From positions 930,001-994,000 of the forward strand of contig NZ_OZ034994.1 of the NCBI RefSeq assembly GCF_964031045.1: 64,000 nucleotides of DNA, given 5' to 3'. A model generated the notes under the pieces. The model was not told the DNA's origin and searched no databases. It saw only the letters and a program-made list of their open reading frames with translations. Numbering within the stretch: the first letter of the stretch is position 1; each line of letters begins with the position of its first letter. Positions 1 through 64,000 of this stretch are shown piece by piece. Position numbers and translations under genes: made by a program. This DNA comes from Spiroplasma endosymbiont of Aspidapion aeneum (GTDB lineage Bacteria > Bacillota_I > Bacilli_A > Mycoplasmatales > Mycoplasmataceae).

Positions 1-213
1 TGGTTGAACTGGTTGTCTTTGTTGTTGAGGGTTAGGGTTCATTGGTCTAGATTGTAAAGGTTGTCTTTGTTGTTGAGGGTTAAAGTTCATTGGTCTTGGT
101 TGAACTGGTTGTCATTGTTGTTCATGGTTAAAGTTTATTGGTCTTGGTTGAACTGGTTGTCTTTGTTGTTGAGGGTTAGGGTTAATTGGTCTTGGTTGAA
201 CTGGTTGTCTTTG
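1..213. repeat. 48-bp in-frame tandem repeat
   Basis: Four 48-bp units (1-48, 49-96, 97-144, 145-192) and a partial fifth (from 193) lie head to tail. Read on the minus strand each unit encodes 16 residues of the type RQPVQPRPINPNPQQ. The units differ by scattered substitutions and keep the frame, so this is a coding minisatellite. The array continues past the left edge. Confidence 0.9.
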
Positions 214-291
214 ATTATTTTGTTGTGAACGATTAAAATCAGGAGTTACCTGTGGGTTATTATTTTTTGGATTTTGATTAAATGGGTCCAT
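1..291 (-). CDS. Pro/Gln/Asn-rich tandem-repeat protein, N-terminal part (runs off the left edge)
   Basis: Only the first ~97 codons are in the window. The chosen start is the ATG at 289-291 (MDPFNQNPKN), preceded by GGTGG at a good distance; a TTG at 301-303 is a less likely alternative. The TGA at 112-114 is read as Trp. After about 25 Asn/Gln-rich residues the protein becomes a run of 16-residue repeats rich in Pro, Gln, Arg and Asn. No signal peptide or membrane segment is visible in this part, so a disordered cytoplasmic protein or the linker of a longer one is possible. It follows frr on the same strand after 93 bp. A -10-like ATTATA on the plus strand at 347-352 could give it its own promoter. 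I do not recognise a family. Copy-number change in the repeat would alter protein length. Confidence 0.7.
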
Positions 292-384
292 ATGTTCCAC
301 CAACTATATATAAAAAATTCATTAATAATGTAAAATATCTAAATATATTATACATCATTTTGAATAAAATATTTTATATTTTTG

Positions 385-933
385 TTAAATAGACATAATG
401 TCTTTTTGTTTATCATGAAAAGATTTTTCTAATTTTGATATGTATTCATCTGTTATTTTTTGAATTTGGTTTTCATTATCCTTTAGTATGTCTTTAGATA
501 AATCCATTTCTCTTTTTAATTTATTGATTGCATCTCTTCTTATATTTCTAATTCCAACCTTAAAATTCTCCAAGTCCTTTTCCAACTCTTTAACCATTTT
601 TATTCTTATTTCCTCTGTAAGTTTTGGCACATTAATTCTAATCACATCCGCCTCTGGCAATGGAGTTAAATTAATATTCGCTTTTGAAATTGCTCCAGAT
701 ATTGCTTGAACTTGGGATCTATCATATGGTTTGATTAATAATTGTGTCGGTTCTGGAATAGATATTTGAGCAACTTGATTCAATGGTGTTAATGTTCCAT
801 AAGAATCAACAAGAACACTATCAACCATTCTTGCATTTGCTTTTCCTAATCTATATTTGTGTGAATCTTTTTCAAAATTGTCAATAGTTTTTTGCATTTC
901 TAATTTTATTTTTTCATAAAAATTTGCTTCCAT
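385..933 (-). CDS. frr: Ribosome recycling factor
   Basis: The 182-aa product has the usual length and sequence of RRF over its whole extent: an N-terminal helix with RLGKANARMVDS, the central segment with NQVAQISIPEPT and LLIKPYDRS, and the C-terminal helices with RIKMVKELEKDLENFK and IRNIRRDAINKLKR. RRF acts with EF-G in the cytoplasm to split the post-termination ribosome and free the mRNA and tRNA. It starts 11 bp after pyrH on the same strand, the common pyrH-frr pairing of Firmicutes and Mollicutes, so the two are probably co-transcribed. No odd features. Confidence 0.97.
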   Translation of the reverse strand: MEANFYEKIKLEMQKTIDNFEKDSHKYRLGKANARMVDSVLVDSYGTLTPLNQVAQISIPEPTQLLIKPYDRSQVQAISGAISKANINLTPLPEADVIRINVPKLTEEIRIKMVKELEKDLENFKVGIRNIRRDAINKLKREMDLSKDILKDNENQIQKITDEYISKLEKSFHDKQKDIMSI

Positions 934-944
934 TTTTTCATCCT

Positions 945-1664
945 CTATTTATTTGATATTAACGTATATTCTAATTTGCCATTTGCCATCTTTATAATAT
1001 TATCTTTTTCATTAATATCAAAGACATATATTTCTAAATTTGCATCCTTTGCTAACGTTGCTGCAGTTTGATCCATAACTTGGAGGTTTTTTGAAACTAA
1101 ATCCCCATACTTAAGTTTATTGTACATTTTTGCATCTTTGAATAAATTTGGATCTTTATCATAAACTCCTTTAGTCCCATTTTTTGCCATAAGTAAGGCA
1201 TTGGCATCAATTTCTATAGCTCGTAGGGCAGCGGCTGTATCAGTTGTAAAATAACTATACCCAGTTCCCCCGCCAAATAAAACAATATATCCTTCACTTA
1301 ATTTTTCTCGAGCATAATTATAATTATAAGAATTGGTAATTGTTTCTACCTTCAATGAAGAATATACTTTTACGTTTTTATAGCCTAGTTTTTTTAACAC
1401 ACCCTCGAAAGCTAAACAATTCATAATTGTCGCAAATATACCCATTTGGTCTGCTGTTATTTTATCAATGTAGTCATTTTCAGCATATGTTCCTCTTCAA
1501 ATATTACCACCACCAATAACAATCCCTATTTCCAAACCACTTTTAGCCAATTCAATAACTTGCCTCGCTACATCTGTTATTTTCTTTGGGTCAATAATAT
1601 CATCATCACAGCCTAATGCCTCACCAGAAATTTTTAATAAAACACGTTTGAATTTTAGTGACAT
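945..1664 (-). CDS. pyrH: UMP kinase
   Basis: This 239-aa protein phosphorylates UMP to UDP in pyrimidine nucleotide synthesis and belongs to the amino acid kinase fold. Seen: N-terminal LLKISGEALG, a GGGNIWRG loop (its Trp is a TGA codon), DQMGIFATIMN, and the nucleotide-site segment KNGTKGVYDKDPNLF, all typical of hexameric bacterial UMP kinases. The ATG at 1662-1664 gives the full family length; AGAGAGG lies about 12 nt upstream. It is the first gene before frr and is transcribed away from the plus-strand gene at 1862. Confidence 0.95.
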
Positions 1665-1826
1665 TTCGATTATTACCTCTCTCTTTTTTAATTATATATA
1701 TATTTGTAAACAAAATACCTAAATTACTGTGAATATTGATTTTATTTTTTTTAAAATTCTATAATTTAATTAGTGATAAATTATACTATAATAATGTTAA
1801 TGTATGTAGTTATTTTGTTGATTTTA

Positions 1827-1835
1827 TGGTATAAT
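1827..1835 (+). promoter_or_regulatory. Extended -10 promoter for the 1862 gene
   Basis: TGGTATAAT (TGn followed by a consensus TATAAT) ends 26 bp before the ATG at 1862, which has AAGGGG as ribosome site. No convincing -35 box is seen, as is usual for extended -10 promoters. Confidence 0.55.
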
Positions 1836-1861
1836 AATAAAGATATTAAGGGGTAAATATT

Positions 1862-3159
1862 ATGGCGAAAAAATATACCAAGGAAACAGATTTCAAACTT
1901 TTAAGTTCTAGACTTAAGAGAAGAATAAAAGATTTATTAGAAAATAAAATTACAGTCCAAACTATTGCAATTCTTTCAAATGAACTAATCTCATTTTCAC
2001 CCGAAATGAAATTAGAAATTATAGAATATGTAACTTTTTTAAGCGAAAAATTTGGATTAGAAAACCCAAATTCAGGAATATACGCTGCAAGAGCTATGGA
2101 ACGCAAGGGTGAAGAAAAAACAAATCAATTCTATATAACACAAATGAAGAAAATTTTGTTGGATGATCAAAAAAAATCTAAGGAAGGATTTTTTAGAGAA
2201 TCAAATTATATAAGTAGTAACGCTCTATATGTTGAAGATGTTGAAAATGATATAAGCAATAAAACTGTTGAGCTAGTAAATACATATGGGAACGAAGAAA
2301 TAAATTCACGTTATATATTAGAAGCAGATGATGAAAAACAACTATATCAAGCAAACTTTAAAAAGTCCAAGGAGGATGTTGTAAAACAAGAAACCGGCAT
2401 TGAGGAAATGCTTAGAAAAAAAGAAGAATTAGAACGAAGAGAAATGGAAATGCTTAGAAAACAACTAGCAGAACAAAGACTTCACGATGAGCAAGAAATG
2501 ATAAAAGCTCAAGATGCTAAGAAAAACTCAAAAAAGTAGGATCCTCTTTAGAAGAAGAAATTGAAAAGGCTAAGCTCCTAAATAATATAAAACTAAAAAA
2601 TATCATCAGATCTAAAGAGAAAAAAATAACACTTCAAAAAAATAACTTTTCTAAAGAAAATATTGCTATTGAGGAAAAAAAGAAAAATATTAAATTAGAA
2701 AATACAGCTAAGATATTGGCAACAAAAAAATATGTAAAAGCAAATCAAAATATTTCTGTTCAAAATAATAGAAACAAAAATGAACATAAAAAAATGAAAA
2801 GTGTATCAATTTCTGAATTTGTAAGTAAACTAAAATTGTCAAAGAGAGATGGTGAACATAATTTTGAAGATCTTGACTTTGATGAATTTATACTTGAAAA
2901 TGAAAGATTTTCAAAAGATGAAATAATGAACCCTAGAAACAAAATGTACAATTTTTGAGTAAAATTTAAACTTAAATACAAGATATCTAATTTAACATAT
3001 TGATTGGATAACATTGATATAAATATTCAAAGGAAAGTTTTAAGAAAACGAAAAAAGGTTGAACAAAATTTGTATAAACGCCTTTCTAAACAAACGGTTA
3101 AAACTACTGCTCCTTTAAATATAAAATTAAATAATAAGGAATTGGAAATTGAAGAGTAA
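1862..3159 (+). CDS. Conserved-looking protein of unknown function in two overlapping frames, joined by a probable -1 frameshift
   Basis: The first frame runs from ATG 1862 (ribosome site AAGGGG) for 225 codons to TAG 2537. The -1 frame is open from 2521 to TAA 3157-3159 with two in-frame TGA (Trp) codons, and has no credible start until a TTG at 2716 that lacks a ribosome site. Joining the frames at the heptamer 2530-2536 gives a protein of about 432 residues. The N-terminal ~95 residues look globular (LSSRLKRRIKDLLENK, LSEKFGLENP); residues ~175-225 are a charged coiled coil (EEMLRKKEELERREMEMLRK). The C-terminal part is Lys/Glu-rich, then Arg/Lys-rich (RKVLRKRKKVEQ). No membrane segment or catalytic motif is visible. 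It may instead be a pseudogene with one base lost, or two genes; I do not recognise the family. Confidence 0.6.
2530..2536 (+). other. Slippery heptamer A AAA AAG directly before a stop codon
   Basis: In the zero frame the codons read tcA AAA AAG TAG. This is the same heptamer and phase used for -1 slippage in Escherichia coli dnaX. A -1 slip enters a frame that stays open for more than 200 codons. A short possible stem (TAGGA 2537-2541 with TCCTA 2576-2580) follows, but it is weak, and no strong upstream Shine-Dalgarno stimulator is seen. Confidence 0.5.
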
Positions 3160-3283
3160 TTACAGTATATATATTAGTATATAATTAATATAAGTATCCT
3201 ATTTATTAAAAAATTATTTTGCTATTTTTAATGAAATTATATATCATAGTATGATTAGAAATAGATATAAATAATATTATTAT

Positions 3284-3337
3284 ACTGTAGAATACCAAGC
3301 GTTAGTAAATAGGCTTGGTATTCTACAGTTAATTTTT
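3284..3337 (+). terminator. Rho-independent terminator of the 1862-3159 gene
   Basis: A perfect 17-bp stem (3284-3300 with 3313-3329) around a 12-nt loop is followed by a run of seven T at 3333-3339. It stands between convergent genes and fits termination on the plus strand; the minus-strand side lacks a U run. Confidence 0.85.
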
Positions 3338-3584
3338 TTATAGCGTATATTTTGCAAATAATAATCTTATTTGCTACAAAAACAAAATATTTAAATAGTT
3401 TTGTATAATATTTTAATCTTTTAAAATTGGAATATTATTTTTTTTACAAAGTTATTTTAATTAATTGCTGAACTTGTTTTCGTAAATTTTTTGAAACATT
3501 GTTGTTTAATTGTTTTATTAATATAATTTCGTTGTTTAGTTTATTTAGATCAAAAAGCTAAAGAAAATATATTTTATTCTTAGT
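3338..3584. other. Intergenic tail region, no gene seen
   Basis: AT-rich DNA between the terminator and the stop codon of gapN. An imperfect A/T inverted repeat near 3555-3590 could help end the gapN transcript, but it is weak. No open frame with coding character is seen. Confidence 0.5.
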
Positions 3585-5012
3585 TTACTTGTGATTAATA
3601 ATAATACCACGGTATCTTGTCATTGATAATAATGATTCTCTAATTCCTTGAACACCTTCACCAGAATCTTTTATACCTAAAAATGGAAAAGAATCAGGGC
3701 CTCTTTGAGGTCTTGAATTTATATTTATACTACCCGCTTCAATTTTTTTTGATGTTGATATTGCGAGATCAATATCAGAACAAAATACAGACGCTTGTAA
3801 CCCAAAGGTACTATTATTTGCAATTTTAACAATTTCATCAATATTCTCAGCCCTAATTATGGGTAGAACCGGACCAAATTGTTCCTCTCACGCTATCCTA
3901 CAATCTAAAGAAACATTATCGATGACGGTCGGCCAAAGAAGATTCCGTTCTGATTTGTTTCCACATATTAACTTTGCTTTTTTTTCTAAGGAGTCGTCAA
4001 TAAGTGACTGAACAAAATCCTTAGAACTCATATCTATTAGAGGAGTTATATCTGCATTATCTAATGGCATTCCAACAGTTAGTTTTTCAACTAAATTCTT
4101 TATTTTTGGTACTAACTTATCTGCGATGATATTTGTTGTAATAACTCTTTTAATCGCTGTACACCTTTGGCCAGAATAACCAAAAGCACCTTTAACAATT
4201 TCACTAGCATATAAGTCTATCTTATTATCATCTAAAACAATACCAGGGTCCTTTCCTCCTAATTCTAAAACTAAATCACTAACAACCCCTAACTTTTTAA
4301 TTTTATGACCTACATTTACACTACCTGTAAAACTAATCATATTTATTTCCTTATGTGTTGTTAAAATATCTCCTATGTCTCTTCCTTTTCCAGTTACAAC
4401 CTGCAAAATTGATTCTGGTAAATTAGATTCTAAGGCTAATTGACCTAAATAAGCACCAACAAGTGAACCCTGGGTTGCCGGCTTAAAAACAACAACATTG
4501 CCTGTTACAAGTGCTGGGATAATTTTTGCAAGTGAGAGATTTATAGGGTAATTATATGGTGAAATTGCTAATATAACTCCTTTTGCAACCCTAGAAAAGA
4601 TTCCGATTTTATTCTCAAATCCCATGCCTTCGCCTGTAAATGCTATTGGTTCAATTCTTTTAGCTTCTTCAAATACATAATCAATAAGGTCGATGGTTCT
4701 TTCAACCTCTATCTCACAGTCTTTCATAGATTTTGCTATTTCATCAACCATAATGGTTGCAATTTTCTTACAATTCTTTGCAATATTATTTCTATAATTT
4801 TTTAAGATTTCAATTCTTTTAATTAAAGGAACTGCCTCTCATTTTTTTTGAGCTTTTCTAGCATTATTAAATGCCAAATCAATATCATCCCCTGTCAAAG
4901 CTGAAACCTCACCGCAAACTTCGAGTGTAGATGGATTAATTATTTCTAAATATTTTTTATTATCATATATTTTTCCATTAATATATGATAAGAATTTTCA
5001 TTTATTTGCCAT
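3585..5012 (-). CDS. gapN: Non-phosphorylating NADP-dependent glyceraldehyde-3-phosphate dehydrogenase
   Basis: The 475-aa product is an aldehyde dehydrogenase of the GapN branch, oxidising glyceraldehyde-3-phosphate directly to 3-phosphoglycerate and making NADPH. With the ATG at 5010-5012 (AGGGGG upstream) the length equals that of characterised streptococcal GapN and the catalytic residues fall at the same numbers: Glu250 in LVLELGGKDP and Cys284 in GYSGQRCTA. The cofactor loop ISFTGSVNVG and the ISPYNYPINL segment are also seen. The C-terminal part (INSRPQRGPDSFPF) carries the GapN-type substrate segment. In mollicutes this enzyme is a main NADPH source. It lies just downstream of the methylase operon on the same strand. 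Confidence 0.94.
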
Positions 5013-5052
5013 ATTTATTACCCCCTCTTAATAAAGTATACCATATTTATTT

Positions 5053-5787
5053 TTAGTATCTATTAAATAATTTTTCCATTATTATAGACCCACTTATCGC
5101 AACATTTAGTGATTCTACGTTATTTGCAACATTAATTTTATAATTTGTATGTGGGTACTTATTTAAATCTAATGAAATTCCACTTCCTTCATTTCCTAAA
5201 ATAAGAATTAATTTTTTATTAATATTTAAAATGTTATTATTATCTTCGTTCAGATATGTTGTAATAACATGATGTGTATTTATTGTTTTGTCTAATAATT
5301 CATCAATATTTCCATTAATTAATTTAAGGCCAAAATGGTTTCCCTGTGCTGCTCGCATTGTTTTTGAATTATAAAAACTACAACAGTCATTTGATGCAAA
5401 AACTGTATTAAATTCAAAAGCTCTAGCGCTTCTCAGCAATGCACCAATATTTGATGGGTCTTGTATACCGTCAAGAACTAATATTTTATTATCAACAATT
5501 TCTTGTGGGTTGTCTATATCACAGATTCCAAAAACTTTACTTACTGATTTTAAGTCGCTAAGTTTTTTACAAACATCATAAGAAATAACAACTTTTTCAC
5601 CATTAAAATTTCAAAATTCTTGAATTTCTTCACAAACAATTAAAGTTTTTAATTTTTGCTGCTTAATTGATTCATTAATTAAATGTTCCGATTCAATTAA
5701 GTATTTATTTAATTTTTTTTGAATTTTTGGATATTTTAATGATTTATAAAATTTTATTTTTTCATTTTTTAAGGAGATAATCGCCAT
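5053..5787 (-). CDS. SpoU/TrmH-family RNA 2'-O-methyltransferase
   Basis: A 244-aa cytoplasmic methylase that should transfer a methyl group from SAM to a ribose of rRNA or tRNA. The three family motifs are present: DPSNIGALLRSARAF (motif 1 with Asn and Arg), LILGNEGSGIS (motif 2) and NVESLNVAISGSIIM (motif 3). An N-terminal ~100-residue substrate-binding domain precedes the knot domain, as in the TrmH group 3 / TsnR-like branch. The ATG at 5785-5787 comes one base after the TAA of the upstream gene, which fixes the start and shows tight coupling. The target base cannot be told from sequence. Confidence 0.88.
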
Positions 5788-5788
5788 A

Positions 5789-7258
5789 TTAATCTGTGAC
5801 TCCAAATGCAATTTGATAAAATTTATTTTCTGGTTTTCACAGATCAGACTTGCTTTTTTTTGGATTTGGAACTGGATATGCAAAAATATAATTTGATTTT
5901 CGTGGCATAATTGCAAATTTCATCCCGAGAACAGCTCTAGCATCTTGAATACCCTTTTTTTTATTTTCATAATTAATTTGCTCAAGATCTTCAGCATCTT
6001 GCTTACCATATGTCTTTAAAAAAATATCGATTCTATTTTTACGAAATCAAGATGAAAATGTTTTATATTCTTCGTAGGTTAAAACTTTAGGCTCGTCGTA
6101 AACATATATTCTTTTTGTCTTAATATTATAGTCATATAAATACTCACGAATTACTATATTCCCAGTTCTACCAGTTTTAAATAATAATTCAGTTTTTTCA
6201 TATACTTCTTCTAAACTATTCATCCCATATCCTATAAAGCTTGAACCACTTCAAAGGGTTGTAAATTTAATTGCTTTTAAAGTTGAACAATCATAAGGTT
6301 CATTAAATACTAATGCCACAACTCATCAACGGTTATCATTTATATTAAAATAAATTTCATATCCATATTTTAAATGTTTTAATATAACCTCATACTTTGT
6401 GATTTTTATAACCTTTGTACCAAATTTGGAAATTAAAAATTCAATTTCTTTTTTTGTTAATGTTCTCCTTGATTCACTTTTAGCGCTCCCAAGAGAGGCT
6501 GCCCCTGGCCTTCCGTGGGAAAGAGACCTATTTAAAAAACTCTGTGGTGAAGAATTAACTGATCTATTATAAAATTCGCGGTAGGTTGTAATTTTTGAAG
6601 TAGAAGATGGATCTGGTATTATATACCCATTTTCATTAACTTTCCTTTTATCTAAATTAACAATATTTTCTTCAAAACCCTCTTTATATTTTTCAACTTT
6701 ACCTTCTTCATTCTCTCTTATTGATGATAGCATATTTAATATATTCTTATTAGCGCCATTTTTTAGTGCTGGTATTAATGATCCTTCATCTGTTGTATCT
6801 CAGGCTTCATCGTACAATGATAATTTTTTAAATTCATTATCTTTTTTTAATTGTTTTTTTGACCTTGACTCTAATTGTTTTTTTTCATCAAAAGTTAACT
6901 CTACAAAATCATTTATTGTTTCACCTGAAATTGCAAATTTATTTTTTTTATCAATTGAAGCATCAATTAAATCAGTATTGATTTTTTCAACAAAATCACG
7001 ATTTTTTTTATATTTAAGATTATCCACTGGCAATATAAAAGAGTCAAATGCAGCTGTGACAAGTCTTAAATCATTTTTATCTTTTAACTGAGATTTTTTT
7101 TCTTTTGACTTAGGTGTGTTAACCTTATTTGTTAAAGTGTCAGGGGATATTTTTTCCTCCTCAAAATATGCAGGTTCCCAATCAGATTTTAAGTTTGGAA
7201 TTTTTGGGTCCCTAGGGTTTTTTGGTTTATATATTTTTGTACTCTTTTTCTTGTCCAT
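5789..7258 (-). CDS. 489-aa protein of unknown function, second gene of the dUTPase-methylase operon
   Basis: One open frame when TGA is read as Trp. The start ATG at 7258 has AGAGG upstream. Residues 1-150 are charged and probably disordered (Lys/Glu/Asp-rich, starting MDKKKSTKIYKPKNPRDP). The middle has a Ser-rich stretch (SSPQSFLNRSLSHGRPGAASLG). The C-terminal ~270 residues look folded, with many aromatics (LLFKTGRTGNIVIREYLYDY, MPRKSNYIFAYPVPNPKK). No signal peptide, membrane segment or known catalytic motif is seen. It sits between dut (31 bp upstream) and the RNA methylase (1 bp downstream), so they share a transcript. I do not recognise the family. Confidence 0.75.
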
Positions 7259-7289
7259 AAAAAATTCCTCTTTTGTGTGAAACTAATAA

Positions 7290-7790
7290 TTAGTACCCAT
7301 TATTAGAGCGGTCAATATTAATTTTATTTTTTTTATCATAAATATCAAAAAGTTCATCTTCTTCCAAATCAATATGAGATGTCAAGCTTAAATATAAATC
7401 AACAAATTTTCATAGATCTTCTATTTTTCTAGTGTGTGAATATCTCGCAGCATTTTCAACTATTGATAAAGATATTATATGAAATTTTTCATGTTTGTTA
7501 TCCTTGATTTTATAATTATTAAAGTCAAGATTTTGTTCATTAATCAAACTCATTAAAAAATGAATTCCATCAATGTACTCTTCAACCAATTTTTCTCGTG
7601 CAATTGTTTTGTCTTTTTTTCAATATTTAAAGGATTTTTCTTCATTTAAAAACTCACACAATTCAACAATAAAAGCCAAAACTCTTTTTTCTTTTAGTTC
7701 AACAGAATTTGTATCTTGCCCCTTTAACAAAAAAGCATCCAATTCTTTTTGCTTGCATCTAATTTTTTCTAAGGTTTTAAAATCTATCAT
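7290..7790 (-). CDS. dut: Dimeric all-alpha dUTP diphosphatase
   Basis: This 166-aa protein hydrolyses dUTP to dUMP and pyrophosphate, keeping uracil out of DNA and feeding dTMP synthesis. It is of the helical dimeric dUTPase (MazG-like) superfamily, not the trimeric beta type. Seen: the first metal motif in AFIVELCEFLNE (ExxE), the K/W segment FKYWKKDK (Trp as TGA), and the second metal motif in EKLVEEYIDGIHFLMSL (ExxD). The second half carries SHTRKIEDLWKFVDLYL. The start at 7788-7790 is preceded only by a weak GGTA. It heads the operon; its promoter is 20-50 bp upstream. Confidence 0.88.
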
Positions 7791-7809
7791 ATCTATATTT
7801 TACCATATT

Positions 7810-7838
7810 TTTATATAATTTATAATGATTATGAACAA
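7810..7838 (-). promoter_or_regulatory. Promoter of the dut operon
   Basis: On the minus strand, TTGTTC (7833-7838) and TATAAA (7810-7815) are separated by exactly 17 bp and lie 20 bp before the dut start codon. Confidence 0.6.
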
Positions 7839-7894
7839 GCACAATAAGATTAATTTTTTATTAATATTTTTAGGTTAATTATGTTTAAAAAAAT

Positions 7895-7963
7895 AAAATA
7901 TGACCTATGCAATAATTTGCTTAGGTCATATTTTTTCGATATTTATAATATTTAAATATCGAA
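7895..7963 (-). terminator. Double-hairpin terminator of pgi
   Basis: Two hairpins follow the pgi stop. The distal one has a 13-bp stem (7895-7907 with 7922-7934), followed on the minus strand by a T-rich run. The proximal one has an 11-bp stem (7935-7945 with 7953-7963). Confidence 0.8.
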
Positions 7964-8018
7964 ATATTCTAGTAATTACTTTATAATCTAATTTAGACAT
8001 TATATTAATTGTAAAAAA

Positions 8019-9302
8019 TTAGTATCCTGGTTTTTTTAAAAGTTTAAACATATTATTTTTATAAATTTCAACGCCTGGCTGATTAAATGGGTTAACATCC
8101 AATAAATATCCACTATATGTTACAACAATTTCAAAGAAATAGACTGCGTATCCAAACATCTCATCATCCATTTTATCAAATTCTAATATAATATTTGGTA
8201 CTGAACCACTATTTACGTGGGCATCGATTACCCCTTTTAGGGCAATAGAATTTATTTCGTGGAAAGACTTATTTGTTAAATAATTAAGACCATCAAGATC
8301 TTCTTTATTACTTGGCACATTGATATCTTTTTGAGGAGTTTTAACATCAATGATTGTTTCAAAAATTATGCCTTTAGTACCCTCTTGGATAAATTGCCCC
8401 AATGAATGAAGGTCGGTTGAAAAAATCATGCTTGTTGGGAAAAGACCTTTTCCATCTTTTCCTTCTGATTCTCCGAATAATTGTTTTCATCACTCAGCAA
8501 AATATTGCATTTGAAGTTCATATGAAACTAATGCTTCTGCTTTATAATTTTTATCTGTATGTAGAATATATCTACTTACAGCATATTTAACAGCATCATT
8601 ATTAATATTTTTTAAAAGTTCTTTTTCTGCTTTTTTTGCACCCTTAAAAACATTATCAATATTAATTCCAGAAACCAATAACGGGTATACACCGACAGGT
8701 GTAAATACTGAAAAACGACCACCTATATCATCTGGAATTGTAAAAGTTTGATAACCTTTACTATCTGCTAATTTTTTTAATGCTCCCTTATGAGCATCTG
8801 TCACAGCAATTATTCTTTTTTTTGCTACATCTTCGCCTTTTTTATCAACTAACAATTTTTCAAAAACTCTAAATGACATACCGGGTTCTGTTGTTGTTCC
8901 TGATTTAGATATATTTACTATTCCAAATTCCTTATCACCCAAGAATTCAACTAATTGAGAAATGTAGGTTGAGGACATAGTATTTCCCACATATATTAAT
9001 TTAACTTTATCTTTAGAATATAGTCCTTTGATCATATCATCAGCAGCTCTAGTTCCTAAATAGCTCCCACCAATACCAATTACGAGCAAATAGTTTATCT
9101 CTGCTCTTAAATTTTCAGCTGAAATTTTCATTGCTTTATACTCTTCATTATTAAATGATGATGGCCAATTCACTCATCCAAGAAAATCATTTCCTTGTCC
9201 CGTCTTTTTAAGAATCATTTCCTTAATTTTTTCAAGTCTGGTTTTATCGAATAACTCAACCTCTTTTTCAATATTGGTAAAATTTAATTTTGTTTTTATC
9301 AT
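8019..9302 (-). CDS. pgi: Glucose-6-phosphate isomerase
   Basis: The 427-aa product interconverts glucose-6-phosphate and fructose-6-phosphate. Family signatures are clear: VIGIGGSYLGTRAA (sugar-phosphate loop), VNISKSGTTTEPGMSFR (SIS domain, phosphate-binding Ser/Thr), FTIPDDIGGRFSVFTPVG (PGI signature 1), and the C-terminal VYFFEIVVTYSGYLLDVNPFNQPGVEIYK (described in part as DVNPFNQPGVE, PGI signature 2). The length matches the short bacterial/mollicute form. AAAGGAG stands 9 nt before ATG 9300-9302. It follows the S1-domain gene by 65 bp and ends at a strong terminator. Confidence 0.97.
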
Positions 9303-9367
9303 ATTCTAAACTCCTTTATAAGTTCTAACAATATTATTTTAATACTTTTTTGAGGATATAACTTGAA

Positions 9368-9643
9368 TTATTCACTGTTTTTTAATAATTCCGGTCTTAT
9401 TGCTTTAAAACTAAGTTTCAAGTGTTTTTTTTCTTCAACAATATCGGTTACTTTGCAAGCAAACTTGTCTCCGACTTTAAAAAAATCATCTATATTTGAA
9501 ACATAATAATCAGATATTTCACTTATATGAATTAGTCCAGCTCATTTTTGGTCATCATAAATTGGTTCAATTATAGAACAAAATGCACCATATTCAACAA
9601 CTCATTTGACTTCAACTTGTATTATATCATTTACTTTATACAT
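9368..9643 (-). CDS. Small S1-domain RNA-binding protein
   Basis: A 91-aa protein made of a single S1 (OB-fold) RNA-binding domain: MYKVNDIIQVEVKWVVEYGAF opens it in the classical way (here cut at 20 residues: MYKVNDIIQVEVKWVVEYGA), then AGLIHISEIS, FFKVGDKFACKVTDI and KHLKLSFKAI. It resembles the general-stress-protein-13 / CvfD type of Firmicutes, which binds ribosomes or mRNA. It contains two TGA Trp codons. It lies upstream of pgi on the same strand and could be co-transcribed with it. The specific RNA target is unknown. Confidence 0.85.
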
Positions 9644-10019
9644 ATTTCACCTAATTCCTATTTTATTTAACAACTTGAAAAACGACTTAAATTATCAGTC
9701 TTTTTTTCTAAAATTGCTTAATAATAATTTTATTATCTACAAGTATTCTATAATAATTAATTAATAAGTCTGACATTATTAATATTTGATATTTTTTGGT
9801 ATAGAGTATTAATTTGCACATATTCTAAAAAAAAGATTAAAATGCAATTAATTTATTTTTATTACTATATTATTATATATTGTTATAATGTTATTTTCTT
9901 GTTAAAAATCATTTTTTATTATATTTTTTTTTCATTAAATTTCTTATGATATTAATAAGTCCTAAAATGTAAAATAAGTTAGAGAGAATGACTCTAAGTA
10001 GACCAATAATAAAAAAAAT
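9644..10019. other. Gene-free AT-rich stretch
   Basis: No coding frame is seen. A 6-bp inverted repeat (TTAGAG/CTCTAA, near 9977-9996) is the only local structure and is too small to interpret. It separates the S1-domain gene from the decayed transposase DNA. Confidence 0.4.
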
Positions 10020-11380
10020 AACTTTTCTTGAATTAGGGGTGTTATCCAATGTGTAACAGATATAGCGAAAATGTAAAAAAGATAAAGTTACAAAGATTTA
10101 AAAAAGGAAAAATGCTTGAAAAATACCCAATGAACTAAATACCGTTTCTGTCCACAATTAATATATATTTGAGAAAAAGGAGAAATTTTGTTATTCTAAA
10201 AGTATTGATAAGTGTAAAGGATGAATGATATGATAAAAAAATAAGAAAAGAATATATGACAACTGAATTGAAGACAAATCTAAAAGAAATTAAGAAGCTT
10301 AAGAAAAAATGCATTATTTCAAAACAAAATAAAAATGATTTGATTTAAAAATTACTTGTGCAAGGGAAATTGAAAGACTAAAAAGTCCATGTCTTCTTGC
10401 ACAACCGTGGTGATGATGAATTTGATGAAGATGATGATGAAGGATAAATAGAGGGTATTAAAACCAAAATATATAAACATTATGCTCGTTCTCAAATTTA
10501 TATATTTGAGGCAAGGTCAGCGTTGGTACAAATAAATTGATTAAATATTTTACCATCTTAAAAAATACTTTAAAAAATTTAAGGTAAAATTAAATCCTAA
10601 ATCCTAATTAATATTTATAAAAAATGTTTGGATATTCTTTCTATACAAAATTATGTTAATATCAGTTATTCGAAAACTCTAGACTATATTTTTAAATTTA
10701 ATGCAATAAACAAGAAATTTGTATCAGTTCTCAAGAAATTCATAATCAAATGCTACTTGAAAAAGGTAAAAATTTATCAATTAAAATGATAAGAAGAACT
10801 ACTAAAGAAAACCCAAATATTTTTAAAACAGTATCTAGACCCAAAAAACAAAATAATTTTCCACCTAATCAGAATCAGTAGATAGAGATGGCAACGTTAT
10901 GACTAATTATAAAACACCAAATGCGTTGGAGCCGATGGTACATATTTTAGATTCTATTTAAAAGGTAAAATAATATAATAAAAATATATGTGGCACCTTA
11001 ACGCAGTAAATTAATAAAAATATTATTGTGTGTTTAGTTCTCCAAAAAAAAATCTACTAATGTTTCAAAAATTATAAAAAAATTAATTATTCCATCAGAA
11101 AAGGATCTTCTTTGCAAAAAATATATATCTATGACTATATTGATAACTGAAACAATATATTATACTTAATGTCTAATAACAGTTTTAAAAATAACTCTCC
11201 AACACAAAGATTAAAAGATTGAGTTAATAAATGTTTATTAAATCTTCTGGTAAAATTTAGAGATATAAAATCTTTTTATAATTATTTATAAAAATTTTCT
11301 AAAAATTGAAATTTAATGAGGAAATAAATTATAATTTAAAAATAAAGGAAGTAGAATATTATTAGATTAACTTGTTAGTT
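10020..11380 (+). pseudogene. Decayed IS3-like insertion sequence (orfA/orfB remnants)
   Basis: Short plus-strand fragments in several frames recall an IS3-type transposase. At 10397-10447 a fragment reads LHNRGDDEFDEDDDEG and stops, like the end of an orfA; it is followed by KIYKHYARSQIYIFEA, like the start of an orfB. Further on come SIKMIRRTTKENPNIFKT, ADGTYF (first catalytic Asp of a DDE integrase core), MWHLNAV, NSPTQRLKDW and an IKSFYNYL tail ending in INYN-type residues. Frameshifts and stops are throughout, so it cannot be functional. The same pieces recur on the minus strand at 56.5-58.2 kb. The family assignment is by eye. Confidence 0.6.
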
Positions 11381-11860
11381 TGAGTCATTTTTTACTTATA
11401 ATTTTAATAAATATTTATTCTTTTTAAGAAATAAAACAAATAAAAGACTAAAATAACAAATATTTATTAAAAATAAATGTGACAAGTACTGATTTGCATA
11501 TTTTTCCCCAAATTTTAATAATGCTTATCTATATTAAGTCTAAATTCTATGATTGCTTTAAGGCAACTTAAGAATAATTAAATTTTTTAAAGGTGGATAA
11601 TAAGTGTTAGTAAAATTTAGGTTATATTTAAATATTGAATATTTTATTAAAAAAAAATAATCTAAAATACATGCAAATTGAGGTCTAAAAAATATATTTG
11701 CTATTTCTACAATTTTTATCACACATAAATGTTTTAAAATTTTTTAACACATTTTTTTATCATCTTTTACCTTTACAAAAAAATGGTAGTTTTAATCTGT
11801 TAGCATTATTAGTTTTGTTTTTTTCATTTTTATTTTTTTTATTTTTTTTCTTAAAAAAAT
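11381..11860. other. Gene-free stretch before the rRNA terminator
   Basis: Very AT-rich with long T and A runs from about 11800 on. No gene or repeat that I can support. Confidence 0.4.
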
Positions 11861-11890
11861 AAAAAAAATCCAATTGGATTTTTTTTAAAT
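11861..11890 (-). terminator. Terminator of the rRNA operon
   Basis: A perfect palindrome (13-bp arms at 11861-11873 and 11874-11886, core TCCAATTGGA) stands just after the 5S gene. On the minus strand it is followed by further T-rich sequence, fitting a rho-independent terminator. Confidence 0.8.
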
Positions 11891-11893
11891 AAA

Positions 11894-11997
11894 CTGGCAT
11901 CTCCCTATTTTCGCATTATACTATCGTTGGCACTATTGAGCTTAACTTCTGTGTTCGGTATGGGAACAGGTGTATCATCAACGCTATGGACACCAGA
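11894..11997 (-). rRNA. rrf: 5S ribosomal RNA
   Basis: About 104 nt. The minus strand contains the 5S core CCCATACCGAACACAGAAGT and AAGCTC, and the ends pair (CTGG at the 5' side with CCAG at the 3' side). It is the last gene of the operon, after 23S. Ends are accurate to a few bases. Confidence 0.95.
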
Positions 11998-12111
11998 TGA
12001 ATCTGATTCAAATAACTATTATACAAACGTTCGTCTGTAAAATCGTTATTTGAAAACTAAATATTCGATTACTCATATTTTTAATTATTATGCATTGTAA
12101 ATAGGCTTTTT

Positions 12112-15036
<2,925 letters not shown>

Positions 15037-15314
15037 TATTTGCAATTATAATAACTAATGAAATTTTAGTTTTCTATATTAATACTTTTAAAAGTTACTA
15101 ATTTACTTTTATAACAATAAATGTTACAAACGTAAGAAAAATAAAATGTCTATTTTCATCAAATATTTAGTTTTCAAAGAACGATTATTGTTTTTTTCAT
15201 ATTCCAGAAATCAACTGTTAGCGTTTCGCTAACTATCAATCTCTGATAACTTTATAGAACTCGAACATAGCTTTTTGTATATGTACAAAATACTGTTAAA
15301 TTTCTTTCTCCATA

Positions 15315-16839
<1,525 letters not shown>

Positions 16840-16967
16840 TATAATCTTAGCTTATGTTCGTATATCAACTTAAAAAAATCAAATGATTCAAGTTTAAATT
16901 GGTTGTTTGTTCTATAAAGTTTTCAAAGATCAATATTTTACACACCTCATTACTGAAGCGCTTTTTA

Positions 16968-16973
16968 ATTATA
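16968..16973 (-). promoter_or_regulatory. Possible -10 box of the rRNA operon
   Basis: TATAAT on the minus strand, about 130 bp upstream of the mature 16S 5' end, in the context GATATAATTA. The matching -35 box is poor, so this is only a candidate. Confidence 0.35.
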
Positions 16974-16979
16974 TCAAAT

Positions 16980-17440
16980 AGAGAATAAAAAAATCTAAAT
17001 ATTTCCAAATAATTAGACATTTTTTAAACTTTTTTTAAGAAAATAAAAGCACAAAATGTGTACCTTTAAATAATACCATATAATAATATTAGGTGTTGAA
17101 AAAAGTCTTTTTTTATATAAAATATAATAAAAAAAACTAAAAAAATAGATAATGAGAGTAAAATTTTATTAATTTAAATCCTTTTTTAATAAACTTATTT
17201 AATATCCCTATTATGTATAAAAAATATGGTAATAATTGGGACATATTATTATAATAGTGTATAAATATTATAATTATTTTATTTGAATGCTTTATAATAA
17301 TTAATGCGCAATATCCAAGTAATCATACAAATTGTATGTTTTATTTGTACCATTATGTTTTATTTAATTTTTTTTGTATTAAAAAAGTATAAATTAAAAT
17401 AGTTAATATTTTTCTAAGAAGGGTGTTAATTTATATAAAT
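16980..17440. other. Intergenic region upstream of the rRNA operon
   Basis: AT-rich, no coding frame on either strand. Additional rRNA promoters could lie here (a TATTAT near 17075 on the minus strand), but none is convincing. Confidence 0.4.
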
Positions 17441-17445
17441 TATAT

Positions 17446-17475
17446 AAAAAACTGAATTTATAATTCAGTTTTTTT
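17446..17475 (-). terminator. Terminator of the 548-aa membrane protein gene
   Basis: A 12-bp perfect stem (17446-17457 with 17463-17474) with a 5-nt loop, A run on one side and T run on the other, so it can work in both directions. It stands 10 bp after the stop codon at 17485. Confidence 0.85.
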
Positions 17476-17484
17476 AGTGTATAA

Positions 17485-19131
17485 TTACAAATTTCAATCA
17501 ATTGTTGGTTCAGAACTTGAATTTGTTTTATCTTTAGATTCTATTATAGGGTCAGGTATTGTTGATGCATCATCTTGAATTGATATTGTTTCTGAATAAT
17601 AATCACCAAATGGCTTATTTTCTACAATATTAAATGTTGCACTATTATCATTATCATTATTTTGGATATCAATTATTGGTTCTGGAATATCTGAAACTTG
17701 ATTATTAATCTGTGATTCTGTTTTTGTATTTGCTACAAAGTAATTATCATCAGGTTTATTTAAAATATCTCTATTTCTTTTCTTAATTGCATCTCAAATA
17801 AAATCAGACTCTTCCATATTGTAACTTTCCTTATATTTTTTTGCTTTAGCTTCGCTATATATAGCTCTCCTACGTTCACCGCGGTTTAGGTTATTTTGAG
17901 CATTATCAAATGATGATTTTGTATATCTAACAACTTTAGATCCTAATCTTCTTGGTATAATTGTTTGGCTAGATGGATCTTTCTTTTCATAGGGCATATT
18001 ATAAAGGTCTTCAACACCAATTTTTTCTTCATCATAATTAGAATTAGATTGGTATTCATCACCTTCATTATAATCCTCATTTAATGTAACCCCTTTTGGT
18101 ATTTTCATTTCATATGTTTTATCTGTGTTTATATAATTTTTATCATCAGAACCATCATTTATTTCATTATATAGTCTAGTTACCTCTTCAACCATTTTTT
18201 TATTTTGTGCTTGTCAAGATGACATAGCCATAGAATTAGTGGAATCTCCCATATCTTTTTGAAGAGCTTCTTCATCAATTGATTCTAGGTTAAGGGAATC
18301 AAAACTGTCAGCTTCTACTATATTATTATCATTAAAATCTTGAAAATTATCATCTTCTTGTTGAACAACACCCGATACATTTCCTTTAATTGCGTCATCT
18401 TTACCAGATCCATGTTTACCGTTTCCAAGTGCGCTTATATCATCCCAATTAATATCTTTAGCTTTTGTAGAAACTATATGTTGCATGTTTCTTATTTTTA
18501 ATTGTAAATTTTCATCATTTTCATCAGGTGTAGACGTAAAATTGTCAAGATTATTATTCACAACTTTGTTAACTTGTTGTTCAATATCTGTATAAATTGG
18601 GTCCTCTATGTAAGATGGTTTTGATACTTCATCATCAATATCTTTAACATTGTATTGGTTTACATCTACTTCTTCATTTTTTGGTTGATTTTTTACTTTT
18701 TTTGTTTTATTTATTGGCGCTCTTCTGGTTTTTGATCCAGCATTATTGATAATAAGACCTATGATTCCTAAGCAAACAACACTTATAAAAGGAAATAAAA
18801 CATTTGTTAGTTGAGAAACTTTGGTTAAATTTCATACCAAGGCAAGAGAAGATATTAATGATATAAGAAAAATAAAAGTTATGTATGAAGAAAAATATAC
18901 TAATGCGTCAGCATTTCTTTTTCTTGATTTGCTCAAGGCAAGTTTAATTGTTGTGGATAAAACAGAAACGCCAAGCGTAGCATAAAATAAATAAGGAACT
19001 CACTGATAATCCAAAGACTTTCAAATCTCGATGTCTGTGATTTTTATACTATTCTTGTCGGTAATAAAAATCATACAGCACAATAGTAGTGTAATAATTA
19101 TTGAATATAACCCTTTTCAAAGATTTCTCAT
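17485..19131 (-). CDS. 548-aa membrane protein with a long acidic tail, unknown function
   Basis: The ATG at 19129-19131 has AGGGG upstream; TGA is read as Trp. Residues ~1-140 contain four hydrophobic helices (LYSIIITLLLCCMIFI, WVPYLFYATLGVSVL, SYITFIFLISLISSLALVW, NVLFPFISVVCLGIIGLII). They are followed by a basic turn (KTRRAPINKTKKVK). The remaining ~400 residues are Asp/Glu/Asn/Ser-rich and probably disordered and cytoplasmic, with one basic patch (RRLGSKVVRYTKSSF). No enzymatic motif is visible. The gene stands alone between the rRNA operon and a gene-poor stretch. Such membrane-anchored acidic proteins occur in mollicutes, some tied to the cytoskeleton, but that is only a guess here. 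Confidence 0.75.
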
Positions 19132-20037
19132 ATTTTTGCCCCTTTAATATAAATATATTATATCATAAATTATAAATTAATTCAATAACTAGGTTAAATA
19201 TTATACCAAAAAATACAAAAAATAGTATAAATTTAGCTTTTTTTTACATATTTTTTTATTTTCCAATTAGTAACAATATAAAATCACACACCCATGATTA
19301 ACTTATTTTTAACAACTAATAATTAACCTATATTTTTTTAATCATAAATTTTAGGCTTTTTCAAATTTTAAAATTCATCTTAAAATATTTTATAAATCTG
19401 TTAGTCAACAATTTAAAATTTCAGATGAATAATTATGCTTAAAGTATTTACCAGATATTAAATATATAATTAGTTGTGGTAATTTATAACATATTTAATG
19501 ATTCCTTATTTTCACCCAATTATATACAAAATATTAATAAGTAATTAAATTAGTACGCGGCAATAATTGTTATATTTTTGATTTTTGGTGTTATTATTTA
19601 CAATTTCATTTATCAATTTATAATAATAGCTTACATTATTTTATATTCTATATATAAAATTATTTTTAAGATCGCGTTCAGACATTTTTGGTTAGTCAGA
19701 CTTTTTTTAAACCAATCCTTTCTTTTAAATATATATTGCAAAATGAATAATGTTGTAGTTTATTTGTTATTATCCACTTCCTTATATTAAAATTGTATTA
19801 TGAAAAAAACTAAGTTATTTATAATAACCTTGAGCATACAAGTTATTTATTAAATAATTTTAATTTATTATTTTCTTTATATTTTTCTTATTTATTAAAG
19901 ATAATTTTACTTATTCTAAATATTATATAAAAAATTAAAGATGAAAATATGTTGTGTCATGCTTATATACTATAAATTCCATTCTATTTGCTCAAACAAA
20001 TAAAGCTAGAATTTATTTTCTGGTATTATTTTTTAAT
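19132..20037. other. 0.9-kb gene-poor stretch
   Basis: Highly AT-rich. The one longer plus-strand frame (19578-19790) encodes a Phe/Ile/Leu/Tyr-only mixture expected from random AT-rich DNA and has no ribosome site, so I do not call it. No transposase similarity was recognised here. Confidence 0.45.
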
Positions 20038-20094
20038 AAAAAGCAACCCTACTACTGGAGAAAATATTTTTTTCTCACATTAGGGTTGCTTTTT
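20038..20094 (-). terminator. Strong hairpin terminator
   Basis: A 14-bp outer stem (20038-20051 with 20081-20094, core GCAACCCTA/TAGGGTTGC) encloses a second A/T hairpin (GAGAAAA near 20058 with TTTTCTC). Flanking A and T runs make it usable on either strand. The nearest gene reading into it is the broken one at 20222-20638. Confidence 0.8.
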
Positions 20095-20221
20095 ACGTAA
20101 AATTATTACCAGCATTATCAATAGTTATTTTTTAACACCTTTTAAGAAGTGCTATGTTAACATTCCAAAATCCCAAAATAAAAGCATGTTTCTGTTAAAA
20201 TGAAAATTATATTGAAAGCAT

Positions 20222-20638
20222 TTAATAACCTATTGTTTTTATGTTTTCTGTTAAATGATTAGAATCATTTCTTTTATCTATATGGTGTTTTATCATACCA
20301 ACTAACAATGGTATGGTAACTATTAAAGAAAATCATCCAATATAGGGTATAAAAGATACCGCTATTAAAGATATGACTGTACGCGGATGTTCAAAGATAT
20401 TTTTACTTCTTGTGATATGGATTATAATACTAGTGATTGTAATGGTTGAAATAATTGAAATTATTATTTCACTTAGTAATAAATAAAATGTTAAATCAAA
20501 ATTAAAATAACGCCTAACTACATAGAGAAAAATAGTTAATCCAAGTAATACAATTATACTATCAAAAATAATAAATGCTAATAGGCATATTGCTGTGTTT
20601 TTTGTAATTTTATTTTAATATACATCATCTTGTTTCAT
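20222..20638 (-). pseudogene. Small membrane protein gene with an early stop codon
   Basis: From ATG 20636-20638, which has a good AGGAG site, the frame reads MKQDDVY and then meets TAA at 20615-20617. Beyond it the same frame stays open for 130 codons and encodes three clear membrane helices (AICLLAFIIFDSIIVLLGL, FYLLLSEIIISIIST, ISLIAVSFIPYIGWFSLIV) and a hydrophilic tail with KRNDSNHL. The downstream frame has no normal start codon near the break. Most likely a nonsense mutation in a once-functional gene; a start at a non-standard codon after the stop is the alternative. Function unknown. Confidence 0.6.
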
Positions 20639-20912
20639 AAAAATCAACTCCTATCATAATATAATATAAATAATTATCACCAAAAATATTTTATTTTGTT
20701 TTGGAAAAGCAAAATGCACAATTAGTATAATTATCTTATAAATTTAAAAAGATATGTTATATAATATTATTCAATAAATATGAATACTTATCATCTTTGA
20801 ATTATTTAACTTTAAATATTCAATTTTTACGCTTTGTTTTTATATTTAATTTTATCAAATAATAATTTTAGTTAATGATTTTTTAAAAACTATTATTTAT
20901 CATATTCTAAAA

Positions 20913-21254
20913 TTATCTATTTATTTGATAATTATATATATGCCTTCGTAAGTGGTTAAGACCAAATCTAAATTTTATTGAAGCAAGGAATTTATATGAA
21001 ATAATGTCAAATATTTTTTCCAAACCTTTAAATTTAGTATTTAAAAATTTAAACTTAAATTTTGTTGCATAAATTTCTACTTGTTTATAATTAGATAATT
21101 GCTTTAATATTTTTATATATTTGTGCTTTGATTCATCTACTTCAAGATAAATAGTTACAATATGGGCTAAAGGTTCCTCATTACATACGCTTATTGCAAG
21201 CTCATTACAGGTTAATGTTTTTATAAAAATTATGTTTATTAGCTCTTTATTCAT
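20913..21254 (-). CDS. 113-aa protein of unknown function
   Basis: Complete frame with AGAGG 8 nt before ATG 21252-21254. The N-terminal half has a mixed alpha/beta pattern (LINIIFIKTLTCNELAISV, HIVTIYLEVDES), and the C-terminal part is basic (FKFKFLNTKFKGLEK, FRFGLNHLRRH). No membrane helix or known motif. It stands alone between two gene-free gaps of about 270 bp upstream of nothing obvious, just behind the nuclease-helicase gene on the same strand. I do not recognise it. Confidence 0.6.
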   Translation of the reverse strand: MNKELINIIFIKTLTCNELAISVCNEEPLAHIVTIYLEVDESKHKYIKILKQLSNYKQVEIYATKFKFKFLNTKFKGLEKIFDIISYKFLASIKFRFGLNHLRRHIYNYQINR

Positions 21255-21526
21255 AACTTTATCCTCTGCTATTATTATATGCTAAATAATTTTTTATAAT
21301 AATATTTTTAATAATATTTATATTTTTATTGTATTATATATAACATATATAAACATAAATTCTCAAATTGTGAAATAAGGCATATTTTTATCGACATAAT
21401 ATGAAATTAAAATAATTATGGTGATAAAACAAAAAATTAGTAAATAATATAGGTGGCGGGGCATTAATAATCATATAAAGGATAAAAATTCAACATTCTC
21501 TCATTAAGATCGCTTTTGTTAATAGC

Positions 21527-23416
21527 TTAAATTTTTCCTCGATTTTCAATTTTTTTAATAAATCAATCTTTTACCTTTGGATTTGTAAAATAAACATATG
21601 TCCCCTTGACACCGCGTGTAAGAAGAACATATAAAGAATTTCTTATTATTTGATCTGCCTTTATTAACGCGTTTTTATCATTTTTCTTAATTTTTGCAAA
21701 AAGGCCATAAAATGAAGTACTATCAGACTTTGGTTTTTTTTCTGGTCTAGTAACCAGTTTATCATCAACAATATCAAACATATCACCAATGATAACACCG
21801 CAATATTCAAATTCTAATCCTTGGCATGTAAATATTGAACCCACTTGTTCAAACGATGATGGTAAATATGCTCACTTTTTGTCATCTTTAAGGTTTCATT
21901 GTCATTTCTCACTCTCAATACATATATCATATTGATTGTGGTCATTTTTAGAAACTCAATTTCAATTGTAATTTGCTACAATTCGACAATTATTATTGGT
22001 ATTTAATTTATGTAAATCATTTTTAAAGACAGAAATATCGCTATAAACTTTAAAATCATAATCTATTTCTCTTGAGATATAATTATCCTTATTATAAAGT
22101 AATGATTCAATTCAATTTATATACTCATTTGACCCATTTGCTCTAAATTGTCCATCTAATTTATATTCATATATTTCATCTTTATGATAAATTTCATTCG
22201 CAAACTTTAAAATGTTATTTTTGCTACCAATATCATATGTGGTTACTAATTGATTATCATCAACAAAAAAAACAGCAAGATTTGAACTATTCATGATTTC
22301 TCTTATTTGATTATCACCAACATTTTTAAATATTCCAGATTTTCCACATAATCTATGAGCCTCATCTACTAACAAACAATTATACTCATTTAACTTTGAA
22401 CTAATAAAAGAGCCAGAACCACAAACAACCTTATTAATATATGCTTTAGTGATAGTTTTCTCAGAGTTTACCTTCGAAATCTTATCAATATTAAAATTTC
22501 TAATTGAAGAACTTTTAGCAATATATTTTGCAGATAAATTTTCACTCAAAAGTTTTCCTAACGCACTAATAAGAACGGCTGTTTTTCCGGTTCCTGGTTG
22601 TCCATTGACAATAATACATCTTTTTTTTAAATCTTTTTTACATTTTTTTGCAAAATATAGAATATTTTCATATATAATTTTTTGTGAATCAACTAATGAA
22701 AACTCATAATTGCTGGCAATAATGTCCCAAAGTTTATCTTGAATTGAGTTTTTATATGATAGTTCTGAGTTCTCAATTAATCTCATTAGGTTACCAGAAT
22801 CTCCATAATATAATGATTTATTAATGTATTCGACAAATTTTTGAACATCATATTTAAAAAATATAGGTGCTTGGTCTGTATATTTTTTGTAATGGTTATT
22901 TAACAGTGGCTCTTCATCATTATCATTTCTTATATAATTGTGTAAAAACGCACAAGGTTTTAATTTATAATTATTAACATTAAAAATTGTTTGTTCAATT
23001 ATATTTTTATATGTTAAAACTTGTTGAGATGGATGTGTAAGTTCTCGTTCTTCATTACCAACCCTAGATAATACAAGTCCATCTTTTTCAAAAACAGCTT
23101 TAGCAGATCTCCATTGCTTTAACTCAACAATTATAGCTGTTCTATTTTCATTTTGATCAACACCAGTGATAATCATATCAACACGTTTATTAGTTCCTGG
23201 AACTTTATATTCTAAATTAATGCCGACCGTATTATCAATGTTTGAATCTTGAAGAACAAGTGCCATTGATTTTAATGAGTTTTCCCAAGATATTCTTTCG
23301 CCTAGTGTTATCTTTTTACTTAACTTGTCATAAATATTTTTTTCTAAAATATCACCAATCTTATTATAAGTAACATCTTTAATAAAATTTTCTTTATCAT
23401 TTGTATATATAATCAT
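21527..23416 (-). CDS. Nuclease-helicase fusion: PD-(D/E)xK-like domain plus DUF2075-type superfamily 1 helicase
   Basis: A 629-aa cytoplasmic protein from ATG 23414-23416 (AGGGA upstream). The N-terminal ~160 residues look like a restriction-type nuclease: Glu69, Asp80 (KRVDMIITG) and the pair Glu98-x-Lys100 (IIVELKQW). Then comes an SF1-like ATPase of the DUF2075/Schlafen-like type: Walker A NGQPGTGKTAV (~271-281), Walker B CLLVDEAHRL (~347-356), FFVDDNQLV (~383-391), the QFR motif (~423), TCQGLEFEYCGVIIG and the C-terminal LLTRGVKGTYVYF. Such proteins are widespread in mobile and defence neighbourhoods, and a role in phage or plasmid restriction or DNA repair is inferred, not shown. Neighbours are unknown and decayed genes. 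Divergent from trpS. Confidence 0.75.
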
Positions 23417-23572
23417 ATAAACAATTCCCTATCATTATTATTTTATCATTAATTATATGATGTAATAACTAATTATTATTTTATTAATAAAGAATCAAAT
23501 TATTTTATTTTTTTAAAAATATTCTTTAAAAATGATATAAAATAATAAGAGTAACAAATTACTGGGGGTAAA

Positions 23573-24577
23573 ATGGAAAATAAAACAATTCTTTCTGGAA
23601 TAACAGCAACAGGAAAACTTACCATTGGTAATTACTTCGGAGCAATTAAGAATTTAGTAGAGTGTCAAGATAAATATAATTTATATGCATTTATCGCAAA
23701 TCTTCACGCAATTACCATTTCAATTGAAAGTAAAATCTTATCAGAAAACATATTTGAAATGTTAAAGATCTACAAGGCGTGTGGTTTGGATTTTAAAAAG
23801 TCAAATATATATTTACAAAGTGATATTAAGGCAATAGGAACTTTGAATTGAGTTTTAACGTGTCAAACAACAATTGGCGAATTATCAAGAATGACTCAAT
23901 ATAAAGACAAATCTCAAAATATAAAAGCAGGAAATAATACAAACTACATTCCAACAGGAATATTAACATATCCAATATTGATGGCATCTGATATATTATT
24001 ATTCTCTCCAGATATTGTTTCTGTTGGTGTTGACCAAAAACAACACGTGGAATTAACAAGAGATTTGGCAATAAGATTTAATAATAAATATACAACAACT
24101 TTTAAAATTCCAAAATTTGAAACTCCCAAAGTTGGGTCTAAAATATTTGATTTAATGGACCCAACAAAAAAGATGTCAAAATCAAGTGGTAATCAAAAAT
24201 CATACATTCAGATATTAGATAGTCCATCTATTATTAGAAAGAAAATATCGAGCGCAATAACAGATAGTGAAAATATTGTAAAATACGATCCAAATTTAAA
24301 ACCCGGGGTTAGTAATTTAATAACAATATATGCTTCAGCCAAAGATATCTCCATAAGAGAAGCTGAAAATTTACTAAGGAATAAAAATTATAAAGAATTT
24401 AAGGACGCGGTTAGTGATTCACTAATAAATATTCTGACACCAATTCAAGAACGTTATAAAGATATTGATCTGGATGATATAAAAAATGACTTAGAAAACA
24501 ATGCTAAAAAATTAAATAAATTAGCTAATAACAATCTTGATATTATTCTTAAGAAAACTGGTATAAATATTTTTTAA
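23573..24577 (+). CDS. trpS: Tryptophanyl-tRNA synthetase
   Basis: The 334-aa class I synthetase charges tRNA-Trp. Seen: TATGKLTIGNYFGAI (HIGH-like motif), the helix GVDQKQHVELTRDLAIRFN, and MSKSSGNQKS (KMSKS). The length is that of bacterial TrpRS. A TGA inside the gene (codon in GTLNWVLTCQTTIGELSRM) encodes Trp, so the enzyme itself needs UGA decoding. GGGGG lies 5 nt before ATG 23573. It is one of few plus-strand genes and converges with nadK, only 17 bp apart. Confidence 0.97.
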
Positions 24578-24594
24578 TAATAAGTTATACTAAT

Positions 24595-25401
24595 TTAATA
24601 ATTTCTTTTTTTTGTAAAAATTGATGATAGTGTTTTAACCTCATTATTATTTTTATTTGTTTGCAAACAACAAACCTTTGCCTTTTTATCTGAAACTCTT
24701 ATTTTTATAATCGATTCTTTTGAATCGACAAAATTTGCATCCAAAACTATGCTTAGATGTTCTTGTGGGTCTAATTTTATTTCAACTTCATTATTTTTTG
24801 ATAATATTAGACTAGACCCCAGAGAACGATAATTTATTGTTGAAACTGGAAAATATTCATTATATTGTCAAATACCATTATTTTTGGGAAGGATTATGCT
24901 CCCACCAGATGATCTCATAAAGCCACCGCTACCAGTTGAGGTTGAAAATACAATTCCTGTGCCTTGAAATCTTTGTAGTAATGTTCCATCAATTGAAATA
25001 TCAATAAACGCTGGGTGAACAGAATTATATACCTTAATCTCATTTACAACATAATCAATTTTTTTAGAGGCAACATATTCCAATTCTAATAACTCTATAT
25101 CAATTATTAAGTACTCTTCATTTAACAATAGATTTGATATTTTTTTAACATCTTCACTTGTATTATTATATGTATAATATCCAACACCACCGGACTTAAT
25201 AGGAATAATCTTAACACTTTCAATAATATTTTTGTATTTTCTAAATGTTTTTAAAAAACTTCCATCTCCACCTAAGGAAAAAACAAAATCTGGTGACTGT
25301 TCATCCTCAATTCAATTTAACTTATCTAATTGTTTTAAGAGTTCTATCTTGAGTAATTTTGTAAGTTCATAATCATTACTAATTATAAAATATTTCTTCA
25401 T
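24595..25401 (-). CDS. nadK: NAD kinase
   Basis: The 268-aa product phosphorylates NAD to NADP. The phosphate-donor motif SLGGDGSFLKTFRK (GGDG) is near residue 45, and the second signature GTGIVFSTSTGSGGFMRSSGG is shortened here to FSTSTGSGGFMRSSGG (family STPTGSTAY). VHPAFIDISIDGTLLQRF is the usual beta region before it. The NADP product links to GapN and the ferredoxin in this window. It is 11 bp downstream of the ABC exporter gene on the same strand, and convergent with trpS. Confidence 0.9.
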
Positions 25402-25412
25402 TATTAACCTTT

Positions 25413-27215
25413 TTAATACTTTCCGTATTGATATAATTTTTTAAAGACACCATCCTTAATTTTAAGTAGCTCTTTTCACGTCCCTTGTTCAACGATACCA
25501 CAGTTCTGACCTAAAACATAAATAAGATCATAATCTTTAACTGTGGGCAACCTGTGGGCAATAGCTACAGTTATTCTATTATTACTCAATTCATCCAATT
25601 CTTTTTGAATCTCTTCTTCTACTATATGGTCAAGCGCACTAGTTGCCTCATCTAATATCAATAAATCCGGTTCTTTAAGAATAATTCGGGCAATAACAAT
25701 CCTTTGTTTTTGTCCACCAGATAAAATAAATCCACGTTCACCAAGAATAGTATCATATCCTTGTGGCAATGAAGAAACAAAGTCATGCAGCTTTGCATCT
25801 TTTGCTGCCTCTATAGCATCATCTTTTGTTTTACCCGGATTTGCATATAATATATTATCTAAAAAGTTCCCATAAATTATCTTTGGTTCTTGATCAACAT
25901 AGCCAACTCTACTTAAATATGAACCTAGATCAACATTTTTTAAATCATCTACATTATTAATAATTATCTCTCCCTCAGTTGTGTCATAAAGACGCAATAA
26001 TAATTTAGCAATTGATGATTTCCCGCTGCCCGACTCACCAACAAAAGCATATTTTTTACCCATTTCAAATTTAAGGTTTATAATTGGTAAAATATTTTTT
26101 TTAGGGTCTTCTGGGTAATTAAATTTAACATCTTTAAATTCAATGCTATTGATCTTTTTAATGTTTTTTGGTGATGCTGAAATATTTAGAAGAGACCTTG
26201 ATTTAATAATATATTGAAGTCTTTCAACAGCATTTGTTAATTTTGTAATTGATCGAATCATTGCCGGAATAAATAAAGCGGTCTTCATTAATGAATAATC
26301 CACCGCTAATAGTGCAATACAATGCGCAGATATTGTGCCAACTGATTGGTTCTTTTGATTTCCTAAATAAATTGCTAAATATGTTGTAATAAATGGCATA
26401 ACATAACCTAGTGAACCACATACACCAATAAGAACAGACTGCCAAGAAACATATTTAGTATAATAATGGTCTAGTTCTTTACTAAGCTCATTTATTTTTT
26501 CAATTTCATAAAGCTCACTTCCGCTTGACTTAACCAGACGAATATTTAGTAACTTATCGGTAAGGATTTTATCCTCACGTTGTCGTTCATTAATTGCCAT
26601 AATGCTACTTCTACGATATTTTACAAATACTATGAATGAAAATAAAACTAGCACAAAGTAAAAACCAATTAAAACATATGATATCTCTTTGTCTATTTCA
26701 TAAGCGGTTCATAAAATAACAATACATCCAAGCAGAACATAAAATACGTTATTTCAAAAGGCTTGAAAACCAGTATAAATGTTAAGGCTATCATTAATCG
26801 TTTTTGACATCAATGAACCCAGTTGGTTCTTAGAATAAAAACTAATATCATTTTCTAACAACCTTTTTAAACATTCCATTCTTACAGTTGTTTCTAGTTT
26901 AACACACATAAGGCCTAATATAACCTGAAATAGCCATTCTAAAATGGCAAAAACTATTATATATGCTATACATATGTATATTCACCCCTGCAAGCTGATA
27001 GATATTCCCATCAGTTCTTCATCAGTTTTGTTAATTAATGCTGATGTTAGTTTATTAAGTAAATAAGGCGTAAGTGAAAAAAAGAAATTATCGAGAAAAC
27101 AAAGGCAAACGGTTATAAAAAATAACAATTTATTTTTGCCTAATATTGTACGCATAAATTTTATTAATTCTTTAAACTTAACTCAAGTAAATGCTTTTGG
27201 ATCTTTAAATGCCAT
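25413..27215 (-). CDS. ABC exporter, fused membrane and ATPase domains
   Basis: A 600-aa half-transporter of the MsbA/LmrA/MDR type (ABCB). Residues ~1-330 hold six membrane helices, with a typical first cytoplasmic loop (LLENDISFYSKNQLGSLMSK). Residues ~360-600 form the ATPase: Walker A GESGSGKSSIAKLL, Q-loop VGYVDQEP, signature LSGGQKQRIVIAR, Walker B LLILDEATSALD, H-loop AIAHRL. A homodimer is likely, as no second half-transporter lies next to it. Substrate unknown (drug, lipid or peptide). Own promoter 29-58 bp upstream; followed by nadK. Confidence 0.9.
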
Positions 27216-27243
27216 TGAAATAAATAACCACCCTATACTAATA

Positions 27244-27273
27244 ATTATACATTATTTATGATAAAACTAACAA
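27244..27273 (-). promoter_or_regulatory. Promoter of the ABC exporter gene
   Basis: Minus-strand TTGTTA (27268-27273), an 18-bp spacer and TATAAT (27244-27249), 29 bp before the start codon. Confidence 0.55.
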
Positions 27274-27575
27274 TATTTGTAATTATAATTTTAAATATTG
27301 TTATTTTGCTTAATAATTAAAAATAACTCATATTTGTTAATATAATATTCACTAAATACAAAAATATATAATTAGTGATAAATAACTAAAAAATAAGTAT
27401 TTTAGAACATATTAAAAAATTTTTATTATTTTTATAAATATTTTCGAAATATCGAAAAATGATTAATATTAAGTAAAAATAGTTGTGAAAAATAAATGTT
27501 TCCGAATTAACTATTCACTTACAAAATAAATATATTATTTATATTTAGTAATTTTTGTAAATGAAATAAATTGCA
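27274..27575. other. Intergenic stretch, no gene seen
   Basis: AT-rich DNA between the exporter promoter and the end of the formate/nitrite-type channel gene. A small inverted repeat with TTCGAAATATCGAA near 27445 is present but is not followed by a T run. Confidence 0.4.
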
Positions 27576-28496
27576 TTAATTTTTATTAAATATATTATTC
27601 ATATGTTCCCTATTAATAACGTATAGAATTCCAGGAGTTAATAAACCACCACCAATAAAATTTCCTATGAATGAAAAAATAATATTAATGGTTAAAAAAT
27701 CAAAACAATACATAATTATAACAAAATGTCCGGGGACTATAATAACTTTAGTTATTGATTCAAAAAATAATATCCAAAAAACAAATGTGTTTGCTGGGCT
27801 ATGTTGAAATCCGGATGCAATGAAGAATAATATTAAGAAGAATAGTAACATAATTTTAGTTGTATCTGACTTTGTAGAATATGTAGCTGGAAGTGTTGCA
27901 CTTACTAATAAATTACACAATATTCCAGAAGCAAAACAAGCAAGCATAGACTTCGATGCCAAACTTCAATCCGCTGTACCATTTTTGTTCAAATAAGTAC
28001 CAAATCCATACATTTTATGAGTTGCCAAATTAAATGCAGCCGATGCAAAAGCTTGACCATTATCAAATAATCCACAGCTATAAATAAGTAATGCTATTAT
28101 ACCTGTTCCAATAAAATTACCAATAAAAACACCAAATATCCCATATAAGAATTTGCTAAATTTAACAGCTCCCCTAATAGTTGGAATAACTGCAACTACG
28201 TGACTAGTATATAAACCACCCCCAAGAAATGTAATTAGAACAATCCCCGCGGGAAAAATAACTCCGTTTATAAGATTTGATATTCCAGCAGTTTTAACAC
28301 CCAATGTAGCTGAAATACAAGCTACATAAGCAAGAGCTAAAATAGCACCACCAAGTACACCTAAATTTATTTGTTTTAAAAATGAATATTTCATCTTATC
28401 AATTGCCGCTTTAAAAGAACCAATTGTTCCTTCTACAGAAGAACTCAAAAATTTTTTTTCGAATTTATTTGTATTGTTTTCGTTAATATTTGACAT
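27576..28496 (-). CDS. Formate/nitrite transporter (FNT) family channel
   Basis: A 306-aa membrane protein with six membrane helices. FNT landmarks: the N-terminal helix KQINLGVLGGAILALAY, the loop NLINGVIFPAGIVLITFLGG with the pattern that follows TM2, and GFQHSPANTFVF, which matches the conserved G(F)xHxxANM segment with the central His. A Trp in the middle (TADWSLASKS) is TGA. FNT channels move formate, nitrite, lactate or hydrosulfide with protons; in a fermenting mollicute a weak-acid export role is plausible but inferred. It starts 1 bp after the thrS stop, so it is probably on the thrS transcript. Confidence 0.88.
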
Positions 28497-28497
28497 T

Positions 28498-30450
28498 TTA
28501 CTTTTTCCCCTTATTATTTATTTCTGCAATTATATTTTCTATGAATAATTTCTGTTTAAGATTAATTATTTCTTCACTAGAATATTTACGATAGCTTATA
28601 GTATCAGTTTTAACTTCATTCGCTCCAATTACAAGTTGATATGGAATCTTTTTAATTTGAGCATCTCGTATTTTATAATTTAATCTTTCATCGCGGGCAT
28701 CAACATGAGCTCTAATATGATGTGATTTTAATTCATCTTTTAAAATATTACAATATTTTAATATACTATTATCCATAGCGACAGGTACAATTTCTATTTG
28801 TGTTGGTGCTAATCACAAAGGTAATATACCTTTAGTTTGTTCTAATAAAATTGCAATAAATCGTTCATATGTTCCAACTAACCCTCTATGAATAATAATT
28901 GGTTGTTCAATTTTATTATTTGCAATATATTCAAGTTTAAATTTTTGTGGTAATAAGAAATCTAATTGAATTGTTGATACTGTTATTTCATGTCCTAAAA
29001 CTGTTCGTATTTGAACGTCTAATTTTGGACCATAAAATGCAGCTTCACCAATCATTTTCTTGAAATTAATGTTATTTTTAACTAAAACACTTTCCAACTC
29101 TTTTTCAGCGATATCTCACATTTCATCATCTTGATAATATTTTTCATTATCATTTTTATCTCTTAAGGATAATGAAAGATAATCTATTTTAATATTAAAT
29201 GTAGATAATGTTTCTTCAATTAGCTTATAGCATCTCACAAATTCATCCTTAATTTGATCTTTTCGGACAAATATATGAGAATCTGTAAGCTCCATTGACC
29301 TTACTCTCTCCAAACCAGTCAATGAACCAGATGATTCGTATCGATAAAGATTTGCGTGTTCCGCCAATCTTAAAGGGAGTTCTTTGTAGCTTCTAGATTT
29401 TGATTTATAAATTTGAATATGATGTGGACAAGTCATTGGTCTCAATACAAGTTCTTCTTTTTGAAATACCATAGGTGAAAACATATCATCTTTATAATGA
29501 ACTCAATGTCCAGAAATTTTATATAATTCGCTTGTTCCTATCACTGGGGTTTCGACGGTTAAAAAATCATATTCTCATTCTTTTTCTTTTAAATAATTTT
29601 TAATAGTTTCCTTGATAATATACCCGTTGGGTAGTCATATTGGTAAACCTTGTCCTATCAGATCATTAAATGTAAATACTTCTAAATTCTTTCCAATAAA
29701 ACGATGATCATTATTTTTTAGTTCTTCAAATAATAATATTCTTTTTTTCAAGTCATTTTCATTTTTTCCAGAAATAAATGCTAGTCTTTGAATCATTTCA
29801 TTTTTTGAATTACCTTGTCAGTATTCTCCCGCAAATGATTGTAGTTCAACTCTAAAATTTAAAATATTTTCTATATATGGATAGTAACTTACAAAAACAC
29901 TATCTATTATTTTTACTATAGATACTTTAACATTATTATTTTTTACATAATCAAAAATTTCTTTTACGTACTTTTTATCACCATAGGATAATATAAGATC
30001 TTTTTCATATTTATCAATATCCTCACCTAAAAATTCAATTTTGTTTACTTTAGAAATTGTTTTATTTACTAAAAGTTGAATTTTTTTAATATCATCTAAT
30101 TTGAATCTTTCAGAATAATCAAACAAGACTTTTGACTCATAAATTTGTTGTGAAAAATCTTGTTCAAAATTAACTATTCTTAAATCGCGATAGTTATCAA
30201 TTAAAGATTTTGCTATTACCATTCTAATTGAATTTGCTATCGCATTATTATAAATGTAATCATTTTTAGATGTTAAAATTTCCACTTGAGAATCTTCTTT
30301 TAAAACTGAATTATAACTATAGTAAACACCATTTACAATTGCTCCAAAACAATCTTTTTGCAATGATTTTGATATCTTCATTGCACAATCCATAACTGTT
30401 GCATTTTCATCCAGAACAATTTCTTTATTATCTAATAATTTTACCTTCAT
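28498..30450 (-). CDS. thrS: Threonyl-tRNA synthetase with a degenerate editing domain
   Basis: A 650-aa class II synthetase. Order: TGS domain (1-~60), an N2 editing-type domain (~63-~215), then the catalytic core with motif 2 [54 protein letters not shown], motif 3 [16 protein letters not shown], and the anticodon-binding domain. The Zn ligands of the core (Cys in TCPHH and the later His residues) are present. The editing site is not: where the family has HxxxH there is YNNAIANSI (~67-75), and where it has CxxxH there is [15 protein letters not shown] precedes ATG 30448-30450 and a good promoter lies upstream. No T-box leader was seen. Confidence 0.95.
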
Positions 30451-30471
30451 ATAACTCCTTACAATGTTTTA

Positions 30472-30500
30472 ATTATAACAAATAGAAAAAATAAAGTAAA
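30472..30500 (-). promoter_or_regulatory. Promoter of thrS
   Basis: Minus-strand TTTACT (30495-30500), exactly 17 bp, TATAAT (30472-30477), 21 bp before the thrS start codon. Confidence 0.7.
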
Positions 30501-30534
30501 GAGGAAAATAACATTAGGTTGGATATAAAATAAT

Positions 30535-30720
30535 GTGTTTTTTTGTCACTTGGATAAAAGACGTAATCAAAATAATCGTCCTATGAGTAATGAATTGCGC
30601 GTATTTTTCGTTCTTTTTACCAATTATATTTTAATTTATTTTTTCTGTAAAATTTCTATGCTTTATAAATTTTTTAAGCGTTTTTATCATAATTTTTATT
30701 TTTTATTATTTTTTTCAATA
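30535..30720 (-). pseudogene. Possible short remnant of the IS3-like transposase tail
   Basis: Read on the minus strand in mixed frames the segment gives pieces such as KKFIKHRNFTEKIN and IGKKNEKYA, which resemble the orfB tails at 56.5-57.3 kb (FIKTWKFMKEINYNISGKKK). It has stops and no start. A plus-strand frame over the same bases is a composition artefact. Weak evidence. Confidence 0.35.
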
Positions 30721-31019
30721 TAAAATCTTAAGATTTTACACCATAGTACACACAATTTTTTTATTTTTCATTATGTATAAATCGCAAATTTATTATAATA
30801 CTTATAAATGAAATCCACTTTTTTTAATTTATTTAATAAAAGCAAATAGAATATAAAATATGTGAACAAATTGTAATTATTATCTCAATATTTAGATGTA
30901 AAAAATATAGATAATGACCTTTATTATAATTTAATTTATTTAAAATTGTGTGTATAAATTTTTGATTATTTAAGATTTCAAATTATATTAGTTTGATTAG
31001 AAAATAAATACACAAAATA
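30721..31019. other. Gene-free stretch
   Basis: AT-rich DNA between the probable transposase remnant and the pyk terminator. Nothing recognisable. Confidence 0.4.
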
Positions 31020-31065
31020 AAAACCTAAGCCTATTAGTTTAATGAAGCTAATAGGCTTAGGTTTT
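31020..31065 (-). terminator. Terminator of the first pyk gene
   Basis: An 18-bp perfect stem (31020-31037 with 31048-31065) with a 10-nt loop, followed on the minus strand by a T-rich run. Confidence 0.88.
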
Positions 31066-31104
31066 AAAGTTTAATAGTTTTTTAAGACCTATATTATAAA
31101 TAAT

Positions 31105-32544
31105 TTATTTAATAATAATATCTTCAATTGTTTCATTACGAACAAATAATATTTTTTCTCCAGGCTTTGCACCATGATTTTTAGCGACATCATTAATAGC
31201 TTTCTTATCTAAAATAAATTTATCAAAATCATCTATTTTTGTCATAAAAACTGAGTGTCACACACCAAATGCTGTTCATAGTTTTTCTTCTGGACATACT
31301 CCAAGAATTCTAACATTTGGTCTAAATTTTGACACCTCTTTTAAAAGTGATCCCGTTCTTGATGCTATTATAGCATATTCATAATCACCATCAATTACCT
31401 TATCTGCCACTTTGCCAGCTATTATTGAACGTTCACCATTCTTAGATACTTTTTTAACTGTTGCTAATTGTGTGCTATAATACAACTTATGATAAAATTC
31501 AATTTCTGCCCTCTTAGCAATAGTTGACATTGTATTTGTTGCAATAAATGGATACTCACCATTTGCAGATTCACCACTTAACATTGTAGCATCTGCTCCT
31601 AGTTCAACAGCGTAATAAACATCGGTCACTTCAGCTCTTGTAGGAGCTGGGTTATCTGTCATTGATTCTAACATTTGCGTTGCTACAATAACAATTTTTC
31701 CTTTTTCACGACATTTTCTTATCATAATTTTTTCTCAATAAGGTACATCATAATAAGGTATTTCAAGTCCCAAATCACCACGGGCAACCATTATTCCATC
31801 ACTTGCATCAATAATTTTATCAATATTATCAATTCCGATTTGTGATTCTATTTTTGAAATAATTTGTACGTGCTTTGCATTATTATCTGCTAAAATTTTT
31901 CTAATTTCATTTACATTTTCTGCAGTATTTACAAAGCTTGCTGCAATATAATCAATTCCGTTTTCAATTCCAAAAATTATATCCTTATGATCTTTTTCTG
32001 CTAAAAATGGTAATGAAAAATTAACACCAGGTAAATTAACTCGTTTATTTGTTTTAACCTCATGTGTATTAAAGGCTTTTGCCTTTACAACTTGTTTTTT
32101 AACTTCAATGACAGTCAAATTTAATTTACCATCATCAACAAGCACTGTATCTCCAACTTTAACATCTTTTGACATGTCATAAGACATTTGTAATTCCATC
32201 GCGGTGCATTCTCTCTTGTCAAAATCATCTGGATTTGAATAGATTGTAATTACATTACCTGCGACTATTTTTTGTTTTCCATCTTTCATTTTTCCTACTC
32301 TAATTTCTGGACCTTTTGTATCCAACATTATAGAAATAGGAATTCCTTTTTCTTTTCTAATTTCATGGATTCATTTTAATCTTTCTCCATGTTCAACAAA
32401 ATTTGCATGTGAAAAGTTTAGCCTAACAGTTGTCATTCCGTTTTCAAATAATTCAAGTATTTTTTCTTTTGAATGACAACTTGGGCCAACTGTTGTAATT
32501 AACTTAGTTCTTTTATGCATTTTGCTTAGGTCATAATGTTTCAT
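31105..32544 (-). CDS. pyk: Pyruvate kinase, copy 1
   Basis: The 479-aa product makes pyruvate and ATP from phosphoenolpyruvate and ADP. All active-site segments are present: VRLNFSHA, MLDTKGPEIRVG, the B-domain, ISKIESQIG (catalytic Lys), MVARGDLGLEIPYYDVPYWE (signature, cut here at ARGDLGLEIP), TRAEVTDVYYAVELGADATM and MLSGESANG. The C-terminal domain ends short, as in mollicute enzymes. GAGGAG precedes ATG 32542-32544, with its own promoter upstream and a strong terminator behind. A second pyk gene starts 2.2 kb away on the same strand. Confidence 0.96.
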
Positions 32545-32572
32545 TTAATTTCTCCTCTAAAACTTATATTTT

Positions 32573-32578
32573 ATTATA
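32573..32578 (-). promoter_or_regulatory. -10 box of pyk copy 1
   Basis: TATAAT on the minus strand in the context GTTATAATAA, 28 bp before the start codon. The -35 box is poor (about GAATT). Confidence 0.45.
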
Positions 32579-32857
32579 ACATAATTGCAATGAATAATTC
32601 ACATAACATATATATTTGAATAAATATTTATTATTTTATGAAAAAGAATGAACAAAAATTTTATTTTATTAATTTTACAAACTATTTTTAAATTAAAAAA
32701 GTCACTTAAAAAACATTAGTTAATGTAGTTTGTAAATCATACATCACTTATGTTAGTTCCATTGACTTTTAAAAGTTTTATGAAGTTAGCATTTTAATTT
32801 AATAACATAAACAATTTTATTTAATTAAATAAACAAGTATTTAAAAATTAAAACTAA

Positions 32858-33052
32858 TTACTTATTATCATCATCAATAATCACCGCTTGTGTTGGACAC
32901 ACTGCTTGACATTCTCTTAATTCAAGGTTGTTATCTTTAGCCTCGGCTAAACCATCTTCATCCATAAATAGTGTTCCAGTATCGTCAACACTTACACAAG
33001 CACAACACCCAATACAAATAGACTTATCTATATATGTTTTTTTGTTTTTCAT
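32858..33052 (-). CDS. Small single-cluster [4Fe-4S] ferredoxin
   Basis: A 64-aa electron carrier. Cluster ligands: CIGCCAC near residues 12-18 (CxxC..C pattern, with an extra Cys) and the distal Cys-Pro in CQAVCPTQAV near residues 48-54. The acidic middle (MDEDGLAEAKDNN) and the length fit Bacillus/Thermotoga-type single-cluster ferredoxins. Its partner is not evident here; pyruvate oxidation or a flavoenzyme is possible. It is 15 bp downstream of the small CxxC membrane protein gene, in the run pfkA-pyk2-small protein-ferredoxin. Confidence 0.88.
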   Translation of the reverse strand: MKNKKTYIDKSICIGCCACVSVDDTGTLFMDEDGLAEAKDNNLELRECQAVCPTQAVIIDDDNK

Positions 33053-33067
33053 ATTAATACCCCTCCT

Positions 33068-33280
33068 CTAAAAAAATGTTAATTCTAATAAAACAACTAT
33101 TGCGATGATAGCGATAAAAAATGAAATGGAAAAAATAATAAAAACAGTTGCATCAGTTCTCTCCAAATAAATCATATAACATCGTTTATGAAATGGAAAC
33201 TCGACATCTTTTGAAATATATATTTCTTTTGCATCTATTTTTTTAATACAATATATACATATATTTTTTGATTCAATCAT
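33068..33280 (-). CDS. 70-aa zinc-ribbon-like protein with a C-terminal membrane anchor
   Basis: From ATG 33278-33280 (AGGGTG upstream) it reads MIESKNICIYCIKKID, with a CxxC at residues 8-11, and a FHKRC pair at ~30-34, which could close a small metal site. The last ~25 residues are a single hydrophobic helix (ATVFIIFSISFFIAIIAIVV). This suggests a tail-anchored or small membrane protein with a cytoplasmic metal knuckle. It lies between pyk copy 2 (17 bp) and the ferredoxin gene (15 bp), so it is on the same transcript. Family not recognised. Confidence 0.7.
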   Translation of the reverse strand: MIESKNICIYCIKKIDAKEIYISKDVEFPFHKRCYMIYLERTDATVFIIFSISFFIAIIAIVVLLELTFF

Positions 33281-33297
33281 TATTCACCCTACATTTG

Positions 33298-34752
33298 TTA
33301 TTTAACTTTTATTTTGCGAAGTGAATCATTTCTTGCAATATAAATTAAATCATTGGTTTTAGCACCTCAAAATTTTGCAATTTTTGAAAGTTCGCTATCA
33401 CTAGCAAATGTGGTATCAATTTTATCAACATTATTCATAAATATTGAGTGACATGCACCGAATTTTGTATAAAATTTTTCATCTTCGCAGACACCCAAAA
33501 TAGTTACATTAGGTCTAAATTTTGATATAGATTTTAATAATGCTCCGGTTCTAGAGGCAACAATTGCAAATTCACATTCACCATTTCTAGTTTCTTCTGC
33601 TAACTGACATGCAATTTCATCTCTTTTTCCTTTGATATTTGATTTAGCAGTTGAAAGTGCGCGATCATAATAAATTTTTCCATAAAAGGCTAGCTCAGCC
33701 CTTTTATTGATTGTAGCCATTATGCTAGTTGCTAAAAATGGATATGAGCCAGCAGCTGATTCCCCACTTAACATTGTAGCATCAGCCCCTAATTCTGTTG
33801 CATAATAAACATCTGTTATCTCAGCTCTTGTTGGAGATGGATTATCGGTCATCGATTCTAACATTTGTGTTGCCACAATTGCAATTTTACCCTCTGCTTT
33901 ACATTTTCTGATTATCTGTTTTTGTCAATATGGAACTTCATAAAATGGAATTTCGAGACCTAAATCTCCACGAGCTACCATTACACCATCACTAACTTCA
34001 ATTATCTTATCAATATTCTGAATTCCAATTTGAGATTCTATTTTTGAAATAATTTGAATACCTTCTCCATTATTTTCTTTTAATATTTTTCTAATTTCTA
34101 AAATGTTATCATGTGTATTAACAAAGCTAGCTGCTATATAATCAACATTTTGCTTTATCCCAAATAATATGTCTTTCTTATCTTTATCATCTAAAAATGG
34201 TAATGAAAAATTAACACCAGGTAAATTAACTCGTTTATTTGTTTTAATTATATGTGAATTAAATGCCTCACACTCAATTAATTCCTTTTTAATATTTTTA
34301 ACTTTCAAAATTAATTTACCATCATCAACTAATACTGTGTCTCCTTTTTTAAGATCAATTGACATATCATACGATGTTGTCATTTCACCAGCTTTACACT
34401 CCTTATTGATATATTCATTGTGAGAAGTATAAATAGTTATATGTTGACCTCTTTCAACCTTTATTTGACCATTAGCAAACTTACCAACTCTTATCTCTGG
34501 CCCTTTAGTATCTAACATTATAGAAATTGGGCGCTTTAATTCATTTCTCAATTCCTTTACATAATTTATTTTAGGTAAATGTTCTTCGTGGCTTCCGTGG
34601 GAAAAGTTTAAACGAATAACATTCATACCAGATTCAAATAGCTTACAGATGTCATCTTTTGTTGATGTGCTGGGACCAATTGTTGTTATTACCTTTGTTC
34701 TTTTTACCTTGTTCTCTATTTCTGCTGGTTCATAGAATTCAAATTTTCTCAT
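33298..34752 (-). CDS. pyk: Pyruvate kinase, copy 2
   Basis: A 484-aa second pyruvate kinase with the complete set of active-site segments: IRLNFSHG, MLDTKGPEIRVG, ISKIESQIG, VARGDLGLEIPFYEVPY, TRAEITDVYYATELGADATM and MLSGESAAG. It is clearly a paralogue of the 31105-32544 gene and shares a 57-nt stretch with it without a single difference. It follows pfkA by 26 bp, the usual pfkA-pyk pair of Firmicutes, so this is probably the ancestral-position copy. AGGAG lies upstream of ATG 34750-34752. Confidence 0.96.
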
Positions 34753-34778
34753 CTCTACTTATCTCCTTGATGCTTTGT

Positions 34779-35753
34779 CTAAAAAGCTTTATTTATTTCT
34801 CTTATTATTTTATATTCATTATATTTGTCTTTTGGTTTTGAGTTTAATGTGCTCTCAATATCTTTTGCAACAAATTTATTATCACAAATTCCAATATAGA
34901 CTCCACCAATTCCCTCTGATAGTCTATCAACCGCAAATATACCAAAGTTTATTGCAAGATATCTATCCATAGCTGAAGGGGTTCCACCTCTTTGTACGTG
35001 TCCCAATACAGTTGCTCTTGTAACATATCCAGATTTATTTTCAATTTTTTTGGCAAGTCCATGAACATCATTGTAAATATTTTCTGCGACAGCTACAATA
35101 ACGCTTCTTCTTTTTTGTTTAGCTAATAAAGAAACTTGTTCAGCAATTTCATCTTCAGTTAACTTATTTTCTCTTGTTGAGATCACTTCACAACCAGTTG
35201 CTGTCGCTCCATATAAAGTAAGGTCTCCACAACCATTACCCATAATTTCAACAACGGCACAACGGTTATGTGATGTCATAGTATCACGAATTGCATCAAT
35301 TGATCTAACAACTGTATTTAGCGCAGTATCAAATCCTATTGTATAATCAGAAGAAACTATATCATTATCAATTGTTCCGGGAATTCCTATGCAATTAATT
35401 CCCATTTGTGTTAGCTTTTCTGCCCCCTGATAACTCCCATCACCACCAATAACAACTAAGGCTTCAATCTCATGACTTTTAAGGGTAGTAATTGCTTTTT
35501 TTCTAACATTCTCATCTTTAAATTCTGGAAGTCTGGCAGAACCAATTGCAGTTCCACCATGACCTATAATTTTTGATGCAAAATCTAAGGTTGCCTCTTC
35601 AATTCTGTTTTCTATAAGACCCTTATAACCATCAAAAATAATATATGGTTTAATCCCTTTAGAAATAGATCTTCGAATAACAGCACTTATAGCCGCGTTC
35701 ATTCCCGGTGCATCTCCACCAGATGTTAATACTCCAATTTTTTTTATCATCAT
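34779..35753 (-). CDS. pfkA: ATP-dependent 6-phosphofructokinase
   Basis: The 324-aa enzyme phosphorylates fructose-6-phosphate, the committed step of glycolysis. Signatures: GVLTSGGDAPGMNAAI (ATP loop), VVIGGDGSYQGA, GIPGTIDNDI (catalytic Asp), GFDTALNTVVRSID, EIMGNGCGDLTLYGA (in place of the usual EVMGRxxGxLA; the Arg is replaced by Asn), and LGHVQRGGTPSAMDR. The GGDG form (not GGDX-Asp/Lys) indicates use of ATP. GAGG lies upstream of two adjacent ATG codons (35753 or 35750). Same transcript as hpt (9 bp upstream) and pyk copy 2. Confidence 0.96.
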   Translation of the reverse strand: MMIKKIGVLTSGGDAPGMNAAISAVIRRSISKGIKPYIIFDGYKGLIENRIEEATLDFASKIIGHGGTAIGSARLPEFKDENVRKKAITTLKSHEIEALVVIGGDGSYQGAEKLTQMGINCIGIPGTIDNDIVSSDYTIGFDTALNTVVRSIDAIRDTMTSHNRCAVVEIMGNGCGDLTLYGATATGCEVISTRENKLTEDEIAEQVSLLAKQKRRSVIVAVAENIYNDVHGLAKKIENKSGYVTRATVLGHVQRGGTPSAMDRYLAINFGIFAVDRLSEGIGGVYIGICDNKFVAKDIESTLNSKPKDKYNEYKIIREINKAF

Positions 35754-35762
35754 ATAACCTCA

Positions 35763-36329
35763 CTATTTATCCCATATTTTAAGCTTATCAACATCGCATA
35801 TAGCTATATAATCTAGATTTCTGAGTTTTTCTTTATAATCAAGACCAAAACCAATTAAAAAATGGCTTTCAACATCAAAAACATGATAATCTGGATCAAT
35901 ATTTACTTTTCTTGTTTCCAATTTGTTTAATAATGCTGCAGTTTTAATTGTTTTTGCACCAAGATCTTTAAAGTGACTTATTAAGAATTCTAGGGTATAA
36001 CCAGCGTCAACAATATCTTCAATTACAATAACATGTTTTCCACTGATATCTGATTCAATATCGGTTTTTAATATTGGTTTTCCAGTTGCTTTTGCTTGTC
36101 CATTAAAAGATTCAACCTTACAGAAATCGATAATACATTCAAAATCAATATACTTTAATAGTAGAGAAAAAAATGGAATTGCACCTTTTAATACACCAAC
36201 TAATACTACATCCTCTTTAAGATTAGAATAATCTTGGTTAATTACACTTGCTAACTTTCTAGTTCCTTCTTCAATATCTCTATTGCTAAATAATATTTTC
36301 TTTGCAAGTAAGTGTTTTTTTGATGACAT
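35763..36329 (-). CDS. hpt: Hypoxanthine phosphoribosyltransferase
   Basis: A 188-aa purine-salvage enzyme that joins hypoxanthine or guanine to PRPP. The PRPP-binding motif is VIVIEDIVDAGYTLEFL (family VEDIxDTGxT); VGVLKGAIPFFSLL is the N-terminal diphosphate loop, and VESHFLIGFGLDY matches the C-terminal base-binding segment. Lengths agree. It lies in the run ruvX-hpt-pfkA-pyk. Mollicutes depend on purine salvage, so an essential role is likely. Confidence 0.93.
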   Translation of the reverse strand: MSSKKHLLAKKILFSNRDIEEGTRKLASVINQDYSNLKEDVVLVGVLKGAIPFFSLLLKYIDFECIIDFCKVESFNGQAKATGKPILKTDIESDISGKHVIVIEDIVDAGYTLEFLISHFKDLGAKTIKTAALLNKLETRKVNIDPDYHVFDVESHFLIGFGLDYKEKLRNLDYIAICDVDKLKIWDK

Positions 36330-36374
36330 ATTTCCTCTTTTCTTCTATATAAACTATACATATATATTCTATCA

Positions 36375-36800
36375 TTATTTACTAATTTTAACTAAAAAAG
36401 TTTCCAAAATCAAAATTGCAGCTAAATTATCTTTTGCTTTTTTTTGCTTCTTTCTAGATACATTAGCTTCAACCAATATAGATCTTGCCATTTTTGTTGT
36501 TAATCGTTCATCTATTCATTCAATTTTATCTTCAGTTCATATTTTATTGTCAATTAACAGGGATACAAAGTCCTCTACCATTTGAGCCCGATGACCAATA
36601 GAATTATCCATATTTTTTGGATAACCAATAACTATTTTTTGTGGGTTTTCTTCTTTAATAATTGCTTCAACAAGTTCGCACGCTTGGTAAAAATTGTTTT
36701 CTTCAAATCTTATTGTTTTTAATGTACTTGGATAAAAACCATCTGATTTTGCTATTCCAATAGTTTTGCTGCCGACATCAAAAGCTAAATATTTTGCCAT
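36375..36800 (-). CDS. ruvX: RuvX/YqgF-type Holliday junction resolvase-like protein (16S rRNA 5' processing)
   Basis: A 141-aa RNase H-fold protein. Active-site segments are present: [20 protein letters not shown] (first Asp; cut at 20), [14 protein letters not shown] (family VVGLPxxMdG), and WIDERLTT (family DERLTT). Two of its Trp codons are TGA. In bacteria this family processes the 5' end of 16S rRNA; a resolvase role is also proposed. Its ATG overlaps the last 16 bp of the PAP2 gene, indicating translational coupling. Confidence 0.9.
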
Positions 36801-37654
36801 TCTTTCTTTCCTTTGTGTTCATAAACCAAATATGTTATTCAGTAAGTTGTTAGTGACATTATTATTGAAAATAATGTATCTGTTACTCAGTGTGCCATTA
36901 TTAATACTCTTCCAATTGCAACAAGTAATGCAAATATAAATACAGCAACAAAAGTAATAGTTTTAGCTTTTTTTGTCTTTAAAAGGAAGCAAAACCCAAA
37001 TAAAAGACAAGAAGATTGCACATGTCCTGAATTGAAACTTTCACCTCTAATACTTGATGTATTTATCTCAAATAAAGCAATGTAATAATTGTGATTATAA
37101 TTTAATTGGTACAATTGAATTGGTCTTACTCTACCAAATATGTGCTTATCTAAAAAAGTAATTAATGTTGTTGCTGTTGCATAAATAACAAATGCTCATA
37201 TTCCCTTATTATCTAAAATTGATGAAAAATTGTATTTTTTATTTCAAATTCAGTAATATACAGTAATAAACAGTATATATGCAAATATTGTAAATATCGA
37301 AATTATAAAATCATTTATATTTTTAGAATCTATTTTTTCATAAAAGTAAATATAAGCTACAATTCCGATTGAACAAAAAAAGTAAATGATCAAAAACAAA
37401 ATTTTTTGTTTAAATATAAATATTGATGTGTTTCTAAACGTATAACTCAATAATATAAAGATAGAAAAATGAACAACAACAGTTACAATCGCTGCAATAA
37501 AAATTTTCACAAATATTGTAAAAAAATTTTTAACAGGATAATAAATTAATTCTGTAATTTTAAAATCAAACAAGCTGATAACAAATAAAATTACAAGACT
37601 TATAATAAATATTGCTCCAAAAAATCACTGGCGGTATTTATACAAAATTTCCAT
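36785..37654 (-). CDS. PAP2-superfamily membrane phosphatase
   Basis: A 289-aa protein with about six membrane helices. The three-part PAP2 acid phosphatase motif is in the second half: LDKHIFGRVRP (KxxxxxxRP), FNSGHVQSS (xSGH) and GRVLIMAHWVTD (Rxxxxx HxxxD). This suggests dephosphorylation of a membrane lipid phosphate such as phosphatidic acid or phosphatidylglycerophosphate on the membrane face. Trp residues are mainly TGA. ATG 37652-37654 was chosen because it gives an N-terminal helix start (MEILYKYRQWFFGAIFI). It overlaps ruvX by 16 bp. Confidence 0.82.
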
Positions 37655-37801
37655 ATATACCTTGTTATTATATATTAATGATTAAAAGTAATGGAAAAAG
37701 AAGTTCATTTTTTTAATATATTTATATTATCAATATGCTTGATATAAAGATAATTAGTGAAGTTTATTATTAATTTTTACAAAATATTTAATATAAAAAA
37801 A

Positions 37802-37828
37802 TCATTTCACAGAGGAAATGACTTAAAT
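37802..37828 (-). terminator. Terminator of eno
   Basis: A 7-bp stem (TCATTTC 37802-37808 with GAAATGA 37815-37821) and, on the minus strand, a run of T after it (the plus strand has A at 37795-37801). It stands 40 bp after the eno stop codon. Confidence 0.7.
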
Positions 37829-37862
37829 TAAAAAATAATATTACTTTTTTATATATTAATTA

Positions 37863-39233
<1,371 letters not shown>

Positions 39234-39243
39234 TTACTCTCTT

Positions 39244-39249
39244 ATTATA
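39244..39249 (-). promoter_or_regulatory. -10 box of eno
   Basis: TATAAT on the minus strand (context GTATATAATAAG), 22 bp before the eno start codon, with TTTACC-like sequence at an acceptable -35 distance. Confidence 0.5.
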
Positions 39250-39330
39250 TACAAAAAATTGTTGGTAAAAAATATTAATTAGATTTTACTCCTTGAAATA
39301 TTTTATTTATTTAATTTTTAAACACAAAAT

Positions 39331-41151
39331 TTAAAAATCATTACGGTGTTGTTTTCTTTCATTTACTGTTAGATATTTTTTTCTAAGTCTTAAATCAGAT
39401 GGTGTTACCTCTACCAACTCATCTACTTCAATAAATTCTAAACTTTCTTCAAGTGTAAATTTACGAGGTGGTGTTAATTTTATTGCATCATCATTACCAC
39501 TTGAACGAACATTGCTTAATTTTTTTCCGGTTGTTGGATTAACATTTAAGTCATCTTCTTTTGAATGAGAACCAATTATCATTCCTTCATATACTTCCAC
39601 CCCCGGATCAATAAACAATTCACCACGATCTTCAAGGTTATTTAATGCATATGGAGAAGATACACCGTTTGCCATTGAAATAAGAGCTCCATTTTTTCTT
39701 TTTGGAATAGCACCTTTATACTGTTCATAACCATTTAATGATTTTACAAGAACACCATTACCACGTGTTACATTTATAAATTCTGTTTTGAATCCGATAA
39801 GCCCTCTACTTGGGACATTATATATTATTTTGTCACGGGTTCCATTTGAATCCATTTCTAATAAAATACCTTTTCTTAGGTTCAAAGAATTAATTACAGA
39901 ACCTTGGTATTCTGTTGGAATATCAACAAGAACTTTTTCCATAGGCTCTAATGTATTTCCTTTTTCATCCTTATGAAAAATAACCTCCGGTCTTGATACT
40001 CCAAGTTCAAAACCCTCTCTTCTCATTGTCTCAATTAGCACTGACAAGTGTAATTCTCCTCGTCCCAATACTTTAAATCCATCAACAGATGAATCAGATA
40101 GCACCTCCACTCTTAGACCAACGTTTACCTCAAGTTCTTTTTGTAGTCTTTCATTAATATTTCTTGTTGTTAATAATTTACCAACTCTCCCAGCAAAAGG
40201 TGACGTATTAACTAAGAAATTCATACTCATTGTTGGTTCCTCAATTGTAATTGGGGGCATCGGTATTATATTATCTTGATAACAAATTGTATCCCCTATG
40301 GTCAGACCATCAACTCCAGATATAATAACAATGTCACCAGCTACAGCTTCTTCAACAGATACCCTCTTTAAACCTTGATAAACAAATAAATCATTTATTT
40401 TCCCTTTACCTTTTGAGCCATCATTTTTTGCAATTCCAACTTGTTGTTGTTTTTTTATTTTACCATTAAAAACACGACCTATGCCCAGTCTTCCAATAAA
40501 GTTATCATAAGCTAAAGATGATATCTGAAATTGTAGGGGGTTATCTGCATTCTCATTAGGATATGCCCCAACCTGATGGATAATTGTTTCAAATAGCGGA
40601 TCAAGATTTTTACCCTTTTGGTCCATTGAATCTACAACAATTCCTTCTTTTGCTATTCCGTATAAAGTTGTAAATTCTAATTGATCATCAGTTGCATCCA
40701 ACTCTAGAAATAACTCCATAACTTCATCAACAACTTCTTCTACTCTCTGATCTTTTTTATCTATTTTATTTATAAGTAAAATTGGTTTTAGACCCAATTC
40801 TAAAGCTTTAGATAACACAAATCTAGTCTGTGGCATTGGACCTTCTGATGAATCCACTAAAAGAATTACTGTATCAACTGTTTTCATAATTCTCTCAACT
40901 TCTGATGAAAAATCTGCATGTCCTGGTGTGTCAACTATATTAATTTTATATTCACCATATTCAACAGCACAATTTTTTGAATAAATTGTTATACCGCGCT
41001 CACGCTCCTGATCATTTGAATCCATAACCTGTTCAACAATATTTTCATTTTCTCTAAAAACTCCGCACTGATTTAAGAAGGCGTCAACTAATGTTGATTT
41101 TCCCGCATCGACGTGAGCAATTACTGCTATATTAATTATTTTTCTTTTCAT
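39331..41151 (-). CDS. typA: Translational GTPase TypA/BipA
   Basis: A 606-aa ribosome-binding GTPase of the EF-G family, active in ribosome assembly and stress. G motifs: [11 protein letters not shown] (G1; family AHVDHGKTT), RGITI (G2), DTPGHADF (G3), LLINKIDKK (G4). The EF-G-like domain III/V and the TypA-specific C-terminal domain follow ([28 protein letters not shown]). GGAGAAG lies right before ATG 41149-41151; a TTG four codons earlier overlaps the ribosome site and is unlikely. Followed by eno on the same strand after 110 bp. Confidence 0.96.
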
Positions 41152-41246
41152 ATTCTTCTCCAATTTGCCTTCTAAGATAATACCTTTTTTTGAGACAAAA
41201 AACCATAGATTTTGTCCATTTGTGATAAGAAAGAGGCTAAAATTAA

Positions 41247-43004
41247 TTATTTATTTATATATTTAATAATTTTCTCAGATAATTTTTGGTTTTTGACTAT
41301 CTCATTTAATTTATCAATATTTACATTCTTTAAGGAGTCATTATTAGGATATGATTCTCTTAGTTTCTGAATTGTCTTTTTCCCAATTCCTTTGATATTT
41401 TCGAGTGGGTCACTCTTTATGCTATTTATTTGTCGTTTTCGATAATGCGATATCGAAAAATTATGAACTTTATCTTGAAACATTGCAAGTTTTTTATACA
41501 ACTGTGAATCTTTTTTTAATGTTATATTTTTTAATACAGGGTGATAAATATGGTCTGTTTTATGTTTATCATCTTTTACAAGTCCTATTACATCAATTTC
41601 TAAATTAAGTTCTTTTAGGACTTTTAAAGCCCCATTAACTTGACCCACGCCCCCATCAACTATTATAAGGTCAGGGATTGCATTTTTTATAAATCGAAGA
41701 TCCTGATACCTTCTTTTAACAATGTAAACCATACGGCTAATATCATCCCTTTCTGGGATATCAATATTATATCTTCTAAAATCGCTAAAACTTGGTTGGC
41801 CATTCTTAAATACAACAATACCCCCCGTAACAAAATTATCACCAATATTTGCAATATCAAAAACTTCTATATGATAGGGAATTTTTTTTAATTGAGCAAT
41901 ACTTTTAAGTTCTTCAAGGACATCTTTTCCACTAGTATACATCTCCTGTTGATATCGATGATTAATTCCCTCAATAGCATTTTCTCTACCGAGGTTCATT
42001 ATTTGCTGTAATTCTTTTGTATCTGTATGGCCAACTTCTATTCCTGCTATTTTATTATCAGATATATTTAAATCATTATCAACGAATAAAAGATCAGGCT
42101 TCTTATTTCTTTTATAAAGTTGTCCTAGGTAATTAAAAATCACATCTTTATTAGATTCTAAATTAAGTTCTGTAACAAATGATTCCTTATAAATTAAGAC
42201 TCCAAATTGATAGAAAAGGACAATAATTGATATGTATTTATCATCACTATAACAAGTAACAAAATCATAATTTTTTTCAATATCTAGTATTTGAACACTT
42301 TGTTTAGTTGTTATTCCGGGGAGTGAATTGATTATAGATTTATAATAATTAGCTTCCTCAAAATTCAAATTATTGGCAGCAATTTGCATTTTTTTTGTTA
42401 ATTGAATTTTAAAATCATCATTATTACCCTTGAAAAAATTATCTGCTTTATTAATATTGTATGTATAAAAACCTTCATCAACTTCTTTAAAACAAGCTCC
42501 AGAACAAAGACCTAATTGATAATACGTACATGGATTTTTTTGGTTTTTTAACTTACAACGCTTTAGTGGATAAACCCTTTCTAAAAGATAAAATATTTCT
42601 CTTGCTTTTGATCCATCTGGAAATGGACCGTATGATCTATAGTATAACTTATTATAATTTCTTATATATCTATAATAAAAATCTCCATCCTTTTTTTCAA
42701 TAACAACATATGGATATTTTTTGTCATCTGCTAGCAAAATATTATATCTTGGTTTATATTTTTTAATTAAATTTTCTTCAAGTAGTAATGCTTCATTTTC
42801 ATTAGCAACAACAATGTAATCTATCTTTTCAATTTCTCTAACTAATTTAGTGGTTTTATAATTATGTACACCTTTAAAATAACTAGAAACTCTTTTAAAG
42901 ATATTTTTAGCTTTACCAACATATATAATTTGGTTATCTTTATTATAATAAAGATAACAACCTGTTGCATTTGGAATTGTCATTAAAACATCATTTTGTA
43001 TCAA
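41247..43004 (-). CDS. uvrC: Excinuclease ABC subunit C
   Basis: A 585-aa DNA-repair nuclease that cuts on both sides of a lesion within the UvrABC pathway. The N-terminal GIY-YIG domain is clear (ATGCYLYYN then IIYVGKAKNIFKRVSSYF), then the UvrB-binding region, the central Cys-rich part (CTYYQLGLCSGACF), the RNase H-like C-terminal nuclease (FDIANIGDNFVTGGIVVF; IVDGGVGQVNGAL) and a HhH tail (GIGKKTIQKL). The first in-frame start is a TTG at 43002-43004 immediately after a stop; the ATG at 42983 is an alternative. A hairpin separates it from phoU. Confidence 0.94.
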   Translation of the reverse strand: MIQNDVLMTIPNATGCYLYYNKDNQIIYVGKAKNIFKRVSSYFKGVHNYKTTKLVREIEKIDYIVVANENEALLLEENLIKKYKPRYNILLADDKKYPYVVIEKKDGDFYYRYIRNYNKLYYRSYGPFPDGSKAREIFYLLERVYPLKRCKLKNQKNPCTYYQLGLCSGACFKEVDEGFYTYNINKADNFFKGNNDDFKIQLTKKMQIAANNLNFEEANYYKSIINSLPGITTKQSVQILDIEKNYDFVTCYSDDKYISIIVLFYQFGVLIYKESFVTELNLESNKDVIFNYLGQLYKRNKKPDLLFVDNDLNISDNKIAGIEVGHTDTKELQQIMNLGRENAIEGINHRYQQEMYTSGKDVLEELKSIAQLKKIPYHIEVFDIANIGDNFVTGGIVVFKNGQPSFSDFRRYNIDIPERDDISRMVYIVKRRYQDLRFIKNAIPDLIIVDGGVGQVNGALKVLKELNLEIDVIGLVKDDKHKTDHIYHPVLKNITLKKDSQLYKKLAMFQDKVHNFSISHYRKRQINSIKSDPLENIKGIGKKTIQKLRESYPNNDSLKNVNIDKLNEIVKNQKLSEKIIKYINK

Positions 43005-43025
43005 TTATCCACCATCACAATCTGT

Positions 43026-43069
43026 AAAATATTATTATTTATTATCGATTTAGTAAATAATAATATTTT
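43026..43069 (-). terminator. Long A/T hairpin between phoU and uvrC
   Basis: A perfect 16-bp stem (43026-43041 with 43054-43069) with a 12-nt loop, 11 bp after the phoU stop. No T run follows beyond the stem, so it may be a weak terminator or a processing site. Confidence 0.5.
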
Positions 43070-43079
43070 ATTATTAACA

Positions 43080-43778
43080 CTATTTCTCCTCTTTGTATAT
43101 ATCCAATTCTTCAAAGGAACCTGTTCTAATAAATTGAAGTGTTTCTTCGATTTGTAACAGACTTTCTGCCGCCTTTTCTAAATCCTTCAGTTGGCGAATT
43201 ATTAAAAGAAATCCTGCACTATCAACAGTATTTACTTTATTTTTTGAGAGTGAAATACCATTCATGATTTCACGAATTTCATACTTCATACTTTTTTCCA
43301 TAATTAATACTTTTTTATGTTGATCTTCTACAAAGTTTTCAATTAAATTACCAGTTAAATTTAAAATAGTATTTGCTATTTCAAACATTTTAACAACATA
43401 TTGAAAATACTCATAATCTTTTTCAAAATTTGGTAAATAATTTTCAGTAGATGCTATTTTTAAATTTTTACAAATTCTTTTAGCAACATGTGCTGTTTTT
43501 TTAATTTCACGCGAAATTATAATCCCACCAACTGCAAGACGCAAATCACTTGCAACCATTTTTTGCTTAACAATTTTTCACAAAGCCATTTTTGTAAAAT
43601 TGTTTTGTTTATCATTAATTTTTTTATCATTCGCAAGTATTTCATCTATACCATCAAACTTGGCAGATTTAACTATGCCAAAAGTTTGTGCATATTGATT
43701 TTTTGTATCCTCTACAAGATCAACTAAAAAATTTCTTATTTGTTTTACATCCTTATCTAAAATTTTATTAAATGACAT
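43080..43778 (-). CDS. phoU: Phosphate-specific transport accessory protein PhoU
   Basis: A 232-aa all-helical protein that restrains the Pst transporter and phosphate signalling. It shows two PhoU repeats with the metal-binding E/DxxxD-like segments (ASDLRLAVGGIIISREIKK; LLIIRQLKDLEKAAESLL). The length fits the family. It follows pstB by 16 bp and ends the phosphate gene run. A TGA Trp lies in TKMALWKIVKQKM. Confidence 0.88.
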
Positions 43779-43794
43779 TTAAATCACTTCCTTT

Positions 43795-44631
43795 CTACCC
43801 AAATCTACCTGAGATATAATCCTCAGTTCTTTGATCAAATGGGTTTGTAAATATTTTTTTTGTTTTCCCAAATTCTATAAGTTCACCTTGTAAAAAAAAT
43901 GCAGAATAGTTACTTATTCTTGTTGCTTGTGCCATTGAATGTGTAACTATAATTATAGTATAATCTTTTTTCAACTTTATTAAAAGGTCTTCTATCTTTA
44001 ATGTGGCAATTGGGTCTAGTGCTGATGTGGGCTCATCCATCAATAGAATTTTTGGTCGCATAGCAATTGCTCTTGCTATACACAACCTTTGTTGTTGACC
44101 ACCTGATAAACCCGATGCTGATTGGTTTAAAATATCTTTTACATCATCTCATAGAGCAGCTTCCTTCAATGATTGTTCCACAATTTGATTAAGTGCTGCT
44201 TTATTCTTGATTCTTAAAGACTTTGGTCCAAATGCAATATTTTCATATATCGACATTGGAAAAGGGTTTGGTTTTTGAAAGACCATGCCTACCTCTGTTC
44301 TTAGTCTAGTAACATCATATCCAGGCTCATATATATCTTTTTCATTTATACATATTTCACCACTCATTTTTACATCATCAACTAAATCATTCATTCTGTT
44401 AATTGACCTTAAAAATGTAGATTTTCCACAACCGGATGGCCCTATAAATGAAACAATTGAATTTTCTTTTATTTTTATGTTTATATTTTTAAGCGCATGC
44501 TTTTTTCCGTGGTTATAATAAAAATTAAAATCCTTTGCTGTAATTAAATATTTATTCTTGTTTTTTTCAATATTATCAGTTTTATCAACCTTTATAACAC
44601 CATCTTTTGGTAAATTATTTAAAGCCACCAT
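43795..44631 (-). CDS. pstB: Phosphate ABC transporter ATP-binding protein
   Basis: A 278-aa ATPase that energises phosphate import. Order: Walker [22 protein letters not shown]-loop [17 protein letters not shown] (the PstB-specific form), signature [16 protein letters not shown], Walker [15 protein letters not shown]-loop VTHSMAQA, and the C-terminal [18 protein letters not shown] tail of PstB proteins. It starts 3 bp after the pstCA stop, so translation is coupled. The first ~30 residues are a variable polar extension. Confidence 0.96.
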
Positions 44632-44634
44632 AAT

Positions 44635-46740
44635 TTATCTCCTCCTTTTCGCTTTTTTATAGATATCTTTTATTTTTTTATTTCTTTCTTTTATTTTTTT
44701 TGTAGTTGATTTAATGTTCTCAATTTTAAGAGATTTACTTTTATTAATTATAGCTTTATAGCTATTTAAGATAAATGACCCAGAAGCTTTGCCAATCATT
44801 TTAAAAGAATGTTTTTTTTGAAATCTCAAAATTTTCAATTTTAAACTTATTTTTTTATTTGCAACATATTCAACATCTCTAGATAAATAATCCCCAAAAA
44901 AATTAATAAATAACATTAACATCACCAAAACTAAAGATGTTTGATACGCATCACCTTTAGCAGAGTTTGAAGAGGACTCTGTTGATAGTGTGTAAATCAT
45001 TGTCGTCATTGTTGAACCGGGAGATAAAAACCCATTAATTGGTGCTCGAGCAACAGTTCCTAATGTAAGGTAAACTGGGGCGGCCTCTCCTATTATTCTA
45101 GAAATACAAAGTACTAAGCCAGTTAATAACCCCTTCATTGCGCATGGAACTACTATTCTAATAATAACAGATATCTTTCTTAGACCCATTCCATATGCTG
45201 CTATTTTATTGCTCTTGGAAACAGACTCTAATGAATTTTCAAAATTAATAATAAGCATTGGTAGAACAACAAAACACATTGTTAATGATCCTGTTAGTAT
45301 AGACATTCCCATAGAAAAAATATTAATGAACATCGTTAATCCAAAAATACCAAAAACAATACTCGGTGTAGATGCTAGAACATTAATTGAAAATCTTATT
45401 GCCTGAACAAATTTTGACTTTTGTGGGGCATACTCTGAAAGATATATTGCAACTACCAACGCAATAGGAACAGAGATGAAAATGGTTAAAAAAACTAATA
45501 AAATTGTTACAGAAAAAGCTGAAGCAATTCCAGATTTTTGTCCATTTATTTGTGTAAAGTTTTTCCATTGCCAACCCATAATGCCCTTATAGAACACACT
45601 TACCAAAATTAAAGAAATAAAGAAAATAATTTCAATGATTGATATTCATAATAAAAATTTAATAAATAAACTCTCTATTTTTTTATAAAAACCACGTTCA
45701 CTATTATAATTTACAATTTCTTTTAGTTGAGTTTTGCTAAAAACATAAACATATTTGGTGTCGCTATTTAATGAACTTTTTGCTCGTAGCTTCTTGTTTC
45801 TTTTTGCTCTTTTTTCACTTCTATCAGCACTAATAAAAAGAATTATTAAATTAATAATTATCACTAAAACAAACAAAAATAAACCAATGGCATAAAGTGC
45901 CTTTTCATGTTCCGGACCACTATTTTCTAACATCTCAAGCCCTATGGTTCCGGCCAGTGTTCTAATCGATGAAAAGATAAAATTAGAAAATCCACTATTA
46001 GTTACAACACCATTTGTCGAATTTCCAGCTATTAATATAACCGCCATTGTCTCTCCAACAATTCTTGCAATTCCCATAACTATAGCAGAAATGATTCCAG
46101 GCAAAGCTGATTTAAAAACAATTCTTACAGATGTTCTTTCTTTAGTGACTCCAAGCGCTAAAGAACCTCATCGATATCCATCTGGCACCGCCTCTATAGC
46201 ATTTACAGATAATGTAATCATTGTTGGCAAGGCCATAAACGCTAGTGTAATGGCAGCTGTTGTTAAATTTCCACTAGATTTAGCACCCATTCTTATTGTA
46301 AAGGAACCAATCTGATCAAATGCAAAAAGACCAAAAACTACAGATGGTATGCCGGCGAGCAATTGAATAATTATCATAAATGTTCTCTTGAGTCTTTTAG
46401 ATAAATATTCAGATATAAAAATTGAAGAAAATATCGTTATTGGAACACTTATTAAAAGAGCATACAGCAATAATACAACAGTTGAAATAATTATTTTACC
46501 GATACCAAAAGTTGAATATGATTTATTTCCCGGATTTCAATCATCAATTAAAAAGTGAAAAAAACTTACTTTTTTAAATAAACCACTGGCTTTATATACT
46601 ATAAAACCAAAAAGTATCATTAAAATAATCAATATTATTGATGTTATAAAAGTTATAAAATTTTTAGAAAACGTATCAAGCCTTGCATGATTTGGTTTTG
46701 GGATATTATGATATGCTTTAAAGGAATCTTTTTTTTTCAT
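44635..46740 (-). CDS. pstCA: Fused phosphate permease PstC-PstA
   Basis: A single open frame (701 aa when TGA is Trp) encodes both permease subunits. Residues ~1-310 match PstC (IQLLAGIPSVVFGLFAF, SALPGIISAIVMGIARIVGE). A ~60-residue basic linker follows (RSEKRAKRNKKLRAKSSLNS). Residues ~370-600 match PstA (INVLASTPSIVFGIFGLTMF; AMKGLLTGLVLCISRIIGEA), and the last ~80 residues are a Lys-rich cytoplasmic tail (KKIKERNKKIKDIYKKAKRRR is the end; shown in part: KKIKDIYKKAKRRR). I checked the junctions codon by codon: no stop interrupts the frame. The fusion is known from other mollicutes. Confidence 0.9.
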
Positions 46741-46759
46741 TTTTATCTTTCTTTAAATA

Positions 46760-47848
46760 TTAATCTCATATTTGTATATTACATATCGGAACAATTCCGG
46801 CTTCATCATATACTTTTTTTGCGTTGGGCGAAAAGGGTATAGAGTCAAAATTTATAAATCAAGAAATAAAAATTAATAATTCATTAATGGATTTTGAATT
46901 TGGTCCAAATAATATTGTAAAATCTCTCGTGAACTCGTAGTGTACACCTTTTTTTCCAGCAATTGCATCTTCATTTGTAAAGTCTATATCTATTGCCAAT
47001 CCTTTCATATTGTCAATTTTATATATATGTTGACGATCTCCAAGTTGATCATTTCCAAGTACAACATCATTTATGGCGGCGGCGTGTAAACCAGATTTCT
47101 TTGTTATCTTATTATTAAAAGAGTATGATATATATCCAATAGAACCATAATTTGCAGAAACACCCTGAACCATTAAATTATTAGAATTTGCTACATTTGC
47201 TTTTTGCAAATTATTTGCCTTTGTTAATTCGGAAAATGCATCACGTGTTCCACTTCCCGATTCTCTTGTATAAGTAATAAAACTTGTAGACGTATCTGGG
47301 ACATTAATACTTTTAAGTTCATGTTTTTGTTGTATTTTATGAGCAAGAACTTCTCAGGACATGTCTCCTTTATAAATTTTTGATAATCAATCCGTATCTG
47401 AATCGGATTTAGTATAAAAGCTTAAATAGTTATCTAATTGGCTATCTCACCATTTGGGGGCTTTATATATTATTAAAAGTGCGTCTTTACCAAAAGAAAT
47501 GGAAATAGACTCATTAGGTTTTGGATTTTTAACTAGGTCACTGACATTACTTGTTCTTTTAATAGATTTTGGAGTTCTACCCCCAAAATCTTCAGATGTT
47601 AATTCCTTAGAAACAAATCCGGCAGAAATTGATTTATTTTCATACCCATTTATACCCGCTTGGCTACCCAAAGATGAATAAATGACTTCGCCTTTAGAAT
47701 AGTTATTTGTAATAGCCTGCATTAATTCATTACAACTAGTGCTGCCCCCTATCATTATATATGAACTTTTCACTGTAAATGATCATATTCATAGGGCGAT
47801 AAATAATATTAACATAAAAATTGACGAATAACCTAAAGATTTTTTCAT
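46760..47848 (-). CDS. pstS: Phosphate-binding protein of the Pst transporter (membrane-anchored)
   Basis: A 362-aa periplasmic-binding-protein-like product from ATG 47846-47848, 10 bp after smc. One N-terminal hydrophobic helix (SSIFMLILFIALWIWSF) has no lipobox Cys, so it is an uncleaved anchor rather than a lipoprotein. After it come IMIGGSTSCNELM (like the GSSTV phosphate loop), SQAGINGYENKSISAGFVSK, TSFITYTRESGSGTRDAF (the R..SGT loop) and GSIGYISYSF, all in PstS order. It binds phosphate outside the cell for PstCA. Divergent from proteobacterial PstS but supported by context. Confidence 0.85.
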
Positions 47849-47857
47849 AATTTTTCT

Positions 47858-50827
47858 TTATATTTCTTCCTTCACTGAATGTTTTCTAGCTTCAACTAAA
47901 TTTATCTTAACAATATTGGTTACTCCGGGAACCTCCATTGTTGCTCCGAAAAGTGAATCACAATTTTCCATAGTTCCTTGGCGATGAGTAACAACAATAA
48001 ATTGAGTATATTCATTGAATGTTTTAATATACTTGGCAAATCTTTCAACATTGAGAATATCAAGCGGGGCTTCAACTTCATCTAAAATTACAAGCGGAAT
48101 GGGTCTAACTTTTAGTATTGAGAATAGAGTTGCAAGTGCAACTAATGATTTTTCACCACCACTAAGTAAATTTAAATTTTGAATATTTTTACCTGGTGGC
48201 TTAACAATAATATCAATACCTGTACCTATTATATCATTTTCATCTGTAAAAACAATACTAGCAGTTCCTCCACCAAAAAAACTTGAAAATACTGTTGGTA
48301 AAACATTATTGATATCCTTAATAGTTTTTTCAAATTGATAAGTCATTTCTCCGTCAAGTGAAGTTATTGCTTCTTCAATTTTTTTAATAGAATCAGATAC
48401 GTCGTTTAGTTCCTTTAAGATAAAATCATAATCTTTTTTCTCTTTTTCATAAAGTTCAATCGCTTCATAATCAATACCCCCGAGTTTAAATATGCTAGAC
48501 CTCATTTGACTAACAAAAAATTCATCATATTCTATATGGCCTTTAATTTCAGATATATACTCTTGTGCAGATTCAATTGTCATTTGATAATTTCTCATCA
48601 ACAACTCAGAGTTATTCTCAACCGCTCTTTTATAGCTTTTCATTTTTTCATTCAATGATATAGTTTTTTCATTTAAAACTGAATTGTTTTGATAGTACAT
48701 ATTCAATTCCTCTTCTTGTGAAATCTTTTCAAGCTCATTTGATTTAACAAGATTTGAATAAATATTATATTTTTGTTCTAAAGCTTCTTTATCTGCTTCC
48801 AAATTTGCCAATGTTATAGATAGTGTATTTTTTTCATCTGGAGTATCTAATGAGGTTTTTCCACTTATAAAATCTCTGATATCAATCTGTTTTATAGCAT
48901 AAAACGATGAACTAGCGGCTTCCATATTTTTAAGATAATTAGATTTATTTGCATTTCAGTGAGCTATAGTTGAATTAAATGATGTCATTGAAGATTCAAC
49001 TTTTGAAATTCCTTTTAAAAGTTTAGTGTTTGACTCTTCCAACTCAGTTATTTCATTTGAAGTTTTTTCAATTTCTTTTTTAATTTTTTCAATTTCATTT
49101 GAATGGTCAATTATATTATCAAATCTTCTTCTTTTTTTTGAACCTCCATTAATTGCCCCATATGGAAGGATATGCTCACCTGTAAGAGTAACAATATGAA
49201 ATTTGTTATATATTTTGGATAATTCATCTGCTGATGCAAAATCTTTCATAACTATCCCGTTTGCAAGAAGGTTGTCTGCAACAATTTTATATTTTTTATC
49301 TGTTGTAATTAATTCATTTGCAAAACCAACAAATCCTTTTGCAGACTGAATAACAAAACGGTCTTTATCAGCAATATAGTTAGATTTTAATGTATTTAAT
49401 GGTAAAAAGGTTGCATGCCCAGCCTTATTTGAAACTAAAAAATCAATAGCAGATTTAGCATTTGATGATGTTTCGACAATAATATTTTGATATGCATTTC
49501 TTAATAGTTGTTCAATGGCTAACTTGTGATCATCATTAATCTTAAAAACATCGCTCACAATTCCAACTATTCCTGGTAAATTATTTTTATTCTCCATTAC
49601 AACTTTTACACCCTCAAATAAATGAGAGCCAGACATTTTTTGATTTAACAAATAATCAATTGATAGTTTTTTTTCAGAAATTAAATTATCCTTATAACGT
49701 AATTGAGATATTACTTTTTCTCTAAGATTTTTTAACGTTGTTAATTTTTCTTGTGCTTCTTTTAGTAATTTCTCTTCATTTATAATTGTACTATTTGAAG
49801 TATCTAATAATAATTTATTTTCGCGATAATCTCTTAATGAATTTTCAATTATTTTTTCCTCATTATTGTTGGAGTTTTTCTCCATATTAGAAAAATTAAG
49901 TGTTGTCAACTTAATTTTGCTTTCAGACATTTTCTGAACAATACTTGTTATTTTTTTTGAGGAGTCAAGCTGCTTTCTTTGATTTTCCCTTATCAATAAT
50001 TCGATTTTTTTAATTAATTGACGCTTATCAATTATATCTTTTTTTACTTTATTATTTTCCTTTAAAACGAAAGTTAGTTCTTTATTAATCGGTATAATTT
50101 GTTCATTAAAATAATCAATTTCTTGGATTGCCTTTGAAACTTCCATTGACTTAAGTTTTTCAAAGTTATTTTTGAATAAAATGGCTCTTTTTGCTTGTGC
50201 TTCTAATTTTGGTAAAATTTTTTCTTTTTCATTGATTATATCATTTAACCTTGCGTAATTATCTTTTGCCTTTGTAAGTTCTCGAATGGCTTCATTTTTT
50301 CTTTTTTTATAAATTGAAACTCCAGCAGCTTCATCAAAAAATGTTCTTCTTTCATCTGATTTAGATTCAACAAAATTGCTAACAGATCCTTGAGAAATCA
50401 TCGCTAGACTAGATTTAGTTATTCCTGTTTCTAATGCAATATCTAATATATCTTTTAATCTTACTCTTTGATTATTAATATAATATGCAGATTCATTACT
50501 ATCTTTGCGATATGTTCTTTTTACTGATACTTCATCATAATCAAGGTTTGAAAATATTTTCTTACTATTGTCAAAAACAAGTGTAACCTCTGCGTAATTT
50601 AATGCTGGTTGGTCTTTACTCCCAGCAAATACTATATCTGCATTATTATCACTTCTTAAAGATTTATTTGATTGTTCTCCAAATGCTCATCGAATTGCAT
50701 CATTAATATTTGATTTTCCAGCTCCATTTGGTCCAACGATACCAATTAGAGGATTTTCAAAATTAATAACGGTGTGATTACCGAACGACTTAAAACCAGT
50801 AGCTTCAATTCTTTTTATGAAAATCAT
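47858..50827 (-). CDS. smc: Chromosome segregation ATPase SMC
   Basis: A 989-aa condensin subunit. N-terminal head: MIFIKRIEATGFKSFGNHTV and Walker A GIVGPNGAGKSNINDAIRWA; then ~170-330 coiled coil, hinge around GSHLFEGVKVVMENKNNLPG and LLRNAYQNIIVETSS, returning coiled coil, and the C-terminal head with LNLLSGGEKSLVALATLFS (signature) and ILDEVEAPLDILNVERFAKY (Walker B/D-loop). It is shorter than the ~1180-aa Bacillus SMC because the coiled coils are shorter, as in mollicutes. The pst run begins 10 bp after its stop. Confidence 0.95.
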
Positions 50828-50957
50828 ATTTCTCCCAACATATTATTATCAAATATCTTATATTTAGATATATATCATATTTATTATACATAAAAAATAA
50901 AAATTTTATCATATAAAATCAATAAATACTGAATAAATACTTCCTTATAATTAAAGA

Positions 50958-51650
50958 TTATAAAAGATTTAATTTTTGTAACGCTTCTTTTGCTGCATTT
51001 TTTTCTGCAACTTTCTTACTAGGACCCTCACCCACACCATAAACAACATTATTAATTTGCACCTTAATAACAAAATTGTGTTTATTAGATTCTAAGATCT
51101 CATCCTTTTCAAGAACATATTTAACACTATTAATTCCCAACGCTTCTTGTAGAATAGTCTTGTAACTAACAGCATTATTTAATGCTGTTTTTTTATCATA
51201 TTCATACCTAATAAGTGTATTTTTAATAAAATCTTCAGCTTTTCTATAACCAAAAGCGATAAAAATAGCACCAACTGTTGACTCATAAATATCTGCACAT
51301 AATTTTTCTTTTAGAGCTCCATTATCACGAATTTCAGAAACTGATAAAAAAACACAAGTGTTCAATTCCAATCTAATTGAAATACTCGCCAATGTTTCTG
51401 TTTTTACTAATTTTGCTCTAATATTGGTTAAATCTCCTTCGGTAGACTCGGTGAACTCATTATAGATAAGATTAGACACAACAAGATCAACAACAGCATC
51501 TCCCAAAAATTCTAGCCTCTGATAATTATCTAAATCCTTTTCATATGCATATGAACCATGTGTAATAGCTGATGCAAAAAGTTTTGAGTTTTCCTTAGTC
51601 ACCTCAATCCCATAATTTTTAAGTATTTTTTTGTATTTCTCTAGGGACAT
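50958..51650 (-). CDS. rnc: Ribonuclease III
   Basis: A 230-aa endonuclease for double-stranded RNA (rRNA and mRNA processing). The nuclease signature is QRLEFLGDAVVDLVVS, with the second acidic pair in ADIYESTVGAIFIAFG; the C-terminal dsRNA-binding domain begins at SYKTILQEALG and ends GEGPSKKVAEKNAAKEALQKL. The plsX-rnc-smc order is the Bacillus arrangement (there with acpP between). It starts 15 bp after plsX. Confidence 0.96.
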   Translation of the reverse strand: MSLEKYKKILKNYGIEVTKENSKLFASAITHGSYAYEKDLDNYQRLEFLGDAVVDLVVSNLIYNEFTESTEGDLTNIRAKLVKTETLASISIRLELNTCVFLSVSEIRDNGALKEKLCADIYESTVGAIFIAFGYRKAEDFIKNTLIRYEYDKKTALNNAVSYKTILQEALGINSVKYVLEKDEILESNKHNFVIKVQINNVVYGVGEGPSKKVAEKNAAKEALQKLNLL

Positions 51651-51665
51651 TATTTCTTCTTTCTA

Positions 51666-52664
51666 TTATTTTAAATTTTTTTCAATTTCTGATAATACAT
51701 TGTTTTTTACAGCTTCATATGTCATTCTTATCGTTGATACAAATGATAAAACATCGCTTGACCCGTGTGATTTAAAAGCTATCCCATTTACTCCAAGCAT
51801 TATTGCTCCAGCATAATTTTTATAATTAAATTTTGCCTTTATACGTCTAAAAACCATTCAAAATCCGAGAATGTATGTGAACATCACTCACGGGTTCTTT
51901 TTCACTCCTTTTTTTATTTCTCGGAGAATATTTTTACCCATTCCTTCAAATGATTTTAGTGCTATATTCCCAGCATAACCATCACATACAATAACATCAA
52001 CAATGCCAGATGTTATTTCTCTACCCTCAATATTTCCATAAAAATTAATATTTTTATCTTCCTTGATTAATTTATAAGCTTCTCTCAAAAATTCTGGACC
52101 TTTTGAAGATTCAACCCCAATATTTAAAAGCCCAACTTTGGGGTTGGCAATGTTATAATTTGTTTTTGCGTAAATTGACGCTATTTTTGCATAGGTGTAT
52201 AGGTCCTTGCTTGTATTTTCTAAATTTGCACCAACATCTAATAAATGTGTAACTTTATCCTTAATAATTGTTGGTATAATAGGCATGAAACCAGGGCGTG
52301 AAACTCCTTTTATTTCTTTTAGAATAAAATGACAACCTGCAACAAAACTTGCAGATGATCCAGCGGTTATCATACCAGATATTTCTTTTTTTTCTAATGT
52401 TTCTAACGCTCTTACCATTGATGAATCTTTTTTTCTTCGAATATCAAGCACGCCATCGGTCATTTCAATTACTTGAGTGCAACCGAAAATTTCAATTTGA
52501 TTCTTATTATATTTATATTTTTTTAATTCTGTTGTTATTGTTTCTATATCACCAAATAAAACAAGACATAAATCTCTATATTTTTTAATACTTTCAATGG
52601 CAGCTCTAATAGCAACTTTTGGTCCATTGTCAGAGCCCATTATGTCAAGACCAATTTTATACAT
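51666..52664 (-). CDS. plsX: Phosphate acyltransferase PlsX
   Basis: A 332-aa peripheral membrane enzyme making acyl-phosphate for phospholipid synthesis. Signatures: [19 protein letters not shown] (start; family DAMGGDxxP), [71 protein letters not shown], and [21 protein letters not shown] 52662-52664 is chosen because it gives the canonical N-terminus; longer versions would run into the upstream gene. Together with FakA it supports use of imported fatty acids. Confidence 0.95.
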
Positions 52665-52674
52665 CTTGAACACA

Positions 52675-52872
52675 TTAATCTTTATGATATTTAGCTTTAT
52701 TTTCTTGTTGTCTTTGGCTACCATTTACACAACAGGCACACTCTTTATCAATACAAACTATGCATGAAATACATTTTGCACAGCTTTTGCAGCCAAGAAA
52801 AGAACCAGAACAAACTCTGCATGTATAACAATTATGTGCCCCTCCAGGGCAACAAATTCCTTTTTCTTCCAT
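52675..52872 (-). CDS. 65-aa cysteine-rich protein (13 Cys), possible metal binder
   Basis: From ATG 52870-52872, with a good AAGGAG site, it reads MEEKGICCPGGAHNCYTCRV and continues with CSGSFLGCKSCAKCISCIVC, then KECACCVNG and a polar tail. Thirteen of 65 residues are Cys, and eight of them follow strict CxxC spacing (C15-C18-C21 and C28-C31-C34-C37-C40). No membrane helix or signal peptide is seen. The position directly before plsX (10 bp) is where many bacteria have the zinc-ribbon ribosomal protein L32 gene, but this is not L32. Binding of Zn, Cu or an Fe-S cluster is inferred. Family unknown to me. Confidence 0.75.
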   Translation of the reverse strand: MEEKGICCPGGAHNCYTCRVCSGSFLGCKSCAKCISCIVCIDKECACCVNGSQRQQENKAKYHKD

Positions 52873-53094
52873 ATCTAATCTCCTTTATTTAATTTTATAA
52901 CAATTTAGTAAAAGTTAATTTTTTTTTAGATAAAAATAGAATAAGTAAAAATATATAATATAAGTTATAAACATGAGCGTTAGAATTAAAAACCTAAAAT
53001 TTCCGAAATTATATATATACCTAATAAAATTTATATTTTAAATATAAATATACAATTATTTAATTTATAATTATATTTTTTATAAAATAATATT

Positions 53095-54765
53095 TTACTC
53101 TATTCCTATAATAAATGAATATACAGAATGTTGTGTCTCAACAATCTCATACTCAACATCATAGTTATCATCCAATAATTTTCTAAGAATAACAACATCG
53201 CTATGTTGTGCATCTGCTCCAACGAATATTGTAATAATTTCAGATTTACTGGTGATAAATTTTGTTAATGATTTCTTAAATATTATATCAATTGAAGGAG
53301 CTGAATAGTTAATTTTTTTATTAACAACGGAAAAGTAATTTCCTTCTTTTACTTGTACCCCATCCATATTTGCATCTTTAGCTGCTTTTGCAATTGAAAA
53401 GGTTGTCAAATTTTTCATTACTTTATTTAAATTGGTTATATTATTCTTTGGTGATTCACTAGGGTCTAAATTTAAATAAGCAGACATTCCCTCAACAATT
53501 GATTTACTTTCAATAATAATAATTTTTGATTTTTTTTCTTCTTTTTTTGCTTGTTGGACTGCTAGAAATATATTAGAATCATTTGGAAAAATATAAACAA
53601 CTTTTGCATCCACTTTCTCGATTGCCTCTAAAAAGTCTTTAGTTGATGGGTTCATTTTATCACCACCATTAATAGTGTAGTCTATATTTAATTCATTTTT
53701 AAAGTAGTCGGCCATTTCTTTGGATCTTGCAACAGCAATTGTTGCAATAGAGTTTTCAAGTTTTCGAACACTTTTCTTTGGAACTGTTGCTTTTTTACCT
53801 TTAGAATGAGGATTACCCCCAATAACATGCTTATCAGATTGCAATGTCATATTTTCAACCTTAATTGAATAAAACTCACCAAACTGTTGTAAGTATGTTA
53901 GAACTTGACCTGGCAAAGGGGCATGGGTGTGTATTTTCAATATATCATCGTCAATCACTGCTACAATTGACGTATTTTCATATGCTTGTAATGTATTTCT
54001 AATTGTATTTATATCTAAACTTAATTGGGCTTTTTCAAGCATAACAATAGCTTCAGTACAATATCCAAATTCACTATCCCCATCTAATATAATATCTAAA
54101 TTATTCCCAGTATTCTCATCAAGTTTTTTTAATTTTGCTATTATTTTTCTATTTTTTTGATAGTAAATAGCTCCTTCAATAAATTTAACTAAACCAAATC
54201 CGCCACTATCAACGACTCCAACCTCCTTCAACATCGGCAGAAGATTAGGCGTATTTTCTAATGACTTATTTGCGGCATCACAAATGCCTTGTAGAACTGT
54301 TGTTAAATTTTCTTTTTCAAAGCTGTTAATTGTATCAACGTACTCTGAGGTTTCTCGAATAACAGTTAATATTGTTCCTTCAACCGGTTTCATTACAGCC
54401 TTATATGCAAATTCTGTCGCTTTTTTAAATATTAGTTTTAAGATATCTACATTGAATCCAATTGTATCAACATCAGACACCCCAACACTAATCCCTTTTA
54501 TTATTTGAGAAAAAATAACCCCAGAATTTCCTCTTGCACCCATTATTAAACATCTAGCAAATTTAGATAAAAGTTCTTTTATTGTGCATTCTTTCATATC
54601 AATAATCTCATTGTATCCATTTGTACAAGTAAGATTCATATTTGTTCCTGTATCTCCATCAGGAACTGGAAAAACATTAAGTTTATCAATCTGGGGATAA
54701 TAATTATACAAATTATTTACACCACTTACTAACATATTTTTTACTATAAGAAAATTAGATTTCAT
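53095..54765 (-). CDS. fakA: Fatty acid kinase, ATP-binding DhaL-type subunit FakA (YloV)
   Basis: A ~556-aa protein. The N-terminal ~200 residues are a DhaL/Dak2 domain: KLNVFPVPDGDTGTNMNLT (Mg-ATP Asp triad), GARGNSGVIFSQIIKGI, VVDSGGFGLVKF. The C-terminal part is the YloV-type DegV-like region (FGEFYSIKVENMTLQ, VQVKEGNYFSVVNKKI). With a FakB carrier it phosphorylates fatty acids for PlsX/PlsY. GGAAGG favours the second of two ATG codons (54765) over 54771. It follows the Asp23-family gene, the yloU-yloV pair of Firmicutes. Confidence 0.9.
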   Translation of the reverse strand: MKSNFLIVKNMLVSGVNNLYNYYPQIDKLNVFPVPDGDTGTNMNLTCTNGYNEIIDMKECTIKELLSKFARCLIMGARGNSGVIFSQIIKGISVGVSDVDTIGFNVDILKLIFKKATEFAYKAVMKPVEGTILTVIRETSEYVDTINSFEKENLTTVLQGICDAANKSLENTPNLLPMLKEVGVVDSGGFGLVKFIEGAIYYQKNRKIIAKLKKLDENTGNNLDIILDGDSEFGYCTEAIVMLEKAQLSLDINTIRNTLQAYENTSIVAVIDDDILKIHTHAPLPGQVLTYLQQFGEFYSIKVENMTLQSDKHVIGGNPHSKGKKATVPKKSVRKLENSIATIAVARSKEMADYFKNELNIDYTINGGDKMNPSTKDFLEAIEKVDAKVVYIFPNDSNIFLAVQQAKKEEKKSKIIIIESKSIVEGMSAYLNLDPSESPKNNITNLNKVMKNLTTFSIAKAAKDANMDGVQVKEGNYFSVVNKKINYSAPSIDIIFKKSLTKFITSKSEIITIFVGADAQHSDVVILRKLLDDNYDVEYEIVETQHSVYSFIIGIE

Positions 54766-54835
54766 TAACATTGCCTTCCATTATTATATTTATTAATTTT
54801 TATAAATAATATTATAAAGTTGGTTCAAAAAAGAA

Positions 54836-55147
54836 CTACTCATTAATAATATCATCAACCACCAGATCTACAATATAGCTTCGAGTGTATTCTGATGCTT
54901 TTTCAAGCTCAAATTTTATTCTATATTGAACTTCTCTTAATACATTTTTCATATTAAAACCATTTAGTAAAATTAGATGAATCATTAAATGATTATTGTC
55001 ATTTTTAACATTAAATTCAACAGATCTAACAACATCTTTTGTTGATAGTTCATCCTTAGGAGTAGCTTTATAATCTGCAAACCCTTTTACACCGGGTATT
55101 AAATATACAGTATTTTTAATAATTGTTAATATTTTTTCATCATCCAT
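54836..55147 (-). CDS. Asp23/Gls24-family protein (YloU-like)
   Basis: A 103-aa cytoplasmic protein of the Asp23 family: an N-terminal helix and GVKGFADYKAT (family GVxGl), then the beta-alpha core with VEFNVKNDNNHLMIHLILLNG, shown here as NDNNHLMIHLILLNG, and MKNVLREVQYRIKFELEKAS. It is located 70 bp before fakA, which is the conserved yloU-yloV order. The role is unclear; alkaline-stress or membrane links are reported for relatives. Confidence 0.82.
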   Translation of the reverse strand: MDDEKILTIIKNTVYLIPGVKGFADYKATPKDELSTKDVVRSVEFNVKNDNNHLMIHLILLNGFNMKNVLREVQYRIKFELEKASEYTRSYIVDLVVDDIINE

Positions 55148-55202
55148 ATTTTCATTATCCCTATATTTATTTTTATATATAATTAATTATACACTATTTT
55201 AA

Positions 55203-55400
55203 ATATGTTTTCAATAGTATTCAGTTCAAGAAGGGTATTAACACCGCATAAAGAAAGTGTTCCCCATTATGTAAAAGGAGCCAGAATATAAGATAAATGC
55301 ATTAATGGATATAAATTTGGGCATAATGAATTGCAAACTAAAAATGTACAAATAGTTCGATTATATTGCCTATTTACAAAAAAATTCTCCTGATAATCAT
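55203..55400 (+). pseudogene. Possible remnant of a second (IS30-like) transposase
   Basis: A short frame reads MFSIVFSSRRVLTPHKESVP and HYVKGARI, stops, and continues with KDKCINGYKFGHNELQ. The last piece recalls the FGHWExD start of the IS30 integrase core, and GARI precedes it as in mollicute IS30 elements. There are stops and no complete frame. Weak evidence, by eye only. Confidence 0.3.
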
Positions 55401-55412
55401 TATGATTAAAGT

Positions 55413-56411
55413 ATGAAGAAATTTAGAGATATAATAAAATATAAGTATAATTTTTTTTTAGTTGTTAAAAATATATTTATATTACCTAAAATTTACAAGC
55501 GTTCGAAAATTGGGGTTAAAAAGTGGCTAGACTATTGCTTTAATTATCAGCGCATTGGTGTTGATAAAAATAATATAGATATTAATTCACTTGATTATTT
55601 TTATAATGATTGAAAAAATATTAAAAATATAGTATCAAAACCGGTCTTTAATAGAGAAAACATTGATGAAATCATAATTAAAGGAGAACTGGGAAATATT
55701 AGTGCAATTATTGGTCTTAATGAAAATACAACAAAATGGGTTATTGGTCTTCATGGTTGAACTGAAAATAAATACTTAGGGTTAAGATTGCTAAATGATT
55801 TTTATAAAAAAGGTTATAATATCTTGTCATTTGATAGTTTTGCTCATGGATTAACATATGGTAACAAAACAGATATCGGGTACTCAACAGTTAAAATCTT
55901 AGATAATATAATCAAATACATTAAAGATAAATTTTTTGCTTCTTCGATTGGACTGATTGGAAATAGTATGGGAGCATCGACCGCTATCTTGTATATCCAA
56001 AATGGGTTAGAAAGAAAAAATATTAATTGAGTCGTTGCAGATTGTGGATTTGCAGATCTCTTGATTCAAATGCGATACAAAATACAAGAAAATGAAGAAA
56101 CAAATTGGCCCTTAATATCTATTGGTCTTTGTAATAAATTTAAAAAAGAAACTAACACAAATATAAAAAAATATTCACTTATAAAGAAAATGAAGAAAAT
56201 AAGTAAGGTACCAATATTATTTATTCATCCATTGGGAGACACATTTATAAATTATGAACATAGTCTTTGGATGTATAATTGTAAAATAAAATACGAAAAA
56301 CAAATTGAGAGTAAAATTTGAATGCCGTTAGGTTCAGAGCATGTCCTCGCCATATCAACATATCAAAATCAATATTTTAAAAAAATAGAGGAATTTATAG
56401 ATAAATTTTAA
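55413..56411 (+). CDS. Alpha/beta hydrolase (esterase/lipase-like)
   Basis: A 332-aa protein whose catalytic triad is visible: oxyanion turn IGLHGWTEN (~110), nucleophile elbow GLIGNSMGAS (Ser ~185), acid in HPLGDTFINYE, and His in GSEHVLAIS near the end. A basic and hydrophobic N-terminus (KYNFFLVVKNIFILPKIYKR) may bind the membrane. It resembles the YqkD-like hydrolases of Firmicutes, several of which occur per mollicute genome. Four Trp are TGA. Start ATG 55413 has only a weak ribosome site. Substrate unknown. It is an isolated plus-strand gene surrounded by transposase debris. Confidence 0.83.
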
Positions 56412-56560
56412 CAAATTTTATGCTTATTTATAATATCATCAATAATTGATATAATTGAAGGGGAATAAAATATTTAAAAAATCTGTTTATATTCATACAT
56501 TAACAAGCTTATTACTACTATGAACATACGTTATACTTAATGTGCTAATAGAATTATCAT
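56412..56560. other. Intergenic, no feature seen
   Basis: AT-rich DNA after the hydrolase stop and before the transposase remnants. No terminator with a convincing stem. Confidence 0.35.
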
Positions 56561-56569
56561 AATAAAAGA

Positions 56570-57300
56570 GATAAAGGCTTAGTTTTTCTATTTTTACTAA
56601 CTATATTATAATTTATTACTTTCATGCAATTTCAATATTTCATTAACTTTTCGAAACTATCTAAGAAATGGTTAAAAAATTATAAAAAATTATAACTAAA
56701 GTATTTTGTAAATTTATGTTCTATTTAATCATTTAAACTCTAATTTGTAAAATTGCGTTTAAATCTATTTTAGCCATTGAATGTTAGTTTATTTAGATTC
56801 TTTACAAACTTGAAAATATTTTTGTTTACAAAAGCGGTGCTACAATATTATTTATCTATTATTTTTTATTATTGTTATTTGCAAATATTAATACACTATA
56901 AATAATATTAATCTACAAATAGTAAATAAATTGGGGGGCATAAGGGAAGCTAAGTGTACTGAATTATACCTAGTTTTTTTTCTTTTTACCACTTATATTA
57001 TAATTTATTTCTTTCATGAATTTTCAAGTTTTTATAAACCTTTGAAATGTATTTAAGAAATGATTAATATTTATAAATTTTTCTCCAAATGATTTTATGA
57101 ATTTTTGTTTTATTCAACCGTTTAAGCTTTTTTTGGAGAATTAGGTTTGAACATTTTTTAGACATTAAATGTGTAATTTGTTTATTAGACTTTATAAAGT
57201 TAATAATATTTTCATTTGCAAAAGCGCCACCACAATCTGATGAATTATTAATTTTTTATTATTGTTATTTGCAAATGTTGATATATTTTCAAAATCTTAA
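56570..57300 (-). pseudogene. Two diverged tandem copies of an IS3-like orfB tail
   Basis: The segments about 56570-56900 and 56950-57300 are imperfect direct repeats. Both contain, on the plus strand, ATTATAATTTATT then TTTCATG, later TTTATTATTGTTATTTGCAAAT. On the minus strand the 57.0-57.3 kb copy gives SDCGGAFANENIINFIKSN (like HSDxGxxYxS of IS3 transposases), then LNTFQRFIKTWKFMKEIN and YNISGKKKK. The other copy gives CMKVINYNI and similar pieces. Both are full of stops. Confidence 0.5.
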
Positions 57301-57703
57301 TTACATTCTTACTATTTTCATTCTTTCAAATTTATAAGCAAGAGATTTTTTGTTTTCTCATATATAAAATATTAATCAATTTAATTTCTGTATGAGTTTT
57401 TATCTTCATATTTATTCAATAACACTAATTACATTTGTTATTATAATTTGTTTTGCTAAATCATAATAACAAATTTGTTATGTTTTTTTGATAAAAGATG
57501 ATTCTTTCTTTTTCTTGATATGTTTTAAAAACATTTGCTTTTCCTTGTTAATTTTCTCATTTTAATAAAGACATTTTCTTGTTTAGAAACCTTAATTCAA
57601 TTAGAAATACCACTATAACTAATACAGAAATTCTTATATTTTCTAATAAATTAATTAAAATATAATGGTAATGATGAAATCGAAAGATTATTCTTAAATA
57701 TAT
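57301..57703. other. Remnant-like AT-rich DNA
   Basis: Probably the decayed middle of the transposase orfB, but no stretch could be matched with confidence. Confidence 0.3.
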
Positions 57704-58156
57704 TTAAAGGGGAAAGAAAATTAAATTTTCTTTAAATTGGTGGTAGGGTGTTATACTAATATTGAAATATTTAATTAAATATTTTGTGTTTAAATTAAAA
57801 TTTGCTACATATAAGTATATTTGTGAACATGAGTAATGTTTATAAATTTTTGATTTTTGTATGTTAATTTTATCCTTCTTACTCATCCTCATCAAATTCA
57901 TCATCACCATGGCTGTGCAAGAATGCATAGACTTTTCCAATACTTCATATTTCCCTTTTAATAATAAGTTATCTAGTCATGCTTTGTATATCTCCTTTTT
58001 TAGCTTTATTTTCTCTTTTTAATTCTTTTATTTATTTATTCTGTAATTTTAATCGTTTTTGATCAACAACATCTTTATTTTTTTTGCACATTCACAATTT
58101 TTAAATCTTTCTACAAAAATTTCTTTAATATTCTTATCATAATGCTTATTTTTCAT
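57704..58156 (-). pseudogene. Decayed IS3-like orfA and start of orfB
   Basis: From ATG 58154-58156 the minus strand reads MKNKHYDKNIKEIFVERFK (transposase helix-turn-helix type), then breaks by frameshift. Downstream pieces include KELKRENKAKK and the end LHSHGDDEFDEDE at 57879-57920, followed in another frame by KIYKHYSCSQIYLYVA. The same pieces occur at 10.3-10.5 kb on the plus strand. Stops and shifts show that it is inactive. Confidence 0.6.
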
Positions 58157-58449
58157 TATTTTCCACTTTATAAAAAGCTGGATGTTTTATCCTCCAATAC
58201 ACTTATCTTCTCTTATGCCAATTTAGTACAACAATATTATTGTTATCATATCTAAGAAAGATTTTTTTGAGAATAAATTTCAATTAAATAAAGTTACTAT
58301 GCATTCTAATCTAATTAGATAAATAAATTAAAAAAATATTTTAAGTTAATTAAACAAGTCAATAAAAACTAAAAATACCAGACATTAAATTCTCTATAAC
58401 ATTTAACACCACATTTTATATGGGTGCTCATATTTATTTTATATTAATG
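58157..58449. other. Gap between transposase remnant and ABC permease gene
   Basis: No coding frame. The 58190-58220 part may still belong to the element's left end, but no terminal inverted repeat could be defined. Confidence 0.3.
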
Positions 58450-59355
58450 TTATAATGAAATTTTTCTATTTAAGAAATACATTCACAGTGTTGCCAAACC
58501 ACCTAATACTATAAAGTAAATTAGGTTAATAAATTTATCTATCCCATCAACCATCACACTTGTCATCGATGAGAATATTATTGGTATACATTTAATAATT
58601 CCAAGAAAGCTTTCTGGCATTAGGGTTGAGTAACGAACAAGGCTTATACCATTGTTATATTTATTAGAATTTTTAACAATAAATAGAACTAGGAAATCAA
58701 ATCTGCAGATACAAGCAAATATAATGATTAATCCAGTTGAAATTGTAACCAAAACTATATATAAAACTAATGATTTATTTCATAATAAATATCCGCCCAA
58801 TAATATTAAAATTGTTAATAATAACACATTCATATATATATTAAATATTTCTCAACAAGCAGATGGAGTGCTTTGAAAATATGGTAGTTTTACTAATGTT
58901 GTGAATATAATATCAATTAAGGAATTTATAAATACATAGAAAATGACCACAAACAATAGAATAAAAAATACTTCGTTTCTACTTAACCCAGAATAAAAGG
59001 CAAACCTAAATTTTTTATTACGAAGCTGGTAAAAAAATAAAAAGAACGCAAACATAGTAATGGTTGAAAAAACCACCAAATAAAATAAACCAAAAAATAC
59101 TAGAAGATCAAACTGGACCGCATTAAATAATCTAGAAAGTGAGTTAGATTCTTTTAATTTTAAAAGACTATTATCTCATTTTGCCCTACCGTCTTCACTA
59201 AGATATATAAAACTAAATATGAAAATAATGACCACGGGGGCTATTATTGAACATATAAACCATACCTTGTTGATGCTAACAACATTTCCAAAAAATATTA
59301 ATTTTTTTCTAAATTTACTTTTAATAAAACTATTTTTTTCTTTCTTATTAGTCAT
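58450..59355 (-). CDS. ABC transporter permease (six-helix type)
   Basis: A 301-aa membrane protein with about six helices (e.g. KVWFICSIIAPVVIIFIFSF, DLLVFFGLFYLVVFSTITMF, LLFVVIFYVFINSLIDIIF, LYIVLVTISTGLIIIFACI, LIYFIVLGGLATLW) and a basic N-terminus (KKEKNSFIKSKFRKK). No domain signature of a named family, but it overlaps the ATPase gene by 8 bp and should form the exporter with it. The ATG at 59353-59355 lies behind GGGGCGGAAG; an ATG at 59367 is an alternative. Confidence 0.75.
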
Positions 59356-60082
59356 CTTCCGCCCCATCTATTATATCTTTAATCTTTTGATTATTTGAGT
59401 AAAATTCATAATATATCTCCATCTGTTTACTTAATAACTCATCTCAATTTGATATATCCTCATTTTTAAATATTTCATTTTCTTTAATAACAATTACTTT
59501 GTTACATAAATTCGCAATATCTTCCAATATGTGCGATGCGTAAATTATTATTTTATCATTTGCAATTTCCTTTAAAAATTCAGAAAGTAATTTTGAAGCT
59601 ACTGGATCAAGGCCAATTGTAGGTTCATCGAGCAGATAAATATCTCGGCTATAACCTAATGTTAAACATATTTTTAGTTTCTGTTTCATTCCTGTTGATA
59701 ATTCTTTTATCTTCTTTTTTGAAGTTAATTTAAAATTTAATAATTTTGCTATATTTTTAACATTACTTTTTTTATCTTTATTCAGTGATGTAAAAATAGA
59801 AACAAATCGTTTAACAGTTAATGAATTGGGAAGATCATCTTCACTGGATATATAACCCACATTGTCTAGATTAAACAAACGATCTTTAGTAAATACATTA
59901 TTAACTTTAACATCACCTTCATTTGGTATTAAAAAACCAGTTAATAAGCGCAAAAATGTAGTCTTACCCGCACCATTAACACCCAATAAACCAATAATCC
60001 CTTTATCAATTTCTAGGTTTATATTAGTCAAACCAGCCTCATTATCAAACATCTTATTAACACTGTTAAAAATTACCTTCAT
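59348..60082 (-). CDS. ABC transporter ATP-binding protein (ABC-2/exporter type)
   Basis: A 244-aa ATPase: Walker A GLLGVNGAGKTTFLRLLTGF, Q-loop-like VGYISSEDDLP, signature ELSTGMKQKLKICLTLG, Walker B IYLLDEPTIGLDPVASKLL, H-loop YASHILEDI. The pattern is that of exporters of the NatA/CcmA/DRI group (bacteriocin, antibiotic or lipid). It lies between a lipoprotein gene (13 bp upstream) and its permease (overlap). Substrate unknown; the three genes look like one unit. Confidence 0.88.
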
Positions 60083-60095
60083 ATTTCAACCTTAT

Positions 60096-60587
60096 CTATT
60101 TAAATTTACTATAATTTAATCTAATTTTTATTTCTTTAACAATTTGTTTTTTTTGTGTGTTATCGTTTGATTCATACTCAAATTTTGTTGTTATTTCCGA
60201 TTGTTTCTTATTGGAATTTATCTTTTGAGTAAAAACAACTTTTAATTCAAAATAACAACACTCTATAGATCCAGAAACTTCATCTTGAAAATATGACATT
60301 CGCAGAGGCCTATTATCATCATACACAACATCAACTTTTATATTATCATCTGATGTTTTACAATTAGCACTATCGGTTCTAAATATGCTGCCCATTCAAT
60401 ATGGACTAATAAATATATAGTTTTGATTATTTTCATCACTCTGAAGCATTGTTTTTTTTATAAAAAGGGTTTTATCCTTATCAAAAGGGTTTGGCATATT
60501 TATATTATCTATCCCACAAGAAACGGTGCCTTTAATTGGTATTGTTATAAGTGATAAAGCACCAAAATATTTTAATATTTTTTTCAT
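60096..60587 (-). CDS. Small lipoprotein of unknown function
   Basis: A 163-aa secreted lipoprotein. The start MKKILKYFGALSLITIPIKG with lipobox TVSC (Cys ~25) is the usual mollicute lipoprotein leader. The mature part is polar, with a few Cys (CKTSDDN, SIECCYFEL) and beta-type stretches, ending IVKEIKIRLNYSKFK. AGGAG lies 7 nt before ATG 60585-60587. It is the first gene before the ABC ATPase and permease, so it could be their substrate-binding partner or their cargo. Longer upstream frames lack a ribosome site. Confidence 0.75.
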
Positions 60588-60780
60588 AAATACTCCTATT
60601 TCTAAATATTTACTATTTAAAATTAAAGTGTTAGCAAGAAAATATTCAAATGTAAAATGCAACACCTATTAACACTATTATACATTATCTTTATTATTAA
60701 AATAAATATTTCGTCATTTATCCAGAAAATTAGATTTTGTTATAAATAATGTTTATTTTACATTTTATTGAAAATAAAAA

Positions 60781-60830
60781 ATAATAAGTAAATCTAAGTG
60801 TAATTAATTACACTTAGATTTACTTATTAT
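60781..60830 (-). terminator. Perfect 50-bp palindrome, terminator of the PTS gene
   Basis: 25-bp arms (60781-60805 and 60806-60830) form an uninterrupted inverted repeat with no loop bases besides the turn; the core reads AGTGTAATTAATTACACT. It lies 10 bp after the PTS stop codon, and T-rich sequence follows on the minus strand. Confidence 0.75.
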
Positions 60831-60839
60831 ATATAATTG

Positions 60840-62786
60840 CTATTTAACGGATTTAGATTTCTTTGGAGGATAAATAATTGTATGAATAAGACCGCCCAAT
60901 AAAATTTCACTTATTATAATAATGCCAAAACCAATATTTGGATAACCAATAGTATCAGTGGTTGAAAAACTAAATATTATTCCAAATAGATTTAGTAACC
61001 CACCATAAAATTTTAGATTGAATAACGATATTAATAAACCGATAAAAATAGCTGTGATAAAGTTTGCAAGTTGTGCTCTTAATTTATATTTTTCCTTAAA
61101 ATAAATAAACCCTTCTGATATAGATTTTAACATGCATTTATTTGCTTCTTTTGTTGCTAGTTTTTCCTCATTAGACATCCTATTTCTTCAAACTATACCT
61201 CTTATTCATAAACAACTAACAGGTAAAACTATAGCAATTGAAGTTGCTGTTATTGGTGTCATTCAAATATCTCTAATATCAATAGCCATAGAATCATAAA
61301 ATAAAATTCCCGATATTAATAAAAATCATTTATTAACTGGGCCACCACAATCCCAGAGCATCCCTATTATAAATATGTATGTTATAAAAAATCTAAACCA
61401 TATCTTATTATTCATATTATGAATTTTATTATAAAATTGGTAATTAATGTTTGCTATATATTTGTAGCAAAGGCATAATAATAGCATAATAGCAATTGGT
61501 ATTAATATGTTATAAATTCACATAAAGCCCTCATATAAATTTTTTAGAACATCTTGATTCCCTTTTGATAAAATAGATTTTTTTCTACCAAAAAAAATAT
61601 TATTAATAAAAGAGAGTAGCTTATGCATTACAAATAAAAGAGTGAATAATACTAACATTGCTATGGTTCCGATGCTTTTTATGTTAAACTCAAAAAAATT
61701 ATATTCTGTTATTGACCCTATAACTATAAAACTAGATCCCATAATTATAAGACTCTTATCAAAACAAATATAGAGAAGTCTAGATATTAGGATTACCGGT
61801 CCTAATAACGCAACAGCTTGGGAATATTTTATTATATTTTCATAATTTTCAATATTGGTTCATTTACTAATATATATCAAAAAACTAATTGTAACTCCTA
61901 GAAACATCATTATACTTAATGCAATATTTGAAGAATAATTAAAATTTTTATAAATTGTTATATTAAAAAAATTTCTAAAAATTTTTCCTCTTTTTTCGCC
62001 ATTGAGACCATTAAAGATTTTATCTGTATTTTTTAACACATCAGATGTTCTAACTCTTATAATATTTTTATGTTTTATGTGAGATATGTCTATAACTCTG
62101 TCAACTGCAATTATTACTCCACTCGCTTTTTCAAGATCCTCATCTGTGATAATATTAAGGTCACCCTTAGTACCGTGAGTTTCCACCTTAATGATAAAAT
62201 CTTTATCATTGGCATATTTTTTAAGTTTTTCTTCAACCAAATATGTGTGTGCAAGGCCATATGTACAAGCAGATACTGCCAAATAAAAAGGTTGACCATT
62301 AATAGGTTGCTTATCATCAATAGATATTTTATTCTCAAAGTTAATATTATTACTAATTATTTCTAATAATTCATTCTTGTTTCTTGCATTTAATAATTGT
62401 TCTATTATAATTTCATTCATTAATAATTTGGCAATTTCACCCATTGCATCTATGTGTTCATTATTGTTAGGGCTCAACATAGAAATAATAAATTTTACAG
62501 GTCTATTATCCAACGAGTTTCATTCAACAGGATATTTTAACTTCAGTATGATTATTATTGGTTGTCTAAAACTGTTTATAATAGTGTGTGGAATTGCTAT
62601 TTGGTTACCAAAACCTGTAGTATCTTTTTTTTCTCGATCTACTAATTTATTAAATAAAATATCCTTATTATCAAATAACGAAAGTTCATCACAACAGATA
62701 GATGCAATCTTTTTGAGAATGTTAGCCTTATCAAGTTTTTCATCAATAAAATATATATTTTTAATATCAAGTTGTTTACTATTCAT
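60840..62786 (-). CDS. Fructose-type PTS enzyme II, fused A-B-C domains
   Basis: A 648-aa membrane protein that imports and phosphorylates a sugar, probably fructose or a related hexose, with PEP from HPr. EIIA (1-~150) has the active His in FGNQIAIPHTII (~67). EIIB (~165-260) has VSACTYGLAHTYLVEE, matching ACPTGIAHT of the fructose family with the phosphorylated Cys ~174. EIIC (~285-640) has about eight helices and MLWDCGGPVNKW (family DMGGPVNK). ATG 62784-62786 follows GGATGG; earlier ATG codons are less well placed. It is a single-gene unit. The degenerate second residue after Cys (Thr-Tyr for Pro-Thr) makes the exact sugar uncertain. Confidence 0.88.
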
Positions 62787-62818
62787 AATTACCATCCAAT
62801 TTATCATTAATATATTCT

Positions 62819-62824
62819 ATTATA
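62819..62824 (-). promoter_or_regulatory. -10 box of the PTS gene
   Basis: TATAAT on the minus strand (context GGGGTATAATAG), 32 bp before the start codon; the -35 box is poor. Confidence 0.45.
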
Positions 62825-63146
62825 CCCCTTTTTTTAAATAAAATAATTATAAAAATAAAATTGAACTAATTTGTTATTTATAATACATTAATGTGTTCAT
62901 AAGGGTATAATAAATGCTAATAATACAAAAAGACTGTGTATAATAATATACAAAGTTAATTATTAGCAAAATTAATCGATAGATTAAATATTTGATTTTA
63001 AGAATTAAAAACGCAAATACTTTTTAAAATAAAAAAATGATTAATTATAGTAAGGGAAAATTAAAATAATACTATTGTAAAAATAAGTTTAATGGCAATA
63101 ACTAAAAATTAAATTAACAAAGAAATAATATTATAATTTATAATAT
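62825..63146. other. Intergenic region, no gene seen
   Basis: AT-rich DNA between the PTS promoter and the end of the next gene. No coding frame and no convincing terminator. Confidence 0.4.
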
Positions 63147-63995
63147 TTAATTTTTTTCTTCAATTTGTTTTGCTAAAACATACTTACTATAAAATTTATG
63201 TTTTATAACGTGGTTAGATGCGATCAAATATAAGAAAGATAATAATATATATAATGTAAAGGCAACTATTGCAAAAATAATAGCAGAAACAATTGCAACT
63301 GTTGTTTGTAAGTCTCCAAAGTAATGCGTAGCATTCATATAGTATTCATATTTATTACCATCAACTGTTGCTCCATCAATAAATAATTTACCAACATTTG
63401 CCTCCTTAACAACAATAAATCTTCATATTTCAACAAATGCTCAAGCAATGATGTATATCATTCCATATCATATTTCTTTTTTAAAATATTTCTTTATTAC
63501 AAACTCTTCTTTGTTATTAAACATGATATGGTAGTAAATTAAAAATAATATGGGAAATATTAAATGGTATCATAAGTTAACAAAATTATACCAATCAAAT
63601 TTTGGATTAGATAGAATATTAATAAACATAAACATTCCCACAAAGCCAGTAATAGAGATATAAACCGCTATCACGTTTGCCCATTCCTTCGACAATGATT
63701 TTCTAAAACTCATATTGTAGTAATGAACTCCATACATTATTAAAAATACACAGCACAGTATATTAGTTTGTTGAGTAAAAAAAGTAAAAAAGTTTAATGT
63801 TTGTGTTCATCCGTCAACCTGTAAATAATTAATAACTTTTTTCTTTTGCCCTTCTATATTTTCAATATTTTTCAAACTAGAAATTGCATTTAAATTGACA
63901 AAATAGTCAATAACAACAAAAATTAGTCCTATTATTCCAATAGATATTGCATATATTATGCTAAGCATTTCATATTTTCTTTTTTTTATTTTCAT
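63147..63995 (-). CDS. Multi-pass membrane protein, unknown function (possibly DUF1600-like)
   Basis: A 282-aa protein with six or seven helices: LSIIYAISIGIIGLIFVVID, the loop with FTQQTNILCCVFLIMYG, VIAVYISITGFVGMFMFI, NLWYHLIFPILFLIYYHI, IWYGMIYIIAWAFVEIWRF and VAIVSAIIFAIVAFTLYILL. The segment TQQTN, conserved His in YHLIFP and the overall plan recall the Pr6Pr/DUF1600-type membrane proteins frequent in mollicutes; this is recollection, not a search. The ATG at 63993-63995 is only 5 bp from the window edge, so its ribosome site is not visible and the gene could begin further upstream. Confidence 0.65.
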
Positions 63996-64000
63996 AATTT

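Follow-up and report, generated by a model that had tools for sequence, protein, structure and literature searches.

The window, i.e., the whole 64,000-nucleotide stretch of DNA analysed here (positions 930001-994000 of a single-contig genome of 1.21 Mb, the sole representative of its genus among the genomes compared), carries an accessory gene for a single protein in which a predicted PD-(D/E)xK nuclease is joined to an SF1 helicase, both with intact active sites. With moderate confidence, this protein is best explained as a nuclease-helicase that acts alone, whose gene has spread horizontally, and that attacks DNA invading the cell or replicating aberrantly (phage or plasmid). The features referred to below are the following.

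21527..23416, minus strand: nuclease-helicase gene, full-length type, SLFN-g3/DUF2075 family (629 aa, genetic code 4).
22757..23416, minus strand: predicted N-terminal PD-(D/E)xK nuclease domain, about residues 1-220 (AlphaFold2 model and VIA-align).
23021..23179, minus strand: codons of the putative catalytic motif D80 ... E98-x-K100 ... Q132 (invariant in three alignments, A1, A2, and A5).
21527..22699, minus strand: C-terminal SF1 helicase domain, residues 240-629 (PF09848 and fold matches).
22580..22603, minus strand: Walker A, GQPGTGKT, residues 272-279 (G272, G275, T276, G277, and K278 invariant in 32 sequences).
22355..22366, minus strand: Walker B / motif II, DEAH, residues 351-354 (D351 and E352 invariant in 32 sequences).
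23573..24577, plus strand: trpS, a core gene divergent from the nuclease-helicase; context, outside the system.
20913..21254, minus strand: 113-aa ORF just downstream on the same strand; orphan, not a MazG; context.
11892-16835, minus strand: complete 5S-23S-16S rRNA operon.

The coordinates given for the open reading frame in the preliminary description of this DNA are exact; the frame lies on the minus strand and requires code 4, with 7 TGA codons read as Trp. According to an alignment of 32 full-length sequences (the window protein and 31 relatives from its bacterial family and phylum, with 35-44% identity), R78, D80, E98-L-K100-Q101-W102, P129, Q132, and Y136 are invariant. A second, independent set of 28 sequences, most of them taken from other phyla or from viral contigs, has the same invariant nuclease residues, including D80, E98, K100, and Q132. 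The Asp80, Glu98, and Lys100 pattern pointed out earlier is therefore present throughout both sets, and a chance D...ExK pattern is ruled out by its invariance across diverged homologues. Judging by sequence, these residues represent the D...ExK...Q signature of the PD-(D/E)xK superfamily, motif-IV Q included.

In the AlphaFold2 model of the N-terminal part (residues 1-229, pLDDT 87.5), the core follows the alpha-beta-beta-beta-alpha-beta order (helix 38-55, strands 65-69, 81-86, and 92-100, helix 129-144, and strand 150-158), with D80 by the second strand, E98 and K100 on the third, and Q132 on the next helix. Regarding fold comparison of this domain, nothing reaches an E-value of 0.001 in Foldseek. 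The VIA-align matches are almost all PD-(D/E)xK nucleases, each of them weak, with Z of 4-8 (below 8), and the list comprises VC1899, Can2/Card1/Cdn1, Upx, Kpn2I, EndoMS, Shedu, HamA, and Cap4. The PD-(D/E)xK assignment, which had been suggested from the residue pattern and agrees with both the modelled core order and the nuclease matches, can be called firm as a model-based prediction, resting on topology and the invariant motif rather than on high Z.

As for the helicase part, PF09848 (SLFN-g3/DUF2075) matches residues 265-611 with 258 bits (E 2.1e-76, curated cut-off 24 bits) and is covered at positions 1-353 of 354. This full-length profile match, far above the cut-off, places the protein in the SLFN-g3 helicase family. 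Together with the Walker motifs, Q423-F-R425, Q532-G-L-E535, and R601 are also invariant in the 32 sequences, which makes the NTPase motif set complete and bears out the DUF2075-type core with all NTPase motifs proposed previously. The AlphaFold2 model of the whole protein (pLDDT 86.6, pTM 0.88) ranks UvrD first in VIA-align (Z about 21), human SLFN11 and SLFN14 reach Z of about 18-19, and its Foldseek matches include RecD2, RecBCD, and Dna2.

These fold matches favour a different explanation, namely an accessory enzyme comparable to AddAB, RecBCD, or Dna2 that repairs DNA or restarts replication and serves the host in DNA damage, not against invaders. In the same direction, three relatives (L068, L074, and L098) end in a LexA/UmuD-type S24 peptidase domain with conserved Ser and Lys, a DNA-damage-linked switch; their sequences hint at autocleavage. 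The window copy has no S24 fusion. Given the distribution described below, the repair explanation appears unlikely.

Concerning annotation resources, no NCBIfam equivalog matches the protein, and PDB sequence searches returned no solved structure truly related to it. PDC-S41 is its sole PADLOC match and a partial one (43.7 bits in three stretches, the best being 443-628 of 657), while one neighbour protein scores 9.7e-247. PDC-S41 was thus rejected as a description of the window protein, and no PADLOC defence model fits it well.

The gene is found only in part of the related genomes. Within its bacterial family, 16 of the 60 genomes have a match and 44 have none; besides the window copy, 9 are full length. 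The rest belong to a shorter related lineage or are fragments, and G005, G048, and G049 keep broken or incomplete copies. Phylum-wide, 60 of 392 genomes carry it. The nuclease-helicase adjoins trpS in none of the 29 relatives examined, although trpS is present in 60/60 family genomes, and the 9 full-length family relatives have no flanking gene order in common, neither among themselves nor with the window, except that a PLD/ResIII helicase adjoins two of them. Because its distribution is patchy and non-syntenic, the gene is accessory, as had been supposed, and a housekeeping gene is ruled out. Both findings that the preliminary description had named as counting against its proposal, a non-nuclease fold and universal synteny, were looked for, and neither was encountered. 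The repair explanation suffers from the same pattern, since such enzymes are normally kept vertically, and also from the restriction-like genes that adjoin relatives.

Among the neighbours of relatives in the window's own family are PLD-nuclease/ResIII helicases (G044 and G046), HerA (G040), a protein with a Z1 domain (G015), and a protein related to the latter (G050). Elsewhere, the nearest neighbours match 198 PADLOC models (106 proteins) versus 27 for genes further out (71 proteins); this contrast counts models, of which one protein can match many, so it overstates the enrichment and represents a trend, not a rate.

A second, shorter lineage of about 550 aa with the same ELKQ nuclease motif occurs in family genomes (L017, L020, L021, L022, and L024). 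Three of its copies have flanks in common, among them a PfkB kinase; one copy, L021, has lost its Walker A. A relative of the helicase half (L025, 997-2703) has an N-terminus that by eye resembles a GIY-YIG nuclease instead of PD-(D/E)xK.

Outside the phylum, homologues occur in proteobacteria, bacteroidetes, verrucomicrobia, spirochaetes, Saccharibacteria, actinobacteria, and archaea; they were found with an alignment as the query, and a single-protein query of genome contigs matched nothing. The tree interleaves phyla, for example Methanobrevibacter with Solobacterium and a Microcystis phage with Mucilaginibacter, a pattern that horizontal spread would produce. In this tree the window's family, with its 10 copies, does not form a group, yet a single clade stands in the AU test (p 0.133), and the claim of separate acquisitions was dropped for this reason.

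Full-length homologues (at least 80% coverage) are also present in the Microcystis phage, three viral contigs, and 19 plasmids. These occurrences would suit a gene that mobile elements (phage, plasmid, or satellite) use for their own replication or for inter-element competition and that was left in the chromosome. Most copies, however, sit on ordinary chromosomal contigs, defence systems likewise ride on such elements, and the window copy, flanked by trpS/NAD kinase and rRNA, has no recognised integrase, replication gene, or further gene of such an element next to it. A mobile-element function is thus rather improbable.

The surroundings of the window copy have two distinct sides. One is made up of trpS and NAD kinase, the other of two orphan ORFs, non-coding DNA, and the rRNA operon. 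In 23 of the 29 relatives examined NAD kinase is the head-to-head partner of trpS; in the window this place is taken by the nuclease-helicase, with NAD kinase at the opposite end of trpS (23573-25401), and the altered order suggests that DNA was inverted or inserted locally where the nuclease-helicase now lies. Between the rRNA operon and the nuclease-helicase there are the 113-aa ORF, a 548-aa ORF, and ~1.8 kb without a long ORF. The 113-aa ORF is possibly no real gene: family searches gave no significant match, and among 59 relatives it has a single weak one (E 0.007). The 548-aa protein (17485-19131, minus strand) has hydrophobic N-terminal segments and no family match; in the 59 family genomes searched it has a single, weak match. 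The earlier picture of gene-poor, decayed surroundings therefore holds for the two orphan ORFs and the ~1.8 kb, but not for the rRNA operon, which forms the GC-rich part of the supposedly gene-poor stretch, or for the trpS/NAD kinase side. Decayed defence genes at 9-21.5 kb of the window were considered and dropped, as translated fragments of this region gave just two weak matches to neighbours of relatives.

The window copy stands on a long branch (1.32) and may for this reason be drifting. Taken with the broken copies in relatives and 2.3 kb of poorly coding DNA downstream, this could indicate a functionless relic that is being lost. The 629-aa frame is intact, however, and all invariant catalytic and NTPase residues are kept at only 35-44% identity, which makes a relic highly improbable.

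What is new in this analysis, besides the S24 fusions of three relatives, is a MazG-like gene adjoining the nuclease-helicase in relatives. A DCTPP1/MazG-like dNTP pyrophosphatase gene directly adjoins it in 40 of 61 relatives outside the window's family; the 61 are the non-family relatives in the tree set, two of which (L055 and L082) are identical, and 40 is a lower bound because some flanks are short. The gene is always on the same strand, lies upstream in about four fifths, and, by ORF ends, mostly overlaps the nuclease-helicase or lies within a few bases of it. The partner is small (mostly 104-141 aa) and belongs to PF12643/PF03819. According to profile comparison with solved structures, its closest matches are a bacterial pyrophosphatase and RS21-C6/dCTP pyrophosphatase 1 (DCTPP1) (7.5e-31), and it keeps E36, E39, E59, and D62 (E-E-E-D), the expected metal ligands. 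In many relatives it probably hydrolyses dCTP or other dNTPs, which would starve or edit phage replication. One such pair, in L084, is adjoined by the gene of a 724-aa protein (9915-12086) that contains a dCMP/cytidine deaminase domain and may be a further defence gene acting by nucleotide depletion.

Among the 10 family copies only one (G015) has the partner. MazG has no match in the window or anywhere in its genome, and the search for a partner in or near the window thus gave none, the 113-aa neighbour not being a MazG. The pairing is one-sided: a helicase of the nuclease-helicase family is nearby in 3 of 67 MazG loci of the partner type in viral contigs, which rules out MazG as a helicase-specific enzyme. 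No description of the nuclease-helicase/MazG pair was found in the literature searched, whose coverage leaves out most subscription journals, and the same partial literature contained nothing relevant on a defence role of DUF2075, of Schlafen group 3, or of MazG combined with a helicase.

The favoured explanation, a nuclease-helicase directed against invading DNA, draws on the patchy distribution and mobility of the gene, its presence on plasmids and in a phage, and the restriction-like genes next to relatives. Against it count the window copy's own neighbours (trpS, NAD kinase, two orphan ORFs, and rRNA), which are not defence genes, as well as the lack of a well-fitting PADLOC model, the N-terminal fold Z below 8, and the long branch. 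DNA as the substrate, the trigger, and the benefit of defence are inferred. By analogy with Nhi, Hna, and HamAB, the SF1 motor would engage ssDNA or forks that a replicating phage or plasmid exposes, its movement, driven by ATP, would position or release the N-terminal PD-(D/E)xK nuclease, and the latter would nick or degrade the bound DNA. The window copy would work without a dNTP pyrophosphatase partner.

A broader and more speculative proposal, which we hold only tentatively, is an undescribed immune system in which the nuclease-helicase and a co-transcribed DCTPP1-like pyrophosphatase jointly cut DNA and empty or clean the dNTP pool, in some cases under a LexA-like autoprotease switch; the mollicute copy would then be a reduced one-gene form. 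Such a pairing would bring DNA cutting and dNTP depletion, both known as antiviral strategies, together in a single operon, and the nucleotide-pool enzyme accompanies two thirds of the sampled relatives outside the window's family. In mollicutes, whose genomes are tiny and in which few defences have been recognised, a mobile system that destroys DNA with a single gene would, if real, matter by explaining part of the resistance of these bacteria to phages and plasmids. In addition, a domain annotated as of unknown function across bacteria and archaea gains a testable role through its intact predicted nuclease.

In comparison with known systems, DCTPP1/RS21-C6 resembles the partner of relatives by profile and by the retained E-E-E-D ligands; the difference is that the partner gene directly adjoins the nuclease-helicase in relatives, and it is absent in the window. 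The animal Schlafens SLFN11 and SLFN14 have a helicase half of the same type, according to both VIA-align (Z 18-19) and Pfam (SLFN-g3). Their nuclease core, however, has a fold different from PD-(D/E)xK, to which the nuclease half of the window protein is assigned. The helicase of Hna belongs to SF2, versus SF1/SLFN-g3 in the window protein, and we know of no tie of Nhi to a MazG-like partner.

The earlier statement that single-protein nuclease-helicases act as antiphage systems agrees with published descriptions of Nhi and Hna (PMC12904381, PMC13381803). Nhi from Staphylococcus epidermidis (PMC12904381, PMC10732053) likewise combines nuclease and helicase in one protein, nicks and unwinds DNA, and acts alone against phage; its comparison with the window protein is by description. 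PADLOC gave no match named Nhi for the window protein, and the PADLOC library may have no Nhi model. Hna, also a single protein with helicase and nuclease, has the best-worked mechanism, being an auto-inhibited dimer with ssDNA exonuclease activity that is woken by phage SSB (PMC13381803); neither a sequence nor a fold match to it arose for the window protein in the searches run. As for Hachiman HamAB, its helicase senses aberrant DNA and controls the nuclease (PMC12278908). The HamA nuclease fold appears related to the N-terminal domain of the window protein (VIA-align Z 4.5), but HamAB consists of two proteins, whereas the window protein is one chain with a different helicase. Nhi, Hna, and HamAB all attack DNA on sensing phage SSB or aberrant DNA (PMC12904381, PMC10732053, PMC13381803, PMC12278908).
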